A stretch of DNA of 64,000 bases from Alcanivoracaceae bacterium (GTDB lineage Bacteria > Pseudomonadota > Gammaproteobacteria > Pseudomonadales > Alcanivoracaceae): positions 496,001 to 560,000 of the forward strand of contig JARGPN010000009.1 in NCBI GenBank assembly GCA_029213045.1. The letters are read 5' to 3'. Shown here piece by piece: positions 1-64,000 of this stretch. Position numbers and translations under genes: made by a program. The notes below the pieces were generated by a model that saw only the letters and a list, made by a program, of their open reading frames with translations, did no database searches and was not told the origin of the DNA. Within the stretch, counting starts at the first letter, position 1. The number at the start of each line of letters is the position of its first letter.

Positions 1-1
1 G

Positions 2-682
2 CTGTATATCTGCTCGCCGGGCAATCCCACCGGCGCGGTATTGTCGGTTGCGCAAATGCAGTCACTCATTCAACTGGCCGACAAGTACGATTTCACGATC
101 GCCTCCGACGAATGCTATTCGGAAATTTACAACCAAACACCACCGCCAGGATTGCTGCAGGCTTGCGCAGAGATGGGCCGCCACGACTATCGTCGCTGCG
201 TAGTGTTTCACTCGTTATCCAAGCGTTCGAATTTACCCGGATTACGCTCAGGCTTTGTTGCCGGTGATGCAGAAATTCTGCAACGCTTTTTGCGCTACCG
301 CACCTATCACGGTTGTGCCATGTCCATGCATCATCAATTAGCGAGTATTGCTGCCTGGCAAGACGAAACACACGTTGAAGCAAACCGCGCCGAATACCGC
401 GAGAAGTTTTCAGTGGTGTTAAATATTCTTAAGGATGTTCTCGATGTGGAAGCGCCGGATGCAGGTTTCTATCTCTGGGCGAAAACACCTATCAGCGACG
501 AGACGTTTGCGCAGGAATTAAAGCGCCAGCAAAACGTCACCGTGTTACCCGGCCAATATCTCTCCCGAGAAGTTCACGGCGAGAACCCAGGCGTAAATCG
601 TGTGCGTATGGCGCTAGTAGCAAGCCTTGACGAATGCCGCGAAGGCGCAGAGCGAATTCGTGACTTTGTTAAGGGCCTTTGA
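2..682 (+). CDS. dapC: Succinyldiaminopimelate aminotransferase DapC (5' end outside window)
   Basis: This is the C-terminal part of a class I PLP aminotransferase. The frame is open from the window edge, and the first residues read YICSPGNPTG, the conserved substrate and cofactor motif of the family. The PLP-binding lysine lies in SLSKRSNLPGLRSG, followed by the usual C-terminal substrate-binding arginine region (NRVRMALV). DapC transaminates N-succinyl-2-amino-6-ketopimelate in the lysine/meso-diaminopimelate pathway. The assignment among class I enzymes comes mainly from context: a YffB-like gene, dapD and dapE follow on the same strand. The true start lies upstream of position 1. Confidence 0.9.
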   Translation: MYICSPGNPTGAVLSVAQMQSLIQLADKYDFTIASDECYSEIYNQTPPPGLLQACAEMGRHDYRRCVVFHSLSKRSNLPGLRSGFVAGDAEILQRFLRYRTYHGCAMSMHHQLASIAAWQDETHVEANRAEYREKFSVVLNILKDVLDVEAPDAGFYLWAKTPISDETFAQELKRQQNVTVLPGQYLSREVHGENPGVNRVRMALVASLDECREGAERIRDFVKGL

Positions 683-706
683 GAAAACACGAACATAGCA
701 GGAAAC

Positions 707-1069
707 ATGACAGTGAAGATTTACGGCATTAAAAACTGCAGTACCATGAAGAAGGCGTTCGATTGGCTCACGGCGGAAGGCATTGAGTTCCAGTTCCACG
801 ATTACAAAAAAGAAGGCGCGCCTGAGAAACGCGTGCGCCAGTGGATCAAGAAGCTCGGCTGGGAAGTGGTCATTAACAAACGCGGCACCACATGGAAAAA
901 GCTACCCGAAGCTGAACGCGAGGCAATGAACGCCGAAAGCGCGGTGCAAGCAGCCCTAGCCAATCCATCACTGATAAAGCGACCGATCATCGAACAGGGT
1001 ACAATACTGCTCGCCGGATTCGATTCGGCACAATGGCAGCAGTCGCTGAAAGCGGCCAACGCCAAATAA
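707..1069 (+). CDS. ArsC/Spx-family reductase-like protein (YffB type)
   Basis: A 120-residue thioredoxin-fold protein of the ArsC/Spx/YffB group. The N-terminus reads YGIKNCSTMKKA, with the single conserved cysteine of the YffB subgroup, and the C-terminal half carries the family pattern SLIKRPIIE. The start ATG follows an AGGAAAC ribosome-binding site. YffB-type genes commonly sit beside dapE or dapD in gammaproteobacteria, and here the gene lies between dapC and dapD. The physiological substrate of the family is not well established; glutathione-dependent reduction is the usual suggestion. A role in lysine synthesis is inference from position only. Confidence 0.85.
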   Translation: MTVKIYGIKNCSTMKKAFDWLTAEGIEFQFHDYKKEGAPEKRVRQWIKKLGWEVVINKRGTTWKKLPEAEREAMNAESAVQAALANPSLIKRPIIEQGTILLAGFDSAQWQQSLKAANAK

Positions 1070-1206
1070 ACGGCTTCCTAAGCAACACTCTAAGCCGCAC
1101 AACGCACACACATTATTCGCGCCTAGCAGCCAGCATCTATTATGTTTTTGCTGTTAGTCACTTGGTAACACTGGCCCGTCGGACAGACTGAAAACAGGAA
1201 TGCATC

Positions 1207-2241
1207 ATGAGCAAATATTTCGCCCTAGCATTAGGTTGTGGCACGCAGAACCGCAATGACGAATGGCTGGAAGTGTATTTTCCAGACCCCATGCTAAACC
1301 CTGATGCGTCTTTGATCGAGGCGGTACGCGACGAAGTTGAGTACACCGGCGGCAACATTGCCATTGAACTGAATCACCGTCAGATTTCTCACATCGCTCG
1401 CGAATGGCGTGACGCAGGCAATGAACATGCCGCCTCCTACGCCGTGGCCATGCAAGAAACACGTCGTCCCGTTGTGCTAGTAATTCTCGAAACCGACGCC
1501 GCGCCAACCAGCACACCAGAAACCTATTTAAAACTGCATTTGCTGTCGCATCGTTTAGTGAAACCACATGGCACCAATCTCAGCGGCATGTTCCCGCTGC
1601 TGCCAAACGTGGCATGGACCAACGAAGGCGCAGTGGACTTAGATGAATTGGTTGAGCGCCAACTGATGGCACGTCTTGATGGCCGCGTTTTGTCCGTCGA
1701 CTCCGTCGACAAATTCCCGAAAATGACCGACTACGTTGTGCCTAAAGGTGTGCGCATTGCCGACACCTCACGCGTGCGCTTAGGCGCCTATATCGGCGAA
1801 GGCACCACCATCATGCACGAAGGCTTCTGCAACTTTAATGCAGGCACGGAAGGCCCTGGCATGATCGAAGGCCGTATTTCAGCGGGCGTATTCGTCGGTA
1901 AAGGTTCAGACATCGGCGGCGGCGCATCGACCATGGGCACACTGTCCGGCGGTGGCAACATCATCATCTCACTTGGCGAAGGCTGTCTGCTTGGCGCCAA
2001 TGCCGGCACAGGCATTCCGCTTGGCGATCGCTGCACTGTTGAATCCGGCTTATACATTACCGCCGGCACCAAGTTAGAAGTGCTCGACGAAAAAGGCGCC
2101 TTAGTAGAAAAAACGAAAGCGCGCGACCTCGCCGGAAAAAGTGATTTATTGTTCCGTCGCAATTCGCTTACCGGCGCAGTGCAATGCGTCACCAATAAAA
2201 GCGCCATTGAACTGAACGAAGAGCTGCATAAACACAACTAA
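1207..2241 (+). CDS. dapD: Tetrahydrodipicolinate N-succinyltransferase DapD (long form)
   Basis: A 344-residue acyltransferase that succinylates tetrahydrodipicolinate using succinyl-CoA, the committed step of the succinylase branch. The C-terminal half has the left-handed beta-helix hexapeptide character (repeated [19 protein letters not shown] and [13 protein letters not shown] stretches). The length fits the long DapD form of Pseudomonas-like bacteria rather than the roughly 274-residue enterobacterial form. An AGGAATGC stretch precedes the ATG. The 137 bases upstream probably hold a promoter, but no convincing boxes were identified. dapE follows 79 bases downstream. Confidence 0.96.
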
Positions 2242-2320
2242 CATTTCCGTCGAACAAAATGCTCCGGCGCGAGCTACTGGCGCCGGAGTGATGCAAACCC
2301 GACAGAATCAGGAGATCACC

Positions 2321-3454
2321 TTGAGCCGAGTTCTTGAATATACCTGCGAACTGATTCGTCGCGCGTCGGTGACGCCCGAAGACGCGGGCTGCCAACAATG
2401 GATGGCAGAAAAACTTGAGGCGCTTGGTTTTAAGTGTGAACACCTCCGCTTTGGCGACGTCGATAATTTATGGGCGCGCCGTGGAGAAAAAGGCCCTCTG
2501 CTCGTGTTCGCGGGGCATACCGATGTCGTCCCCACCGGCGACGAAAAAAAATGGACATCTGCGCCGTTCTCGCCGGAAATTCGCGACGGTATGCTCTACG
2601 GTCGTGGCACCGCCGATATGAAAGGCTCCATCGCAGCCATGATGGTGGCGATTGAAGAGTTCGTTGGCGCGCATCCTGAACACACAGGCTCTATCGGTTT
2701 GCTGATCACTGCTGACGAAGAAGGCCCCGCCATTAACGGCACCATTAAAGTCGTCGAAACACTAGAACAGCGTAACGAAAAAATTGATTACTGCATCGTT
2801 GGCGAACCCTCCTCCACCAACGTCGTGGGCGATGTCATTAAAAATGGTCGACGCGGCTCCCTCGGCGGGCGCTTGCGGGTAAAAGGCATTCAAGGGCATG
2901 TCGCGTATCCGCACTTGGCGGACAACCCCATTCATCGCGTTGCACCAGCGCTGGCAGAATTGGCCAGTGAAACCTGGGATAATGGCAACGCGTTTTTCCC
3001 AGCGACCAGCTTCCAAATCTCCAACATCAATTCCGGCACCGGCGCGACCAACGTGATCCCCGGCGATTGCGATGTCATTTTCAACTTCCGCTTCTCCACC
3101 GAAGTCACCGCCGCACAATTGAAAGCGCGCACTGAAGTTGTTTTCACCGAGCATCAACTCGACTACGAGCTGGAATGGACGCTCTCAGGGCAGCCTTTTA
3201 TTACCGAACGCGGCGCACTGGTGGACGCGGTGGTGGCCGCCATCAAAGACATCACCGGCAGAGATACGGAACTCTCAACGGCTGGCGGCACCTCAGACGG
3301 ACGCTTTATTGCTCCAACTGGCGCGCAAGTTATTGAGCTTGGCCCCATTAATGCCACCATTCACAAAATTGATGAGCACACGCCAGTGGCTGAGCTTGAT
3401 CAGCTCGCGCTGATCTACCAGCGCACACTCCAGCGCTTACTGGGCGACGTTTAA
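2321..3454 (+). CDS. dapE: Succinyl-diaminopimelate desuccinylase DapE
   Basis: An M20-family dinuclear zinc hydrolase that cleaves N-succinyl-LL-diaminopimelate. The motifs [12 protein letters not shown] (first metal His and catalytic Asp), [10 protein letters not shown] (bridging Asp), TADEEGPA (catalytic and metal Glu) and a late IHKIDEHTP (metal His) are all present. A longer frame opens at GTG 2288, but the TTG at 2321 has AGGAG six bases upstream and gives 377 residues, the usual DapE length, so TTG was chosen. It completes the dapC/dapD/dapE set. A strong hairpin without a U-run follows at 3502-3527. Confidence 0.96.
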
Positions 3455-3501
3455 ACACAAGCTCGCTGCAGATAAGGGTTGGTGGGCGATCTGACATCGC
3501 A

Positions 3502-3527
3502 TTGGCGGCCGATAAGCTGGCCGCCAA
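3502..3527. other. 9-bp perfect hairpin downstream of dapE
   Basis: The arms TTGGCGGCC and GGCCGCCAA are perfectly complementary around the 8-base loop GATAAGCT. It lies 48 bases past the dapE stop. Neither side has a clear T-run, so it may stabilise the dapE mRNA end or act as an imperfect terminator. The rest of the 207-base gap to the next gene shows no further clear feature except a small GAGAC/GTCTC hairpin near 3615. Confidence 0.5.
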
Positions 3528-3661
3528 GCTAAAAATATGCTCCCATCAACATCCTACAAAACATACGGCTCGAGGTTTTTAGTACATCTCCGAGTTCAAA
3601 CCGGTATTCATAAGAGAGACGCCCAGTCTCTAACAAGTCGAACAACAAAGAGGCTATTGCC

Positions 3662-5260
3662 ATGACCGCTCAACCGCCAATTACCGACAAAATGGTGCAG
3701 GACATCAATCCCGCCAATGGTGAGAATTTTTTTGAAATTCCAGAAACCGATCTTGCTCGAATTGGCGAGCTGTTTGAGCAGGCAAAGTCAGCGCAAAAAG
3801 TTTGGGCAGAAAAGTCTTTTGCCCAGCGCGCTCAACACATCAACAAAATGCGCGACTACATTGTTGATAACGCAGAACAGCTTTCAAAAATTGTTAGCCA
3901 AAGCAACGGCAAAACATTGGTCGATGCCCTCGCCACAGAAGTGATGCCTTGTGCGCTGGCATGCAGCTGGTACGCGAGTAACGCCAAAAGCGTGCTAAAA
4001 CCGAAAATGCGCGGCGGCGGTAATATTTTATTTTTCAACAAGCGCAGCCAAATTGTGCATGTGCCAATCGGCGTCGTCGGCATTATTAGCCCTTGGAACT
4101 ATCCGCTCTCTATCCCCTTCGGCGAAATCATCATGGGATTAATGGCGGGCAACGCCATCATGTTGAAAGTCGCGGCGGCCACGCCGGCGGTGGGCAAATT
4201 GATCGAAGATATTGTTGCCGCTGGTGACTTACCCAAAGGCCTGTTCTCGCACGTGGTTGGCTCCGGCGCAAAAGTAGCCACCGCCATGTTTGAAAATGGC
4301 ATTGGAAAGTTATTTTTCACCGGCTCTGTGAATGCCGGCAAGCAGCTGATGGCGCAAGCGGCGAGCACGCTGACGCCACTGTCGCTCGAACTCGGCGGCA
4401 ACGACGCGATGATCGTGCTGGCCGACGCGGACTTAGAACGTGCCACTAACGGTGCGATTTGGGGTGGCTTCCAAAACGCAGGCCAATCGTGTGGCGGCGT
4501 AGAACGTATTTACGTCGAAGAAAAAATCTACGAAGACTTTGTCCGCATTCTCAGCGAGAAAACACGCGCGCTGCGTCACGGTGTTGGCTGTAATAGCTTC
4601 AATGTGGACATCGGCAGTCTGACCACAGAGGGTCAACTGCGCACCGTACAGCAGCACATGGAAGATGCGCTCGGCAAAGGCGCAAAAATCGCAGCGCAAT
4701 CGCACCCCGTTGGTGAGCAAAATGGTCTATTCCACGCGGCGACTGTTCTCACCGATGTCACCGAAGACATGCTGACCATGCGAGATGAAACGTTTGGGCC
4801 AGTGGTCGCCGTAGCAAAGGTTAAAAACGCCGAAGAAGCTATTGCTCGGGCGAATGATTCCAACCTCGCACTGACGTCATCGATCTGGACAAAAAATATT
4901 TCCGCCGGACGCGAGATGGCAGCTCGCATTGAAGCTGGCGTAACCGCGATCAACGATCACCTGTACACGCACGGGTTATCCGAAACACCATGGGGTGGAT
5001 GGAAAGAGTCAGGACTGGGGCGCACGCATGGCGTTGAAGGCTTGCACGAAATGACACATGTAAAAGTGATTAACTGGGATATGCTGCCAGCAAAACGCAA
5101 CCTGTGGTGGCACCCTCATGACGAAGCCACTTACCGCGCGCTACTCAATGCGTTACTTTTCGTGTTTCCTCGTAGCATCGGAAGCTGGCTATCTGCGTCG
5201 ATGAAACTGACACCATTTCTGATGAAGAAAATGTTTACCAGCTGGAAAGTTGATAAGTAA
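3662..5260 (+). CDS. Aldehyde dehydrogenase family protein with C-terminal hydrophobic extension
   Basis: A 532-residue NAD(P)+-dependent aldehyde dehydrogenase. The Rossmann motif FTGSVNAGK, the general base Glu243 in LELGGND, and the nucleophile Cys277 in NAGQSCGG are all present, as is the late FGPVVAV motif. The last 50 or so residues are rich in hydrophobic and aromatic residues (ALLNALLFVFPRS, TPFLMKKMF). This resembles membrane-associated dehydrogenases acting on fatty or other hydrophobic aldehydes. The substrate cannot be read from the sequence. The gene stands alone, with a strong terminator just downstream. Confidence 0.9.
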   Translation: MTAQPPITDKMVQDINPANGENFFEIPETDLARIGELFEQAKSAQKVWAEKSFAQRAQHINKMRDYIVDNAEQLSKIVSQSNGKTLVDALATEVMPCALACSWYASNAKSVLKPKMRGGGNILFFNKRSQIVHVPIGVVGIISPWNYPLSIPFGEIIMGLMAGNAIMLKVAAATPAVGKLIEDIVAAGDLPKGLFSHVVGSGAKVATAMFENGIGKLFFTGSVNAGKQLMAQAASTLTPLSLELGGNDAMIVLADADLERATNGAIWGGFQNAGQSCGGVERIYVEEKIYEDFVRILSEKTRALRHGVGCNSFNVDIGSLTTEGQLRTVQQHMEDALGKGAKIAAQSHPVGEQNGLFHAATVLTDVTEDMLTMRDETFGPVVAVAKVKNAEEAIARANDSNLALTSSIWTKNISAGREMAARIEAGVTAINDHLYTHGLSETPWGGWKESGLGRTHGVEGLHEMTHVKVINWDMLPAKRNLWWHPHDEATYRALLNALLFVFPRSIGSWLSASMKLTPFLMKKMFTSWKVDK

Positions 5261-5276
5261 TAGCATCTCAGGCTAT

Positions 5277-5316
5277 AAAAAAGCCCCCAGCATTTCGCAT
5301 GCTGGGGGCTTTTTTA
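5277..5316. terminator. Bidirectional Rho-independent terminator
   Basis: A 13-bp perfect stem (AAGCCCCCAGCAT paired with ATGCTGGGGGCTT) has a 5-base TTCGC loop, an A-run on the left and a T-run on the right. It lies between the convergent aldehyde dehydrogenase gene and the minus-strand gene ending at 5334, and can serve both. Confidence 0.92.
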
Positions 5317-5333
5317 AACTCAATACCTATTTT

Positions 5334-6059
5334 TTAACGCTGCATCTTTTTCATCATTTCTAGCGCGCGCGGATCAATATTTTTCATGTCTTCCGCAGTC
5401 GGCATCGGGATACTTCCCATCATCGCGCCAAAATCACGCATCACAACACCTGCTGGAAGCTGGAAATACCCTTCGCCTTTATCGCCCTTATCAACGCCAG
5501 TTAATACGAAATCATTGCCTTGCCGCAGCAATCCACCTTTAGAGCTTGGCAACTCAGGCATTTTATTACCTAGCCCCATATCATTAACCATTTGTTTAGA
5601 AAGGCTAATCAAGGCGCGATAAAGATTGGCGATATCCTCGTGGCCACTTAACACGGTTTCGTACTTTTTCCCGTTTGTCTTATCCAAAATCTCATAGACC
5701 TTGCCGTCGTATCCAGCCACCGTCTCCGTGCGTCCTGTATCGACAAATTCGAAGTCGCTATCAGATTTTTCCTTAGCAGCGGGTGTCTTTCCAAACGGCA
5801 TATTTGCCATAAACTGCTTCATCTGCGAAAGGTCCGTCGCCACCCACTGGTTACCGTCTTTATTGACCATGTAAATATTGCCCTCGGCGAGCAAAACGTA
5901 AGTGCCCTTTCCGCTATCAATATTCAAACGTATATGGCTATCATCTCGGTAACTGATCGCCATATTGTGACCGCCGCTGGCTTTATAATTGGCGGTTATA
6001 TCGGCCAACGCCTGTGTCGATACCATGGCTAATGCGATAAAAAATAGCTTTGCTTTCAT
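5334..6059 (-). CDS. Exported protein of unknown function (DUF4412-like)
   Basis: A 241-residue protein beginning MKAKLFFIALAMVSTQALA, a typical Sec signal peptide with an AxA-type cleavage site. A longer frame extends upstream into the methyltransferase-like gene, but the ATG at 6059 has the signal peptide and a GGATC/GAGG-rich region upstream. The mature part has alternating beta-strand character (HIRLNIDSGKGTYVLLAEGNIYMVN) and recalls periplasmic DUF4412 or LolA-like folds. The C-terminus is methionine- and lysine-rich (ALEMMKKMQR). No catalytic motif was seen. It is probably periplasmic; the family name is tentative. Confidence 0.7.
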   Translation of the reverse strand: MKAKLFFIALAMVSTQALADITANYKASGGHNMAISYRDDSHIRLNIDSGKGTYVLLAEGNIYMVNKDGNQWVATDLSQMKQFMANMPFGKTPAAKEKSDSDFEFVDTGRTETVAGYDGKVYEILDKTNGKKYETVLSGHEDIANLYRALISLSKQMVNDMGLGNKMPELPSSKGGLLRQGNDFVLTGVDKGDKGEGYFQLPAGVVMRDFGAMMGSIPMPTAEDMKNIDPRALEMMKKMQR

Positions 6060-6102
6060 TGTTCGATCCTCTTCCTGTGAATCCGTCGTCAATACGCCGT
6101 AG

Positions 6103-6849
6103 TTAACTAATCTTGCTCGCCCGATAATCCAAGCGGCCATCCGATAATTCTTTTTCAAGCTCAGGGTGATCCCGCAATCTCTCACGCAATACGGAGGCAT
6201 CCGTCTCATCACGGGTCCACGCCATCACCGCGTTATGGCAATCCGGCGTAGACAATCGAAATCGATTTGCCCACCCACGCATCGCGGTATCTCCTGCCGT
6301 CCAACTGTCGCGATACTCCGGCCAATCGCCGAAGTTCATTACTAAAACGCCATGTTTGGAAACGTGTTTAGACAAGGTACCAAACCAGCGACCTGTCGCA
6401 CTCACTGCTCGGCTCACGGTACGATCCGACGGTGCGAATAGATCCTCAATAATCAAATCGAACGGCGGGCCGTCCCAATGATTTAAAAACTCGACCGCAT
6501 CGGCGCAATGACACTCAACGCCAAAATCCTCGACCGAGAAAAAGCGCTTTGCCACTTGCAGATGAAACGCGTCAAGCTCTACCGCCAGCATGGATTCCGG
6601 CGAAAACATTCGTCGCAGCGGCGGTACCAAACTACCACCGCCAAGACCAAGAATAAGCACTCGCTTAATAGAACCGGGCTTCGCAAAGAAACCAGGCAGC
6701 CAGAGTAAGTCCCACACGCTTCCAGTGACTAAACGATCCGGATGAAACTCGGAGTGCTGCACGCCATTGGCAAACAGACGCAGAGTGCGCCCTTGCGAGC
6801 GCACTTCATACGTCGTTTGTTCGTGGGCTTCGCGCCACACTACTGCCAT
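6103..6849 (-). CDS. Spermidine-synthase-like (polyamine synthase fold) protein
   Basis: A 248-residue Rossmann-fold protein with a spermidine-synthase-like signature. RVLILGLGGGSLVPPL is the nucleotide-binding glycine loop, MLAVELDAFHLQVA carries the acidic end of strand 2, and CADAVEFL plus LIIEDLF follow. True SpeE enzymes have GGGDG and a YDVIxxD motif. Here the loop is GLGGGSL and the later motif is FDLIIED, so activity as an aminopropyltransferase is uncertain and a methyltransferase-like role is possible. It lies upstream of the exported protein on the same strand and downstream of the DUF748 gene. Confidence 0.8.
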   Translation of the reverse strand: MAVVWREAHEQTTYEVRSQGRTLRLFANGVQHSEFHPDRLVTGSVWDLLWLPGFFAKPGSIKRVLILGLGGGSLVPPLRRMFSPESMLAVELDAFHLQVAKRFFSVEDFGVECHCADAVEFLNHWDGPPFDLIIEDLFAPSDRTVSRAVSATGRWFGTLSKHVSKHGVLVMNFGDWPEYRDSWTAGDTAMRGWANRFRLSTPDCHNAVMAWTRDETDASVLRERLRDHPELEKELSDGRLDYRASKIS

Positions 6850-6888
6850 AAATGAGACTGCCCGAAAGCCATCAAAAGAATGCCGCCA

Positions 6889-9800
6889 TTATTTACCCGC
6901 CAAGCCGAGCACAACGCCTTGCGTTACCTGATCACCGGCCATAACCGTGTTACCAATAAATAAACGCCCTGCATCCAACTTCAATTCTTCAACCAAAACT
7001 GTTTTGATGTTCTGTGCACGTTGCGCGGCTAGCGCCTGCAACTGGTCCACGCTGACTTGTTCGGTCTGCGCTTGCAACACCACATCCCAAGCGCTTTGCG
7101 CCTGTTTGATTTGAGCGGCTTCTTTTTGTTCCGCAGTGGCGCCATCCACCAACGTCGGCATCAGCGCATCTGCGGATTCATTTTTCAACTCTTTGTACTG
7201 ACGCAAAATGGCTCTACGAGTTCCTTTGTCTTGAAGCGCGCCATCCAATCCACTCCAATCGTCTCCCTGAACTGATTGTCCAAGCGCGGCGGCCGCCAAC
7301 GCTATGCGATCACCAGGAACCACCGAACCCGCCAATGAAATTTCCAAATGCGGACGCTCTTCCATTACCGCAATAAGCTGACTCAAACTTTCACGGCCCT
7401 GTGCATCCACCACAGCACTGCCAGCCTCGAACGGAATGGAGGATAAATCCGTACCGCCGGCCAAACCGGCCAACATGGAGAACGGCGAGGTAGCCGCTTT
7501 CACAAGCACATTTCCAAGCGCCTTCAAAATAATACCCCGCGCGCTTACGCTCGGATCACTTAAATCACCTTTCGCAGCCACCGGTAAAGCAATCACACCC
7601 GAACGATTACGCAATACCGCAAGACCTAATTTAATCGGTACTTTTAACGCTTCTTCGCTTTCCACTTTTTCACCAAGGAAAAAATTCGCAGCGGTAATGT
7701 CGTTACGACAATCTAAATAGGTGTCGTCTAGTATCGCTTCTGTCTTAAACCCAAGCTGGCCACTGCTCACTGCATAACCCAAGTATTCACCTGTAAATGG
7801 CGTCAGGCTGGTCATCTCATAGCCCTTGAGCGTTACAACAACGTCAGCTTGCGGTTTAGCCGCCAGCGGGTTCAACGTGCCTTTGGCGGTGAACGGCGCA
7901 TATTTGTCGACTTTACCCGTGAAGTTTAATGTCGCAGATTTTTTTGATGTTGAATCTAAATTACTTAACGTTCCGGAAAGCTCATAAACACCAACACGGA
8001 AGTTCGGGCTCATTGCTTTGTTTAGCGAGTCAATCGTCGCGTTGCTCAGTGCGAGCTTGCCAATCAACACTCGCCACTCTTGTTCGCCCGCCTCTGTGGA
8101 CGAAGCCGGTGCAGCCGCGCCAGTCATAGGCACAGTAATTCTGTCCGCGGTATTGCGCCCCTGCTCATCGGTTATTGCGCTCAGCGACAGCTCATCAAAA
8201 CTAATACCATCGAGCTGAACCGTGTAACCCGAGGTGTCGACGCTTATGCCATCAAGCTGCAAGGTTTTGAATGCAACAATCGGCGCGCCGCCATTTTCCG
8301 TCATATCAAACCCTTGCAAGCGGCTTGATCCTGTAAGCGTAACGGGAAAGTCATTACCCTGTTCACGCGCATCAATGTTGAGCTCGCTGTCGAGCAACCC
8401 TGAGCGCAAATCAATGGCCATACTCTCACGCAACCAAGGTTCAGCAACAGACAGTGCTAACTGACTAATCGACACTGAAGAGCTCACCCGAAACGGTGCC
8501 AACTCGCCGTCGCCATTTATTTTTACGTCACCTTGGCCCGCAACAACGGCGGTTCCATCGAAGGTAAATGTACGATTCTTGTTCGGTGAAATATTTTTAA
8601 GTGTCATCGAGAACGGCGAAACGACGACCGACGTAGGCGTTTTTAATGTTTCATCGCGATAAGTGATGTTGGCCTGATCAAGCACGATGCTATCAACCAT
8701 GACATCCCACTCCGACTGAGCTTCATCCGGTGTATCGCTGGCTACCTCGACGCCCTTGGGCGGCGCGGCACTGTCGTCGGATGCAGCGACAACAGGCGTG
8801 CCTTCTTCTTGCTCTACTTGCGACGGCGGCGGATCCAACAAGGCAAATAATGTTTCCAGATCTAAGCCGTCTTTAGTCATGCGCATAACAATATTAGGTT
8901 GCGTTAAACGCATTTCGCCAACGCTGACGGATTCAGCGACGGTATCCAATGCAATAGCACTGAACTTTAAGTCGGGAACGGAAATAACTTGCGCCTCGGT
9001 ACGGAGGTCATCAATTTGCACGTCTCGTAATTGAATAACACCGTCAGACAACGACAGAATAATGTCATCGGCAGATTCGTATCGGTAATTGGTGCGGATA
9101 TCGAGCTCACCGCTAGGAATGGAAAAGTTTAAACGCTCTTTAGCAAATTCAGCCAGCGGCTCCAAGCGCAAGCCTTCCAGCGCCAACTGTCCTTCAGCGA
9201 TAAGCGGATCAAAGTTTAAGTTGCCAGCCCAAAGGAAGTGACCGCCTTCTGGCCCCGTCACTTCAAAGGTATAGCTATTTTTGTCTTCGCCATGACTGTG
9301 CGTAGAGAAGTCAACAATATCGAAACTGAGATCATTAAATGCAATTTCATCCGGCGTGGCGCGCGCTTCATCACGGAAGATAAAGTTTCCGCGAACCAAA
9401 TGAAACTCACCGATTGACACAGATGGGATGCCAGACTCCTCAACCTTTTCCGCGACCTCATCTTTAAGCTGCGGATCTTCAGCCTGAATTTTTTCAATAA
9501 TATCGTCAAAATTAAACGCTTGGTTCTGCTCTTGAGTTACCCGAATTCTTGGGCGCACCAGGGTAATATCGTCAAAGTGCCAGCTCAAACGAAACAACGA
9601 AGACAGCTCAAAATCGGCGTAGAATTCGTCGAAAGCGATAAATTCCTCGCCGTCAGGATCCGTGAGCGCAAAGTTATCAGCAGTAATCGCTAAGCCAAGG
9701 GGATTAAACGTAAATCGCTCGAGCGTGACCTCGCGGCCGGTTTGTTCCGACACCACAGCAATGATCTGATCACGCACTATAGGTGACAGAACAAAATATC

Positions 9801-9891
9801 CGAGCAAGGCATACAGCACATACACTGATGCAAGCACAGACAGCACACGTTGTCGTGTTGAAGCTTGTTGCCACCGTTCCTTGATATTCAC
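6889..9891 (-). CDS. DUF748 (AsmA-like) envelope protein
   Basis: A protein of about 1000 residues with one N-terminal transmembrane helix (VLSVLASVYVLYALLGYFVL) followed by a long repetitive beta-rich periplasmic region. The opening LERFTFNPLGLAITADNFALTDPDGE is typical of DUF748 proteins, which are AsmA-superfamily members thought to bridge inner and outer membranes in lipid transport or envelope maintenance. The central region is acidic and low-complexity (around residues 360-390). The frame can start at TTG 9906, but GTG 9891 has GGGGG eight bases upstream and was preferred. Function is inferred from family only. Confidence 0.85.
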   Translation of the reverse strand: MNIKERWQQASTRQRVLSVLASVYVLYALLGYFVLSPIVRDQIIAVVSEQTGREVTLERFTFNPLGLAITADNFALTDPDGEEFIAFDEFYADFELSSLFRLSWHFDDITLVRPRIRVTQEQNQAFNFDDIIEKIQAEDPQLKDEVAEKVEESGIPSVSIGEFHLVRGNFIFRDEARATPDEIAFNDLSFDIVDFSTHSHGEDKNSYTFEVTGPEGGHFLWAGNLNFDPLIAEGQLALEGLRLEPLAEFAKERLNFSIPSGELDIRTNYRYESADDIILSLSDGVIQLRDVQIDDLRTEAQVISVPDLKFSAIALDTVAESVSVGEMRLTQPNIVMRMTKDGLDLETLFALLDPPPSQVEQEEGTPVVAASDDSAAPPKGVEVASDTPDEAQSEWDVMVDSIVLDQANITYRDETLKTPTSVVVSPFSMTLKNISPNKNRTFTFDGTAVVAGQGDVKINGDGELAPFRVSSSVSISQLALSVAEPWLRESMAIDLRSGLLDSELNIDAREQGNDFPVTLTGSSRLQGFDMTENGGAPIVAFKTLQLDGISVDTSGYTVQLDGISFDELSLSAITDEQGRNTADRITVPMTGAAAPASSTEAGEQEWRVLIGKLALSNATIDSLNKAMSPNFRVGVYELSGTLSNLDSTSKKSATLNFTGKVDKYAPFTAKGTLNPLAAKPQADVVVTLKGYEMTSLTPFTGEYLGYAVSSGQLGFKTEAILDDTYLDCRNDITAANFFLGEKVESEEALKVPIKLGLAVLRNRSGVIALPVAAKGDLSDPSVSARGIILKALGNVLVKAATSPFSMLAGLAGGTDLSSIPFEAGSAVVDAQGRESLSQLIAVMEERPHLEISLAGSVVPGDRIALAAAALGQSVQGDDWSGLDGALQDKGTRRAILRQYKELKNESADALMPTLVDGATAEQKEAAQIKQAQSAWDVVLQAQTEQVSVDQLQALAAQRAQNIKTVLVEELKLDAGRLFIGNTVMAGDQVTQGVVLGLAGK

Positions 9892-10023
9892 TTCTTTGTC
9901 CCCCAATAATGCATGGCAGTCAGTGTAGCGGATATAAAGAAGAAAAATCAGCGACGACCCACATCTTTTACAGCACAGAGCGGTGCGGCCCGTCCTTCCC
10001 TTTCTCTTCTAAAACAACCCATT

Positions 10024-10029
10024 ATACTG
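10024..10029 (+). promoter_or_regulatory. Possible -10 box upstream of the beta-barrel gene
   Basis: TATACT lies 50 bases before the start codon of the following gene, with a weak TTCTCT 17 bases upstream. This is the only promoter-like pair seen in the short divergent gap. Confidence 0.3.
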
Positions 10030-10079
10030 ACCCATGGTACAACGATCTTTCTATTCAAAGCGGACCAGGATGGCGTCAT

Positions 10080-10658
10080 ATGAAAAAGCTACTTCTTTCC
10101 CTCGCACTGATCTCATGCAGTGCAGGGGTTCACGCAGAATTTCCCGTAGGAAAAGTAGGCATTAACCTCACACCAAAGGTTGATGTGGACATCCCTAATG
10201 CCAGCGGCGACGGTAATGGCTTTGGCTTCTACGGCGACGTAGGGGGCGACATGTTCTTTGTCTATGTCGATTATCAGGCCTCTAACCTCGAAATCGACTC
10301 GATTGATCTAGACTTAAAAGAAACACGCATTGGTGGCGGCATTCGCAATACCAACGGCAACGCGTCCTTGCTAGTACGCGTAGAAAACTACAAGCAAGAT
10401 GCGGATGGCGAAGACGATTCAGGCATCGGCGTGCATATTGGCGGCGACTATGCCTTTACCGACAGTATCGGCATGTTTGGCGACATTGGCCTGTTGTCGC
10501 TCGACGAAAGCGACGGTACAGAATTTCGCGTAGGTGTACGCGGTAAGCTCACCGATATGAGTGAAGTATATGGCGCCTATCGCAATCTGCAGTTAGATGA
10601 TTCAGGCGAGGAGCTCGAACTTTCAGATATTCGACTCGGCGTTAACGTTCTCTTCTAG
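10080..10658 (+). CDS. Putative outer-membrane beta-barrel protein
   Basis: A 192-residue protein starting MKKLLLSLALISCSAGVHA, a clear signal peptide. The mature part has alternating strands rich in Gly, Asp and Asn, ends with an aromatic residue (LGVNVLF), and shows strand pairs such as GFYGDVGGDMFFVYVDYQ. This is typical of small 8- to 10-stranded outer-membrane barrels. A frame open from 9909 is longer, but its extra N-terminus has no signal. AGGA precedes the chosen ATG by about ten bases. No specific function can be assigned. Confidence 0.75.
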   Translation: MKKLLLSLALISCSAGVHAEFPVGKVGINLTPKVDVDIPNASGDGNGFGFYGDVGGDMFFVYVDYQASNLEIDSIDLDLKETRIGGGIRNTNGNASLLVRVENYKQDADGEDDSGIGVHIGGDYAFTDSIGMFGDIGLLSLDESDGTEFRVGVRGKLTDMSEVYGAYRNLQLDDSGEELELSDIRLGVNVLF

Positions 10659-10799
10659 CGCTACACCGCTATTCAGGAATGCTCATGCCATTCCTCAATT
10701 TGCCGGATTGCTCACGGTTCTGGGCAGTTCGGCAACTACCCTTCCCCGCGTAATCCGTTCACAATGGCCGCCGCCAATTATTTCAAGTGGGAGAGCCCA

Positions 10800-11276
10800 G
10801 TGAGCAAGCCAAATTATATCCTCGCCATGTACCAGAAAATGCAGCGCGTGCCCCTCGGCAACAAGCTTTTTTCCATGGTATTTGCGCGCAAAGCGCCTTA
10901 CTTCGGCACCATCAATCCGCAAGTGGTAGACCTTCGTCCTAACTACTGCGAAGTCGCTTTCAGCAAGCGTCGTGGCGTTGAAAACCATATCGGCACAGTT
11001 CATGTCATCGCCATCTGCAATGGCTTAGAGATGGCCATGGGGGCGTTAGCAGAAGCGACTATTCCTTCTACCATGCGCTGGATTCCGAAAGGCATGGAAG
11101 TGAACTACGTCGCTAAAGCAACCTCCGACATTCGCTGCATCGCAGAGACCGACGCGGACGCATGGGGCAAAGATCCCAACCTACCCGTGCGCGTCAAAGC
11201 AGTGCGTGATGACGGCACCGTTGTTGTCGAAGGTGTGATCAAACTCTGGGTTACAGACAAACCCGCTAAGGCGTAA
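10800..11276 (+). CDS. DUF4442 hotdog-fold protein (thioesterase-like)
   Basis: About 158 residues. The GTG at 10800 follows GGGAG with good spacing; an upstream ATG at 10764 in the same frame is the alternative. Conserved features are VDLRPNYCEVAFSKRR, then NHIGTVHVIAICNGLEMAMG, then WIPKGMEVNYVAKATSDI. These match the DUF4442 family of acyl-CoA thioesterase-like hotdog proteins. The substrate is unknown. yaeQ follows only 5 bases downstream, so the two are probably cotranscribed. Confidence 0.8.
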   Translation: MSKPNYILAMYQKMQRVPLGNKLFSMVFARKAPYFGTINPQVVDLRPNYCEVAFSKRRGVENHIGTVHVIAICNGLEMAMGALAEATIPSTMRWIPKGMEVNYVAKATSDIRCIAETDADAWGKDPNLPVRVKAVRDDGTVVVEGVIKLWVTDKPAKA

Positions 11277-11281
11277 CACAC

Positions 11282-11821
11282 ATGGCGCTCAGCTCAACGC
11301 TCTTCACTGCACAGCTTCAAGTGGCGGATCAAGACCGCCACCACTATCACAACTATTCGTTGAAGCTGGCGCTACATCCTTCTGAAACAGAAGAGCGTTT
11401 GATTGCGCGCCTGCTTGTGTGGTGTTTGTTTGCCGACGAAAATTTAAAGTTCGCGAAAGGGCTTTCTAGCTCCGATGAGCCTGACATTTGGCAGCATCAT
11501 GACCACGGCGATATCGCCCACTGGATCGAAGTGGGCGAACCGGAAGCCAATCGTGTTAAAAAAGCCAGCCGCATGGCAGACAAGGTAACCGTGCTGGCCT
11601 ATACACGCAGTCAGCAGACTTGGTGGCAGAAGCAAGGCAGCGCCATCCGCGCCCTGCCTCACACCCAAGTGCTTAGCGTTGCATCGGAAAGCCTAGCGCC
11701 GTTAATTGATGGCTTAAACCGTCATATCAAATGGCAGGTCACCATCTCCGAAGGCGCCCTGTACATCACCTGCGACGAGCAGATGATCGAGATCACTATT
11801 TCTTCCCTCACTGATCCCTAG
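11282..11821 (+). CDS. yaeQ: YaeQ family protein
   Basis: A 179-residue cytoplasmic protein with YaeQ family hallmarks: the start ALSSTLFTAQLQVADQDRHHY, then ARLLVWCLFADENLKFAKGL, and DIAHWIEVGEPEANRVKKAS. The fold is PD-(D/E)XK-like but no nuclease activity is established; some members were linked historically to suppression of RfaH loss. The stop codon TAG lies inside a CTAG tetranucleotide that forms the left target-site duplication of the MITE that follows, so the element inserted exactly at the end of the gene. Confidence 0.92.
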   Translation: MALSSTLFTAQLQVADQDRHHYHNYSLKLALHPSETEERLIARLLVWCLFADENLKFAKGLSSSDEPDIWQHHDHGDIAHWIEVGEPEANRVKKASRMADKVTVLAYTRSQQTWWQKQGSAIRALPHTQVLSVASESLAPLIDGLNRHIKWQVTISEGALYITCDEQMIEITISSLTDP

Positions 11822-11969
11822 GGAGCCTCTAAATACTGCCCTACGTGCTGCTTTCAGGCGGTTGCGCAATCAAGCCAAGCTGGTTGCCTGTCGAGAATGC
11901 GTAATGCTGAGTGCAAGACCGCCTGAAAGCCCCGAAGCGCATGCGGAGAATTATTTAAGGGCTCCCTAG
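11818..11969. mobile_element. 144-bp palindromic MITE with CTAG target duplication
   Basis: The terminal inverted repeats GGAGCCTCTAAATA (11822) and TATTTAAGGGCTCC (ending 11965) match at 12 of 14 positions. Both are flanked by CTAG (11818-11821 and 11966-11969), which looks like a 4-bp target-site duplication of the YTAR type used by IS5-like elements. Internal arms GCTTTCAGGCGGT and ACCGCCTGAAAGC are also complementary, so the whole element can fold into one long hairpin. It has no coding capacity. Confidence 0.7.
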
Positions 11970-12030
11970 ATTTCGCCACTGCCCAAATCCCTGTACAGTG
12001 GCAGGCTCGAAACTTCGCGTGCCCGACATC

Positions 12031-13134
12031 ATGTTGACTGCGCTTTTGTCGGCTTCCGAGCTGGCCTTGTTCCAACACCATTACCCCGATACGCGACAGC
12101 AATTTCTTGCCGCCGCCAATAAAGCCCCTCGTCTTTTATATTGTGATGCACACGAATTACCCGTGTGTGCACCAGACGGCAGCGCGTTGTTTACAGACTG
12201 CGCATGGATAGGCTCCGACGGCGCGAAAAAAGTACTCGTGGTTATCAGTGGTACCCATGGCGTAGAAGGCTTCACCGGCTCAGCGATTCAAGCGGATTTT
12301 TTGCAGCAATTAGCCAGCAAACATTGGCAATTGGCAGACGACACTGCCGTGTTATTAATTCACGGATTAAATGCTTGGGGCATGGCGTGGCTACGGCGCT
12401 GCGAACAAACTGGCGTCGATTTAAATCGAAACTTTATCGACTTTGAAAAACCGCTGCCGTTAAACCCTGGCTACTCCGTGCTGCGTGACGCGTTAATGCA
12501 AAGCGATAAACACGCGCGCACAGAAACGCTGAAAGAATTTGCCACGCAACATAGCCAAACAGAATTGGAAGTGGCGATTAGCGGTGGCCAATACGAAGAC
12601 CCCAACGGTCCTTTCTTTGGCGGCACAGGCCCAACCTTCGCGCGAAGCGTTATTGAATCACTGATTAACGAGCACTTGCTCGGCGAAAAGAGGCTTGCCG
12701 TCATCGACCTACACACTGGTCTCGGCCCCTACGGCTACGGTGAAATTATTTGCGATCACCAGCCGGAAAGTCATGGCGCGCGCACAGCGCAACATTGGTA
12801 CGGAGATTCCGTCACACTGCCGTTTGCTGGCACATCGTCATCGGTGCCTAAACTCGGTCTATTGGATTACGCATGGCACGCCATCATGAAGGACGAGTCG
12901 TGTTTCGTTACACTCGAATTCGGCACCTACAGCGTTGAGTCTCTGTTTAATGCCATTTTACTCGACCACCAAGTTCATGCTTCAGCGGATTTTACATGGT
13001 CCGATCAAGCAACACGTGACGCCAAAAAAATCATGCTTTCGCATTTCTATCCTGCGGACGATCAATGGCGTGAAATGGTTTTATTACGCGCGCGACAAGT
13101 CATTAGACTGGCGCTAGAAGGATTGCAGAAGTGA
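12031..13134 (+). CDS. DUF2817 (M14-like carboxypeptidase superfamily) protein
   Basis: A protein of about 367 residues with strong DUF2817 motifs: VISGTHGVEGFTGSAIQ (metal His and Glu region), NAWGMAWLRRCEQTGVDLNRNF (substrate-site region), VIDLHTGLG (third metal His) and VTLEFGTYSV (catalytic Glu). The family belongs to the zinc carboxypeptidase-like M14 fold; substrates are not established. The longest frame starts at GTG 11998, but ATG 12031 is equally plausible and neither has a clear Shine-Dalgarno sequence. The stop overlaps the start of the next gene (GTGA), indicating translational coupling. Confidence 0.82.
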   Translation: MLTALLSASELALFQHHYPDTRQQFLAAANKAPRLLYCDAHELPVCAPDGSALFTDCAWIGSDGAKKVLVVISGTHGVEGFTGSAIQADFLQQLASKHWQLADDTAVLLIHGLNAWGMAWLRRCEQTGVDLNRNFIDFEKPLPLNPGYSVLRDALMQSDKHARTETLKEFATQHSQTELEVAISGGQYEDPNGPFFGGTGPTFARSVIESLINEHLLGEKRLAVIDLHTGLGPYGYGEIICDHQPESHGARTAQHWYGDSVTLPFAGTSSSVPKLGLLDYAWHAIMKDESCFVTLEFGTYSVESLFNAILLDHQVHASADFTWSDQATRDAKKIMLSHFYPADDQWREMVLLRARQVIRLALEGLQK

Positions 13135-14237
13135 ATAATGAGGTCGTTGTTCGATCAGTACTCAGCACCGATATAGACGCACTAGAAAAGCTTGAGGCAA
13201 ACACGTTTGATACTGACCGCATGAGTCGCAGGAGCTTTCGTCGTTGGATTAACGGCGAGCACCGCGCCTTCCTTGTTGCAACGCTCAACGACAAGCTGGT
13301 TGGTTATAACTTAATTATTTTGCATCGCGGCACTAGCTTAGCGCGCCTTTACTCTATTGCAGTGGACAGTGAAATTCGCGGTAAAGGCATCGGTCGAAAG
13401 CTGATTGAAGCCGGCGAAAAAGCTGCCCGTGATGCTGATCGCATTGATATGCGCCTTGAAGTTCGCCAGGACAACACGAGCGCCATCAAGTTATATGAAT
13501 CGCTCGGCTATAATCGCTTTGGCGAATATGAAGACTATTACGAAGATCACGAAAACGCCTTTCGCTATCAAAAACGTATTCGCCAATTTGATCCCTCTCA
13601 TTGGCAGCGTCCTGTGCCTTGGTACCGTCAAACCACAGAGTTCACCTGTGGCCCCGCGTCGCTATTAATGTCGATGCAGGCGTTGGACGATTCGCTTACG
13701 CCAGATCGAAGCGAAGAGCTACAGATCTGGCGAGAGGCCACCACCATCTTCATGACCTCTGGTCACGGCGGCTGCCACCCCGTCGGCCTTGCATTGGCGG
13801 CAGAAAAAAGAGGCTTTGAAGCGGAAGTGTGGATGAGCAGCAACACTCCATTGTTTGTCGATGGTGTCCGTGCGGAAAAGAAAAAACACGTCATGAAACT
13901 TGTCCATTCAGATTTCGTTGCAAAGGCGAAAGAGAAGAAAGTTCGGGTGCACTACCGCGAGGTCACACAGCAACAGCTCACTCGTGAATTAGAAAAAGGC
14001 GGGATTCCGCTTGTGTTGATTTCGACATGGCAATTAGACGGTCGACGAGTGCCGCATTGGGTGGTTATTTCCGCGTTTGATGATCATTTCTTATATTTGC
14101 ACGACCCGGATCCTGAGGAAGGATTGCAAACAGACTTGGATTGTCAGTACTTGCCCATCGCTCGGAACGACTTCGACCGCATGGCACGATTTGGGCGCGA
14201 CCGATTACGCACTGCCGTCGTCATCCGAAAAAAATAG
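13131..14237 (+). CDS. GNAT acetyltransferase fused to a C39-like cysteine peptidase
   Basis: A 368-residue two-domain protein. Residues 1-155 form a GNAT domain with the acetyl-CoA motif SEIRGKGIGRKLIEAG and the RimI-like EVRQDNTSAIKLYESLGY. Residues 165-368 are a C39-like papain-fold peptidase with the nucleophile in TEFTCGPASLLM, a His in VPHWVVIS and an Asp in LHDPDP. This fusion is a known family architecture, usually found with RimK-like ATP-grasp or retropepsin genes. It suggests N-terminal processing or modification of a peptide or protein. The GTG start overlaps the upstream stop by 4 bases. Confidence 0.88.
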   Translation: MNNEVVVRSVLSTDIDALEKLEANTFDTDRMSRRSFRRWINGEHRAFLVATLNDKLVGYNLIILHRGTSLARLYSIAVDSEIRGKGIGRKLIEAGEKAARDADRIDMRLEVRQDNTSAIKLYESLGYNRFGEYEDYYEDHENAFRYQKRIRQFDPSHWQRPVPWYRQTTEFTCGPASLLMSMQALDDSLTPDRSEELQIWREATTIFMTSGHGGCHPVGLALAAEKRGFEAEVWMSSNTPLFVDGVRAEKKKHVMKLVHSDFVAKAKEKKVRVHYREVTQQQLTRELEKGGIPLVLISTWQLDGRRVPHWVVISAFDDHFLYLHDPDPEEGLQTDLDCQYLPIARNDFDRMARFGRDRLRTAVVIRKK

Positions 14238-14252
14238 TCATCCTGATGCGAA

Positions 14253-14894
14253 CTATTTCTGATGAATAAAACTCGCTATCGCTTCAACGCTACTGCGCAA
14301 ATTATCGCCCCATAACACCCCGGATTTTTTTCGGGGTGTTAAATCATGATCACCATCGTCCAACCAGTGCATTGTCACCGACGAAGGCATGTCATACAGC
14401 GCCACTTCTTCCTGACGACCAAAGGGGTCGCGCTCACCCTGACAAATCAGCACGGGCGCGCGCAAATGTGGAAAATGAGAAAGACGGGTCTTCTCCGGCT
14501 TACCTGGCGGATGGAACGGATAGCCTAAGCATAGAACGCCGCGACAAGGCCTAGCACTGTCATCAGCCTCATCGACAACAAGATGGGTCGCCATGCGACC
14601 GCCCATAGACTTCCCGCCGATAAATATATTCGTCAGCCCTCCAGCCGCTTGCGCCGCAGCGTGAAACGCCTCCATCAAAATGGGTTGCCGATCCGGCGGA
14701 CGTTTTTTTCCATCGTGACGACGCTGCGCCATGTAGGGAAATTCGAATCGCGCGACCGACACATCATATTGCTGCAATGCCTGCGCGATACTATTCATAA
14801 ACTCGCTATCCATCGGCGCGCCTGCGCCATGCGCCAACAACAATACTGGGCTCGATGGCGTCGCTTTATCCCAGAGAAGCTCAGGGGCCTTCAC
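14253..14894 (-). CDS. Alpha/beta hydrolase, KANL3/Tex30-like family
   Basis: A 213-residue serine hydrolase. It has LLLAHGAGAPMDSEFM (oxyanion region), FIGGKSMGGRMA (GxSxG nucleophile elbow), a QGERDPFG loop holding the acid residue and a late DDGDHDLTP with the catalytic His. These are characteristic of the bacterial KANL3/Tex30-like dienelactone-hydrolase relatives. The frame extends upstream inside the neighbouring gene; the GTG at 14894 shares a base with that gene's TAG (TAGTG), so coupled translation was taken as the true start. The substrate is unknown. Confidence 0.85.
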   Translation of the reverse strand: MKAPELLWDKATPSSPVLLLAHGAGAPMDSEFMNSIAQALQQYDVSVARFEFPYMAQRRHDGKKRPPDRQPILMEAFHAAAQAAGGLTNIFIGGKSMGGRMATHLVVDEADDSARPCRGVLCLGYPFHPPGKPEKTRLSHFPHLRAPVLICQGERDPFGRQEEVALYDMPSSVTMHWLDDGDHDLTPRKKSGVLWGDNLRSSVEAIASFIHQK

Positions 14895-15196
14895 TAGTGT
14901 GTCATCACCGGCTGCACAAGCACCCATGGCGCGATCACTACGGCCCACATATCTTGCTGCGCGTCAGACCATTGTAAGGCTTGCGCTTCACTCACCAGCG
15001 CGACCCGCTGATCCAACATAAGCCTTTGGATTTCATCCGCGTTGTCATCGGCAAAAAATCCTGCAACGTCAATTAAATCTAAATCCGGCGACACAAACAC
15101 AGTATTGCCGCGGGCAAAATGCGGCTGTAGCGCCAACCAAGAAATCCGCGCAGTTTCACGGTTGAGACGAGTTTTCAGATCAGATTCGTCAGTCAT
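14894..15196 (-). CDS. DUF2288 family protein
   Basis: A small 100-residue protein. It begins MTDESDLKTRLNRETARISW and contains HFARGNTVFVSPDLDLIDVA and WAVVIAPWVLVQPV, matching the DUF2288 family of small cytoplasmic proteins. The ATG at 15196 has AGAGGTG upstream and was preferred to the ATG at 15250. It forms a two-gene operon with the Tex30-like hydrolase through a one-base stop/start overlap. No function is known. Confidence 0.82.
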   Translation of the reverse strand: MTDESDLKTRLNRETARISWLALQPHFARGNTVFVSPDLDLIDVAGFFADDNADEIQRLMLDQRVALVSEAQALQWSDAQQDMWAVVIAPWVLVQPVMTH

Positions 15197-15289
15197 ATAC
15201 ACCTCTAAAACAAGGTCATTCGAGGCGCGCATGGTACCGAGTAACGGCATGAGAGGAAATTATCCATTATGGATCAGAAAACATCGGAC

Positions 15290-15316
15290 AAAAAAAACCC
15301 ACTCAGGCGAGTGGGT
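15290..15316 (-). terminator. Rho-independent terminator of the candidate sRNA
   Basis: On the minus strand, ACCCACUC pairs with GAGUGGGU around a GCCU loop and is followed by eight U residues. No minus-strand coding gene lies upstream within 2.9 kb, so the terminator implies a non-coding transcript here. Confidence 0.85.
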
Positions 15317-15424
15317 CGAAAATGGAGGGTATTTATTAAAAAGGTCTCTGAGCTAGGCTCTCCAGCATGTCGATATCACGACGAGGCGGAGCCAACATCC
15401 ATGTTGGCGGTGCGTCCATGCACA
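15290..15424 (-). ncRNA. Candidate CsrA/RsmA-sequestering small RNA (Rsm/Csr type)
   Basis: Read on the minus strand, a compact set of features resembles RsmY/RsmZ/CsrB RNAs. The first hairpin, GUGC[AUGGAC]GCAC at 15423-15410, has a hexaloop of the form ANGGAN. The second, GCCAAC[AUGGAU]GUUGGC at 15408-15391, has the same loop type on a 6-bp stem. A third GGA lies in GCUGGAGAGC near 15361. An AU-rich stretch follows, then a perfect 8-bp terminator hairpin with eight U residues. A GATACT -10-like box (15435-15430) would place the start near 15424, giving about 135 nt, close to known Rsm RNAs. Both loops also fit the AYGGAY pattern of the TwoAYGGAY RNA motif. No clear GacA box was found. Confidence 0.68.
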
Positions 15425-15718
15425 AGCAGAGTATCCCGAGGCCATCACAGGCGATGCCGGAGATTGCCGACAACCCTTGTAGGAAATTCACCCTGATCAT
15501 TGAAAGCCCGCTAATACTTGCCTAGAGGCGCCATATAGACCCTCGCAGGCAGAGCCGGTGATATAAGCAAGACTAACGGCTCAGATAGACCGACAGGGGT
15601 ACATACAACATATTGCATTTGCCTCATACCGTGCCTAGAGTCAAATGGTACTAATTTCGTATCACAGCATGGATGGCTGATGGAAAACTTATCCCTCTTA
15701 CGCACAACACAGGTGCCG

Positions 15719-18610
15719 ATGACGCTCTTTACGTCTCTGCGGTCCACGCTCGCCATTTTTTCTGTGCTGATACTTACCCATTTTATCTGCGCGCCCGTGC
15801 ACGCCAGCGAATCCTTGATCCTGTCACCTGACACTGTCCAAGTGACTCCCTATAAAGTGCTGTCCAGCTTCTGCCAGCCCGCCGACGAAGCGGCAAGTTT
15901 GTCGGACGTCGTCTTGCAGATGAATAAATGGCCTTGGAAGGAATCGCGCAGAACCGACTTGCCAAATTTCGGTTTTACATCAGATGTCTGCTGGGTGAGC
16001 TTTAATTTAACCAATAACAGCCAGCGCAAAGACTGGTACGCCATGGTGAACTATCCGCTACTCGGCGAAGTTGAATTGATTGCCTTCGAGCCCGCGCTGC
16101 CTGCGCGACCTATTGTCGAATATCGTACCGGCAGTGATTTACCTTTTTCTAATCGGCCTTACGAGTTCACCGAATTTGTTTTTCCACTCAAACTCGACAA
16201 ACAAGAAAATGTCACTGTGCTGCTGCGCGTCGCTGGCGGCTACAGCGTCCAGGTACCCATTCAAATCATAACCGGCGAAAGACTGATACGCACGCAGCAA
16301 CTGACAGTGCTTGTACACGGATTTTTCTTCGGCGGCATGCTAGTGATGCTGTTTTATAATTTATTCTTATATTTCTCCATTAAAGAAAAAGCCTACCTCC
16401 TGTATGTCTTCTGGACCTTTGCGATAACCTTGTTCCAAGCAATTCTGCATGGGTTTGCGCAACACTACATTTGGCCAAACGCCACCTTTTTTAGCCAGTA
16501 CGCAATGATGCTAGTGCTGCCCTTTATCGTCATTCTTCCGCCACTGTTCACACTGCATTTTCTATCGCTTGATATTCGCGAACCCCGATTGACATTTTTG
16601 CTAAGAACGCATGTCAGAGTGGGGGTTGGTCTATTGCTTTTACTGCCCTTCGTAGATCGCGCCTACATGGTGCCACTCGAAGCCTTCTGCATTATTTTAA
16701 TGGTTCTTACCGTCTTCAGCGTCGGCGTTATTCGTATGCGAAAAGGCGACCCAGACGCACGTTACTTCACCATTGCATGGACCTGCTTTCTCGCCGGCGC
16801 TGCCATTATGGCGGTGAGCAAATATGGATTAATACCGCGCAATGAATTCACCGAGAACTTAGTACAAACAGGTACTTTCCTAGAAGTGATTCTGCTGTCA
16901 CTTGCATTAGCAGATCGGATTAATCGTCTCAAAGAAGCGCACTCATTGTCAGTGCAAGATCGCGCACAGGCGGAGATGGAAGCGTTTAAAGCCAGCGCGC
17001 ACAATCAAGCAAAAAGCGATTTCCTTGCCACCATGAGCCATGAAATTCGCACACCTATGAACGGTGTATTGGGCATGTCCGACCTATTGCGTCGCACCGA
17101 ACTCAACCATCAGCAATCGCAATACGTGGACACAATTTACGAATCCACCCAGTCACTATTGACCGTCATTAACGATATTTTGGATTATTCGCGCATTGAA
17201 GCGGGCAAACTTGAGATGGAGAAGATTGATGTCTCTGTCGAACATATGATCGACGATTGCGTATCGCTGTTTGCCTTACAATCCATAGAAAAGAACCTGC
17301 CCCTATATACGTTTATTGATAGCCGAGTTCCCGCCGTCATTCGCACAGACCCCGTGCGCCTGAAGCAAATCATCACAAACCTACTAAGCAATGCGTTCAA
17401 ATTTACTGAAAGCGGGCATATAACACTGAGCGTGTCTCAGCGTAACGCACCGAAAGACAGTGATGTGTGTGAACTCCTGTTTGAAGTCACAGATACCGGC
17501 ATCGGGTTAGATTCGAATCAGCAGCACAATTTATTCAAAGCGTTCAGCCAACTCGATACGCGCAGTACGAGACGTTTTGGTGGGTCTGGTCTAGGGCTGA
17601 CCATCAGCCGTCGCCTTTGTGAAATGCTTGACGGCGAAATTGGCGTTAACAGCTCACCGGCAAGGGGCGCGACATTTTGGTTTAGCATCAAAGCGAAAGG
17701 GCTGCGCCACTATCAGGCACCCGCCGGACTGCAGGGCAAACGTGTTCTAATTATCGACAGCGAAACTCCCTATGTATTGAGTATTTCGCAAATGCTTGGT
17801 CGCTGGAATATGCACGCCACCGCCATTCGTACCGTAGAAGAAGCGACAGCGCTCCTTAAGAATGCCGGCGATCTGCCGACGCCCTTTGACGTGGTGTTAA
17901 TTGAACACAAGCAAGTGTCACAATTGTCGCAACTGGCAGCCTGTTTTGAAGGTACTTCTCCGGCGATTATGATCAGTCACATCACCGGCGCTGCACCTGC
18001 GAACATTAATTTGGGAGAGTTTGTTTTAGTTGAAAGCCCAGTGCGCGCCCAACGCTTGCAAGAAGCAATGGCCAACCTACTTTGCGATAACGACGACACC
18101 CAAGACCAATCTATTCCACTCGATGATCGGCTTAAATTCCCCCACGACATACGCGTACTCGTTGTAGAAGATAACCCCGTCAACCAGTTGGTGATCGACA
18201 GCATTCTAAAAAGCGCCCACATCAAAGCCAACTTAGCCCATAACGGTGCGGAAGCGCTGCACGAAACAAACAAGCTCAACAACAGTTGGGATATCGTGTT
18301 TATGGACTGCGAAATGCCGGTCATGGACGGCCTTGAAGCAACGCAGCGAATTCGTGAAATGGAAGCTGAACGAGGACATAAAAATAGTTGGGTCATTGGA
18401 TTATCTGCACATGCGCTTGCAGACTATATTCAAAAAGCACGCGGCGCTGGGATGGACGACTACCTAGCCAAACCAGTCACTCGCGAAGATGTACTCAGTG
18501 CTTTAAGACGTGCGGTGTTAAGGACGAGAGAAACCAGCGACGCGGACAAGGTAAACGATGCCGGCAAGGCTCAAGTGGTGCCACTACGCTCTCCGCGTCG
18601 AGATCGGTGA
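15719..18610 (+). CDS. RetS/LadS-like 7TMR-DISM hybrid sensor histidine kinase
   Basis: About 963 residues. From ATG 15719 the protein begins with a signal peptide ending APVHA; ATG 15680 in the same frame is an alternative start. The order is a periplasmic DISMED2-like domain (about 30-175), a seven-helix 7TMR-DISM region (about 195-400), HisKA with His441 in [10 protein letters not shown], and HATPase_c ([23 protein letters not shown]). A receiver-like domain follows with Glu729 where the phospho-Asp should be, then an intact receiver with Asp863 in [10 protein letters not shown]. Tandem receivers make it RetS-like rather than LadS-like. In Pseudomonas such kinases tune GacS and Rsm RNA levels; here a candidate Rsm RNA is divergent from it. 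The end overlaps the convergent kinase gene by 27 bases. Confidence 0.9.
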
Positions 18611-20728
18611 TCGATTCATCATACGCACGCACGCATCCAGCAAATGACGAGCGCGAATTGGCTTGCCTAAGAACTCATCACAGCCCGCCTCTAAACAACG
18701 CCGCCGATCTTCCGCCATCACATTTGCGGTGAGCGCCAAGATAGGCCCTGTAAATCCTCGGGTGCGTAATTCTGCTGCCGCGTCAAACCCGTCCATAATG
18801 GGCATCTGCATATCCAACACAATCAGATCAAAATCGTCTTCTTCGGTGAAACGCTCTAACGCTTTTACGCCGTTATCTGCTTCTGCAACGACAAACCCAG
18901 ATTGGCTTAACACACGCATTACCAGCAATCTGTTGACCTGATTATCGTCCACCACCAACACGCGGCCTGTGGCACGAATCGCAGGTAAGCGCTGGCTTTT
19001 CATTTCCGCAGCCAGTGCTTGCTCTGGCTGAACGCGTTTGCTGTTATCAGCCGCTAACGTTTGGATATGCAACTGAAAGGCACTGCCCTCTCCGACTTTA
19101 CTGCTCACGGAGATATTACCGCCCAGCGAGCGAGAGAGTTGACGCGCAATAGCAAGGCCCAACCCTGAACCACCAAAGCGACGGGTATGAGATTCATCTA
19201 CTTGCGAAAACGGTTCGAATACATTCGGCAGCGCAGCTTCAGGAATGCCAATGCCGGTGTCCGCGATTTCCACATGGAGCACCGACTGCAATCCATCTTC
19301 CCATTGCACTCGAACATCTACGCCGCCGTTTTCAGTGAACTTAATCGCGTTGCCAATCAAGTTGCTTAATATTTGCCGCAACCTAAATGCGTCTGTGAGC
19401 ACTTCCGCCGGCACTGCAGTCATATACTGCAACGACAAGCGAATATCTTTTTGCTTCGCTCGGAGTAAATGGCTGTTCAACACATCTTTCATTAACGCTG
19501 GCAATTCGCACGGCTGACGATCAACGCGAACTTGCCCTGCCTCAATGCGAGAAAGATCAAGTACATCGCTGATCAACGCCATAAGGGCGTCGCCATTTTG
19601 CTGAATGATACTGAGGTAGCGTTGACGCTCTTCTGCAGAAAGCGATGGATTTTCCATCAACTCGGTATATCCGAGAATCGCCGTCATCGGCGTGCGAATC
19701 TCGTGACTCATGTTCGCTAAGAAGAGACTTTTAGCACGATTCGCCGCCTCTGCCCGCTCGCTGGCTTGCGCTAAAGACTGTTGCGCATCGTTAATGTGAT
19801 CGACCATCGCATTAAAGTCTGCGGCCAGCTCGGCTAATTCGTCACTACCTCGTACTCGAATACGCTGCTTCAGATCACCGCCTTGGGCAATGCGACGCAC
19901 CGCCTGATGGAGGATCGTCAGACGCCCAAACACCTGACGCTGCACGAACCAATACACCAATGTTGACGTTAGAAACGCCACCACAATTACCGCCAGCACC
20001 ACAGACCAAATAAGCGGCGCGCCGCGCTGATAAATTTCGCGCTCTAACGTGACCTGACCGCGCATGACACTACGCTGCTGGTAATCAAGAACTGGGAAGC
20101 TCGCACTGAGCGTCACATCATCTATCGCAACAATATGGGATTTACGCGGCGCATCGGCCTGCGCGGACTGCAACGACACATCCAATCCGGTCACACCGGA
20201 AAGCTCCATTGCCATCTGACCATCAAGGGCAATGGCAAATAAGGCTGCACCGCAATCGGCAACAGGATGCATCGCAAAGATATAATTCTTTTGATTCAGC
20301 GATACGACACCCCAGAGCGGATAGCAGCCCCGTTCCGCATAGGTGGCGTAAAGATCGACAAGCGTAGGGTCTTGAGGGCCGGCATCACCGCGCAACATCG
20401 TCGGCTCACCCGCGGGCGAAAAAATCACCACTCGATCTAAGCGCAAATTATCCGGCGCCTCGCCAGGCACCATCGGCACAACGTCAGATTCGCCGGTCAC
20501 TAGCGCATCAACGCGGTGCATCTCTGCCCAGTCGCGAGTCCGCGCATATAAGGTCGTAAAAGTTTGTAGAAACGCAGATTCAACACGGGCCAGCTCTCGC
20601 CGCGCCGCATCATCTTCAAAATCGGACACAGCCGGTGTCAGTATTTGATACACAGCGACCGTACCGATCAGCACCGCCCCCAAGGCGGATGCATAAAAAA
20701 GACCCAACAGTTGCCGTTTCAACTTCAT
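18584..20728 (-). CDS. Hybrid histidine kinase with CHASE4-like sensor, HAMP and receiver
   Basis: A 714-residue membrane kinase. TM1 (about 8-28) and TM2 (about 240-265) flank a periplasmic domain of about 200 residues with CHASE4-like character. A HAMP domain follows, then HisKA with His342 in [10 protein letters not shown], HATPase_c ([23 protein letters not shown]) and a receiver with Asp639 in [10 protein letters not shown]. There is no HPt domain, so the phosphoryl group must pass to a separate HPt or to the receiver's own output. It is convergent with the RetS-like kinase and divergent from metG. It is related in layout to GacS/BarA, but lacks the C-terminal HPt of those proteins, so it is not simply GacS. 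Confidence 0.88.
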
Positions 20729-20838
20729 TTGTCGTACCTATTTTTACCCCGCGTGCACAGACTCCCTGCACAGCGGGTGAAATCACCCCGAGTGACCAGT
20801 ATCATAGGCGCCCAGCTTGCCAAGAGATACCGTCACAA

Positions 20839-22878
20839 ATGAGCACTCGTTCGCGGAAAATACTGGTCACCAGCGCGCTCCCCTATGCGAATGGCCCTAT
20901 TCATCTCGGCCATCTTCTGGAATATATCCAGACTGACATTTGGGTCGCCTTTCAAAAATTACGCAACGTAGACTGCCTTTATGTCTGCGCGGATGACGCC
21001 CATGGCACCGCGATCATGCTCAAGGCGCAAGAGAACGGCATCACGCCGGAAGAACAAATTGCCAACGTCAAAGCAGAGCACGAACGCGACTTTGCCGAAT
21101 TTTCCGTGCGCTTCGACCACTACTACAGCACTCACAGTCCCGAGAACCGCGACTTATCGTCGCTGATCTTCGAGCGTAACAAAGCTGCTGGGTACATTAT
21201 CGAGAAAGAAATCACACAGCTGTACGATCCCGATAAAGGGATGTTTTTGGCCGACCGGTTCGTGCGCGGCACCTGCCCGAAATGCAAAAGCGAAGATCAG
21301 TACGGCGATAACTGTGAAGTGTGCGGCGCCACCTATTCGCCTGCGGACTTAATCAAACCCTATTCTGCCCTCAGTGGTGCAACACCCGTTGAGAAGCAAG
21401 TCACTCAGTTGTTTTTCGACCTGCCCCGCTTTGAAAACATGCTGCGCAGCTGGACCCGCTCGGGTGCACTGCAAACAGAAGTGGCGAACAAACTGGCGGA
21501 ATGGCTGGATGGCGGGTTACAGCCCTGGGATATCAGCCGCGAGGCGCCCTACTTCGGGTTCGAAATCCCTGGCTACCCGGGCAAGTATTTTTACGTCTGG
21601 CTGGACGCACCCATCGGCTACATGGCGAGCTTCCAAAAGCTCTGCGAGCAAAACAATTTAAACTTCGACGACTACTGGGGTCGCGACAGTGAAGCCGAGC
21701 TATATCATTTTATCGGCAAAGACATTATTAATTTCCACGGCCTGTTCTGGCCGGCCATGCTCGACGGCGCAGGCTTCCGTAAGCCCACCGCCATTTACTC
21801 GCACGGCTTTGTCACCGTAAACGGTGCCAAGATGTCAAAATCGCGCGGCACCTTTATTAAAGCGCGCACCTATCTTGATCATCTTGATGCGGAATATCTG
21901 CGCTATTACTTCGCTGCCAAGCTGACTAGCCGCGTCGACGACTTTGATCTCAACCTCGACGACTTCGTTCAGCGGGTCAATTCCGATCTCGTCGGTAAAG
22001 TGGTGCAAATCGCCAGCCGCACAGCCAACTTTGTAAACAAGTTTGGCGGACGACTCAGCGATGACGTAGACAACAGTTTGCTGATCGTCGAGCTGCAAAA
22101 CGCCGCCAGCGGCATTGCTGAAATGTACGAAGGCCGCGAGTTCGGTCGTGCCATGCGCGAAATTATGTCGCTGGCTGACCACGTTAACCAGTACGTACAA
22201 GAACGCGCGCCCTGGACGCTCAGCAAAAAAGAAGATTCCGAACAAGAAGTGCTGGAAGTGTGCACTACCGCGCTCAACGCCTTCCGTTTGTTGGTGCTGT
22301 ATTTGAAACCTGTGCTGCCAAAGTTCGCCGCTAAAGCCGAGGCGTTCTTAAACATTGAGCCCCTCGTCTGGGCTGATGCCCAGTCGATTCTGCTGAATCA
22401 CAGCATCAATAAATTTGAGCCCTTAATGCAGCGCATTGAAAGCGATCAAGTGGCGGGCTTACTCGACGCATCAAAAGATACCCATCAGGCGAATGAACCC
22501 GTGACAGAAAAGTCCAAAGAAAAAAGCGCAGCAAAACCAGAAGCCGACGACACCATTACTATCGACGACTTCTTAAAAGTAAAACTGCGCGTCGCGCGCG
22601 TTGCTAAAGCCAGTCACGTTGAAGGTGCCGACAAGTTACTGCAACTCACACTGGATGTGGGCAACGGCGAAACACGCAATGTTTTTGCCGGCATCAAAAG
22701 CAAATACGCACCAGAAGACATAGAAGGCAAGCTTGTCGTACTTGTTGCCAACCTTGCGCCAAGAAAAATGAAATTCGGTCTTTCCGAAGGCATGGTGCTC
22801 GCGGCAGGCCCCGGTGGCGAAGATATTTTTCTGCTCAGCCCCGACAGTGGTGCCGAACCCGGCATGGAAGTACGCTAA
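20839..22878 (+). CDS. metG: Methionyl-tRNA synthetase MetG
   Basis: A 679-residue class I aminoacyl-tRNA synthetase. The ATG at 20839 gives the expected start [19 protein letters not shown]; the frame is open further upstream into the divergent kinase gene, which is a shadow. Motifs are HLGH (HIGH), the zinc-binding [17 protein letters not shown] knuckle, KMSKS in [12 protein letters not shown], and a C-terminal EMAPII-like tRNA-binding domain ([13 protein letters not shown] to [15 protein letters not shown]). A charged linker (about 535-570) joins the last domain. It charges tRNA-Met in the cytoplasm. Confidence 0.98.
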
Positions 22879-22893
22879 CGCGAGAGTCGAGCA

Positions 22894-23952
22894 ATGAACG
22901 CACTTCGCCTCGTGGCGGGCAGCAGAGCTTTAGCGCATTTGCGTGAACACGGCCTGCGCCAACAGGATTTCGATGTCATGGTTGGCGCCAGCGGCGGGCC
23001 GAAATGGTTTGCCCTGTATGGCCTAGATCAATACCTCATGGGCGAGTTTTTTAAACAACGCACAACGCCCCTGCATTTACTCGGTAGCTCCGCCGGCGCG
23101 TGGCGTTTTTCGTGCTTCGCACAAAAAGACCCTATTGCGGCGTCAAAGCGATTTGCCGAAGCGTATCATTCCATCACCTTTGCAGCGGACGCCAATATCC
23201 ATCACATCACGGACGGCTCACGCAGCATACTGGATGCGGCCATTCCAACGCCGCAGCATGCACAAGAAATCATCGACAACCCCATCTTCAAACTCAATCT
23301 GATTGTGGCCCGCGCGCGAAGGCTCACGTCTAGCCGGAACCGACTATTGCTCGCCGCCAGCCTAGGTGTGACCGCCACCGCCAATGCTGTCCACCGAAAA
23401 GCCTTGGGCGCATTTTTTGAGCGCGTCCTGTTTCACTCGGCCAACGAACGGCCACCCTTTTATGATGTAAATGATTTGCCTACTCATCGTGTAGCGCTAA
23501 CACAAGACAATTTAAGAGACGCCATAATGGCCTCCGGCTCCATCCCTATGGCGCTGCATGGCGTTGAAGATATCGACGGCGCTGGGCCAGGCCTGTACTA
23601 CGACGGCGGCGTCACCGATTATCATTTCGATATTCCCTTCGGCAACGACGGGCTTGTGTTATACCCGCACTTCTATCCCACCATCACACCCGGTTGGTTT
23701 GATAAAGCGATAAAGTGGCGTAAAGCCAATTCAAAAAATTATGAAAACGTACTCATTCTTTGCCCCAGCGATGAATGGGTAAAAAGCCTGCCATTTGGAA
23801 AAATTCCGGACCGAAAAGATTTTGCCAACATGGACGACACCACGCGTATCAAGTACTGGCGCACCACCCTTGATCGCTCTGCCGAACTTGCCGATGAGCT
23901 ACGTGAGCTGGCGAGCGGTCAGCGCGATATTACCTCTTACTTACCTAACTAA
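22894..23952 (+). CDS. Patatin-like phospholipase family protein
   Basis: A 352-residue patatin-fold hydrolase. It has the oxyanion-type VGASGGPKW, the nucleophile Ser66 in LGSSAGAWR (GxSxG), and the catalytic Asp in YYDGGVTDYH (the DG[GA] motif). There is no signal peptide, so it acts in the cytoplasm or at the inner membrane face. The substrate is probably a phospholipid or acyl ester, by family. It follows metG by 15 bases and may be cotranscribed with it. Confidence 0.88.
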   Translation: MNALRLVAGSRALAHLREHGLRQQDFDVMVGASGGPKWFALYGLDQYLMGEFFKQRTTPLHLLGSSAGAWRFSCFAQKDPIAASKRFAEAYHSITFAADANIHHITDGSRSILDAAIPTPQHAQEIIDNPIFKLNLIVARARRLTSSRNRLLLAASLGVTATANAVHRKALGAFFERVLFHSANERPPFYDVNDLPTHRVALTQDNLRDAIMASGSIPMALHGVEDIDGAGPGLYYDGGVTDYHFDIPFGNDGLVLYPHFYPTITPGWFDKAIKWRKANSKNYENVLILCPSDEWVKSLPFGKIPDRKDFANMDDTTRIKYWRTTLDRSAELADELRELASGQRDITSYLPN

Positions 23953-24033
23953 CTGACATTCGCGACAAACAAAAACTCTGCCCAAGCCGCCTACGCAGCT
24001 TGGCAAAAACCGTTATTCATGACAGGAATTTTT

Positions 24034-24438
24034 ATGAGAACGTTGATTCGTTATTTTTTTCGAGCACTGCGCCTTATTCTTACCCCCATCGTGTTGATCG
24101 CTGAGAAGCTGACCACGCCAAACGCAATCGCCCGCTCCACAGAGGATCAACATCGGGTCGATGCAATCTGCCAGCAGCTCGCGCTATATCAATTTAAAGC
24201 GTGCCCGTTTTGCATAAAAGTACGCAAGGAGATCTCGCGCTTGGGGCTAAACATCGAGTTGCGCGATGCCCAGCATGTCGCCAAACATAGAGAAGATCTG
24301 AACGCAGGCGGCGGCGCCATTAAAGTACCGTGCCTCGTTATTGATGGAGAAGATGGCAAGAAAACTTGGATGTATGAATCAAACGATATTATTGCGTGGT
24401 TAAACGCGCACTGTGGCCCCGCGACCCCAAACAGCTAA
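24034..24438 (+). CDS. Membrane-anchored glutaredoxin-like protein
   Basis: A 134-residue protein with an N-terminal hydrophobic/basic helix (IRYFFRALRLILTPIVLI) that probably anchors it to the membrane. A glutaredoxin domain follows, with the redox motif CPFC in FKACPFCIKVRKEI, a cis-Pro region in KVPCLVI and a late MYESNDIIAWL. The ATG at 24034 has AGGAA five bases upstream and was preferred to ATG 24019. It is probably a thiol-disulfide oxidoreductase facing the cytoplasm. The 187 bases that follow contain small hairpins (ACCGCG/CGCGGT near 24470) but no coding signal. Confidence 0.85.
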   Translation: MRTLIRYFFRALRLILTPIVLIAEKLTTPNAIARSTEDQHRVDAICQQLALYQFKACPFCIKVRKEISRLGLNIELRDAQHVAKHREDLNAGGGAIKVPCLVIDGEDGKKTWMYESNDIIAWLNAHCGPATPNS

Positions 24439-24625
24439 TCCATAGCGCGCACCATTTACCTGATCAACCGCGCTGACTGGCGCGGTGAGCCGTCACTGTC
24501 GCACCCGCGATTAAGCTGGGTTTTTCCGGAGTCACGCCCTCGTGAGTGACGCGAATATTCACGCAAAGCGTGTTCTTCTCCTTTTGCTAGCGCTCAAACA
24601 AGCTAGCGATGTACAGCTCGGCTAA

Positions 24626-25510
24626 TTACTCAGCAATCGCGCTTTTGGCATTCTTCCATTGCGTGACCAAGCCGGACGCCAATAACGCCCCCATGCTGGT
24701 AATGGCCAACGCCGATAATTCCCAACCGCTTAACGGTTCACGCAGCAGCACAGATGCTGCCAACCCGCTCACCACTGGCACCAGCGCCATTAACGCGCCC
24801 ATGGCGGAAGGCCCCATGGTTGAAACGGCGCGCAAATACAGCAGCATAGCGACCACCGTAGCAATAACGCCCTGATAAAATCCCTGCAACACAATATCGT
24901 TCCAAGGTGCTTGGGCTAAATTATTGGGCAGCCACAAAAAATACACAGGCAAAAACAAAATCGCTGAGCCAACGCCTGTGGTTACCGCCCCCGTCAGAGG
25001 AGGCACCTGCCAAAATCGAATAAGAACCGTATAGAGCGCCCACGCCAACACAGAACCAATAAGCAGTAAATCACCGTGAAAACTCGTGGGGCTGTGCGAC
25101 ATCACCAACATCAGCGCCGCACCCACGGCAATACAAAAAAGCCCAGCGAGACGCGCATTGGACAATTTTTCACGCAAGAGCAAAACACTGAATAACGCGG
25201 CCGCAAAAGGAATCAGCCCCGGCAACATTAACGACGCATGCACCGCCGAGGTAAAACGAAAACCTTGATACACAAATAAGCTATAGCCAATTCCACCCAC
25301 CAAGGCCAACACCACGCCGCGCCAATCTAGCCATAACCGACCTTTCGCGAACGGCAGCAACAAAGCACCACCCACCAAAAAGCGCAGCGCGATGGTGTCG
25401 TACGGCAATAGCGCGCTCAACCCGCCAACACGACTCACTAGAATAAAGCCCGCCCAGCAGCCAACCGCCAATAAACCCGCAATAAAACCCGTGCGCTCAG
25501 CCTGACTCAT
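24626..25510 (-). CDS. EamA/DMT-superfamily drug/metabolite transporter
   Basis: A 294-residue, ten-helix inner-membrane protein made of two EamA repeats. The first repeat runs from AGLLAVGCWAGFILVSRVGG to ALMLVMSHSP. The second begins at DLLLIGSVLAWALYTVLIRF and ends with GALLASGLVTQW. Such proteins export amino acids, purines or small metabolites, and the substrate cannot be inferred. It is a single gene, flanked by a beta-barrel gene upstream on the same strand. Confidence 0.9.
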   Translation of the reverse strand: MSQAERTGFIAGLLAVGCWAGFILVSRVGGLSALLPYDTIALRFLVGGALLLPFAKGRLWLDWRGVVLALVGGIGYSLFVYQGFRFTSAVHASLMLPGLIPFAAALFSVLLLREKLSNARLAGLFCIAVGAALMLVMSHSPTSFHGDLLLIGSVLAWALYTVLIRFWQVPPLTGAVTTGVGSAILFLPVYFLWLPNNLAQAPWNDIVLQGFYQGVIATVVAMLLYLRAVSTMGPSAMGALMALVPVVSGLAASVLLREPLSGWELSALAITSMGALLASGLVTQWKNAKSAIAE

Positions 25511-25592
25511 TCAACCCTCGTTCATCACATTGCAGCATAAAAAAGATCAGTATCGGTAACGAACGCAACGCTCGCTAATCAAAAATGACTGA

Positions 25593-26204
25593 TTAGAAAT
25601 GCCAGCTTACGCCGCCGCTTAATGACAATGATGAGTCCACATCAAAATCTACAGCGCTCGCGGGTGACAGCGCATTTTCCAAATGCACCGACAAATCGGT
25701 TTGTAAATAACGCGCGCGTAACTCCAGCGCCATCTCCCGATTTAGCTCGAACTGCATGCCTGCGGAAACGCCATACACAAAGCGGGCATCATCATCCGCT
25801 TTCAAGCCCGTCAGGTAACCGGCGTCCATATCCAAGGTACCCAGACCTGCAGAGATCCCAGCAAACGGTCTCACGGCGGGCGCCGACGACAACGGGAAAA
25901 ACTTTTCCCATCCGGCGACATAAATGCCCATGCTCAGGCTATCTTCAACTTCAAGTCCATTGAACTCGATTAAAAAACGGCTACGCCCGTCTAACGAACC
26001 AACACCAAAGCCCAAGCCAAGCCCCACATCGGTTTCCAACGTATCGTCTTCATCGAGTGCGGAGTAAATGCCGGACCCTTTTTGGCTGATCGACAGTGAT
26101 TGCTTTTGCGCCATTACACTAAACACCAACCCAGAATCCGCCCACACTGACGCAGAAACCAACACTCCGGCGACGCTCAACGCACGCACTATTTTCGTTA
26201 TCAT
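25593..26204 (-). CDS. Putative outer-membrane beta-barrel protein (porin-like)
   Basis: 203 residues, starting MITKIVRALSVAGVLVSASVWA, a clear signal peptide. The mature region has repeated amphipathic strands (GLGLGFGVGSLDGRSRFLIEF, FVYGVSAGMQFELNREMALELRARY) and ends in GGVSWHF with the terminal Phe required by the BAM machinery. It resembles 8-stranded OmpA- or OmpW-like barrels. No ligand or specific role can be read. It is divergent from the GIY-YIG gene; the gap between them (215 bases) contains three tandem copies of a CGTAGATCGA-like unit around 26263-26300. Confidence 0.78.
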   Translation of the reverse strand: MITKIVRALSVAGVLVSASVWADSGLVFSVMAQKQSLSISQKGSGIYSALDEDDTLETDVGLGLGFGVGSLDGRSRFLIEFNGLEVEDSLSMGIYVAGWEKFFPLSSAPAVRPFAGISAGLGTLDMDAGYLTGLKADDDARFVYGVSAGMQFELNREMALELRARYLQTDLSVHLENALSPASAVDFDVDSSLSLSGGVSWHF

Positions 26205-26419
26205 CTGGCTAACACTCCCATTAGATCGGCGCCCAGTGTACTAAAGCGCGCCACACGCGCCTATGATCGAAACGTAGATCGAACCGTAGATCGAGACGCA
26301 AGGCGAAATAAACCTGTGAAACTGTTGCTCTAAAGAGCATTCTGGAAGAACAAGCAACGTTCCATAGCGAGCACCTTATAGGGAGCACATCATCAATTAC
26401 GACGCTTACACAGTGCGGC

Positions 26420-26776
26420 GTGGACCAAACACAGCGGATAACTCCAGTGAGTGCACGAGCAGGTAATAAAGAAGCACAAAAACCTTGGTCTATTTATTTA
26501 GTCCGAGCCTCCGATAACTCCTTATATTGTGGCATTGCCACCGACGTCGCACGGCGCTTTAAAGAGCACCAAGAAGGCGGCAAGTTATCCGCAAAATATT
26601 TACGTGCCCGCACGCCACTGACCTTGTGTTATCACGTCGTGATCGGAAATCGCTCTCTCGCGTCGCGCGCAGAATATCGCGTTAAAAAATTAACCAAGGC
26701 GCAAAAAGAAGTCCTCGTCGCAGAGCAGCCAGACACCACAACATTTCTCGAAATGCTAGGCATGTCTTCCGACTGA
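26420..26776 (+). CDS. GIY-YIG nuclease family protein (YhbQ-like)
   Basis: A protein of about 118 residues containing a compact GIY-YIG domain. It has SIYLVRASDNSLYCGIATDVARRFKEH (GIY and YIG halves, here IYL and YCG, with the catalytic Arg) followed by GNRSLASRAEYRVKKLTKAQKEVL. It matches the short UPF0213/YhbQ family of single-domain nucleases. GTG 26420 is the longest start and GTG 26447 is an alternative; neither has a convincing ribosome-binding site. A role in DNA repair is suggested for the family but not settled. Confidence 0.87.
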   Translation: MDQTQRITPVSARAGNKEAQKPWSIYLVRASDNSLYCGIATDVARRFKEHQEGGKLSAKYLRARTPLTLCYHVVIGNRSLASRAEYRVKKLTKAQKEVLVAEQPDTTTFLEMLGMSSD

Positions 26777-26818
26777 TCGGCGAATACCGCCCTTTCAGAA
26801 CGTCCTAAGTATGAAAAA

Positions 26819-27481
26819 TCAGGACAGCATTTTTCGTGCGCCGCTAATAAAGTCATCCTTGCTAACATCCATTTTTCCCGGCACTTCCACACCGCGCTGG
26901 GCACCTGGGCGCTCACCGATAACGTGCATCCAGCGCTTTAGATTCGGCAAATCCTCTACCTCAACACCAGACCATGCGTAAGTTCTCACCCAGCACCAGT
27001 TAGCCATATCAGCAATACTGTAATCACCAGCCAAGAACTCGTTATCGGCTAAACGTGTGTCTAATACTTGGAACAATCGCTTGGATTCGCGTTGATAACG
27101 CTCTATCGCCGCAGGAATTTTTTCTGGGAAATAGCGAAAAAACACGTTCGCCTGCCCCATCATTGGCCCAACGCCGCCCATTTGAAACATTAGCCACTGC
27201 AACACCTGCGAACGGCCTTTGGCATCCGTTGGCAAAAACTTGCCGGTTTTCTCTGCCAAGTAAATCATGATCGCGCCGGATTCAAACACCGCAAAGTCAT
27301 CATTGTCGCGATCAATAATGGCGGGAATGCGGCCATTCGGATTGATCTTTAAATACGCAGGCTGCTTTTGATCTTCTTTAGACAAATCCAGCGCGTGCAC
27401 GGTGTAAGGAATTTGGATTTCTTCCAACATAACAGACGCTTTCCAGCCATTCGGCGTGGCGGCAGTGTAGAGGTCAATCAT
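26819..27481 (-). CDS. Glutathione S-transferase family protein (YfcG/YghU-like)
   Basis: A 220-residue GST. The N-terminal thioredoxin-like domain has the start [19 protein letters not shown], the cis-Pro stretch NPNGRIPAI and the glutathione-binding [12 protein letters not shown]. The all-helical C-terminal domain contains [14 protein letters not shown]. The Asn/Gly-rich TPNGWK motif is typical of nu-class or YfcG-like GSTs with disulfide-reductase activity. It lies in tandem with a second GST gene 31 bases away, probably in one operon. Confidence 0.92.
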
Positions 27482-27512
27482 CTCGCTCTCCTTCTTCTGT
27501 TCGCTAGGCTGT

Positions 27513-28121
27513 TTACGCTTTCGCGCTCGGGCGTGCTGACACCAATTCGTACCAGCGCTTTAAATTAACGTGCTCATCAGAAAGGCGGATTTTCACGACG
27601 CGGGCAAAATCCAGCGCGCACAACAAGGTAATGTCCGCCACACTAAACGTCTCGCCCGCCACATAGGTGGACGCGCCTAGGCGCTGCTCTAGCTTCGACA
27701 AAAAGGCAACCGCCATTGCGCCGGCCTCTTTTCCGTAATCTGCAACGGGCGTCATGCGATCTTTAAAAAATCCGCTGGTGTGCTGAAAGCACATGCCAAT
27801 CTGTAAGAAAAAATAAAACTCGACGTTGCGCTGCCACATTTCAATGGTGGCCTTTTCCAACGGTGACGACCCCATCAGCGACGGCGTAGGATGCAGCTCT
27901 TCAAAATATCGGCAAATCGCCATGGTCTCACCAATACAGGTACCGTCGTTTAACTCTAAAAATGGCACCTTAGTAGACGGATTTTTTGCCACCATTTCCG
28001 GCAACAAATTTTCCCCGCCGCCAATGTCGAGCTGCACATAATCCATCTCGATGCCTTTTTCCGCGAGGAAAATACGCACGCGTCGTGGGTTGGGTGCGGT
28101 CGATGTTTCGAAGATTTTCAT
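27513..28121 (-). CDS. Glutathione S-transferase family protein
   Basis: A 202-residue GST. The N-domain begins [23 protein letters not shown], with [11 protein letters not shown] (cis-Pro) and [14 protein letters not shown] (glutathione-binding Glu/Thr). The C-terminal domain has [15 protein letters not shown]. It is cotranscribed with the YfcG-like GST downstream. The TetR gene upstream on the same strand is 77 bases away. Together with the nearby carotenoid oxygenase this suggests a detoxification group, but the substrate is unknown. Confidence 0.92.
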
Positions 28122-28197
28122 TACTGCTCCTTACCTCAGGAAAATGTCAGCGCCTTTTGCAAACCTAGTGTTAGGCTCGTCTTTAAACTAGGCACCG

Positions 28198-28866
28198 CTA
28201 CAAAGTTTGTTTCGTCGTCACCAGCCATTGCTTAAGCGCTGCCTCGACAATGACGTTAGCGTCTTGCCCGTTACCGGCAATTTGTCCGTCTAAAATCAAA
28301 TGGCTAAAACCATGCACAACCGCCCACGCATTGTACGCAGCCAATTGTGTCTCTTCGCTTTCAACGCTTAACCCTAACGCAGCGGCAACACCTTGCGTCA
28401 AGCCAGCAAATGCAAAATTAGACGCCTGCTCCAATTCATCACTGCGATGCTCCACGGTATAGCGGCCAAACATTAAACGAAATAATTCAGGGCGGCCTTG
28501 CGCAAAACGCACATAGTTGCTGCCCATAGATAAAAACTTATCCGCATCATCTCCGCTTGTGGCGGCCCACGCTTGCGCCTGCGACGCCGCAAATAAACGC
28601 ATGCCCTCTGCCGCCAGCCCCATCAACAACGCGTCTTTGTTAGCGAAGTGGCGATACGCCGCATTGGCCGTGACGCCCACCCGCCGCGCCAACTCACGCA
28701 AGCTGAATTTTGCTTCACCCGTTTGCTCTAGCAGCACTAAGCCTTCATCGATCAGGGCCGCACGCAAATTACCGTGGTGGTAACCCGCGCTCGCAAGCGC
28801 CTCAGAATCTGGCGTGGAAGTGATAGATTGAGAAGATTGACGTTTAGATGTTGACACTGTGCACAT
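28198..28866 (-). CDS. TetR/AcrR-family transcriptional regulator
   Basis: A 222-residue repressor-type protein. The HTH is in KFSLRELARRVGVTANAAYRHFANKDALL (about residues 52-80), preceded by YHHGNLRAALIDEGL. The C-terminal half is the ligand/dimer domain with FRLMFGRYTVEH and AWAVVHGFSHLIL, as in WHG-type TetR proteins. It is divergent from the carotenoid oxygenase gene with about 100 bases between starts, so it probably controls that gene and perhaps the two GST genes downstream. Confidence 0.92.
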   Translation of the reverse strand: MCTVSTSKRQSSQSITSTPDSEALASAGYHHGNLRAALIDEGLVLLEQTGEAKFSLRELARRVGVTANAAYRHFANKDALLMGLAAEGMRLFAASQAQAWAATSGDDADKFLSMGSNYVRFAQGRPELFRLMFGRYTVEHRSDELEQASNFAFAGLTQGVAAALGLSVESEETQLAAYNAWAVVHGFSHLILDGQIAGNGQDANVIVEAALKQWLVTTKQTL

Positions 28867-28880
28867 ATACTCCGATTATC
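28852..28880 (+). promoter_or_regulatory. Candidate promoter for the carotenoid oxygenase gene
   Basis: TTGACA (28852) is followed 17 bases later by GATTAT, a plausible -35/-10 pair. A TGTGCACA palindrome sits between them. It overlaps the first codons of the divergent TetR gene, a typical place for autoregulation. No single clear TetR operator palindrome was fixed. Confidence 0.45.
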
Positions 28881-28969
28881 ATGTTCACATTATATACATT
28901 AATGGTTGGCGGCACACCTTACCCGCCTCCCCGAACACCACGGCACCCAGCAACACGAGGACGATCATC

Positions 28970-30385
28970 ATGGCTAGCGCCGCAACAAAGATCATGGAAA
29001 AAACCGCCCGCTGGGTGGCCAAGCAAGCTCAAAAGCGCGCCCCTGTGGGCGGCGACAATCGCTTCTTAGAAGGTGCCTACGCGCCCGTGGCGTCCGAAAC
29101 CACCAGCACCAAGCTCAAGGTCACCGGCACCATCCCTAAAGAGCTGGACGGCATTCTGGCGCGCATTGGCCCAAACCCCATCCACGCCCCCAACCCAGCC
29201 ACCTACCACTGGTTTGTCGGCGACGGCATGGTGCATGGCCTGCGTTTACTGAACGGCGAAGCGCTCTGGTATCGCAATCGCTGGGTCGGCACGGACAAAG
29301 CAAATCGAGAATTACAGCGACCGCTCGTACCCGGCAAACGCCACGGCATCGTCGAAACCGTGAACACCAATATTATTGGCCACAACGGCAGTCTCTGGGC
29401 GTTAGTTGAAGCCGGTGCCCTGCCCGTGGAAATGGACACCAACCTCGACACCGTCCAACACGGATTATTTCGCAGCGACGCCGTCGGGGCGTTCAGCGCG
29501 CACCCGCACTTCGATCCACTCACCGGCGAACTCCACGCCATTTGCTACAACGCCACACAACCCAATCGCATTCACTACCACGTGATCGACAAACACGGAC
29601 AACTGGCGCGGCGCGTCCCCATTCCGGTAAAACATGGCCCCATGATTCACGACTGCAACATCACTCGCAGCAAAGCCATTATTTTAGATTTGCCGGTCAC
29701 CTTTTCATTTGCCTCAGTATTAAAAGGCGCAACCTTTCCCTATAAATGGAACAAGCGCCACGCCGCCCGCGTAGGACTATTACCACGCACCGGCCACGCC
29801 GAAGATATTCGCTGGTATAAACTTGAACCCTGTTATGTATTCCACACCTGTAACGCCTTCGATACCGAAGACGGCAGCGTCATCATGGATGTCGTCGTCC
29901 ATGCGCGCATGTTCGATCAATCTATCCAAGGCCCAGAAGCGCAAAAGATCACACTAGAACGCTGGACGCTTTCGCCGAATAGCGACCAAGTAAAACGCGA
30001 GGTTATTTCAGATCGCGCGCAAGAATTTCCGCGCTTTGATGAACGCCTAACCACCAAAGATTATCGCTACGCCTACACCGTTGGCGCCGATTTAAACCAA
30101 CCGGACAGCCCACAACCGCTACTGCGCCACGACATTAAAACCGGACAATGCACCGAACATTTCTACGGCCCCACCAAAGTCTCCGGAGAAGTGGTCTTCG
30201 TGCCGCGCAGCGAACACAGCGCCGAAAACGACGGCTGGCTGCTGTCCTACGTGTATGACTTAGAAAACGATACCAGTGAAGTGGTCATCCTCAACGCCGA
30301 CGACCTCGACGGCGAACCACAAGCGGTCATCGAAATACCGGTACGTGTACCGATGGGATTCCATGGAAATTGGATAGCGAGTTAA
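28970..30385 (+). CDS. Carotenoid oxygenase / lignostilbene dioxygenase family protein
   Basis: A 471-residue seven-bladed beta-propeller non-haem iron dioxygenase. The start ATG 28970 follows GAGGA. The four iron-binding histidines are visible in FSAHPHFDPLTGE, MIHDCNIT, FHTCNAFD and the C-terminal GFHGNW. The opening LDGILARIGPNPIHAP and HWFVGDGMVHGLRL are family hallmarks. It cleaves a conjugated double bond in an apocarotenoid or a stilbene-like aromatic; which one cannot be told. It is probably controlled by the divergent TetR regulator. Confidence 0.94.
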   Translation: MASAATKIMEKTARWVAKQAQKRAPVGGDNRFLEGAYAPVASETTSTKLKVTGTIPKELDGILARIGPNPIHAPNPATYHWFVGDGMVHGLRLLNGEALWYRNRWVGTDKANRELQRPLVPGKRHGIVETVNTNIIGHNGSLWALVEAGALPVEMDTNLDTVQHGLFRSDAVGAFSAHPHFDPLTGELHAICYNATQPNRIHYHVIDKHGQLARRVPIPVKHGPMIHDCNITRSKAIILDLPVTFSFASVLKGATFPYKWNKRHAARVGLLPRTGHAEDIRWYKLEPCYVFHTCNAFDTEDGSVIMDVVVHARMFDQSIQGPEAQKITLERWTLSPNSDQVKREVISDRAQEFPRFDERLTTKDYRYAYTVGADLNQPDSPQPLLRHDIKTGQCTEHFYGPTKVSGEVVFVPRSEHSAENDGWLLSYVYDLENDTSEVVILNADDLDGEPQAVIEIPVRVPMGFHGNWIAS

Positions 30386-30388
30386 ATA

Positions 30389-30430
30389 TAAAAAAGCAGT
30401 ACCGAATTTATAAAACGATTCGTTACTGCA
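30389..30430 (-). terminator. Probable minus-strand terminator
   Basis: An imperfect hairpin (GCAGTACCGAATTT versus GCAGTAACGAATCG as the arms read 5'-3' on opposite strands, 11 of 14 matching) has an A-run on its left, so on the minus strand it ends in U6. It could end the transcript of the two-gene hydrolase operon whose last stop is at 30630, or act on the plus strand for the carotenoid oxygenase. Confidence 0.45.
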
Positions 30431-30454
30431 TAGCACTCTTCAAGGTTTCGGTGG

Positions 30455-30478
30455 CGCCTGGCGTGGAATAGCCAGGCG
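30455..30478. repeat. 8-bp perfect hairpin in a non-coding gap
   Basis: CGCCTGGC and GCCAGGCG are fully complementary around an 8-base loop. The 244-base gap between 30386 and 30629 contains this and the preceding hairpin, and no open reading frame with coding character. Confidence 0.5.
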
Positions 30479-30629
30479 ACTATCTATGGCTGTTATCTAT
30501 GGCCATTATCAGTATGCCACCGATTCCATCTATCGCCTTTGCTGTATCGGACATTGTTCGAGCGCCACTATTGTTGACGTGGAAAGCGCGGACTGCACAA
30601 CAAGCCAAGGCTTCTCGAAAAGTCCGGCG

Positions 30630-31094
30630 TCACCGGCCCAACAATTCCCTCACAGCTTTCAGGCTACTAGAATCTTTCAACAACTCTTTTTTAGCAAAAG
30701 CTTCTATCGCCTTTTCATGCGCGTAGACATAAGAAAAGAACTTCTGATCTTCTTGGCTAGCATTATTTTTCAAACGCAAAAACTTTTCCTGAAACGGGCC
30801 GGTCGCGTCACGCACTAGCTTCATCGCCAATCGCCATGGCATCAGGGCAAGTGCAGCACCTTCAGCGCGGCCCTTCAAGGCCCAACCTCTAGGCTCTACC
30901 ACGGTTTGTCCTGACGCCTGCATATACTCCAGATAGCAATTCAAGGTTTTCTCTTCCAGATCTTTGAGCGCCAGCCATTTTTGTTTTCGCTCTTTATTCC
31001 TGGTCAATTGAGCAGCCGTATCAAACACCGCCCGCCCATACACCTCCGACTCATGGATGCGCTGCAAATCTTTTTTATATTGAGGGTACGTCAT
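30630..31094 (-). CDS. Hypothetical helical protein, possibly ferritin-like
   Basis: A 154-residue protein of unknown function. It is predicted to be almost all helical, with Glu/His-rich segments (RIHESEVYGRAVFD, LKDLEEKTLNCYLEYM, YVYAHEKAIEAFAKKEL) that look like the four-helix bundle of the ferritin/rubrerythrin superfamily, but the metal-ligand pattern was not confirmed. The start overlaps the end of the upstream alpha/beta hydrolase gene by 20 bases, so the two are translated from one message. No signal peptide. Confidence 0.65.
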   Translation of the reverse strand: MTYPQYKKDLQRIHESEVYGRAVFDTAAQLTRNKERKQKWLALKDLEEKTLNCYLEYMQASGQTVVEPRGWALKGRAEGAALALMPWRLAMKLVRDATGPFQEKFLRLKNNASQEDQKFFSYVYAHEKAIEAFAKKELLKDSSSLKAVRELLGR

Positions 31095-32022
31095 CAGCCA
31101 TTACCTTTTTTGTGTTTGCATGAATACGATCGGTATCTGTGATGTCATTCAGTGCTCGCTCTAGCGCGCTGAAGTAGGCATCGGCTTCTTCAATAAACGG
31201 CATATGCCCAACACCATCGAACTCCACCGACTTGGCATTGGGAACTTCACTCGCCAACACACGTGATTGTTCTGTGGGCACCACCGGATCATCTGAGCCG
31301 GAAAAAATATAGCAAGGCATATTAATTTTGTGCAATTGATCGGCAATTTCTAGCCCTGCTATCCCGTTAAAGAAGGTAAACAATGCCACCGGGTCATGCG
31401 CAAGTGTATTGGGTTCAATGTTGTCGAGCATACGCAGGCTTAATGGGTTCGACCGATATGCTTTGCGATTATGGGCAAGCTGCGCGGCAAAGGTGCGCCG
31501 AGCAAAATAACTCAATTTAGAAATTAAAATATTGGCAACAAACAAGCCCTTGGCCCATTTCCCCAGCCCTGCAATTTTCAACAGAAGGCCTTCGACGCCA
31601 CCCCAATTGCCACGATGAAACCCCGCGACACTGACAATACCCATCACGTTAGGCGCTTGATGAATAGCAAGGTTCAGCGCACAAAAACCACCCGTAGAGT
31701 GGCCCACGACAATCGCTTTCTTGTTGCCTAATAATGTCTGCAAAGCGCCATTCATGATTTTAAAAAACCATGCATCATCGACATCACCTAGCGCGAAACT
31801 CGGTGGAACGGTCGACGGATGGTGCGCAGGCAAGCTCAACGCATACCAGGCCCTGTCGTCCTTGAATTCAGGCGGCACACAGTCGCGCCAAAAATTTACC
31901 GACGCTAATACGCCATGGATAAACACAATCGCGGGCTCATCATCTTTCGCTAGGTGCTCGTTCACCGCAAGAAAGGCCAGCTGGTGCCCCTCTGATTCGA
32001 CGAAACCTTCCCGAATCTTCAT
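31075..32022 (-). CDS. Alpha/beta hydrolase
   Basis: A 315-residue alpha/beta-fold hydrolase. It has the oxyanion region AIVFIHGVLASVNFW, the nucleophile elbow VVGHSTGGFCAL, the acid in FSGSDDPVVPTEQ and the catalytic His in FDGVGHMPFIEE. ATG 32022 is preceded by CAGGAG at good spacing and was preferred to a start 33 bases upstream. The substrate is unknown. It overlaps the helical hypothetical gene by 20 bases, so the two products probably work together. Confidence 0.88.
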   Translation of the reverse strand: MKIREGFVESEGHQLAFLAVNEHLAKDDEPAIVFIHGVLASVNFWRDCVPPEFKDDRAWYALSLPAHHPSTVPPSFALGDVDDAWFFKIMNGALQTLLGNKKAIVVGHSTGGFCALNLAIHQAPNVMGIVSVAGFHRGNWGGVEGLLLKIAGLGKWAKGLFVANILISKLSYFARRTFAAQLAHNRKAYRSNPLSLRMLDNIEPNTLAHDPVALFTFFNGIAGLEIADQLHKINMPCYIFSGSDDPVVPTEQSRVLASEVPNAKSVEFDGVGHMPFIEEADAYFSALERALNDITDTDRIHANTKKVMADDVPSI

Positions 32023-32211
32023 CAATTTACTCCTGCCAGCAAGACTCTCGACCACGCCATTAGAGCGATAGCTGAACCATCAAGAGCCTAAGATATTGAA
32101 CGAAAGAGATCGGTTTACGTAGATTGTTCTCTGGCCGTTTAGACATCAAGGTAAGTGAGGCCAAAAATTGCGGGGGAACTACATGGTCGCCTAGAATTGC
32201 ATGCTAGATAC

Positions 32212-32694
32212 TCACCAGCTAATCTTAATTGGAGTGCCGGGAGCTACCAATTTCATAAACTCATCCATCTCTTCGTTAGTTATGGCTATGCAGCCATCCG
32301 TCCAATCGAATCTTTGCATTATCGACGAGAGCCACCCAAAGCCGTTCTTTTGGCCATGAATCATAATAAACCCGCCAGGACTTACGCCTCTTTGGTCTGC
32401 TTGAGCCTTATCTGCAGCGTTGGGGTAATTAACATGCATGGAGCGATAGTACGAAGACTGCTCGTTTTTATAGTCCAGAATATATGACCCTTCGGGGGTT
32501 TTCTGATCCCCCTCCTGAGTTTTATGTCCCTCCGGCGAGCCGCCTAGTGATATCTCATAATTGGCAAGGACTTCACCCTGATTTAGCAAGGTCATTCTTC
32601 GTTCGGACTTATCCACAATGACAACGTCGGCGGCCGCCCACGAAATAGAAGGCAGAACGAACATCATCATTATAGCTCTGTAAAATCGTCTCAT
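32212..32694 (-). CDS. L,D-transpeptidase (YkuD domain) family protein
   Basis: A 160-residue secreted or membrane-anchored protein with an N-terminal signal (MRRFYRAIMMMFVLPSISWA). The YkuD domain starts at DVVIVDKSERRMTLLNQGEV and has the catalytic pair His in FIMIHGQKNG and Cys in DWTDGCIAI. Such enzymes make L,D-crosslinks in peptidoglycan or act as murein carboxypeptidases. The ATG is only four bases after a GTTACAT core-like sequence, so this gene sits at the downstream boundary of the cassette array and may be a cassette itself. Confidence 0.85.
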   Translation of the reverse strand: MRRFYRAIMMMFVLPSISWAAADVVIVDKSERRMTLLNQGEVLANYEISLGGSPEGHKTQEGDQKTPEGSYILDYKNEQSSYYRSMHVNYPNAADKAQADQRGVSPGGFIMIHGQKNGFGWLSSIMQRFDWTDGCIAITNEEMDEFMKLVAPGTPIKISW

Positions 32695-32697
32695 GGC

Positions 32698-32774
32698 ATG
32701 TAACGACAAGCTAAGCGGGAGCGGGAGCACGAGTGCGATCCGATTTTTCAGCACCTTTGCTATGCTCCTTAGAA
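32698..32774 (-). repeat. Degenerate attC-like site at the downstream end of the array
   Basis: Minus-strand core GTTACAT (32704-32698) pairs with a weak R''-like end. An imperfect stem CTAAGCGGGAGC / GCTCCTTAG is present, but the opposite core lacks the usual AAC. It may be a decayed attC of the last cassette. Confidence 0.4.
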
Positions 32775-32789
32775 CGCGCCATAGCCATC

Positions 32790-33128
32790 TTAGAATAAGT
32801 CCATCTCGCCATTCAGGTAATCCATGACCCGGTCATATTCCTTCTCGTCGATTTTGCCGGCCACAACGTAACAATATAAATATGACGAAACATAGTGGAA
32901 CTTGTATTGGTGCTTTGAATTCTCATCGTGAGAGCAATCTCGCTTGAACAGAACTTCATTCACCGCCACCATTTCATCAATCAAATTATCATTATTCATA
33001 TGACTGATTTTTGAATAAAACAGCGGTGCGAGCATATACATATTTTCTCTTGGAATGCCGCCTGCGACATCTACCGCCTTCATCGCCATTGCCAGAGAGA
33101 TTTCTGCTCTTTCAAGCCATTCTTTCAT
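32790..33128 (-). CDS. Integron cassette ORF, hypothetical 112 aa
   Basis: A 112-residue cytoplasmic protein, not recognised. It is helical and rich in Asn, Tyr, Met and Lys, beginning MKEWLERAEISLAMAMKAVDV and containing HQYKFHYVSSYLYCYVVAG. It is the last cassette before the degenerate attC-like site, and follows the attC at 33148-33203. No ribosome-binding site is obvious, as is common for cassette genes. Function unknown. Confidence 0.72.
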   Translation of the reverse strand: MKEWLERAEISLAMAMKAVDVAGGIPRENMYMLAPLFYSKISHMNNDNLIDEMVAVNEVLFKRDCSHDENSKHQYKFHYVSSYLYCYVVAGKIDEKEYDRVMDYLNGEMDLF

Positions 33129-33147
33129 GATATGAAAATCACTCTAC

Positions 33148-33203
33148 TGCAAACGCATAGGGCTCACCATCATGCGCTTGTCGCATGCATGGTATTGTTA
33201 TAC
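33148..33203 (-). repeat. attC site
   Basis: R'' GTATAAC and R' GTTTGCA on the minus strand bound a 56-bp palindrome with the stem CCATCATGCG/CGCATGCATGG and a CTTGT loop. It lies between the 175-residue and 112-residue cassette genes. R' departs from GTTRRRY. Confidence 0.7.
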
Positions 33204-33208
33204 GCCAC

Positions 33209-33736
33209 CTACCCATGCTTGGCTTGAAACAGCTTTGTTGCCACGCGGCCAACTAAAGCACCCCATTTTTCGGCATCGCCCTGGTCATAGAATGGAAGCG
33301 TAGGGTTTATAACTATAGAAATTTCTTTATTCAAAGAAGAAGCCGTAAGGGTAGAAAGCTCTTTCTCTCTCCAATCTTCATACATTGCGACTTCTTCACC
33401 GTCCTCAGACATCACGTTCAGATCAGCATTCTGAAGTTTTATGGCACATTCTTCAGTAATAGAAATAGCCGCTTTTAAATCATCATCACTGATCTGACTA
33501 AATAAAGACTCTATGGAATCATCTGGCTTCCCATTCTCACGAATAAAAACTGAGAATGTTCCTCCACTATATGGCTCCCATGGATACTTCCCATATCTCA
33601 TTTCAATGAATATCTCTGGATTCATCCCCCTCGACCCCCATACAGGTCTTCGGCCTTTTAAACGAACAAAGCCGAGCCGAGAGAGCGCAGGACCAAGAGT
33701 GCTTTCAATGCTTTCGTAAAATATCTCAGCGTTCAT
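33209..33736 (-). CDS. Integron cassette ORF, hypothetical 175 aa
   Basis: A 175-residue soluble protein of unknown function. It begins MNAEIFYESIESTLGPALSRL and has an acidic middle (MSEDGEEVAMYEDWREKEL). The longest frame starts further upstream inside the attC, so ATG 33736 was chosen; the AAGGTG ten bases ahead lies within the attC end and may serve as ribosome-binding site. The pattern of basic N-terminal half and acidic C-terminal half is reminiscent of DUF4304-like immunity proteins, but this was not established. Confidence 0.72.
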   Translation of the reverse strand: MNAEIFYESIESTLGPALSRLGFVRLKGRRPVWGSRGMNPEIFIEMRYGKYPWEPYSGGTFSVFIRENGKPDDSIESLFSQISDDDLKAAISITEECAIKLQNADLNVMSEDGEEVAMYEDWREKELSTLTASSLNKEISIVINPTLPFYDQGDAEKWGALVGRVATKLFQAKHG

Positions 33737-33739
33737 ATC

Positions 33740-33854
33740 GTATAACACCTTGCTTACCGGCCCAACGGAGCAGTGCAAGCTTGTGGTAAAGTTTGCGCAG
33801 CAAACCACAAGCATGCCGCGCGTAGTTGGGTCCGAGCACAGCAAATTGTTACAC
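33740..33854 (-). repeat. attC site
   Basis: R'' GTGTAAC and R' GTTATAC on the minus strand bound a 115-bp imperfect palindrome whose arms share TTGCT and CCCAAC segments. The internal TTGTGGTTTG/CAAACTTTACCACAA hairpin is characteristic of longer attC sites. The stop codon of the 235-residue gene (TAA) is inside R''. Confidence 0.8.
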
Positions 33855-34556
33855 GTTGCCGAGAACCTTTTTTGCCATTTTCTCCTGAAAATAACCCAAT
33901 ATATCTTTACCAGGAGATATTGCCCTATAAGTTATGTATATGGCTCCGTATGGAGTCAAAGACCTCCTGCCATCTTCGTCAATTTCGGGCTTTATAATGC
34001 CTTTTTTTACCAACTCATTTGATTCGCGTTTCATGTATTCTTCAATGTCAGAAAAACCTCGATCAATATCGTAATCAACAAAGGAATGCGACTTTTCCTT
34101 CTTAAATCGAAGCTTATTGAACGCGCTCAGAAGCTCTTCTACATCCACTATGCTCGGGTACCGATAGGCTATCTTTTTATCTAATTTTGGGTAAACGCCA
34201 GCGACTGGATTGTTCGATACATCCAGCACAGAACCATCAGAGTATCTTTGAGAAAACTCAACATAGCTAACATCCCCGAGAGCGCTTCTTCCGCACACAC
34301 AGATTGCGCACACCTTCGTATCATCGTTCCAAAATAGCCGAAAAAAGGTCTTGCTATTAGAGTCAGGCAATACAGATGATCCAACAACCAAAAATCCCAG
34401 TGAAAGAAGTGAATCATTGAGCTTTTTATACTGCTCATTCATTTCGCCTATAAACTCGCCATCTTCAATCTTTTGGAATTGAACAATTGCCGGCAGTTTT
34501 TGGGTTTTCCATATTATTAATGGGCCCAATGTATTCATGATAATCGCGTTTAGCAC
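33849..34556 (-). CDS. Integron cassette ORF, hypothetical 235 aa
   Basis: A 235-residue protein of unknown function, starting at GTG 34556 with AAGGAG at good spacing. It has no signal peptide; a globular N-terminal half (residues 40-110, beta-rich) is followed by a charged helical C-terminal half (FVDYDIDRGFSDIEEYMKRE). Codon use is AT-rich compared with housekeeping neighbours. The stop lies inside the R'' of the following attC. Confidence 0.75.
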   Translation of the reverse strand: MLNAIIMNTLGPLIIWKTQKLPAIVQFQKIEDGEFIGEMNEQYKKLNDSLLSLGFLVVGSSVLPDSNSKTFFRLFWNDDTKVCAICVCGRSALGDVSYVEFSQRYSDGSVLDVSNNPVAGVYPKLDKKIAYRYPSIVDVEELLSAFNKLRFKKEKSHSFVDYDIDRGFSDIEEYMKRESNELVKKGIIKPEIDEDGRRSLTPYGAIYITYRAISPGKDILGYFQEKMAKKVLGNV

Positions 34557-34571
34557 TGAAGCTCCTTTGAC

Positions 34572-34632
34572 GTGTAACGTCGCAAACAGGGGCGCGCTTT
34601 AGCGCGTCCCCGGCTGCTTTGCCTTGTTAACC
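34572..34632 (-). repeat. attC site
   Basis: R'' GTTAAC and R' GTTACAC bound a 61-bp strong palindrome with the stem GGGGACGCGC/GCGCGCCCC and a TAAA loop, plus conserved GCAAA/TTTGC spacers. This is one of the clearest attC sites of the array. The stop of the 105-residue gene lies in R''. Confidence 0.88.
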
Positions 34633-34944
34633 AACCTGTATCTCCTCGAGCTCAGTAGGCGGCACGGTTGTCATGGACACCATGGCTTTGCCGTTGGTCA
34701 AGGGGACCCCGATTGCGTATAAGCCTTGCTTCGCACCAGCCGTGAAATACATCTGCTGCTGCCCCTCCCTGCTCAGATAAAAGCCGATAAACCTAAAATC
34801 GTGCTCATAGAACGGCTTTTCGTCGGTTCCCTCGAAGCCCTCAGGCGGATAGGTGCCGTACTCGAGATTAAAGTAGTCGACGAAGTCGCTTCCTTCGAGA
34901 GAAGGCCTTCCTTGGAACTCATTACACTCTACTAGCTCGTCCAT
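34627..34944 (-). CDS. Integron cassette ORF, hypothetical 105 aa
   Basis: A 105-residue acidic cytoplasmic protein, not recognised. It begins MDELVECNEFQGRPSLEG and ends TTVPPTELEEIQVG. It has beta-strand character (FRFIGFYLSREGQQQMYFTAG, GLYAIGVPL). A GGGGGG stretch precedes the ATG. It sits between two attC sites and is the typical size of cassette orphans. Confidence 0.72.
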   Translation of the reverse strand: MDELVECNEFQGRPSLEGSDFVDYFNLEYGTYPPEGFEGTDEKPFYEHDFRFIGFYLSREGQQQMYFTAGAKQGLYAIGVPLTNGKAMVSMTTVPPTELEEIQVG

Positions 34945-34955
34945 CGCGCCCCCCT

Positions 34956-35042
34956 GGTTAACGCCTCACATCACCAGCAGCGAAAAGCAGAGCGAGGAAC
35001 GAGCGTCGCTTTTTGCTGTCTGCGTGCATGTGATTGTTATAT
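34956..35042 (-). repeat. attC site
   Basis: R'' ATATAAC and R' GTTAACC bound an 87-bp palindrome with shared TCACAT, CAGCA and AAAAGC blocks on the two arms. The TAA stop of the nuclease cassette is inside R''. Confidence 0.85.
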
Positions 35043-36725
35043 CCTTCCATATGCTTTGTTTAAGCGCTCTTGAAGAGCTTCATCACCAAAAAAGAATCGC
35101 CTGCAAGCAATTGATTCATCATAAATATACTGAGAACTCTCACCTACCTCTTCTCCCAGTATCTTTCGAGCAGCCCATGACCCTAGCTTAGCGTTTTCTT
35201 CCACTAGGTTCCTATGATTTGATATGACGTAATTACGCCATTTTTCATAATGTTCGAGGATACAAAGCACGCCATGGCCTAAGTTGTCATAGCTGACAGA
35301 ACAAAACTCAGTTGGATGCGTTTCGCCGATACCTGCTTCAGAAACAAGTTCTTTGTAGTTTTCGATGTTATCTAGAAGCGACGCTTCATAATTTAGAATT
35401 CGGATTAGCTCTTGTTTAGCAGAGTTGACTTTGAAGCTTTCGTTTTTCCTCGAAAACCGTTTTACAAACTTGCTCGTTGCGACTAGAGAAATTTCCTCCC
35501 ATTCAAATATCATATTACGTTCAGGTGAAGACAGAATTTGCCCCCAAGTACTTTCTTGCTCGAAGAGCCTTGTTAGCAAGTGCCTAAATTCCGCGGATTT
35601 TCTTATTTGAGGGGTTGTTACTGCTAGAATCTTTGCAATTCGCCTATATGCTGAAGACACTAGCGAAATCACTCTCCGAGAATCATCACCTTCAAAGTGA
35701 CTCAAAAAAAGTGGCAATGAGTTCTGAAGGGCAACAGCCTTATCCTTACTGACTACTTGGCCTCCAAGCCAGCTCGGAGCCCAATTAACATTGATATCCG
35801 AAGCCTCGAGACGAATAAGAAAATCTGTCGCGTGCATAAAGTAAAAATCGTTCGCGTCTCTCGGCTCATCCGGGAATAGTCGATACAAGGTGTGAAAAGC
35901 CGATTTTGATCTGCATTCCTTCAGCAAGACTTCATTCATGTTATGAATCGCCGGGTGCGAATGCCCCACAAAGAATAAACTTTCAGTGATATCGGTTGGA
36001 TCGGCTAGCGCCAGAGATTCCGGGTAACGATTTTCATCTTTTCTCGAGTTAGCTCTAAAGTTCGATAAAACCTTACTTCTCATCCCATCTAAATGGCGAC
36101 TCATTATTCCCTTGAACTCAGTAACCCGATTCAAATTTCCTTCTTTTTCGAAAGCTCTATCGAGCTCTCTGAGCAATCTTCTCCGATAGAAAAACCAGAC
36201 ATTCACAGGAGCCAAATACTGAGCTACGTTAATATATTCTCGCGCAAGATTTTTTATGAGCAATCTGTATATCGGCTTTTCAACGCTTTCCTCCCTGTCA
36301 AATATTTCCAGCTTGATCCCATCACAAATCACCACCAATGCAGCACGAATTTCCGGATGAGCCGCATATTCAAAAGCTTGGCTTGCCTCTTTATATCCAA
36401 AAACCTCCTGGTTGTAGTGGGGCCTCTTAGCCTCCACTAACCAAAAATCTTGTTCCCAGACGGTCAAACTATAATCGATATAGCGATTAGTTGAGCCCAC
36501 AAACTTAATGTGCTTCTCTCTGTCAACAGAGTGCTCATTCCCCTTTTTATAGCCAATAACTTTCAGCAAGGGGTTTATAATTTCTTCTCTAACATCCGCT
36601 TCTTTAAAGCCAACCACATCGAGTGACGCTATCCTTTCAAGCTCCGATTTTTCGTCGACAGACGGCGGTCGAGCTACTTTATGGAGAAGAAGCTCGTCCA
36701 AATCATACGGCTTTAGATAACTCAT
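35037..36725 (-). CDS. Large integron cassette protein with HsdR-N-like PD-(D/E)XK nuclease domain
   Basis: A 562-residue protein, unusually large for a cassette. The N-terminal 140 residues look like the HsdR_N PD-(D/E)XK endonuclease domain: a helix with conserved Glu (ADVREEIINPLL, E48/E49), Asp in YIDYSL (D85), the ExK pair in LVEAKRP (E99, K101) and a Gln (Q117). The remaining 420 residues are mostly helical and not recognised. There is no ATPase, helicase or methyltransferase domain, so it is not a type I restriction enzyme. By context it is a candidate defence effector carried as a mobile cassette; this is inference. ATG 36725 is one codon into the longest frame. Confidence 0.82.
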   Translation of the reverse strand: MSYLKPYDLDELLLHKVARPPSVDEKSELERIASLDVVGFKEADVREEIINPLLKVIGYKKGNEHSVDREKHIKFVGSTNRYIDYSLTVWEQDFWLVEAKRPHYNQEVFGYKEASQAFEYAAHPEIRAALVVICDGIKLEIFDREESVEKPIYRLLIKNLAREYINVAQYLAPVNVWFFYRRRLLRELDRAFEKEGNLNRVTEFKGIMSRHLDGMRSKVLSNFRANSRKDENRYPESLALADPTDITESLFFVGHSHPAIHNMNEVLLKECRSKSAFHTLYRLFPDEPRDANDFYFMHATDFLIRLEASDINVNWAPSWLGGQVVSKDKAVALQNSLPLFLSHFEGDDSRRVISLVSSAYRRIAKILAVTTPQIRKSAEFRHLLTRLFEQESTWGQILSSPERNMIFEWEEISLVATSKFVKRFSRKNESFKVNSAKQELIRILNYEASLLDNIENYKELVSEAGIGETHPTEFCSVSYDNLGHGVLCILEHYEKWRNYVISNHRNLVEENAKLGSWAARKILGEEVGESSQYIYDESIACRRFFFGDEALQERLNKAYGRI

Positions 36726-36744
36726 CAAAGTCTACTATCCTTGG

Positions 36745-36805
36745 ATATAACGCCTAGTGCAGCAGCTGGCTGTAAGCCAGTCGCGCCTGCCACGTATTGT
36801 TATGT
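36745..36805 (-). repeat. attC site
   Basis: R'' ACATAAC and R' GTTATAT bound a 61-bp palindrome with a GGCAGGCGCGACTGGCT arm and the complementary AGCCAGCTGCTGC arm. It lies between the nuclease cassette and the 101-residue membrane protein. Confidence 0.86.
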
Positions 36806-36808
36806 GTT

Positions 36809-37114
36809 TTAAGATGCATAAGTATAAAACCCGAAGCTAATAGCCAAACAGATAACAACTAAACACAAAATTAACCCTGCAATTTTGCCAGGGATCTCTG
36901 CTACAGGACGCCTATACTTTTGCCGCCGACCAAATACCGTTGTATGCGTACGTAAGCCATAAGGCGCGAAAGCCATGAAATAACTCAGCGATCCTATCGC
37001 GATCGAAAACCCTAGCCAGCCAAAAGCATTTGAAAAAGTTACCTCGCCAATATAAAACAAAATAGCTGCGAAAATGCTTACGATAAAAAATGGTGCAAAG
37101 ATAGTCTGTTTCAT
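36809..37114 (-). CDS. Integron cassette ORF, small membrane protein 101 aa
   Basis: A 101-residue integral membrane protein with three predicted helices: IFAPFFIVSIFAAILFYIG, then AFGWLGFSIAIGSLSYFMAF, then IAGLILCLVVICLAISFGFY. A basic loop (FGRRQKYRRP) lies between helices two and three. Not recognised. It lies between two attC sites; its stop is three bases before the R''. Confidence 0.74.
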   Translation of the reverse strand: MKQTIFAPFFIVSIFAAILFYIGEVTFSNAFGWLGFSIAIGSLSYFMAFAPYGLRTHTTVFGRRQKYRRPVAEIPGKIAGLILCLVVICLAISFGFYTYAS

Positions 37115-37124
37115 CGGTTGCTAC

Positions 37125-37202
37125 ACATAACGCCCGGCGCAGCGGACAAGTTGTAGCGACGAAGGAGCGGAAACTTGATCCGCCTGCCGCCGCTTGTTAA
37201 GT
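37125..37202 (-). repeat. attC site
   Basis: R'' ACTTAAC (a full match to RYYYAAC) and R' GTTATGT bound a 78-bp palindrome with CGGCGGCAGGCGGA and TCCGCTGCGCCG arms and inner CAAGTT/AACTTG arms. Confidence 0.88.
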
Positions 37203-37205
37203 GAC

Positions 37206-37460
37206 TCACTGGGCCGATATCACAAGGAAACAAAGTACACCCATGATTGCAGCTGTTGAACTGCATGCCAAGCTCACCACTGACCAAAGCATGTCCCTGC
37301 TCTTCACAATGTTTATAAAGGCTATTACGGACACAGGAATTGCAATAACCATTGCGGCAACAAAAAGCGTTATCGTTAGATATGGATTCCAGGTAAAGAT
37401 GGTGAGCAAAGAAATCACCGGGAATATGCCTATTAAATACTTAACGATGCTCCGCAACAT
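37206..37460 (-). CDS. Integron cassette ORF, small membrane protein 84 aa
   Basis: An 84-residue hydrophobic protein with three likely transmembrane helices (SIVKYLIGIFPVISLLTIF, LTITLFVAAMVIAIPVSVIA, SLACSSTAAIMGVLCFLV). Not recognised. A longer frame starts at 37484 within the attC; ATG 37460 lies seven bases past the R' core and was preferred. Confidence 0.7.
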   Translation of the reverse strand: MLRSIVKYLIGIFPVISLLTIFTWNPYLTITLFVAAMVIAIPVSVIAFINIVKSRDMLWSVVSLACSSTAAIMGVLCFLVISAQ

Positions 37461-37466
37461 TTTCTC

Positions 37467-37514
37467 ACTTAACGCTGCCGTCACGCGCTTGTCGCGTGCA
37501 CGGCCTTGTTATGA
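37467..37514 (-). repeat. attC site
   Basis: R'' TCATAAC and R' GTTAAGT (full match to GTTRRRY) bound a 48-bp palindrome with GCCGTGCACGCG/CGCGTGACGGC arms. The stop of the first cassette gene is in R''. Confidence 0.86.
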
Positions 37515-37799
37515 GTTGAACTTAGCATCGATGTAACCTGCTATCTCGCGAGCCAATGACTCGGCGGTCTTGGATTTGGCATTCACGATGTAGCCAGACC
37601 AGTTGTCCCACTCCAAGCCAATGACTTCATCACCAACCTTAAAATCCTGAAACACCTCATCCAGGCCACGAGTCTTCTCGCCAGCAGGTCTCAAGCCAAA
37701 CTCGGCCACGATGGCTTTGGTTATCTTCCCGTACGACCCAAATTCGATACTAGAGAAATCGAAAGTAAGCCGCTTACTAGCATCTCGATGCTCATTCAT
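37509..37799 (-). CDS. Integron cassette ORF, hypothetical 96 aa
   Basis: A 96-residue cytoplasmic protein, the first cassette of the visible array. The C-terminal half GDEVIGLEWDNWSGYIVNAKS followed by LAREIAGYI is well ordered, and resembles small orphan cassette proteins, but no family is assigned. The ATG lies 16 bases after a GTTATGA core that directly borders the MITE-like repeat. Confidence 0.74.
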   Translation of the reverse strand: MNEHRDASKRLTFDFSSIEFGSYGKITKAIVAEFGLRPAGEKTRGLDEVFQDFKVGDEVIGLEWDNWSGYIVNAKSKTAESLAREIAGYIDAKFNS

Positions 37800-37822
37800 T
37801 CTTCGGCCTTGAACTCATAACA

Positions 37823-37983
37823 GTTATTAGACAGCGTGCTATGTTTCCAGAAAAAAGAAGCATGCTGTCTAACTCTGCTTCATTCTGGTTCGTTGTGGTA
37901 ATTATTCAATAAAATCAATGCTTCGCGTGTAAGCCATTTCTTACAGCCCTGACAAACATAGCAGGGGGGTGCTGTCTAATTAT
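37823..37983. mobile_element. MITE-like inverted repeat or decayed IS at the array boundary
   Basis: The inverted ends share ATTAGACAGC and TGCTATGTTT (left at 37826-37846; right at 37954-37980, where a GGGGGG run is inserted). A third GCTGTCTAA copy lies inside at 37864. The left end stops one base from the R' core of the first cassette, so the element appears to have removed the upstream recombination site. A short Cys-containing peptide is encoded inside, but no transposase. Confidence 0.55.
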
Positions 37984-38053
37984 TTATACTGTACATATGG
38001 ACAGTATTTTATATACGACGCGATTCACTTGATGCTTCACCCTTTATTCAGCC

Positions 38054-38640
38054 TCACCGATGCCTCATCTTGCCCCGTGAATACAACCACGCCCCCGCCG
38101 TAAGCAGCGCATACAGCGCCAAAATAAACACGAGCTGCATTGGCTGACTGTCGAATTCGTAATACAGAATCAGTGCGGTGCCGCCGAGTAGGCCGAACAG
38201 CGCTAACAGCATGATCCAGGTGGCGGAGCCGGTTAATGTTCGAATGCGGAAATTGGCAATAGCCATAAGCAAGGACACTAGTAAAAACGTGACGCTGCCA
38301 AATTCCAAGATGGCTTCTAGGGTGCCTGCTAGCACCAATAAAAATGCCAGCGCGGCCATCACCACAATTGATACGACGGGGATGTGATTAATGCGCTTGG
38401 TTAGAAAACTTGGAAAGTAGCCGTCGCGGGCAATGGCCGACATTTGTCGCGACGCGCCGAATAACGTGCCGCTGATGGCGCTGCTGGTGGCCAGTAACGC
38501 GCCGAGAATCACCAGATCGGTGCCCCAGTTCCCCAGCATTCGCTCGGCACCGGCGGCAAGCGCGTATTCCTTGTTTTCAATAATGGATTCAAACGGAATG
38601 GCGATCAGCTCTGCTACGCCCAACGCTTTATCTCGTGACC
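38054..38640 (-). pseudogene. Truncated APC-family amino acid permease (C-terminal half only)
   Basis: This frame encodes the second half of an APC-superfamily permease from about TM7 onward: ALGVAELIAIPFESII, then LVILGALLATSSAISGTLFGASRQM, then IPVVSIVVMAALAFLLV and the last helices. The N-terminal half (TM1-TM6) is missing. The in-frame stretch before about 38640 (RRAPRDTPLHTQRKHKQ) is non-homologous and very basic. The break lies about 70 bases from the end of the DAACS symporter gene, so a deletion or rearrangement removed the front half. It is almost certainly non-functional. Confidence 0.78.
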
Positions 38641-38709
38641 GTATGGGGGAGTCATGTTGTTTGTGTTTGCGTTGAGTGTGCAATGGTGTGTCTCGCGGCG
38701 CGCGGCGCA

Positions 38710-40044
38710 CTATTGTTCTGGCTTGTCGGCAGGAGAAGGCGTAGTCAGCCAGCGCTCCATCACCACCGTGGCCGTGAGATCACCGCTAACGTTCACCGCC
38801 GTGCGGGCCATATCAAGAATTCGGTCAACGCCGAGAATCAATGCAACGCCTTCTAACGGCACACCAATACCTTGAACGATGGTAGCCAGAATAACGATGC
38901 CCACGCCGGGCGTACTGGGCGAGCCAATCGATGCACCAACAGTGGTGGCCCCGAGCAATGCCAATTGCCCGAGCGTTAGGTCGATGGCATACACTTGCGT
39001 TAAAAAAATGGCGGCGACAATTTGATAAAGCGCGGTGCCATCCATGTTCACCGTCGCGCCTAAGGGAATCACAAATTGCGATACTGGTTTCGAAATACCC
39101 AGTTCTTCTTCTGCGGTTTTCATGGACAGCGGCATCACCGCCGCCGAACTCGATGTGGAAAATGCCAATAGTTGTACGCTGCGGATTTTTCCTAAAAACG
39201 TGAACGGATTTCTGCCGCCTAAAATGGCCACGACAAAAAGGTAAAACACCAATAGCAACAACAACCCTAACAACACCGTGCCGATATAGGCGGACATACC
39301 CACCAACACTTCAACGCCGGATTCCACAATCGCTTGCGCCAACAAACCGAACACAGCGGCCGGGGTGAGCACCATGGCCCAGCTCACCACTTTCATGGAC
39401 ACATCCTGCAGCGACGCACACAGATCAAGGAGTGGCTTTGCCCTCTCCGGCTTCACCGACACCAGCGCCACGGCCATAAAGATTGCCAACACCACTACCT
39501 GAAACATGGATTGCTCCATGATCGCGCTGGTGGGGTTGGACGGAATAATGTTGACGATATTTTCAGTGAGCGGAACCGGGGCCACAGCGGGCACGGAAGA
39601 TAGTGCCGATAACGCAGTAGACGTCTCCTGCGCCGCTTGTTCAATGTATTGCCCCGGCGCAAGCCAAAGCGCCAGCGAACTGCCAATTGCCACGGAAACG
39701 AACGTAGTACTAACAAAATAAGGCGCAATGCGCATACCAATACGGCGCAGAAAATCAGAGCTTCCGCCGGAAGCAATACCCAAGATGATTGACGTCAGCA
39801 CCAACGGCACCACCACCATCTGAATCAGCGCCAAAAACAACCGACCCGGCAACGCCAGCCACGCCGCCGTGGTACTTGCAGTGGTCTCTGCCACTAACGC
39901 ACCACCAGACGGCGACAACGCCACGCCCACCGCCACACCTAACACCATCGCCAACAGGGTTTGCACCCACAGCCGCGATCGGATCAGAAAGTCGAGCCGT
40001 TCAACTAAGCGATTCGTACCCAGCGGGTGCAGTGCCCTTCTCAT
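38710..40044 (-). CDS. Dicarboxylate/amino acid:cation symporter (DAACS family)
   Basis: A 444-residue secondary transporter. The DAACS hallmarks are all present: a serine-rich hairpin AFSTSSSAAVMPLSM (HP1), the cation-binding NMDGTALYQ in TM7, SIGSPSTPGVGIV (HP2) and the substrate region DRILDMARTAVNVSGD (TM8). It takes up glutamate, aspartate, serine or C4-dicarboxylates with Na+ or H+; the Asp-Arg-x-Leu-Asp-Met-x-Arg motif favours acidic amino acids. GGGAAG precedes the ATG. Confidence 0.94.
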   Translation of the reverse strand: MRRALHPLGTNRLVERLDFLIRSRLWVQTLLAMVLGVAVGVALSPSGGALVAETTASTTAAWLALPGRLFLALIQMVVVPLVLTSIILGIASGGSSDFLRRIGMRIAPYFVSTTFVSVAIGSSLALWLAPGQYIEQAAQETSTALSALSSVPAVAPVPLTENIVNIIPSNPTSAIMEQSMFQVVVLAIFMAVALVSVKPERAKPLLDLCASLQDVSMKVVSWAMVLTPAAVFGLLAQAIVESGVEVLVGMSAYIGTVLLGLLLLLVFYLFVVAILGGRNPFTFLGKIRSVQLLAFSTSSSAAVMPLSMKTAEEELGISKPVSQFVIPLGATVNMDGTALYQIVAAIFLTQVYAIDLTLGQLALLGATTVGASIGSPSTPGVGIVILATIVQGIGVPLEGVALILGVDRILDMARTAVNVSGDLTATVVMERWLTTPSPADKPEQ

Positions 40045-40509
40045 GTTGATCTTCCCTGATTTTTCGGACTCGCCAATTCTCTAACAATAGCACTAAAGGT
40101 GCGCTCACTGAGGAAATGAAATAGCGCGCGCCGAAGGCTTAAGCTCAGCGTAATGCGCGCTACTTTTGCCAAAATATGACGTGTCAGGCGCAGGCACTTG
40201 AATCAATAATATTGCCAATTGCCCTCTATATAAGCCTGTTAGGCTCAAAATGTCGGCTTGCCGGAATTCGCTATCGCCTAACAAAGCGTAGTCAGGAATA
40301 ATGTTTTGCGAAAAGAGGTTATGTAGAATGGTTCTGCCTGCTAGCTGAATCGAAGTGAAAGCTCAGCCACCTTCCATCTAAACGATGAGCCTGTTAAAAC
40401 TCAAGACGGGCATGCCATACGTAAACAAGAATACTGGACACTCGAAGAGCTAGGCATTCAACAGTTCGGACTTTTTTTCAAAAAAATTGCAAAAGCAGGA
40501 AAGCTAAAA
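40045..40509. other. Non-coding gap with an open in-frame lead upstream of the next gene
   Basis: A gap of 465 bases between divergent genes. From 40345 to 40509 the frame of the next gene is open and reads like protein (EYWTLEELGIQQFGLFFKK), with no start codon or ribosome-binding site. It may be the remnant of another gene. A GCCTGTTAGGC palindrome occurs near 40223. No RNA gene was seen. Confidence 0.4.
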
Positions 40510-40977
40510 ATGAGGCAATTACTTCTTCTACTTGCCATGTTCGTATCTTGCGTGAATACCGCAATGGCCGACGAACGCCTGATTAGTTATGACGACGTCA
40601 AAGCCATATGTCATTTGGTAGAGCCTAGCGACCTGCAATTCAGTGATAGCGCCTTTCCATTTGTTGTGAAGAAATCATCCCTCAAAGTGAGGAGTGAGCG
40701 CTGCGGAATCAAGATAACCGTCGGGATTTATGACTTTAAACTAGATTCTATGGCAAAGAGTAAATTCCAAGAATTAATCGACGCCAACTCAGCAATAGGC
40801 ATTGACCTTAGACCCACTGAGACCAACCCCGATGTATATGAGTGGCACTCGGAAGGCCGCAAATACGCGAAAATAGGCATCAAAGGGCATCTTGTTCTAA
40901 GTATCGTATCGAATGTGAAACCTGAATATTTTTCGTTAATGACTATGCTCGCCGATGAAAAATATGACTCATTGTAA
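40510..40977 (+). CDS. Secreted hypothetical protein
   Basis: A 155-residue protein with a clear signal peptide (MRQLLLLLAMFVSCVNTAMA) and an AGGAAAG ribosome-binding site. The mature part is mixed alpha/beta and not recognised; two cysteines (in AICHLVEP and SERCGIKI) may form a disulfide. It lies alone between a divergent symporter gene and a convergent DUF3301 gene. Confidence 0.68.
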   Translation: MRQLLLLLAMFVSCVNTAMADERLISYDDVKAICHLVEPSDLQFSDSAFPFVVKKSSLKVRSERCGIKITVGIYDFKLDSMAKSKFQELIDANSAIGIDLRPTETNPDVYEWHSEGRKYAKIGIKGHLVLSIVSNVKPEYFSLMTMLADEKYDSL

Positions 40978-41060
40978 GAGCACGCATTTTTCGAGACGCA
41001 CCATCGCTGCCTAGCGAGACGAGGTGCTTCCTAGTCCGCACCCTCCGATTTCTAAAAACA

Positions 41061-41396
41061 TCAATGCAGCGTATCGTCTGGCGGTGCAAACCGATGGGGC
41101 GGCACGTTAAAGGCTTCAACGACATTTCCGAGAGTGATCACTTGACCGAGGTAGCGTTCGCCACCGGTGACGGTAAATTCGAATTGCCAGCGCCGCCATG
41201 CGCGCAGCTGACCGCGTTTATCGCGTTTGCACCATAGGGCGCGCAGGGCGATGGATTCGTCGAGAAAGGTGATTTCGTGGGTATGGCAATAGCGCTTGGT
41301 GGCGTTCAGCGCGATTTCGCGCACGCCGTGGCTACGCCAGAAGTGGTAGCACAGAAAAGCGAAGACGAAAAAAATAAAGAGTTCTTTAAGTGCCAA
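41061..41396 (-). CDS. DUF3301 family membrane protein
   Basis: A 111-residue protein. From TTG 41396, which has AGAGGG upstream, it starts with a single transmembrane helix (ALKELFIFFVFAFLCYHFW) then RSHGVREIALNATKRYCH, typical of DUF3301. The rest (ALRALWCKRDKRGQLRAWRRWQFEF) is basic and probably cytoplasmic. The longest frame extends upstream to 41483 without support. No function known. Confidence 0.82.
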   Translation of the reverse strand: MALKELFIFFVFAFLCYHFWRSHGVREIALNATKRYCHTHEITFLDESIALRALWCKRDKRGQLRAWRRWQFEFTVTGGERYLGQVITLGNVVEAFNVPPHRFAPPDDTLH

Positions 41397-41496
41397 TGTA
41401 TGCCCTCTTTGTGCACGTGTCGTTGCGCAGGATTCCGCTCGATGTGAATCAGTTTCACTCGGCACTGCATAGCAAAAGGTCAAACCACACTATTTA

Positions 41497-41533
41497 AAAG
41501 ACACGCCACGATACTCGTTGTGGCGTGTCTTTT
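41497..41533 (-). terminator. Rho-independent terminator of the aminotransferase gene
   Basis: A 14-bp perfect stem (AAAAGACACGCCAC paired with GTGGCGTGTCTTTT) with a 9-base loop. On the minus strand it is followed by AAAT, and the stem ends are A/T runs. It lies 60 bases past the stop of the minus-strand aminotransferase gene. A 14-base tandem duplication (TTGAACTTCGGGTA) sits next to it. Confidence 0.82.
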
Positions 41534-41595
41534 ATTCAACTTCGGGTATTGAACTTCGGGTATTTGCCTAGCGTTCAATCTCTAGGCAACTCCGG

Positions 41596-42726
41596 TCACT
41601 GAAGAATATTTTCTAGCGCGGAATTTAACTGCTCTACCGCACCGTCTACGTTTTGTAGTTTATCCAGGCCGAACAAGCCGACGCGGAAGGTTTTGTAGTC
41701 GGCAGGTTCATCACACATAAGCGGCACACCCGCGGCGGTTTGCAAACCGGCAGCGACAAATTTTTTGCCGTTGTGAATATCGGTATCGCTGGTGTAACAC
41801 ACCACCACACCCGGCGCTGCAAATTCTGGCGCGGCGACACTGTGAATGCCCTTTTCAGCAAACAATGCACGAACGCGCTGGCCTAGCTGTATTTGTGCGT
41901 CACGCACTGTGTCAAAGCCAAGCTGTTTGGTTTCTAACATAGTATCGCGGAACTGCATTAACGCATCGGTTGGCATGGTCGCGTGGTACGCATGACCGCC
42001 GTTTTCATAGGCCTGCATAATTTGCAGCCATTTCAGCAGATCGCAGGCAAAGCTGGTGCTGCGTGTTTCGGTAATACGTTTCGCGGCTTCTTCGCCTAAC
42101 ATTACCAAGGCGCTGCACGGTGATGCGCTCCAACCTTTTTGTGGGGCGCTCAATAAAATATCAACGCCGGTGGCTTTCATATCCACCCACAGGGTGCCAG
42201 ACGCGATGCAATCGAGCACAAACATGCCGCCGACTTTATGTACGGCGTCTGCAACAGCTTTCAAATAGCCGTCTGGCAACAACATGCCCGACGCAGTTTC
42301 AACGTGGGGCGCAAACACCAAGTCGGGTTTATTCGCTTCAATGGCGGCGACCACTTCTTCAATCGGCGCGGGCGTCCAAGGCGCTTGTGGTGCATCGCTG
42401 GTTGGGCGGGCTTTCAGCACAATTTCCTCTGAGGGAATGCTGCCCATTTCAAAAATCTGGCTCCAGCGATAACTAAAAAATCCATTGCGAATCACTAAAC
42501 ACTTTTTGCCATGGGCAAACTGTCTGGCCACTGCTTCCATACCGTATGTGCCGCCACCAGGCACCACCACTACCGCTTGCGCTTGATAAACGTCTTTGAG
42601 CGTTGATGAAATATCCCGCATTACCTGCTGAAACAGCTGCGACATGTGATTCAGAGCGCGATCGGTAAATACCACCGAATATTCGAGCAGACCCTCTGGG
42701 TCAACGTTTGGGTATTGGCGTGACAC
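41596..42726 (-). CDS. Class V PLP-dependent aminotransferase
   Basis: A 376-residue PLP enzyme of the serine-pyruvate / alanine-glyoxylate aminotransferase type. It has VVVVPGGGTYGMEAVARQF (cofactor phosphate site), HVETASGMLLPDGYLKAVAD, the Asp in FVLDCIASGT and the Schiff-base lysine in LLSAPQKGWSASP. GTG 42726 with GGAG upstream gives the typical family length; the longer frame has an unlikely Cys-rich leader. The exact substrate is not determined. Confidence 0.88.
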   Translation of the reverse strand: MSRQYPNVDPEGLLEYSVVFTDRALNHMSQLFQQVMRDISSTLKDVYQAQAVVVVPGGGTYGMEAVARQFAHGKKCLVIRNGFFSYRWSQIFEMGSIPSEEIVLKARPTSDAPQAPWTPAPIEEVVAAIEANKPDLVFAPHVETASGMLLPDGYLKAVADAVHKVGGMFVLDCIASGTLWVDMKATGVDILLSAPQKGWSASPCSALVMLGEEAAKRITETRSTSFACDLLKWLQIMQAYENGGHAYHATMPTDALMQFRDTMLETKQLGFDTVRDAQIQLGQRVRALFAEKGIHSVAAPEFAAPGVVVCYTSDTDIHNGKKFVAAGLQTAAGVPLMCDEPADYKTFRVGLFGLDKLQNVDGAVEQLNSALENILQ

Positions 42727-42942
42727 GTGTTTTCTCCAGCACTGAGAGTATTCCGGACAGGCGCACCGACTAATTAGCGCACCGTCCACGGCAAAGTCAT
42801 TTTGGAGCGCTAGCTTCCCATAGATACGCGTTTGGATAAACGTCTAGACGACCAGTACACAATGCTTTGCCTTTTTCCTTGCCTTTCCAGCGCAGGCGTT
42901 TGTACAGTGAGGTCACAATCATTAGGGACGTATGCACTGAGA

Positions 42943-44679
42943 ATGTCGGCGCCACCCACAATTCCCCAGGCAAATTGCCGACCGCCGCCACGTCTTTCCT
43001 TCGTTGCCGCCGTGATGACGCTTATCTGTGCATTCTTCGCCAGCTCAGCAACGCACGCCGAGGATCTCCCTAACGGCGACACCGCCCAGTGCGAAAACTT
43101 TTATTCGCCGGGCGATCCAGCTTTATTTACCTTCGTAAAAACGCGTAAACAAATCGATTTCGGCGCCTATGCGGGCATGACCATCAGCTCCGTCGAATAC
43201 GTTGTGCTACCCATCTTCAATCCAGACGACCCCGACGAAAACAACTGGTTATACCGCTCGGCCAACTGGCTACACATCGACACACGCGAAAAAACCCTCA
43301 AAAAGCAAATGATTGTGTATCCAGGCGATGCGCTAAGTACCGAAAAGCTATTAGAAAACGAGCGTATTTTACGCAACAACGGCTACCTTGTTGATGCCAT
43401 GATTGTGCCGAAGCGGGTGTGCGGCAATAGCATCGAGTTGCTAGTGGTAGTCAGGGATATTTGGACATTTTCCCCAGAGGCGAATGCCTCGCGCTCGGGC
43501 GGTACAGATTCCACCGGTGCAGGCATCACCGAAAGCAACCTTTTCGGCACAGGCCAACGTATTTCAGTAGGCTATTTTCAGGATGAGGACAGAAACGGCA
43601 CCACATTGGATTATCGCGTGCCGTTAATTTACGGACGCAGCAATTTTGAAATTGGGCTAGCCGATAATTCAGATGGCGACCTGATCAGCGCCAGCTTGAT
43701 ACGACCTTTTTATGAATTTAATAGCCATTGGAGCACGGGCGTCGTTGGCTCCAAAGAACACTTAACTCAGTACATACGCAGTAATGGTGAGCTGATTAAT
43801 CAGTTTAACCAAACCTCAGAGTTTTATACCATTTTCGGAGGCTGGTCTCCCGGTAGACAAAACGGTTCTGTTACCCGCCTAAATCTCGGCTATACCGAAG
43901 AAAACGACCAATTCTCAGCTCAACCGGACACCTTGGTACTCCCCGACGACGAAGTCATTCGTTACCCTTGGATGAGCGTGTCGTACCAGGAAGACAAATT
44001 CCAAACCGCTGACAACATTAACCGGACACACCGCCAAGAAGATATTCAACTGGGCTTTGCCCATTTCGCTCAGCTCGGCTACGCCAGCGAAGATCTCGGC
44101 AGCGACGACGACGCCTTAGTATTTTTTCTAGAAAGCGGATATGCCACCTACCTAAGCAAACACCAGCTGCTGCGCACAGGTATTTATTTCGACGGGGTTC
44201 GCGACGGTGAAACACTGCGCAGCGCCTTCTTTGGTGCAACGTCTGATTACTATTATTTTATTAATGAGAAAAATCGCTGGTTTGCACGGATTGAATTCGA
44301 CGGCACGCGCGGCGCGCGTCAGGATGAACAGCTCACCATCGGCGGCAACGATTCACTGCGCGGATACCCCTTGGACTACCAACGCGGTAACCGACGCTGG
44401 CTTATGTCCATTGAACGCCGCCGCTTCACCAACATCCACATCTTGAACCTCGCCTATTTTGGCTTTGCCGGTTATGTGGATGTCGGCAAGGTTTGGGACA
44501 CGGAAACTGTGAATTCGCCGAACACCGACACCCTCGCCGACATTGGCTTCGGCATGCGCTTTAGCCCTTCCAAGTTTCGCATCGACAAGGTGATACATGT
44601 GGATATCGCCGCCCCGTTGGTAAACGTCGATGAGGTCGATGACTACCAACTGATCATCACAGGCCGCGTGGATTTTTAA
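42943..44679 (+). CDS. BamA/TamA-like outer-membrane protein (Omp85 family)
   Basis: A 578-residue exported protein. A signal peptide (LICAFFASSATHA) is followed by at least one POTRA-like domain (KTLKKQMIVYPGDALSTEKLLENERILRNNGYLVDAMIVPK) and a C-terminal 16-strand Omp85 barrel. The barrel contains the signature SLRGYPLDYQRGNRRWLMSIE (the RGY/LRGF-like motif of strand L6) and ends in an aromatic residue (GRVDF). It is shorter than BamA or TamA and has fewer POTRA domains, so a specialised transporter role is possible. ATG 42943 is the supported start. Confidence 0.85.
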   Translation: MSAPPTIPQANCRPPPRLSFVAAVMTLICAFFASSATHAEDLPNGDTAQCENFYSPGDPALFTFVKTRKQIDFGAYAGMTISSVEYVVLPIFNPDDPDENNWLYRSANWLHIDTREKTLKKQMIVYPGDALSTEKLLENERILRNNGYLVDAMIVPKRVCGNSIELLVVVRDIWTFSPEANASRSGGTDSTGAGITESNLFGTGQRISVGYFQDEDRNGTTLDYRVPLIYGRSNFEIGLADNSDGDLISASLIRPFYEFNSHWSTGVVGSKEHLTQYIRSNGELINQFNQTSEFYTIFGGWSPGRQNGSVTRLNLGYTEENDQFSAQPDTLVLPDDEVIRYPWMSVSYQEDKFQTADNINRTHRQEDIQLGFAHFAQLGYASEDLGSDDDALVFFLESGYATYLSKHQLLRTGIYFDGVRDGETLRSAFFGATSDYYYFINEKNRWFARIEFDGTRGARQDEQLTIGGNDSLRGYPLDYQRGNRRWLMSIERRRFTNIHILNLAYFGFAGYVDVGKVWDTETVNSPNTDTLADIGFGMRFSPSKFRIDKVIHVDIAAPLVNVDEVDDYQLIITGRVDF

Positions 44680-44833
44680 ACGAACGTTTTTTAACCGCTT
44701 CTATCCGCATATTTCTGTGGTATTTGCCGCCCCTTCTGCCTTCTTACTGCTCCGCCTATCCCCTATACTAGGCCCCCTCAAGGTGTCGTAAGCGCCTGAA
44801 AAGCAAAGAACTCACACACAGCGAGCCCGGTCG

Positions 44834-45418
44834 ATGAGCGAATATGTACTGATCCTGATCAGTGCCGTACTGGTGAATAACTTTGTGCTGGTCCAATTTT
44901 TGGGCCTGTGTCCGTTTATGGGCGTCTCGAACAAAGTTGAAACCGCGATGGGCATGTCGTTAGCGACCACCTTTGTGCTGACACTTTCCTCCGTGCTTGC
45001 GTACCTCACGTGGGCCTATATTTTGGTGCCCTTCGAGCTGGAATATTTACGCACCATTTCGTTTATTTTGGTGATTGCCGTGGCGGTGCAGTTCACCGAA
45101 ATGTTCGTGAAAAAAGCGAGCCCCTTGTTGTATCGCGTCCTCGGCGTGTTTCTACCACTGATTACCTCAAACTGTGCCGTGCTCGGTGTGGCGCTGTTAA
45201 ACGTGCGCAAGGAAGACGCCACGTTTTTATCTTCGCTCACTTATGGCTTCGGCGCGGCGCTCGGCTTTTCTTTGGTTCTCGTGTTGTTCGCGGCCATGCG
45301 TGAGCGCATCGCGGTGGCGGATGTGCCTGAAGCATTTCGTGGGCCAAGCATTGGCTTGATTACCGCTGGCCTAATGTCGCTCGCTTTTATGGGCTTTTCG
45401 GGCTTAATCAAATTATGA
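44834..45418 (+). CDS. rnfA: Ion-translocating oxidoreductase subunit RnfA
   Basis: A 194-residue inner-membrane subunit of six helices. Features are [52 protein letters not shown] and [21 protein letters not shown], the standard RnfA pattern; the Cys of helix I (LGLCPF) and of helix IV (TSNCAVLG) can bind a buried Fe-S cluster in Rnf complexes. It is the first gene of rnfABCDGE and overlaps rnfB by 4 bases (ATGA). Confidence 0.97.
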
Positions 45419-45999
45419 CGACTGTATTGATTGCCGTTGCCGCCCTGCTGCTACTCGCTGCCGTCTTCGGTGGTTTGCTCGGCTTTGCTGCGGAAAAATT
45501 CAAGGTGGAAGGCGACCCCATTGTTGAACAAATCGATGCGCTGTTACCGCAAACACAGTGCGGTCAATGCGGGCACCCTGGCTGCTTGCCTTACGCCGAA
45601 TCCATAGCCAACGGCGAAGACCACAACCGCTGCCCGCCGGGTGGCGAGCAAACCGTTGAAGCCTTGTCTGAATTATTAGGCCGCGAAGTATTGCCCTTAG
45701 ACGCCGAAGAAGGCGCTGACGTGGGCGTTAAAAAAGTCGCCTACATTCGTGAAGACGAATGCATTGGCTGCACCAAATGCATTCAAGCATGTCCCGTTGA
45801 CGCCATCGTCGGCGCAGCAAAATTAATGCACACCGTTATCGTCGACGAATGCACGGGCTGTGATTTATGTGTTGAACCTTGCCCCGTCGATTGCATTGAT
45901 ATGCTGCCTGTAACACCGACGTTAGGCACATGGACATGGCATAAACCTGACGGCATTGGTCTGAAATCGGAAAATATTATTCCAGTGGTGAATGTATGA
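45415..45999 (+). CDS. rnfB: Ion-translocating oxidoreductase subunit RnfB
   Basis: A 194-residue iron-sulfur subunit: one N-terminal membrane helix, a [4Fe-4S] motif in [15 protein letters not shown] and two ferredoxin-like clusters ([14 protein letters not shown] and [14 protein letters not shown]). It accepts electrons from reduced ferredoxin and passes them along the complex. It overlaps both neighbouring genes by 4 bases. Confidence 0.97.
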
Positions 46000-48587
46000 A
46001 CGCACCACTACGCAATAGCCGAAAGATTTTTGATTTCCACGGCGGCATTCACCCACCGGAAAACAAAACGCAATCCAGCGGACAACCCATTCGTTCAGTG
46101 TCATTACCTGAAGAATTAGTGCTGCCTCTGAACATGCATATCGGCGCACCGGCCAAGCCCATCGTGAATGTGGGTGACCAAGTACTTAAAGGCCAAAAAA
46201 TTGCCGACGCCAACGGCATGGTCAGCGTGCCCGTACACGCGCCAACATCCGGTACGGTGGTCGCCATTGGTCCGCACCCTATTCAACATCCGTCAGGATT
46301 GGATGCACCCTGCATTATTATCAAACCAGACGGTGAAGAGCGTTGGACAGCATTGCACCCTATTACCGACTGGCATAAATGCTCTCCGTCCGTATTGATT
46401 ACGCGTATACGCGAAGCGGGTATTGCCGGTATGGGTGGCGCGGGTTTTCCCACCGCCGTCAAAATGAGCCTCAAAGAAGGCACGAAGATTCAGCAACTGC
46501 TGCTCAACGCAGTGGAATGCGAACCCTATATCACCGCCGATGATCGGCTGATGCGTGAACGTGCAGACGAAATTGTTCGCGGCATAAAAATTTTGCAGTA
46601 CTTAGTAAAGCCTGCTGAAACCTTAGTGGGCATAGAAGACAACAAGCCCTACGCCATTGAAGCAATGCGTGGCGCGGCACAAGGCACCGACATTCAAATT
46701 GTTGTGGTGCCGACAAAATATCCGTCCGGCGGTGAAAAACAATTAATTCAATTGCTCACTGGCAAAGAAGTGCCAAGCGGCGGTATTCCGGCACAAATTG
46801 GCGTGGTGTGTCAGAACATTGGCTCCGCACTGGCCATGCACCGCGCGATAGAATTTGGTGAGCCACTGATTTCGCGCATCACTACGGTAACTGGCGATGC
46901 CTTGTCGAATCCGGGCAACATTGAAGTCTTACTCGGCACACCGGTTAAACATTTACTCAACGAATCCGGCGTAAAAGAAAACCGTTTAGGTCGGGTAGTG
47001 ATGGGCGGCCCAATGATGGGGTTTACCCTGCACACGACAAACATTCCGGTTGTTAAAACCACAAATTGCATTATTGCTGCGTCCACCAATGAACTGCCCG
47101 AGCCTGCGCCTGAGCAGCCATGCATTCGTTGTGGAAGCTGTGCGGAGGTATGCCCCGCAGATTTACTACCACAACAGCTTTACTGGTACAGCAAAACATC
47201 CGATTTAGAACGCGCGCAGCAATATAATTTAATGGACTGCATTGAATGCGGTGCCTGCGCCTATGTTTGCCCAAGCAATATTCCGCTAGTGCAGTACTAC
47301 CGCTTTGCCAAGGGCGAAGTGCGCACCCAAGTTGCCGAACAACAAAAAGCGGATAACGCACGGCTGCGGTTTGAAGCGCGCCAAGCACGCCTCGAAAAAG
47401 AAGCCGCCGAAAAAGATGCACGTCGCAAAGCGCGCCTCGCCGCCAGCAAACAAAAAGCCGCCGGTGTCGCAGCGCCAAGCGTTGACGTCAAAGCATTAAA
47501 AGCGGCATCGCTGGAAGCCTCATCGGCCTATAAAGCTGCCGTGAAAGAATTGAAAGCCGCGCAAGCGGACGACGCCAACAACGTTGCCGAACTATCGGCA
47601 AAGGTTGATGCGTTGAAAGCAAAAGCCGACAGCGCCAAAGCCGCCGTGCGTGATGCCAATAGCGGCGCGGCTGCACCTGCTGCCCCGAGTGTCGATCTCA
47701 AGGCGTTAAAAAGCGCATCGCTCGAAGCATCGTCTGCGTATAAAGCAGCGGTGAAAGCCGTGAAAGCGGCCGAGCAAAACGGCGACGACAATGTTGCCGA
47801 GTTACGCGCACAGGCAGATTCACTAAAAGCCAAAGCAGATACCGCGAAAGCGGCTGTGCGAGACGCCAACGCAGGCACAGCGCCCGCCACCGTGGCGGCG
47901 GCCGATCCTGTGGCAGAGTTAAAGAAAGCCGTTGGCGAAGCGTCCAGCGCGTACAAAGCGGCAGTAAAGGCAGCCAAGGAAGCGGAAGAGTCTGGTGCTG
48001 AAGATGCGGCTGCACTGCGCAGCCAGGCCGATCAATTAAAAGCCACCGCCGACACGTTAAAAGCGCAGCTCCGCGACGCCAAAGACGCCGCGCCAGCAGC
48101 GACCGCTCCGGCGCCAACCTCCGCACCCGCCGCAGCCCCCGAAAAAGATCACACTGCAGAACGCGCCGCAAAAATGAAGGCGTTAAAAACCAGCTACAAC
48201 ATGCTCAATAAAATGTTGAAAGACTCTAACGCTGCGCTAGAACGTGCAGAGCGCGAAGGCTCAGACAATCTCGATGCGCAACGTGCCCGTGTTGAAGACG
48301 TTAAACGACAAGCCGACGCAGCGCGAAATGAACTCAATGATCTTGTCGATCAAGCGAAGGCCGGTATTCGCGCTAGCGGTAGCGATTTAAAAACCATGAA
48401 GCTCGAAGCTGCTCGCACGGAAAGTGCGTTACGCAAAAAAATGAAAGAACTCGACGAGATGAAAAAGAGCGCGGACGAAGAGCGCATTAATGTGTTGTAT
48501 CAGGAACGCGACTTACTCAAACGCGAGGCAGATATTGCCGCCAATGCGTTGAAGTCTGCCCTCGAAGAGCAAGGACTTACCGAATGA
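45996..48587 (+). CDS. rnfC: RnfC with long repetitive alanine/lysine-rich C-terminal tail
   Basis: An 863-residue NADH-binding subunit. The core (about 1-450) contains [24 protein letters not shown] (flavin/NADH region), [16 protein letters not shown] and two C-terminal ferredoxin clusters ([14 protein letters not shown] and [14 protein letters not shown]). From about residue 460 the protein becomes a low-complexity coiled-coil tail with three clear copies of a unit starting [14 protein letters not shown] and containing [18 protein letters not shown], plus a diverged last part. Such tails occur in gammaproteobacterial RsxC but vary in length. Large minus-strand open frames here are shadows of the skewed composition. 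Confidence 0.95.
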
Positions 48588-48657
48588 TGCCGCCGTCGAT
48601 GCGCCTACTTCCTAATGTTTTAAACCGCCCGTGCGGGCAGCGTGGAATGATCACACT

Positions 48658-49680
48658 ATGGCTTTAATTACCGTCTCCTCGCCGCACACCACCAAAAAGG
48701 GCAACCATACCGGCGCTTTTATGCGTCAGGTGATTTATGCCACGGCGCCAGGCCTTGCCGCACTAACCTGGTTATTTGGTTACGGCACGCTATTAAATGT
48801 TTGCTTTGCTGTTCTCGTCGCAGTGGGTTGCGAAGCACTTTTTTTACGCGCCCGCGGACGTGATGTGTCATTTTATTTAAGCGACTTTAGTGCCGTGGTT
48901 ACCGCACTGCTGCTGGCATTAGCCATGCCTCCAACGTCGCCGTGGTGGTTAATTTTAATTGGCACCGCCTTCGCCATTATTATTGCTAAGCAATTGTATG
49001 GCGGCTTAGGCATGAATCCTTTTAATCCAGCCATGGTCGGCTATGTGCTGCTCCTCATCTCTTTCCCTGTAGAAATGACACGCTGGATTGCGCCGCATGA
49101 AGCGCCCGCGCTGTCGGATTCGATTCAGATATTTTTAGGGCAAACGAACGTCGATGCATTCAGTGGCGCGACGCCGCTCGATACCATGCGCACGTGGGCG
49201 GGCAATGCGGAACAACTAAGCAACCAGCCTATTTTGCACGGCGCTTTTGCCGGTGAAGGCTGGGAATGGGTAAACGCTGCCTTTCTCCTCGGCGGCCTCT
49301 ATTTAATGTGGCGACGTATTATTACCTGGCATATTCCCGCCGGCGTATTAGCAGGGCTCACTGCGATTGCGCTGCCATTTTGGCTCTTTGATTCAGTCCG
49401 ATTTGCCGATCCGCTTTTCCATTTATTCAGCGGTGCCGCCATGCTTGGCGCATTTTTTATCGCGACAGATCCGGTCAGTGCCGCCACCAGCCGTAACGGA
49501 CGTTTAATTTTTGGCGCGCTGATTGGCGTTTTGGTGTGGGTGATTCGCACCTTCGGTGGTTATCCAGACGCCATGGCGTTTGCCGTGCTGTTAATGAATT
49601 TAGCGGCCCCGACAATTGACTACTACACACAGCCACGCACCTACGGTCATAAAGCGGCTCATCGTGGAGCCAGCAAATGA
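48658..49680 (+). CDS. rnfD: Ion-translocating oxidoreductase subunit RnfD
   Basis: A 340-residue membrane subunit with covalently bound FMN. The flavinylation Thr is in DAFSGATPLDT (SGAT motif), and other marks are NPFNPAMVGYVLLLISFP and FFIATDPVSAAT. ATG 48658 was preferred over an upstream start at 48631. A small GCCCGTGCGGGC hairpin lies in the 70-base gap after rnfC, the only sizeable gap inside the operon. It overlaps rnfG by 4 bases. Confidence 0.96.
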   Translation: MALITVSSPHTTKKGNHTGAFMRQVIYATAPGLAALTWLFGYGTLLNVCFAVLVAVGCEALFLRARGRDVSFYLSDFSAVVTALLLALAMPPTSPWWLILIGTAFAIIIAKQLYGGLGMNPFNPAMVGYVLLLISFPVEMTRWIAPHEAPALSDSIQIFLGQTNVDAFSGATPLDTMRTWAGNAEQLSNQPILHGAFAGEGWEWVNAAFLLGGLYLMWRRIITWHIPAGVLAGLTAIALPFWLFDSVRFADPLFHLFSGAAMLGAFFIATDPVSAATSRNGRLIFGALIGVLVWVIRTFGGYPDAMAFAVLLMNLAAPTIDYYTQPRTYGHKAAHRGASK

Positions 49681-50336
49681 TTACGCAATCGATCACACGT
49701 AATGCCGTTATCCTCGGTCTCTTTGCCATCGCCACTGCCGCCACCTTGGCGCTGACAAACCAAGGTACGATTGATCGCATTCGCTGCAACAAACAAGCGG
49801 CACTGGAAAATTCATTACACGAAGTGATGCCTGCTGGTCGCTTTGACAATGATTTGCTCGCGGATGTGATTAGCGTTAACGATGCGTTGCTTGGGCGCGG
49901 CGAACATCATGTGTATCGCGCGCGCCTGCAAAAGCAACCCGCCGGTGCTGTCATTGAAGCCACTGCCCCAGACGGATACGGCGGCGCGCTGCGATTGCTT
50001 GTGGGCGTGGACGCACAAGGCACCATCACAGGGGTACGTTTAGTCCCTCCGCACAATGAAACACCTGGACTTGGTGATAAAGTCGAACTGAAAAAATCAC
50101 CCTGGGTGTTAAGCTTCGATGGTAAATCATTAGGCCAGCCCAATGACACCGGCTGGGCAGTGAAAAAAGACGGCGGCGATTTCGACAGCTTTACTGGCGC
50201 CACAATCACGCCACGCGCGGTGGTCGCTCAGGTGTTTCGCGCGCTGCAATATTACCAACAACATCGCGATTCGCTATTTAGCACAAAAGCAAACGACACT
50301 GTCTCTGACATCAACGCAGACGCGTGCACTGACTAA
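49677..50336 (+). CDS. rnfG: Ion-translocating oxidoreductase subunit RnfG
   Basis: A 219-residue periplasmic FMN-binding subunit anchored by an N-terminal helix ([19 protein letters not shown]). The FMN attachment Thr lies in [15 protein letters not shown] (the S/T-GAT motif). [14 protein letters not shown] is the conserved RnfG stretch. It carries electrons between NADH/ferredoxin and the membrane part. Confidence 0.96.
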
Positions 50337-50347
50337 AAGAGTTCGCC

Positions 50348-51055
50348 ATGACCGACTTTAAAAAAATCACTCTCGACGGCTTGTGGAAAAACAATCCGGC
50401 CACGGTGCAGATTCTTGGCTTATGCCCTCTGCTTGCGGTATCCGGTTCTGTGGTGAACGCATTGGGTTTAGGGCTCGCCACCATGGCGGTATTGGCTAGC
50501 TCCAATGCCTGCGTTTCATTAATTCGCCATTACGTGACCGACGCCGTGCGCTTGCCGGCATTTGTAATGATCATCGCCGCACTGGTAACGGTGATCGAAA
50601 TGTTGATGCAGGCTTACACCTTTGAACTCTATGAAATACTCGGCATTTTTATTCCACTCATTGTGACCAACTGCGTGGTGCTAGGTCGCGCTGATGGCTT
50701 TGCAGCGAAAAATCCAGTGCTACCTTCGTTTGTTGACGGCGCCATGATGGGGCTTGGTTTTTTAATTATTTTGTTAATGCTGGGTGCGCTGCGCGAAATA
50801 CTAGGGCAAGGCACGCTATTTTCGAACATGCAGCTGTTGTTCGGTCCCGCCGCGCAAACATGGCAAATCACTGTGTTCACCGACTACAAGGGCTTTCTGT
50901 TTGCCGTATTGCCACCGGGTGCGTTTATTGGGCTAGGGCTGATCATTGCCGGCAAGAACGTGATCGATAAACGCTTAAAAGAAGCAGCAAAACGCAAAGA
51001 CGCCGAATCACCTAAAGCCAGCCGCCGCGTTCGCACCACCGGCAACGTGGCCTAG
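50348..51055 (+). CDS. rnfE: Ion-translocating oxidoreductase subunit RnfE
   Basis: A 235-residue six-helix membrane subunit paralogous to RnfA. It has [33 protein letters not shown] and [20 protein letters not shown], the standard RnfE pattern. It closes the rnf operon. The basic tail ([20 protein letters not shown]) faces the cytoplasm. Confidence 0.96.
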
Positions 51056-51072
51056 AGAGGTTGAGCAATCGT

Positions 51073-51411
51073 ATGGACGCCGCACAATTTGGTTTTAATC
51101 CAGAATATTCGGATGCTGCGCCGGAGCGTGAAGAGCTGGACGCCCTGCCGGGCGCGGCGGTGCTGGAGTTTGGTGCGACATGGTGTGGCTATTGCTTAGC
51201 CGCTCGCGGCGATATTCAACAAGCGCTTCAGACACATAGCACCCTACCGCATATCAAAATTTACGACGGCAAAGGCAAGCGTTTAGGGCGCACCTATAAA
51301 GTGAAGCTTTGGCCGACGCTAATTTTTTTGAAAGATGGAGAAGAAGTGACGCGATTAGTTCGCCCCACTTCTTCCAGCGATATCGCCGAGGCGCTGGAAT
51401 CTATTCTTTAA
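51073..51411 (+). CDS. Thioredoxin-like protein
   Basis: A protein of about 112 residues with a thioredoxin fold: VLEFGATWCGYCLAARGDI contains the WCGYC redox centre, followed by LWPTLIFLKDGEEV with the cis-Pro. There is no signal peptide, so it is cytoplasmic. The start is ATG 51073; a TTG at 51061 is too near to the GAGAGG. It directly follows rnfE and may belong to the same transcript. Confidence 0.85.
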   Translation: MDAAQFGFNPEYSDAAPEREELDALPGAAVLEFGATWCGYCLAARGDIQQALQTHSTLPHIKIYDGKGKRLGRTYKVKLWPTLIFLKDGEEVTRLVRPTSSSDIAEALESIL

Positions 51412-51446
51412 TTGCTCAATTTCCTTTGGAATTACTCCACATCCGC

Positions 51447-52037
51447 TTAGGTAATACCAAACAAAACACCCAGCGACGATCTGGCAAATATTAACTGCAT
51501 TGCCGCACCGCCAATAAATATCGCATACAGTAAATAGCCGCCCTGTTTAGACACAGGACATCCTTCACTGCGCCGCGCACGAATAAACCACGCCGTACAC
51601 ACCACACCAAGCAACCCCTCAAACAACAGGGCTAATTCCGGCGCTCGGCTATACAGCCCTAAACCAATTAATTGAGAGTCTGTGCCCGCAACATAGTGAT
51701 TAAAGCCCGCCAACAGGTCGCTGATTTCGTGCACCACCACTAGCGCGCCACACCATAACGCCACTGCCTTAGAGCGAGTCACTCCCCAGCCGATAACGCT
51801 CATCAGCATTGCCCAGCCAAGCACCGGTAGCAGATCATGACTCCACGGCATATCCACATGCAGATTCAACAAACTGGCATCTAGAAGCCCAGCTGGGTGA
51901 GGCGTTTCAATTCCGATCAACGCCAGCGCCAACCACACCGCATCGAGAAAAATCGCTGCAAACAGAAACAAGCTCAGTGGCGCTGTGGGGTGTTTCTGAT
52001 AAGGAATTAACGCCGTTGCATAATGACCAATAACCAT
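51447..52037 (-). CDS. Polytopic membrane protein of unknown function
   Basis: A 196-residue protein with five or six transmembrane helices. Conserved-looking polar residues within them include VIGHYATALIPYQK, FLDAVWLAL and NLHVDMPWSHDLLPVL. These recall the YdjM-like / DUF4184 family of membrane metal-dependent hydrolase-like proteins, but the similarity is weak. It begins four bases after the stop of the 27-residue peptide gene, forming a tight operon. Confidence 0.7.
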   Translation of the reverse strand: MVIGHYATALIPYQKHPTAPLSLFLFAAIFLDAVWLALALIGIETPHPAGLLDASLLNLHVDMPWSHDLLPVLGWAMLMSVIGWGVTRSKAVALWCGALVVVHEISDLLAGFNHYVAGTDSQLIGLGLYSRAPELALLFEGLLGVVCTAWFIRARRSEGCPVSKQGGYLLYAIFIGGAAMQLIFARSSLGVLFGIT

Positions 52038-52040
52038 CGC

Positions 52041-52124
52041 TTAATCCTCTCGCTTCACAGCCCAGTGCACTAGCCCAAACAGCCCAGCAAACAACACTAT
52101 TAAAAATACTACGAGTGATGACAT
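52041..52124 (-). CDS. 27-residue single-helix membrane peptide
   Basis: A short ORF starting at ATG 52124 with an excellent ribosome-binding site (GGGAGAG, six bases spacing). The product is mostly a hydrophobic helix (VVFLIVLFAGLFGLVHWAV) with a charged end KRED. The next gene starts four bases after its stop, so both are likely to be translated from the same mRNA. It is too short for standard gene finders. The role is unknown; small membrane proteins often regulate a larger partner. Confidence 0.6.
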   Translation of the reverse strand: MSSLVVFLIVLFAGLFGLVHWAVKRED

Positions 52125-52149
52125 CGCTTTCTCTCCCTGCGCTGCATAA

Positions 52150-52887
52150 CTAAGCCGCTTGCGCGCCTAGCACTTTTTCAAAGAACGTAAACACACGGGC
52201 CCAGCTATCTTCCGCTGCTACTTCGTTATACTTGGCACGCAATGGATTAAAGTCGCCGAGTTTTTTAAACACAAACGTATCGTGATTATTCATATACGAG
52301 TGACCAACGTTTTCGTAATTCTTTACGTCGTGATCAACGCCAAGCTTGCCCAAGTGTTTCACTAGCCGCTCGCCATGACTGCCAAACACCATATCGGTTT
52401 TTCCCCAGCCGCCGACGACAGGGCAAATACCTTCTAACGATTGGGTGTTACGCGGAACACCGCCATAAAATGGCGCGACCACATCGACAGGATTGCGTGC
52501 CGCGTACAGCAACGCGAAATGACCGCCCATGCAAAACCCCATCATGCCAATTTTTTTAACGCCGGCGTTGCTCAGCAGAAATTGATGCGCCGCGTTGAGC
52601 ATTTCAAAAGGACGCCCCTTGCCACGCTCGTGGGCAGCGAGGGTTTTCACCACGCACAACGGCTTACTGTCGCCTTCGTGATCGTACAAGTCTGGAATTA
52701 ACGTGGGGTATCCGGCACTCGCCATACGCTTGCCAATACGATGAATATCGGGAGTAAAACCGAAGATATCGTGAATGATCACCACACCGGCATTCATTCC
52801 ATTGCGCTGCTCTGGCTCCAATAAGGTGCCACGCATGGATTTTCCGTCCGCTAATGCGATATCTACATTCGTTTCCGTTATGTTCAC
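52150..52887 (-). CDS. Dienelactone hydrolase family protein
   Basis: A 245-residue alpha/beta hydrolase with a cysteine nucleophile. Features are GVVIIHDIFGFTPDI, the elbow GMMGFCMGGHFALLYA (GxCxG), the acid-containing GWGKTDMVFG and the catalytic His in YENVGHSYMNN. Such enzymes act on dienelactones or related esters. The gene is upstream of the small membrane peptide gene on the same strand, only 25 bases from it. Confidence 0.9.
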   Translation of the reverse strand: MNITETNVDIALADGKSMRGTLLEPEQRNGMNAGVVIIHDIFGFTPDIHRIGKRMASAGYPTLIPDLYDHEGDSKPLCVVKTLAAHERGKGRPFEMLNAAHQFLLSNAGVKKIGMMGFCMGGHFALLYAARNPVDVVAPFYGGVPRNTQSLEGICPVVGGWGKTDMVFGSHGERLVKHLGKLGVDHDVKNYENVGHSYMNNHDTFVFKKLGDFNPLRAKYNEVAAEDSWARVFTFFEKVLGAQAA

Positions 52888-53040
52888 GTGCGCCCTCTCC
52901 CGCGTATTGCGCCATTATTCATGGTTTGATCATAGAGCAAGCCCCAAGGGACGCCACAGCCCATTTCAGAATTGTCCCGGTTGGCATAACCACGCGAATA
53001 CTCCCTATAATTAGCGCTTCATTCAGCTAGATGCGTCACC

Positions 53041-53682
53041 ATGAATAAAGCCATACGCAGCGAAATTTTTGCGCGCTTAAAAGCGCAACGCCCAGAGCCC
53101 ACCACTGAGCTGAATTACACGACACCTTTCGAGCTGTTAATCGCGGTTATTCTTTCTGCACAAGCCACCGATGTGGGCGTTAACAAAGCTACCGATAAAC
53201 TGTATCCCGTCGCCAATACCCCTGCGTCTATTCTTGCGCTGGGTGTTACCGGCCTAAAGCGATACATCAACACCATCGGCTTATTTAACGCCAAAGCGGA
53301 AAACGTGATTAAGACATGTCGGATGTTGGTGGAACTCCATGGCGGAGAAGTGCCGCACGATCGGGAATCCCTCGAAGCATTGCCGGGAGTCGGCAGAAAA
53401 ACAGCCAACGTCGTACTTAACACTGCGTTCGGCGAGCCCACCATCGCCGTCGATACCCATATATTTCGTGTGTCGAATCGCACTCGCATGGCGCCAGGAA
53501 AAAATGTGGTTGAGGTTGAAAATCGCCTCAATCGCGTCGTGCCCGAGGAATACAAACGCGACGCGCATCACTGGCTAATTTTGCATGGTCGCTATACCTG
53601 CGTGGCGCGCACACCGAAGTGCGGCAGCTGCATCATCGAAGATTTATGTGAAATGCCAATGAGTAAACGTCCAGATTATTAA
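53041..53682 (+). CDS. nth: Endonuclease III
   Basis: A 213-residue DNA glycosylase/AP lyase for oxidised pyrimidines. The helix-hairpin-helix is in LEALPGVGRKTANVVLN, with the catalytic Lys there and the catalytic Asp in AVDTHIFRVSNR. The C-terminal [4Fe-4S] motif has the exact Cx6Cx2Cx5C spacing (CVARTPKC, GSC, IIEDLC). In many gammaproteobacteria nth directly follows rnfE; here four genes lie between them. Confidence 0.97.
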   Translation: MNKAIRSEIFARLKAQRPEPTTELNYTTPFELLIAVILSAQATDVGVNKATDKLYPVANTPASILALGVTGLKRYINTIGLFNAKAENVIKTCRMLVELHGGEVPHDRESLEALPGVGRKTANVVLNTAFGEPTIAVDTHIFRVSNRTRMAPGKNVVEVENRLNRVVPEEYKRDAHHWLILHGRYTCVARTPKCGSCIIEDLCEMPMSKRPDY

Positions 53683-53822
53683 CCGCCGATCCTTTCTAAG
53701 ATCACGCGGTACGGCCAGCCCTTCGCTCTCTGCTGACAGCCGTATCAATCTATGTAATGCTTCCCTCGGCACTTTGGTGTGCACGTAGGGATACACTAAA
53801 ATGATTCGAACAGGGGAAGCGC

Positions 53823-54581
53823 ATGCGAAGTAGCAATCCAGTTTTAAACAGCAAAACATTCGGCACAATAGACCCGAATGCAGAACCAATGACGATCAAC
53901 GGGACGGTCAACAAAACTGCCCTGCTATTAGTGTTAACCATGATCACCGGTGCGATTACGTGGGGCATGGTATTTCGCCCTGAGTTCGCCGTAGGCGGCG
54001 CAGACGCGGCTAATCCGCTGGCGATGCCCTTTATGATTGGCGGCGCCATTGTTGGGTTTATTCTCGCGCTGATTATTATTTTCAAGAAAACCACCGCGCC
54101 CATGTTGGCGCCGCTCTATGCCATGGCGGAAGGCTTGTTCCTCGGTGGCATTTCAGCGTTCTATGAAATGCAGTTTCCTGGCATTGTCATTCAAGCAGTG
54201 ACACTGACCTTCGGCACCTTGTTCACGTTATTAATGGCCTATCGAAGCGGCGTAATTAAAGCCACCGAAAACTTCAAATTAGGCGTAGTCGCCGCCACAG
54301 GCGCTATCTTTATCGTCTATCTGCTCAGCTTTGTGTTGAACATGTTCAATATCGGCGGATTAGGCTTTATCCATGATAGCGGCCCGCTGGGCATTGGCTT
54401 TAGCTTGGTGGTGGTAGTCATTGCGGCGCTAAACTTAGTGCTCGATTTCGATTTTATTGAAACAGGTGCAGAAGCCGGCGCCCCGAAATATATGGAGTGG
54501 TATGGCGCGTTTGGTTTGATGGTGACGCTCGTGTGGCTTTACTTGGAAATTCTACGACTGCTTTCTAAGCTCAGAAAATAA
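53823..54581 (+). CDS. Bax inhibitor-1 / YccA-like membrane protein
   Basis: A 252-residue inner-membrane protein of about seven helices, with NKTALLLVLTMITGAITWGMVF, ALYAMAEGLFLGGISAFYE and FDFIETGAEAGAPKYMEWYGAFGLMVTLVWLYLEILRLL, the Bax1-I family signature. The conserved acidic pair in FDFIE and AEGLF may act as pH/calcium sensors by analogy with BsYetJ; this is by family only. Confidence 0.9.
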   Translation: MRSSNPVLNSKTFGTIDPNAEPMTINGTVNKTALLLVLTMITGAITWGMVFRPEFAVGGADAANPLAMPFMIGGAIVGFILALIIIFKKTTAPMLAPLYAMAEGLFLGGISAFYEMQFPGIVIQAVTLTFGTLFTLLMAYRSGVIKATENFKLGVVAATGAIFIVYLLSFVLNMFNIGGLGFIHDSGPLGIGFSLVVVVIAALNLVLDFDFIETGAEAGAPKYMEWYGAFGLMVTLVWLYLEILRLLSKLRK

Positions 54582-54715
54582 CGAAGCATTTTGGTGATGG
54601 CAGATAAAACTCACCTTAATGACACTGCCGCCCCGTAGTGGTATCCAATGATAAGCAGCGCCTCAAATGACGCGCTGCTTATTTTTACTATAAACCTGCC
54701 AAACCTATCTGCACC

Positions 54716-54796
54716 GCCGTATCGCTTGCAGGCAAGCTCCCACCTAGAACAAAACAGTCAGCTCCCATGTGGGAGCTTGCCTGCAAGCGATACGGC
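54716..54796. repeat. REP pair: 28-bp perfect inverted repeat
   Basis: The arms (54716-54743 and 54769-54796) begin GCCGTATCGCTTGCAGGCAA and are perfect inverted copies of one another, with a 25-base loop. The core GTGGGAGCTTGCCTGCAAGC recurs at 57844, and several times in 60127-60592. This is a Pseudomonas-like REP sequence. The gap 54582-54828 contains nothing else. Confidence 0.88.
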
Positions 54797-54828
54797 CTCG
54801 ATGAATGCCCGCCGCTTTTGCAAGCGCG

Positions 54829-55887
54829 CTAAGGCGCAATAGGCGGCTCTCCTTCCGTGGCAGGCCCCGATTCGGTGATATTGGCGGTAAACTCTTTCAT
54901 CTGTAATGCCACTTCTTTGACTTCTTCGAAGCGAGCAATATGGAACAGTGCTTCGCCTTCATTCACTAGTGGCAAATTATTTCGGCCAACAAGAATTCCC
55001 GCACAAGGCGAAATCAAATCCACTTCATCACTGTTGAACGGGCTGCTAATACGCCCCAGCAATTGGTTTTCTTTGATCCTGTGCCCCAATCCCACCATAG
55101 GACGAAATACGCCATCATTTTCCGCGCGTACCCACATGGAACTGCGCGCAACCGATGGCTCTACTTTAGGGTTTGGCTTTTTACTCGGCGGCAACATACC
55201 AAGGTGACGCATGACATTTAACACGCCACGCACACCGGGACGAATGCAGGACTCTTCAAAGCGTAACGCTTCACCTGCTTCGTAAGTAATTACCGGAATA
55301 TTATTCGCTTCGGCCACTTCCCGCAGTGTGCCATCACGTAATACGGAGTTAAGCACCAATGGCACACCGAACGCCTGCGCCATTTCCGCGGTCGCTTCGC
55401 TGGCAAGGTTGGCACGAATCTGTGGCACGTTGCTGCGATAAATCGCGCCCGTGTGTAAGTCGATGGCGTGCGTACATACATCCAACACTTGGTTCTTAAA
55501 TAAATATGCCATGCGCGCGCCGAGGCTACCCGTTTCCGAACCGGGGAAACAACGATTCAAATCTCGGCGGTCTGGCAAGTATCGCGACTTATGAATAAAA
55601 CCAAAGACATTCACTACCGGCACCGCCACCAAGGTGCCGGATAAATTGCGCAAGCTAGCTACTTGCAGAATACGACGAATAATTTCCACGCCGTTTAATT
55701 CATCACCGTGAATCGCCGCGCACACCAATAATACAGGGCCGGGCTTCTTACCGTGCACCACATGCACGGGAATATTTAACGGGGTGTTGGTATATAACTG
55801 CGCCGCAGGCATTTCAACGATGGTTCGCTTGCCCGGCATGATTTGCGTACCGGCCAGCGTAAACGGCTGCGCTTTTTCGTTACTCAT
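54829..55887 (-). CDS. Succinylglutamate desuccinylase/aspartoacylase family protein
   Basis: A 352-residue zinc-dependent deacylase of the M14-like AstE/AspA family. The zinc ligands are in [20 protein letters not shown] (His, Glu) and [14 protein letters not shown] (His). A C-terminal barrel-sandwich-like part ([26 protein letters not shown]) is typical. It lies downstream of rimK and overlaps it by 4 bases, so it may remove an acyl or glutamyl group linked to RimK action; this is inference. Confidence 0.9.
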
Positions 55888-56792
55888 CCACGTGTGCCCT
55901 TAGTCGCTGTACGATTTGGGCGCGCATTTTGTTCAATAAATTTAATAATTAGTCCGGCAACGTCTTTTCCGGTAGCGGCTTCAATCCCCTCCAAGCCTGG
56001 CGAAGAATTCACTTCCATTACCAGCGGACCGCGATTGGAACGCAAGATATCTACACCGGCCACATTCAAGCCCATGATTCGCGCAGCATTGACTGCCGTT
56101 GCACGCTCTTCCGGTGTAATCCGAATTAATGCGGCAGAACCACCACGGTGCAAGTTAGAACGAAACTCGCCTTCTTTGGCTTGGCGCTTCATGGCCGCCA
56201 CAACCTTGCCGTCCACCACGAAACAACGAATATCTGCACCGCCTGCTTCTTTAATGTATTCCTGCACCATAATGTTTGCAGACAATCCCATGAAGGCTTC
56301 AATAACCGATTCTGCAGCTTTGCGCGTTTCCGCCAGCACCACGCCAATCCCTTGCGTGCCTTCGAGCAACTTAATCACCAACGGTGCACCACCAACCATG
56401 CTAATTAAATCAGGAATATCATCCGGTGCATTGGCAAAGCCAGTAACAGGCAAGCCCACACCTTTTCGGGCTAACAACTGCAACGAACGTAATTTATCGC
56501 GTGAGCGTGTGATGGCCACGGATTCGTTAATGGGAAACACGCCCATCATTTCGAACTGGCGCAACACTGCCGCACCGTAAAACGTAATGGACGCGCCGAT
56601 ACGCGGAATCACCGCATCGAAGTCATCCAAAATTTCACCACGATAATGAATTTCTGGGTCATTCGATTTCATACTCATATAGCAACGCAACGTATCCACA
56701 ACACGCATTTCGTGCCCGGCAGCTTCTCCGGCTTCAACCATACGGCGCGTGGAATATAAATTTTTATTTCGGGACATGATGGCGATTTTCAT
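55884..56792 (-). CDS. rimK: Ribosomal protein S6 glutamate ligase RimK
   Basis: A 302-residue ATP-grasp ligase that adds glutamate residues to the C-terminus of ribosomal protein S6. Motifs are [35 protein letters not shown] (phosphate loop), [24 protein letters not shown] and [26 protein letters not shown] (metal-binding acidic residues). ATG 56792 with GGAG upstream was chosen. In Pseudomonas, rimABK ties ribosome modification to c-di-GMP; the gene order here is rimB-like, rimK, desuccinylase. Confidence 0.95.
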
Positions 56793-56805
56793 AGGAACTC
56801 CGAAA

Positions 56806-57237
56806 CTATGGCCGGTGGCGATTGCCACCTAGCAGAAAGGATGCGCTGGGATCGACGCTAATGTCTTCCATTGCGGTGCGTCCGAGCAGCATACGAAACT
56901 TCATGGACTCTCGGTCGGTCAACGTGACTTCGATCATTCTACTCTGACCGGCGAATTCTATCAGCGTACAAATCACCAATCGTTCTTCGCGATGTCCGCC
57001 GGAATCTGATACTTGTCGACGCGCTACAACAGGGCTTTCGCAGGTTAGCTCTAACTCCGCATTGTCTTGCAGCGGGTGAATACGAAAGCGCACCCATTCA
57101 ACGCCGTCGCGCTCGAACGTGTTCACTTCAAAAGCGTGCAATGCAGACGTGCGGGCGCCGGTATCGACTTTGATCTTGATCGCGTCAATGCCAAGGCTCG
57201 GCAAAGACGCCCATTCGCGCCATCCCACGGTTAACAT
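56806..57237 (-). CDS. rimB: Retropepsin-like aspartic protease (RimB / ATP-dependent zinc protease family)
   Basis: A 143-residue protein with the retropepsin active-site motif [14 protein letters not shown] (D-T-G-A) near residue 24 and the Pro/Arg-rich end of the family ([21 protein letters not shown]). The historic name ATP-dependent zinc protease is misleading. It lies 13 bases upstream of rimK; the RimB product of Pseudomonas acts with RimK in poly-glutamate processing of S6. Confidence 0.88.
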
Positions 57238-57329
57238 TCTGCACTCACTCCACGCTAAAGTTCACAGTGCCTTGTTTAACAGTCTTGGACGGGTTTGGCC
57301 ACAATAATGGCGCATATTGGCGGACTAAA

Positions 57330-57722
57330 TTAATCCGTGGGCTTCTCACCGAGCAATTCGATTTTGTAGCCGTCGGGATCTTCAACAAATGCCAAGATCG
57401 TGGTGCCATGCTTCATTGGCCCTGGCTCGCGAGTGATTTTTCCACCCCTCTCTCGAATTCGCTCACAGGCGGCGTAAACGTCATCCATGGCTAAGGCGAT
57501 ATGGCCGTAACCGTCGCCGATATCATACGAGCTAGTATCCCAGTTATGCGTTAATTCCAGCGCGGCCCCGTCCACTTCATTTTGATAGCTGACAAATGCC
57601 AACGTGAAACGTCCTTCAGGGTAATCTTTTTTGCGCAGCAATTTCATGCCGAGCACATCGGTATAAAAGTCGATGGATTTTTGCAGGTCACCAACACGAA
57701 TCATGGTGTGCAGAATGCGCAT
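57330..57722 (-). CDS. gloA: Lactoylglutathione lyase (glyoxalase I)
   Basis: A 130-residue metalloenzyme converting the hemithioacetal of methylglyoxal and glutathione to S-lactoylglutathione. It has [30 protein letters not shown], the metal His in [24 protein letters not shown] and Glu in KIELLGEK. The order gloA, argG, rnt, peroxiredoxin matches the Pseudomonas chromosome. Confidence 0.95.
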
Positions 57723-57843
57723 AGTAGGTCTCCTGAGATAGCGTTAAAAAAACAGAATCAAAACCAAGGATAAACCTTAATGCTGGTCACTTAAGAGAAA
57801 AAGTGCCCTTGGCCTTATCTCTAGGCGGGAGCCAAAAAACGTA

Positions 57844-57907
57844 TGGGAGCTTGCCTGCAAGCGATTCGGCTTCTGGAACGGCTGAATCGCTTGCAGGCAA
57901 GCTCCCA
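57844..57907. repeat. REP palindrome: 24-bp perfect inverted repeat
   Basis: The arms 57844-57867 and 57884-57907 are perfect inverted copies around a 16-base loop and contain the same TGGGAGCTTGCCTGCAAGCG core as the other REP elements. It lies in the 300-base gap between gloA and argG, which holds nothing else recognisable. Confidence 0.9.
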
Positions 57908-58022
57908 CAGGTGAAATGCCCCCGCACGAGGGACAGTCTTGCGCCGCAACAGTCCGCTTACGTGAACAGTGTTACGGATAAACCAGGGCTTTTATCTAAC
58001 TCTTTAACAACACCCTGAACTA

Positions 58023-59246
58023 TTACGACATTTTCCGGCCATTTTTCGCCGCAATGCGCAAACGTAATGCATTTAGCTTGATAAAGCCTTCGGCGTCTTT
58101 CTGATCATAGGCGCCAGCGTCATCTTCAAAGGTTGCGATGGACGCATCGAACAAGCTGTCAGAGTCTGAACGACGGCCCGCCACAATGACGTTGCCTTTA
58201 TACAGTTTCAAACGCACTTCGCCATTTACATCGTCTTGCGTCGCGTCGATTAATTTTTGCAATGCCAAACGCTCTGGCGACCACCAGTAGCCGTTGTATA
58301 CCAACTCGGCATATTTCGGCATTAGGCTGTCTTTTAAGTGTGCGGATTCGCGGTCCAGCGTGATGGATTCAATGGCGCGGTGCGCACGCAACATCACGGT
58401 GCCGCCCGGTGTTTCGTAGCAGCCGCGTGACTTCATGCCGACGTAACGGTTTTCAACCAAATCTAAACGGCCAATGCCATTTGCACCGGCGACTTTGTTC
58501 AGATATTCGAGCACGGTGGCAGGGCTCATAGCGTTGCCGTCGATGGCAACGATATCGCCTTTTGCATACGTTAACGTAATGTAGGTGGCTTCATTCGGTG
58601 CGGCCTCTGGGCTCACGCTCCAACGCCACATTTCTTCTTCGGCTTCTACCCAAGGGTCTTCTAACTGGCCGCCTTCATAAGAAATGTGCAGCAAGTTCGC
58701 GTCCATCGAATAGGGAGATTTCTTTTTGTTCTTGGCGAAATCGACGGGGATGTTGTGCTCTTCGCAGTACGCCATTAATTTTTCGCGCGAGTTTAGGTCC
58801 CACTCACGCCATGGCGCGATGACTTTCACACCAGGCTTCAATGCATAGCCGCCCAGCTCAAAACGCACTTGGTCGTTGCCCTTACCTGTGGCGCCGTGAG
58901 AAATAGCGTCGGCACCGGTTTCGTTGGCAATTTCGATTAAGCGTTTAGCGATCAGTGGACGCGCGATGGACGTACCCAACAGGTACTCACCTTCGTACAC
59001 GGTGTTAGCGCGAAACATGGGGTAAACGAAGTCGCGGACAAACTCTTCACGCAGGTCTTCGATATAAATTTCTTTGACACCCATGGCTTGGGCTTTAGCG
59101 CGGGCCGGCTCGACTTCTTCGCCCTGACCGATATCGGCGGTAAAGGTGACCACTTCGCACTGATAGGTTTCTTGCAGCCAGCGAACGATTACAGAGGTAT
59201 CGAGACCACCAGAATAGGCCAGTACTACTTTCTTAACATCGGACAT
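58023..59246 (-). CDS. argG: Argininosuccinate synthase ArgG
   Basis: A 407-residue enzyme that joins citrulline and aspartate with ATP in arginine synthesis. It begins [20 protein letters not shown], the N-type ATP-binding motif, followed by [14 protein letters not shown] and [14 protein letters not shown]. The longest frame starts 53 codons earlier, inside the rnt upstream region; ATG 59246 gives the expected length. Divergent from rnt. Confidence 0.98.
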
Positions 59247-59393
59247 TACACACCCCGAGCAGATGATGGGTTCAAACAGGGCGCGTATTGTAACGATCTC
59301 TGAGCCAATTCGCAGCCGCGGTTTCACTCTTAGTCGCCGATTGGTAGCATGGCGGCCTGCTAAGGCCTGAGATCGGGCCGCTAAGGAGCTTCC

Positions 59394-60086
59394 ATGTCTT
59401 ACCAAGATGGGTCACACGACGGCCCAACACTGGATCTGCGTTTCCGTGGATTCCTCCCTGTTGTGGTCGATGTTGAGACCGGCGGCTTCAATCCACGCAC
59501 CGATGCCCTGCTCGAAGTGGCGGCGGTGATGATCGACATGGACAGCAAAGGGTTTGTCTCGCCAGGCCGGAGCATTCACTACCATGTGGAGCCATTTCGT
59601 GGTGCGAACCTAGAAAAGGCGGCGCTGGATTTCACCGGTATTGACCCTGATAACCCGTTGCGCGGTGCGGTGAGTGAGCATGAAGCGCTGGATGGGATTT
59701 TTAAGGGCGTGCGCCGTGCGCTGAAACAATATGATTGTTCGCGGGCGGTGCTGGTTGGTCACAATGCGTTTTTTGATCATGACTTTTTAAAAGCGGCCGC
59801 AGGACGGTGCGACATTAAGCGTGATCCGTTCCATCCGTTTTCGTGTTTCGACACGGTGACGCTTGCCGGTCTAGCCTTTGGGCAAACCGTGTTGGCCAAA
59901 GCTTGCGATATGGCAGGGATTCCATTTGATCAGCGTGAAGCACACTCAGCCTTGTATGATGCTCAGCGCACAGCAGAGTTGTTTTGCACCATCGTGAATC
60001 GCTTCCGCCAAGTTGGTGGCTGGCCGCCACCGGCGCCGATTGAGTATCCACCCACATTAATGGCGAACAACAAACCTAAGCGTTAA
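59394..60086 (+). CDS. rnt: Ribonuclease T
   Basis: A 230-residue DEDDh 3'-5' exonuclease that trims tRNA and other stable RNA 3' ends. The acidic residues are in [28 protein letters not shown] and [13 protein letters not shown], with the DEDDh His. The basic patches for RNA binding ([25 protein letters not shown]) are as usual. Divergent from argG. Confidence 0.97.
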
Positions 60087-60126
60087 TTCGTTAATGTGTG
60101 AGCCGCGTGCAAACGATGAAGCCCTC

Positions 60127-60592
60127 GGCAAGGCCTAATCGCTTGCAGGCAAGCTCCCACATAAAATCAACCAACCCCCTTGTGACAGCTCGCCCACAAG
60201 CGATGGGGCATTTACCAAACTCACAAACACCTCAAACCCAAAACAAAACCAACCACCCCTGTGGGAGCTTGCCTGCAAGCAATGAGGCATCCACCAAAAC
60301 TACCACCCTCACAAAACACCTAAACCCCAAAAAAAACCAACCACCCCTGTGGGAGCTTGCCTGCAAGCAATGAGGCATCCACCAAAACTACCACCCTCAC
60401 AAAACACCTAAACCCAAAACAAAACCAACCACCCCTGTGGGAGCTTGCCTGCAAGCGATGAGGCATCCACCAAAACCACCACCCTCACAAAACACCTAAA
60501 CCCAAAACAAAACCAACCACCCCTGTGGGAGCGTGCCTGCAAGCGATTAGGCATTCGGCAAGGTCGTATCGCTTGCGGGCAAGCTCCCACAT
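60127..60592. repeat. Tandem 88-bp REP array
   Basis: Four copies of an 88-bp unit start with GTGGGAGCTTGCCTGCAAGC at 60261, 60349, 60437 and 60525 (GTGGGAGCGTGCC in the last). They are separated by near-identical A/C-rich spacers (CACCCTCACAAAACACCTAA). Opposite-orientation REP cores flank the array at about 60138-60160 and 60568-60590. This fills most of the 614-base gap between rnt and the peroxiredoxin gene. The first unit (60182) is degenerate. Confidence 0.88.
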
Positions 60593-60641
60593 AGTGCAAA
60601 AACGCTATTCTTCTATGGCGCAAACCCAGCCCCAAAAACAA

Positions 60642-60670
60642 AAAAAGGGCGCAATAAATGCGCCCTTTTT
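60642..60670 (-). terminator. Rho-independent terminator of the peroxiredoxin gene
   Basis: AAAAAGGGCGCA pairs with TGCGCCCTTTTT around ATAAA. On the minus strand the stem is followed by U-rich sequence. It lies 31 bases past the peroxiredoxin stop and can also stop plus-strand transcription from the REP region. Confidence 0.9.
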
Positions 60671-60700
60671 CGAATGCTTTTTTCAAAGCATCGGTAATGC

Positions 60701-61303
60701 TTACAACTTTTCAGCGTTACCTGACAGGTAGTCTGCAACGCCATCTGGAGAAGCATTCATACCTTTGTCGCCTTTCTGCCAGCCAGCTGGGCAAACTTCG
60801 CCATGCTCTTCATGGAATTGAACAGCATCAACGATGCGGATCAGTTCTTCCATGTTGCGGCCGATTGGCAAGTCGTTAACGATCTGGCTGCGCACAACAC
60901 CATTTTTATCAATGATGAAGGCACCACGGAATGCCATGCCGCCTTCTGACTCAACGTCATAAGCTTTAGCAATTTCGTGGTTCATATCAGCGGCCAGTGT
61001 GTATTTAACTGGACCAATACCGCCATCGTTAATGGCCGTGTTACGCCATGCGTTGTGTGTGAAATGGCTGTCGATAGACACGCCAATGACTTCAACGCCA
61101 CGCTCTTTGAACGCGTCCATACGGTGATCCAATGCGATCAGCTCAGACGGGCACACGAAGGTGAAGTCGAGCGGATAAAAGAACACCAGGCCGTACTTGC
61201 CTTTAATTGCTTCAGATAAAGTGAATGAATCAACGATAGAACCGTCGCCCAACACTGCAGGAACGGTGAAATCCGGAGCCGGTTTTCCTACCAGTACGCC
61301 CAT
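60701..61303 (-). CDS. Typical 2-Cys peroxiredoxin (AhpC/Prx family)
   Basis: A 200-residue peroxidase. The peroxidatic Cys51 is in DFTFVCPSEL and the resolving Cys171 in HGEVCPAGW; the Arg of the active site is in AFRGAFIID. It reduces H2O2 and organic hydroperoxides in the cytoplasm. Its place after rnt agrees with the Pseudomonas order. Confidence 0.96.
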   Translation of the reverse strand: MGVLVGKPAPDFTVPAVLGDGSIVDSFTLSEAIKGKYGLVFFYPLDFTFVCPSELIALDHRMDAFKERGVEVIGVSIDSHFTHNAWRNTAINDGGIGPVKYTLAADMNHEIAKAYDVESEGGMAFRGAFIIDKNGVVRSQIVNDLPIGRNMEELIRIVDAVQFHEEHGEVCPAGWQKGDKGMNASPDGVADYLSGNAEKL

Positions 61304-61496
61304 TGTCGTCCTCTCTCTAATAAGTGGGTAAAGATGAACAGCGTGCTTACTAAACGCTGCAACAATATTTCATCGGTACCGCCATGGGCTGCACCGATGC
61401 AATTGGAGCGGGGATGATAACGCGCGGACACGGGCGTTGCACCCCGATAGCTGTTATCAACTTTTCCTATCGCACGCGATATGGACGTTAAACACT

Positions 61497-62219
61497 CTAC
61501 GGCCTAGTCCGCCACCAAATGACGACACCGCTCATGGCTAGGCCAATCAATAAAAACGCGGCGATATCCATAATCAATGTACCGACCCCTGTCAGCACGC
61601 GACCGGAGTGAATATCGAGCAATAAGCGCTGCCAGTTGAGCTCCGCCGGCACCTGCTGACGCGTCAACGCCATGGCGATTGGCTCTGGCACAGGCCTTAT
61701 CGTCTGGGCTTGCCAGGCCCCTTGATAGGCCTCGGCACGAAGTTGGTCGAGTTGAAACACCCATGTCCCAAACGACGACGCGAGCACCAGCTGACCTGAA
61801 GGGCTTACTCCGATCTGTTTAAACGGCGGCACGCCATAGTTACTGTCGAGTCGTTCAAGCACTTCATCATCATGCCCAACGAGCAACAAATGTTGACCAC
61901 ATCCCACCACAAACAGCGGCGGAATTTGCACAACGCCTGCATAGGGCTTTGCGCATTCTGTAATAAGCAGATCGTTTTTATACAGTCTCTCATCGGCAAA
62001 CACCCACCACTGGCCATCAATCTGATGACCTTGCGCAGGCTCTGATTCGGGAATGCCATACACCGACGCCAGCCAAACCGGCAGCGGGCGTTGATTTAAA
62101 TGAAGGAGTTCAAGATGGTTAAGCGGCAATCCGGTGGTCGCTAAAACCAACACCGGCACCACGACGGCGAGCCCGAGCCAACGATGCCAACGTCGCCATT
62201 TGCGACTAGGAATTGCCAT
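61497..62219 (-). CDS. PepSY-domain membrane protein
   Basis: A 240-residue inner-membrane protein with an N-terminal helix (WHRWLGLAVVVPVLVLATTGLPL), a periplasmic segment and a C-terminal helix (IMDIAAFLLIGLAMSGVVIWW). WHRWLG and LLLDIHSGR are the PepSY-associated membrane-helix motifs with conserved His, possible haem ligands. It is transcribed with the FMN-binding protein gene, 37 bases away. It probably carries electrons between the membrane and that flavoprotein. Confidence 0.85.
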   Translation of the reverse strand: MAIPSRKWRRWHRWLGLAVVVPVLVLATTGLPLNHLELLHLNQRPLPVWLASVYGIPESEPAQGHQIDGQWWVFADERLYKNDLLITECAKPYAGVVQIPPLFVVGCGQHLLLVGHDDEVLERLDSNYGVPPFKQIGVSPSGQLVLASSFGTWVFQLDQLRAEAYQGAWQAQTIRPVPEPIAMALTRQQVPAELNWQRLLLDIHSGRVLTGVGTLIMDIAAFLLIGLAMSGVVIWWRTRP

Positions 62220-62256
62220 AGGTTTCTACCGTTAAACAAAAGGCGATTGTAACGGA

Positions 62257-62814
62257 TCACTCCGCGATTGCACGCTGATGCAACCACAGCGCTAAACGCG
62301 CCGCTCGCTGCAAGGCGTTTACCGAAAGCGTTGCACCAGTAATGCCATCAATGGTGCTATCGAGTTTTTTATTTTCAAGCTGAACGCCATTAAATTGTCG
62401 CGTGAAAAATTCGTGGCGCACTTCCCAGCCACGGGACTCCCGATAAACCAACACGCGCATTCGAGAAATGCCGTCTGCGCCGACAATAATCCCCACCGTG
62501 ATGGGATGATCGCGGCCGATCACATCGAGCACCCATGCCGTGACATCACCATCACGCCAGTAACGCCGGCGAAACCCAGGGTCTTCGCCGCTAATATCTT
62601 TTGCGGTTGTGCGCGCATCAGCATCTAGCCATAACATTTTTGCGTCAGGGATACTGGCAAAGTTTTCTTGCAGAAACGATTCAACCGGCAGAAAAACTTG
62701 ATCTTCCCCTTCCGCTGCGCACAACGCACCGGAATAAAAAAACAGCACGGCAACACTCAGCTGCCGTACTGTTTTGAATATCACCGTCAATGCACGCATC
62801 ACTAAATGTGACAA
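62257..62814 (-). CDS. Periplasmic FMN-binding domain protein
   Basis: A 185-residue exported protein. An N-terminal signal sequence ends at SGALCA. The C-terminal FMN-binding domain ends in DSTIDGITGATLSVNAL, which holds the G-A-T-L-S flavinylation motif; covalent FMN is expected to attach to the Thr. Such domains usually form short electron chains in the envelope. A flavinyl transferase (ApbE) is not in the window. Confidence 0.88.
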   Translation of the reverse strand: MSHLVMRALTVIFKTVRQLSVAVLFFYSGALCAAEGEDQVFLPVESFLQENFASIPDAKMLWLDADARTTAKDISGEDPGFRRRYWRDGDVTAWVLDVIGRDHPITVGIIVGADGISRMRVLVYRESRGWEVRHEFFTRQFNGVQLENKKLDSTIDGITGATLSVNALQRAARLALWLHQRAIAE

Positions 62815-62842
62815 CGGTATTGTTTGTTATGACAGCACACGA

Positions 62843-64000
62843 TTAGAAGCTCCAGCCTAAACCGAGGCTCACTGTATCGTCAGCGCCGTCGTCTTTACCG
62901 CTGGCGTCATAGCTAATGTCGTTATAGTCAGCTTTCACCACCACACGCGGAACAATCCAATAATTCACACCCACGGTTTTCGCTTGAACTTCACTATCGA
63001 CGCTATCACCGGCACCGTTGTCGTAGGCGGTATAACGGGTAAATACGCCGACATGTGGGTTAAACCGATAGGATGCTTCCGCCAAAAAGCCATCCTGTTT
63101 AGTCGCCGCTTTTGAGCCTGACACATCGGCGATGGCGTCATCAAAATTCCACGTCGCTTGCATCACAGTAAAGGTCGCTTGGGCAATGGAATAAACCGCA
63201 TGCGCTTCAACCAAGGTTGCACTGACGCTCGAAATGGTGGGCGACGCCTGAAACACATCTTGCTGGTACTGCATACTCACACCGAGGTCTAACCCTGGCA
63301 CACCGGAATAACGTACACGGCCCGTCACGGCACCTTTGTTGGCTGGCGCTTCCGCTGATTTTTTACGGCCACTGCGAATGCTGTTCACACCAAAAGTAGT
63401 CGTCCCATTATCATAAGTGAGCATATCCAAACCTGAATGCGCAGCGATATCGTAGCTCAGGCCTGCACCCACATTTTGCGAAAACATTGCGCCGGTTTCC
63501 CACCACGTTGTGGGGATAATTTTATTTTCCAGCAGGTTGCGCTCAACGCCGTAAAATGTGTCTGGCTCATGCGTTTCGTTCATCAAGCCGACGGGCACCA
63601 AGAATAAACCGGCTTTCACTTTAGTATTTTCTGACGTATCAACTTCGATGTATGCCTGCTCCAGTTCCACTTCGCCCGGTTTACCGTCGCCGGCCAAGCT
63701 GTGCTCTAGCTCAAACTCCGAAACAAAACGCACCGTATCAGTGAAGTCGTATCCAAAGTACAGCACGAAGCGGTGCGCATCGATTTGATCATCGTGACCG
63801 CTGTCGGTGACATCGTTATAGCGTGTGTCTGAATCGAGGTAGTTGTTGTAATGCAGCTCGCCGTAACCACCGATATGGATGTTATCCAGAGCGGAGCCGC
63901 CGGACGTATTGGTTTTTAGGCTTTCAATTTCTTGCGCCAAAATATCGATCTGTGACTGCAGCTCTTCGAGTGTTTGCGCTTGCGCATTCAGTGCGCACAA
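62843..64000 (-). CDS. Porin, N-terminal signal peptide cut by the window end
   Basis: 385 residues are visible; the reading frame continues past 64000, and the missing part should be the start of the signal peptide (CALNAQAQ is its end). A coiled-coil-like N-terminus (LEELQSQIDILAQEIESLKTN) is followed by a beta-barrel starting IHIGGYGELHYNNY and ending GLGLGWSF. This layout is that of OprP/DcaP-like porins with an N-terminal coiled coil. It is upstream of the FMN-binding and PepSY genes on the same strand. Confidence 0.88.
   Translation of the reverse strand: MCALNAQAQTLEELQSQIDILAQEIESLKTNTSGGSALDNIHIGGYGELHYNNYLDSDTRYNDVTDSGHDDQIDAHRFVLYFGYDFTDTVRFVSEFELEHSLAGDGKPGEVELEQAYIEVDTSENTKVKAGLFLVPVGLMNETHEPDTFYGVERNLLENKIIPTTWWETGAMFSQNVGAGLSYDIAAHSGLDMLTYDNGTTTFGVNSIRSGRKKSAEAPANKGAVTGRVRYSGVPGLDLGVSMQYQQDVFQASPTISSVSATLVEAHAVYSIAQATFTVMQATWNFDDAIADVSGSKAATKQDGFLAEASYRFNPHVGVFTRYTAYDNGAGDSVDSEVQAKTVGVNYWIVPRVVVKADYNDISYDASGKDDGADDTVSLGLGWSF

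Follow-up and report, generated by a model that had tools for sequence, protein, structure and literature searches.

A predicted RsmX-type small RNA upstream of a DUF2288 gene

The stretch of 64,000 nucleotides analysed here (the window; source genome G000, 3.17 Mb in 16 contigs, representing a genus of the Alcanivorax family) very probably encodes, on its minus strand, an RsmX-type, GacA-activated sponge of CsrA with two conserved binding sites, with expression and CsrA binding predicted from sequence comparison. The existence of the small RNA itself has a high probability, and the mechanism proposed for it is an ordinary one. The RNA is predicted at 15289..15425 (minus strand), where the 5' end is inferred and a match of model R1 spans 15433-15289. 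It is situated in the intergenic region between a DUF2288 gene (14894..15196, minus strand; Pfam PF10052, E 3.4e-29), which lies downstream of the RNA terminator, and a hybrid histidine kinase gene (15680..18610, plus strand), which is divergent from the RNA.

On the minus strand from 15423 to 15289, hairpins with the loops AUGGAC and AUGGAU are followed by a terminator. Hairpin 1 (15410..15423; GTGC-ATGGAC-GCAC) has 4 bp and a CsrA-site-like loop, hairpin 2 (15391..15408; GCCAAC-ATGGAT-GTTGGC) has 6 bp, and the stem of the intrinsic terminator (15296..15317) is followed by a T-run to about 15289. Both hairpins and the terminator form in the free fold of 15430-15288 (MFE -42.8 kcal/mol; z -2.16; 6 of 200 shuffles as stable), in which an additional closing A-U pair reduces the loop of hairpin 2 to UGGA. 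ANGGAN hexaloops on at least 4 bp are singly not rare, with 6 in the window compared to a shuffle mean of 7.2. Two such hairpins at a distance of 14-30 nt occur once in the window, with the terminator behind them, and in none of 100 dinucleotide shuffles. The two ANGGAN hairpins and the terminator, which a previous sequence-only reading had placed on this strand, are thus borne out. A third GGA named in that reading (15363-15361, CUGGAG) is predicted to be paired (0.08 unpaired) and is without counterpart in the alignment of relatives.

Conservation and microsynteny in the Alcanivoracaceae

Since a direct DNA search for relatives of the RNA returned 1 of 57 genomes, namely the source genome itself, conservation was traced by synteny. 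The gene order of the same-genus comparison genome (G001) is identical to that of the window, and the best local alignment between their intergenic regions covers the core with both loops, GCATGGA.GCACC..CAACAYGGATGTTG, with a score of 38 compared to a maximum of 33 in 500 shuffles. Between both species, two pairs of stem 2 differ on both sides (by eye), and stem 1 is weak in G001, with two pairs.

Inspection of the 330 nt upstream of DUF2288 in 37 genomes revealed two loops at the right spacing in 22 of them, 20 by script (among them the hand-placed G012) plus G058 and G035, both without a scored terminator. Alignment A3 comprises 20 of these 22 sequences, G057 and G063 being omitted as identical to G060. 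It shows 98.6% paired cells and eight pairs with two-sided change, a value as high as this occurring in 0 of 500 shuffles. The inner two pairs of hairpin 1 form in 20/20 rows and are invariant, the outer two in 9 and 12 of 20 rows, respectively. Two-sided changes were observed in three of four stem pairs of hairpin 2 and in the terminator stem as well. The signal is weaker for an alignment without the window genus (18 rows, with three more rows dropped and G015, G004, and G025 added): three two-sided pairs remain (2/500 shuffles as high), and the corresponding figures for the covariation score and for further pair types are 114/500 and 481/500 shuffles.

R1 matches of at least 35 bits were obtained for 34 of 46 Alcanivoracaceae genomes, one per genome, at a fixed locus and within 1 kb of DUF2288. 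Including G010, with a match beside the kinase gene at 33.5 bits (20.9 in the family-wide run), the RNA is present in 35 of the 46 genomes, 34 times beside the DUF2288 gene and once beside the kinase gene. Together with the two-sided stem changes, this supplies the conservation of loops and stems in related genomes that the sequence-only reading had named as a check. Of these carriers, 15 are outside the training set of R1, although G057 and G063 among them each duplicate a sequence used for training. With the limit relaxed to E 0.01, R1 matches 41/46 genomes, but the additional matches are weak and mostly located elsewhere. Six loci of the family with weak secondary R1 matches (at most 31 bits) were rejected because the two hairpins are absent by eye; two of the six represent the same locus in G014 and G009.

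The 11 genomes without an R1 match of at least 33 bits are G005, G006, G007, G009, G011, G014, G016, G019, G024, G027, and G030, of which G006, G007, G016, and G030 are fragmented or incomplete. G006 contains a weak candidate only (18 bits), and R1 gives nothing above 28 bits in G014. Likewise, R1 does not find the RNA at the kinase gene of A. xenomutans, A. balearicus, and strain 24 (L079, L069, and L074). The gene is present in the laboratory strain A. jadensis T9 (L077).

The R1 match in the window scores 43.8 bits, but the window sequence belonged to the training set, and for this reason model R2 was built without the window genus. R2 matches the window at 15433-15338 (terminator excluded) with 20.9 bits and E 8e-4, the runner-up in the window reaching 8.5 bits. 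Its best matches in 75 kb are G001 (E 1.6e-4, alignment shifted), followed by the window. Order-wide, R1 at E 1e-4 matches 23 of 293 genomes, 10 of the Alcanivoracaceae and 13 outside the family, the latter with at most 33.6 bits. Among 10 inspected outside loci are some Rsm look-alikes, and three (L291, L296, and L299) appear spurious by eye.

GacA box and promoter

In 33 of the 35 carriers the first ANGGA is preceded, at a distance of 64-68 nt, by the start of a half-site C[CT]TACA, compared to a background of about 0.011 per 40 nt. The other two, G004 and G012, possess a near-complete palindrome TGTAAG-N6-CTTAC at the place of the box; in the weak G006 candidate, considered as a 36th row, the half-site is absent. 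The putative box of the window, CAGGGTGAATTTCCTACA (15478..15495, minus strand), has a degenerate left half and the right half CCTACA, which begins 64 nt before the first ANGGA. By a weight matrix derived from 33 boxes (24 distinct) of genera other than that of the window, it takes rank 5 among the 127,966 positions of the window and rank 1 within 15201-15679; on the same matrix, the rsmX UAS published for P. brassicacearum (PMC7911923) reaches 23.8. Its left half is poor, with 0/6 positions of TGTAAG (by eye), and the whole box agrees with the published rsmX UAS at 10/18 positions. A -10-like region, GATACTCT (15428..15435, minus strand), was inferred by eye beside TAAAGT/TATAGT of the relatives; a generic sigma-70 scan of 14800-15900 found no promoter.

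The degenerate left half in the window genus allows for a different reading, namely that the RNA is a Gac-independent Rsm sponge whose box has decayed in this genus and has lost GacA binding. Such Gac-independent sponges have been reported, namely RsmV and RsmW. The left half is indeed lost in the window, and by eye the box of G001 retains 3/6 positions of TGTAAG. However, both species retain the right half and its spacing as part of a conserved block GTGAAT..CYTACAAGGRTTG, and the G001 box ranks first of 21,672 matrix positions. Decay of the box is considered unlikely, and GacA activation is the preferred reading.

Considering the 33 boxes outside the window genus, the left half is NAT[AG]GC in 22 (11 TATGGC, 3 TATAGC, 2 AATAGC, and 6 further), the others being 3 ATGAGC and 8 of TGT type (genus g3, G020, G004, and G012). 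The Pseudomonas rsmX promoters (17 of 19 loci above the cut-off, two dropped) show 6 TATAGC, 4 AATAGC, 4 TATGGC, 2 AATGGT, and 1 TGTAGC, so that 14/17 are of the NAT[AG]GC form. For fdxA-linked rsmZ (30 loci examined), 23 of 24 left halves are TGTAAG and one is TGTAGG. In P. aeruginosa, the rsmY box is located at -75 and the rsmZ box at -196 (PMC4950607). In form and position, the boxes of the family resemble those of Pseudomonas rsmX more than those of fdxA-linked rsmZ; for the window box, it is the position that fits the rsmX type (about -60 to -76).

Relation to the DUF2288 gene and to repeats

DUF2288 was found in 46/46 family genomes, most of which have it as the steady neighbour of the RNA. 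In the window, the terminator immediately precedes DUF2288 in the same orientation, and the linkage of both in 34 genomes would likewise fit a cis-acting leader or attenuator of a DUF2288-hydrolase operon, in which transcription stops at the terminator and read-through is altered by CsrA or another factor. This is very unlikely. In G015, G003, and G025 the RNA and DUF2288 are convergent, and thus the RNA cannot be a DUF2288 leader there; in G010 they are located on different contigs. Furthermore, in each of the two species of the genus, a motif CGGTAC(A/C)AT directly preceding DUF2288 looks by eye like a separate promoter.

An untranscribed palindrome or REP-like repeat, acting at the DNA level only, has an even smaller chance. 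REP-looking GGA palindromes do exist in Alloalcanivorax and even score with Rfam TwoAYGGAY, but the RNA is represented by a single match of at least 35 bits per genome, with a fixed locus, a fixed promoter box, and two-sided changes in the terminator stem. A small ORF of 27 codons starting in loop 1 (ATG GAC GCA ... TAA) is open in the window and, at 20 codons, in G001 (by eye), but this reading is practically negligible, as a ribosome-binding site was not seen before the ORF in the window and the first loop is AAGGA or ACGGA in 16/20 rows, with loss of the ATG.

Predicted CsrA sites and trans-acting partners

Two ANGGA sites are kept across the relatives. The GGA-to-GGA spacing is 16 nt in 28 of the 35 carriers, 17 in two, 18 in three, and 19 in two, the window having 17 nt. 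Bridging by a single CsrA dimer is reported to be possible for sites at distances of 10-63 nt, the optimum being above 18 nt (PMC7652899), and the spacing in the window falls short of this optimum. The 10-mer of hairpin 2 in the window, ACATGGATGT, agrees at 9/10 positions with the CsrA SELEX core ACARGGATGT (consensus in PMC7652899). For the ACANGGANGT-like 10-mers of all carriers, 10 positions match in 4/35, 9 in 20/35, 8 in 10/35, and 6 in 1/35. GGA2 is predicted to be unpaired (probability at least 0.5) in 20/20 homologues, GGA1 in 4/20, with 0.93 in the window. The mostly paired GGA1 in 16/20 free folds counts against two exposed sites in every species.

In addition to the locus, its structure, the stem changes, and the conservation of the box, the computed evidence includes genes for the trans-acting partners. 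The genome encodes CsrA (E 6.2e-25), GacA by a gene beside uvrC (312 bits, over the cut-off of 280), and a GacS/BarA-like kinase of 909 residues with 791 bits, below the BarA cut-off of 890. With the conserved locus, the two-sided stem changes, the GacA box, and these partners, the former assignment to Rsm/Csr-type small RNAs is well supported.

Transcription of the RNA would depend on GacA. Phosphorylated GacA would bind the box at 15495-15478 and turn on a minus-strand transcript of about 135 nt, which would run from just before hairpin 1 to the terminator. With a distance of 17 nt between them (16-19 nt in the family as a whole), the two GGA loops would mimic CsrA targets and capture CsrA/RsmA, possibly with a stoichiometry of one CsrA dimer per RNA bridging both sites. 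Due to this capture, CsrA-repressed mRNAs would become translated.

Relation to known Rsm and Csr RNA families

With gathering cut-offs applied, no Rfam family matches anywhere in the window. Relaxing the limit to E 10 yields six weak matches in 15200-15700, none of which is an Rsm/Csr family and none of which exceeds its own cut-off. The models RsmY, RsmZ, CsrB, and TwoAYGGAY, with which the previous reading had suggested a search, gave no match at 15290-15424, and neither did RsmX. RsmX was not matched at E up to 1 on 17 loci including relatives either, and its gathering cut-off of 56 bits (RF02144) is not reached by the RNA of the window. PrrB_RsmZ (RF00166) has 0 matches in the genome and misses the fdxA-linked RNA of this genome, too; TwoAYGGAY (RF01731) has 0 matches in the genome and none at the RNA locus at E up to 10. 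In the opposite direction, R1 matches the rsmX place in 17 of 19 tested loci (E 1.8e-5 to 0.06), these being the rsmX loci above the Rfam cut-off out of 25 Pseudomonadaceae loci. R2 scores some rsmZ loci at about 20 bits, so that RsmX and RsmZ are not distinguishable by model similarity alone.

With RsmX of Pseudomonas (RF02144; RsmX-1 and RsmX-2 of P. brassicacearum, as described in PMC7911923) the Alcanivoracaceae RNA shares the form of the box (TATAGCGAAAGGCTTACA and alike), the place of the box (in 17 rsmX loci it precedes the first GGA by 62-76 nt), a 5' GGA-loop hairpin soon after the box, a terminator, and a small size (about 110 nt for RsmX in PMC7911923). In contrast to RsmX-2 with at least three GGA sites (PMC7911923), two are conserved in the Alcanivoracaceae RNA, which moreover remains below the Rfam thresholds and is located beside DUF2288. 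Neither DUF2288 nor a homologue of the kinase was found in the short flanks (at most 1.5 kb on each side) of the 25 Pseudomonadaceae loci.

For A. dieselolei, 549 sRNAs were reported, two of which are CsrA-related: CsrR1, located in the leader of hfq, and CsrR2, next to fdxA (PMC9788540). Judged by its place, CsrR2 corresponds to the fdxA-linked RsmZ, which is accompanied by a GacA box in 24/30 loci, including the window genome (contig 5). This RNA and the one described here have a GacA box and GGA motifs in common, but the fdxA-linked RsmZ is a separate gene at another locus, with about seven GGA and a box TGTAAG-N6-CTTACA situated 170-185 nt before the first ANGGA in 16/24 loci (in the remaining eight, by eye, the distance refers to an ANGGA that precedes the RNA). 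At L207/L159 of the source genome and at L169 of G001 its GacA box is perfect, and RF00166 fails to recognise the RNA. The terminator hairpin of the fdxA-linked RNA (L159/L207) carries a GGCAGGATGCC loop on the same strand, as in most relatives inspected, and thus the terminator itself may bind CsrA.

TwoAYGGAY RNA shares two hairpins with AYGGAY loops. It differs in that the window genome contains no match, and the matches inspected in relatives (L003, L004, L005, and L006) resemble repeated palindromes instead of single RNA genes, with 13 matches in G029 alone. Neither of the two CsrA-related sRNAs of the main text of PMC9788540 is the DUF2288-linked RNA, and literature searches on Alcanivorax, covering mostly titles, returned no report of it. 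As far as found, an RNA of the RsmX type has not been described before in Alcanivorax and related oil degraders.

The neighbouring hybrid kinase

The kinase gene has a match in 46/46 family genomes, over most of its length in 44 (all except for G007 and G012). It is the direct divergent neighbour of the RNA, as previously proposed, in both genomes of the genus, whereas in four others (G017, G029, G028, and G008) a long, PhoD-like ORF lies in between, assigned to PhoD by Pfam in the two tested (G017 and G029).

The previous reading had called the kinase RetS-like, which holds for its domain layout and not for orthology. Pfam domains are 7TMR-DISMED2, 7TM, HisKA, HATPase_c, and one REC. The RetS layout has two REC domains, of which Pfam misses the first; residues about 680-800 resemble a degenerate REC by eye. 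Even at E 10, the sensor region does not match the RetS sensor of known structure, and the kinase core scores 159 bits to RetS versus 222-239 bits to other kinases. For two of the nearest Pseudomonas relatives, comparison of the cores to RetS gives only 168 and 170 bits, and one of their sensor regions matches RetS weakly (E 0.057); by these low scores the relatives do not seem to look like RetS either. A KEGG-based listing, however, names RetS in Alcanivorax (PMC7366521), which runs against this reading. On the basis of these comparisons, RetS identity of the kinase is not supported, although the kinase might nonetheless provide input to Gac. At 18584-20728 lies the gene of another hybrid histidine kinase (HAMP, HisKA, HATPase_c, and REC), in convergent orientation to that of the first kinase, whose 3' end it overlaps.

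Implications and further observations

If the preferred reading is true, marine oil degraders, a group with culturable species, would possess two GacA-type CsrA sponges, this RNA and the fdxA-linked one already published. It would also mean that compact Rsm RNAs escape Rfam, and the presence of only two conserved sites would provide a simple natural test of one-dimer CsrA capture. Taking this further, it is tempting, though rather doubtful, to speculate on a minimal sponge: an RsmX lineage reduced to two GGA sites bridgeable by one CsrA dimer, passed on throughout the Alcanivoracaceae in the vicinity of a hybrid kinase of DISM type, which might provide local Gac input, with sensor and output RNA forming one module.

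Compact RNAs with two or three ANGGAN hairpins were also observed in other families of the Pseudomonadales (L293, L294, L297, L300, L290, and L292). Several have GacA-like boxes (TGTGAGATATGTCTCACG in L293), and none matches Rfam at E up to 1.

Four of five exact GacA boxes in the genome, including one at 37928-37945 of the window, were rejected as sRNA candidates due to their location inside a repeated cassette-like element. This element (37800-38000 in the window; L197, L205, and L206) contains TGTAAG-N6-CTTACA, a palindrome around GACAGCATGC, and the end TACTGTACA. Four copies were seen in the genome by eye, beside different small genes, and perhaps they belong to an integron-like or other cassette system.
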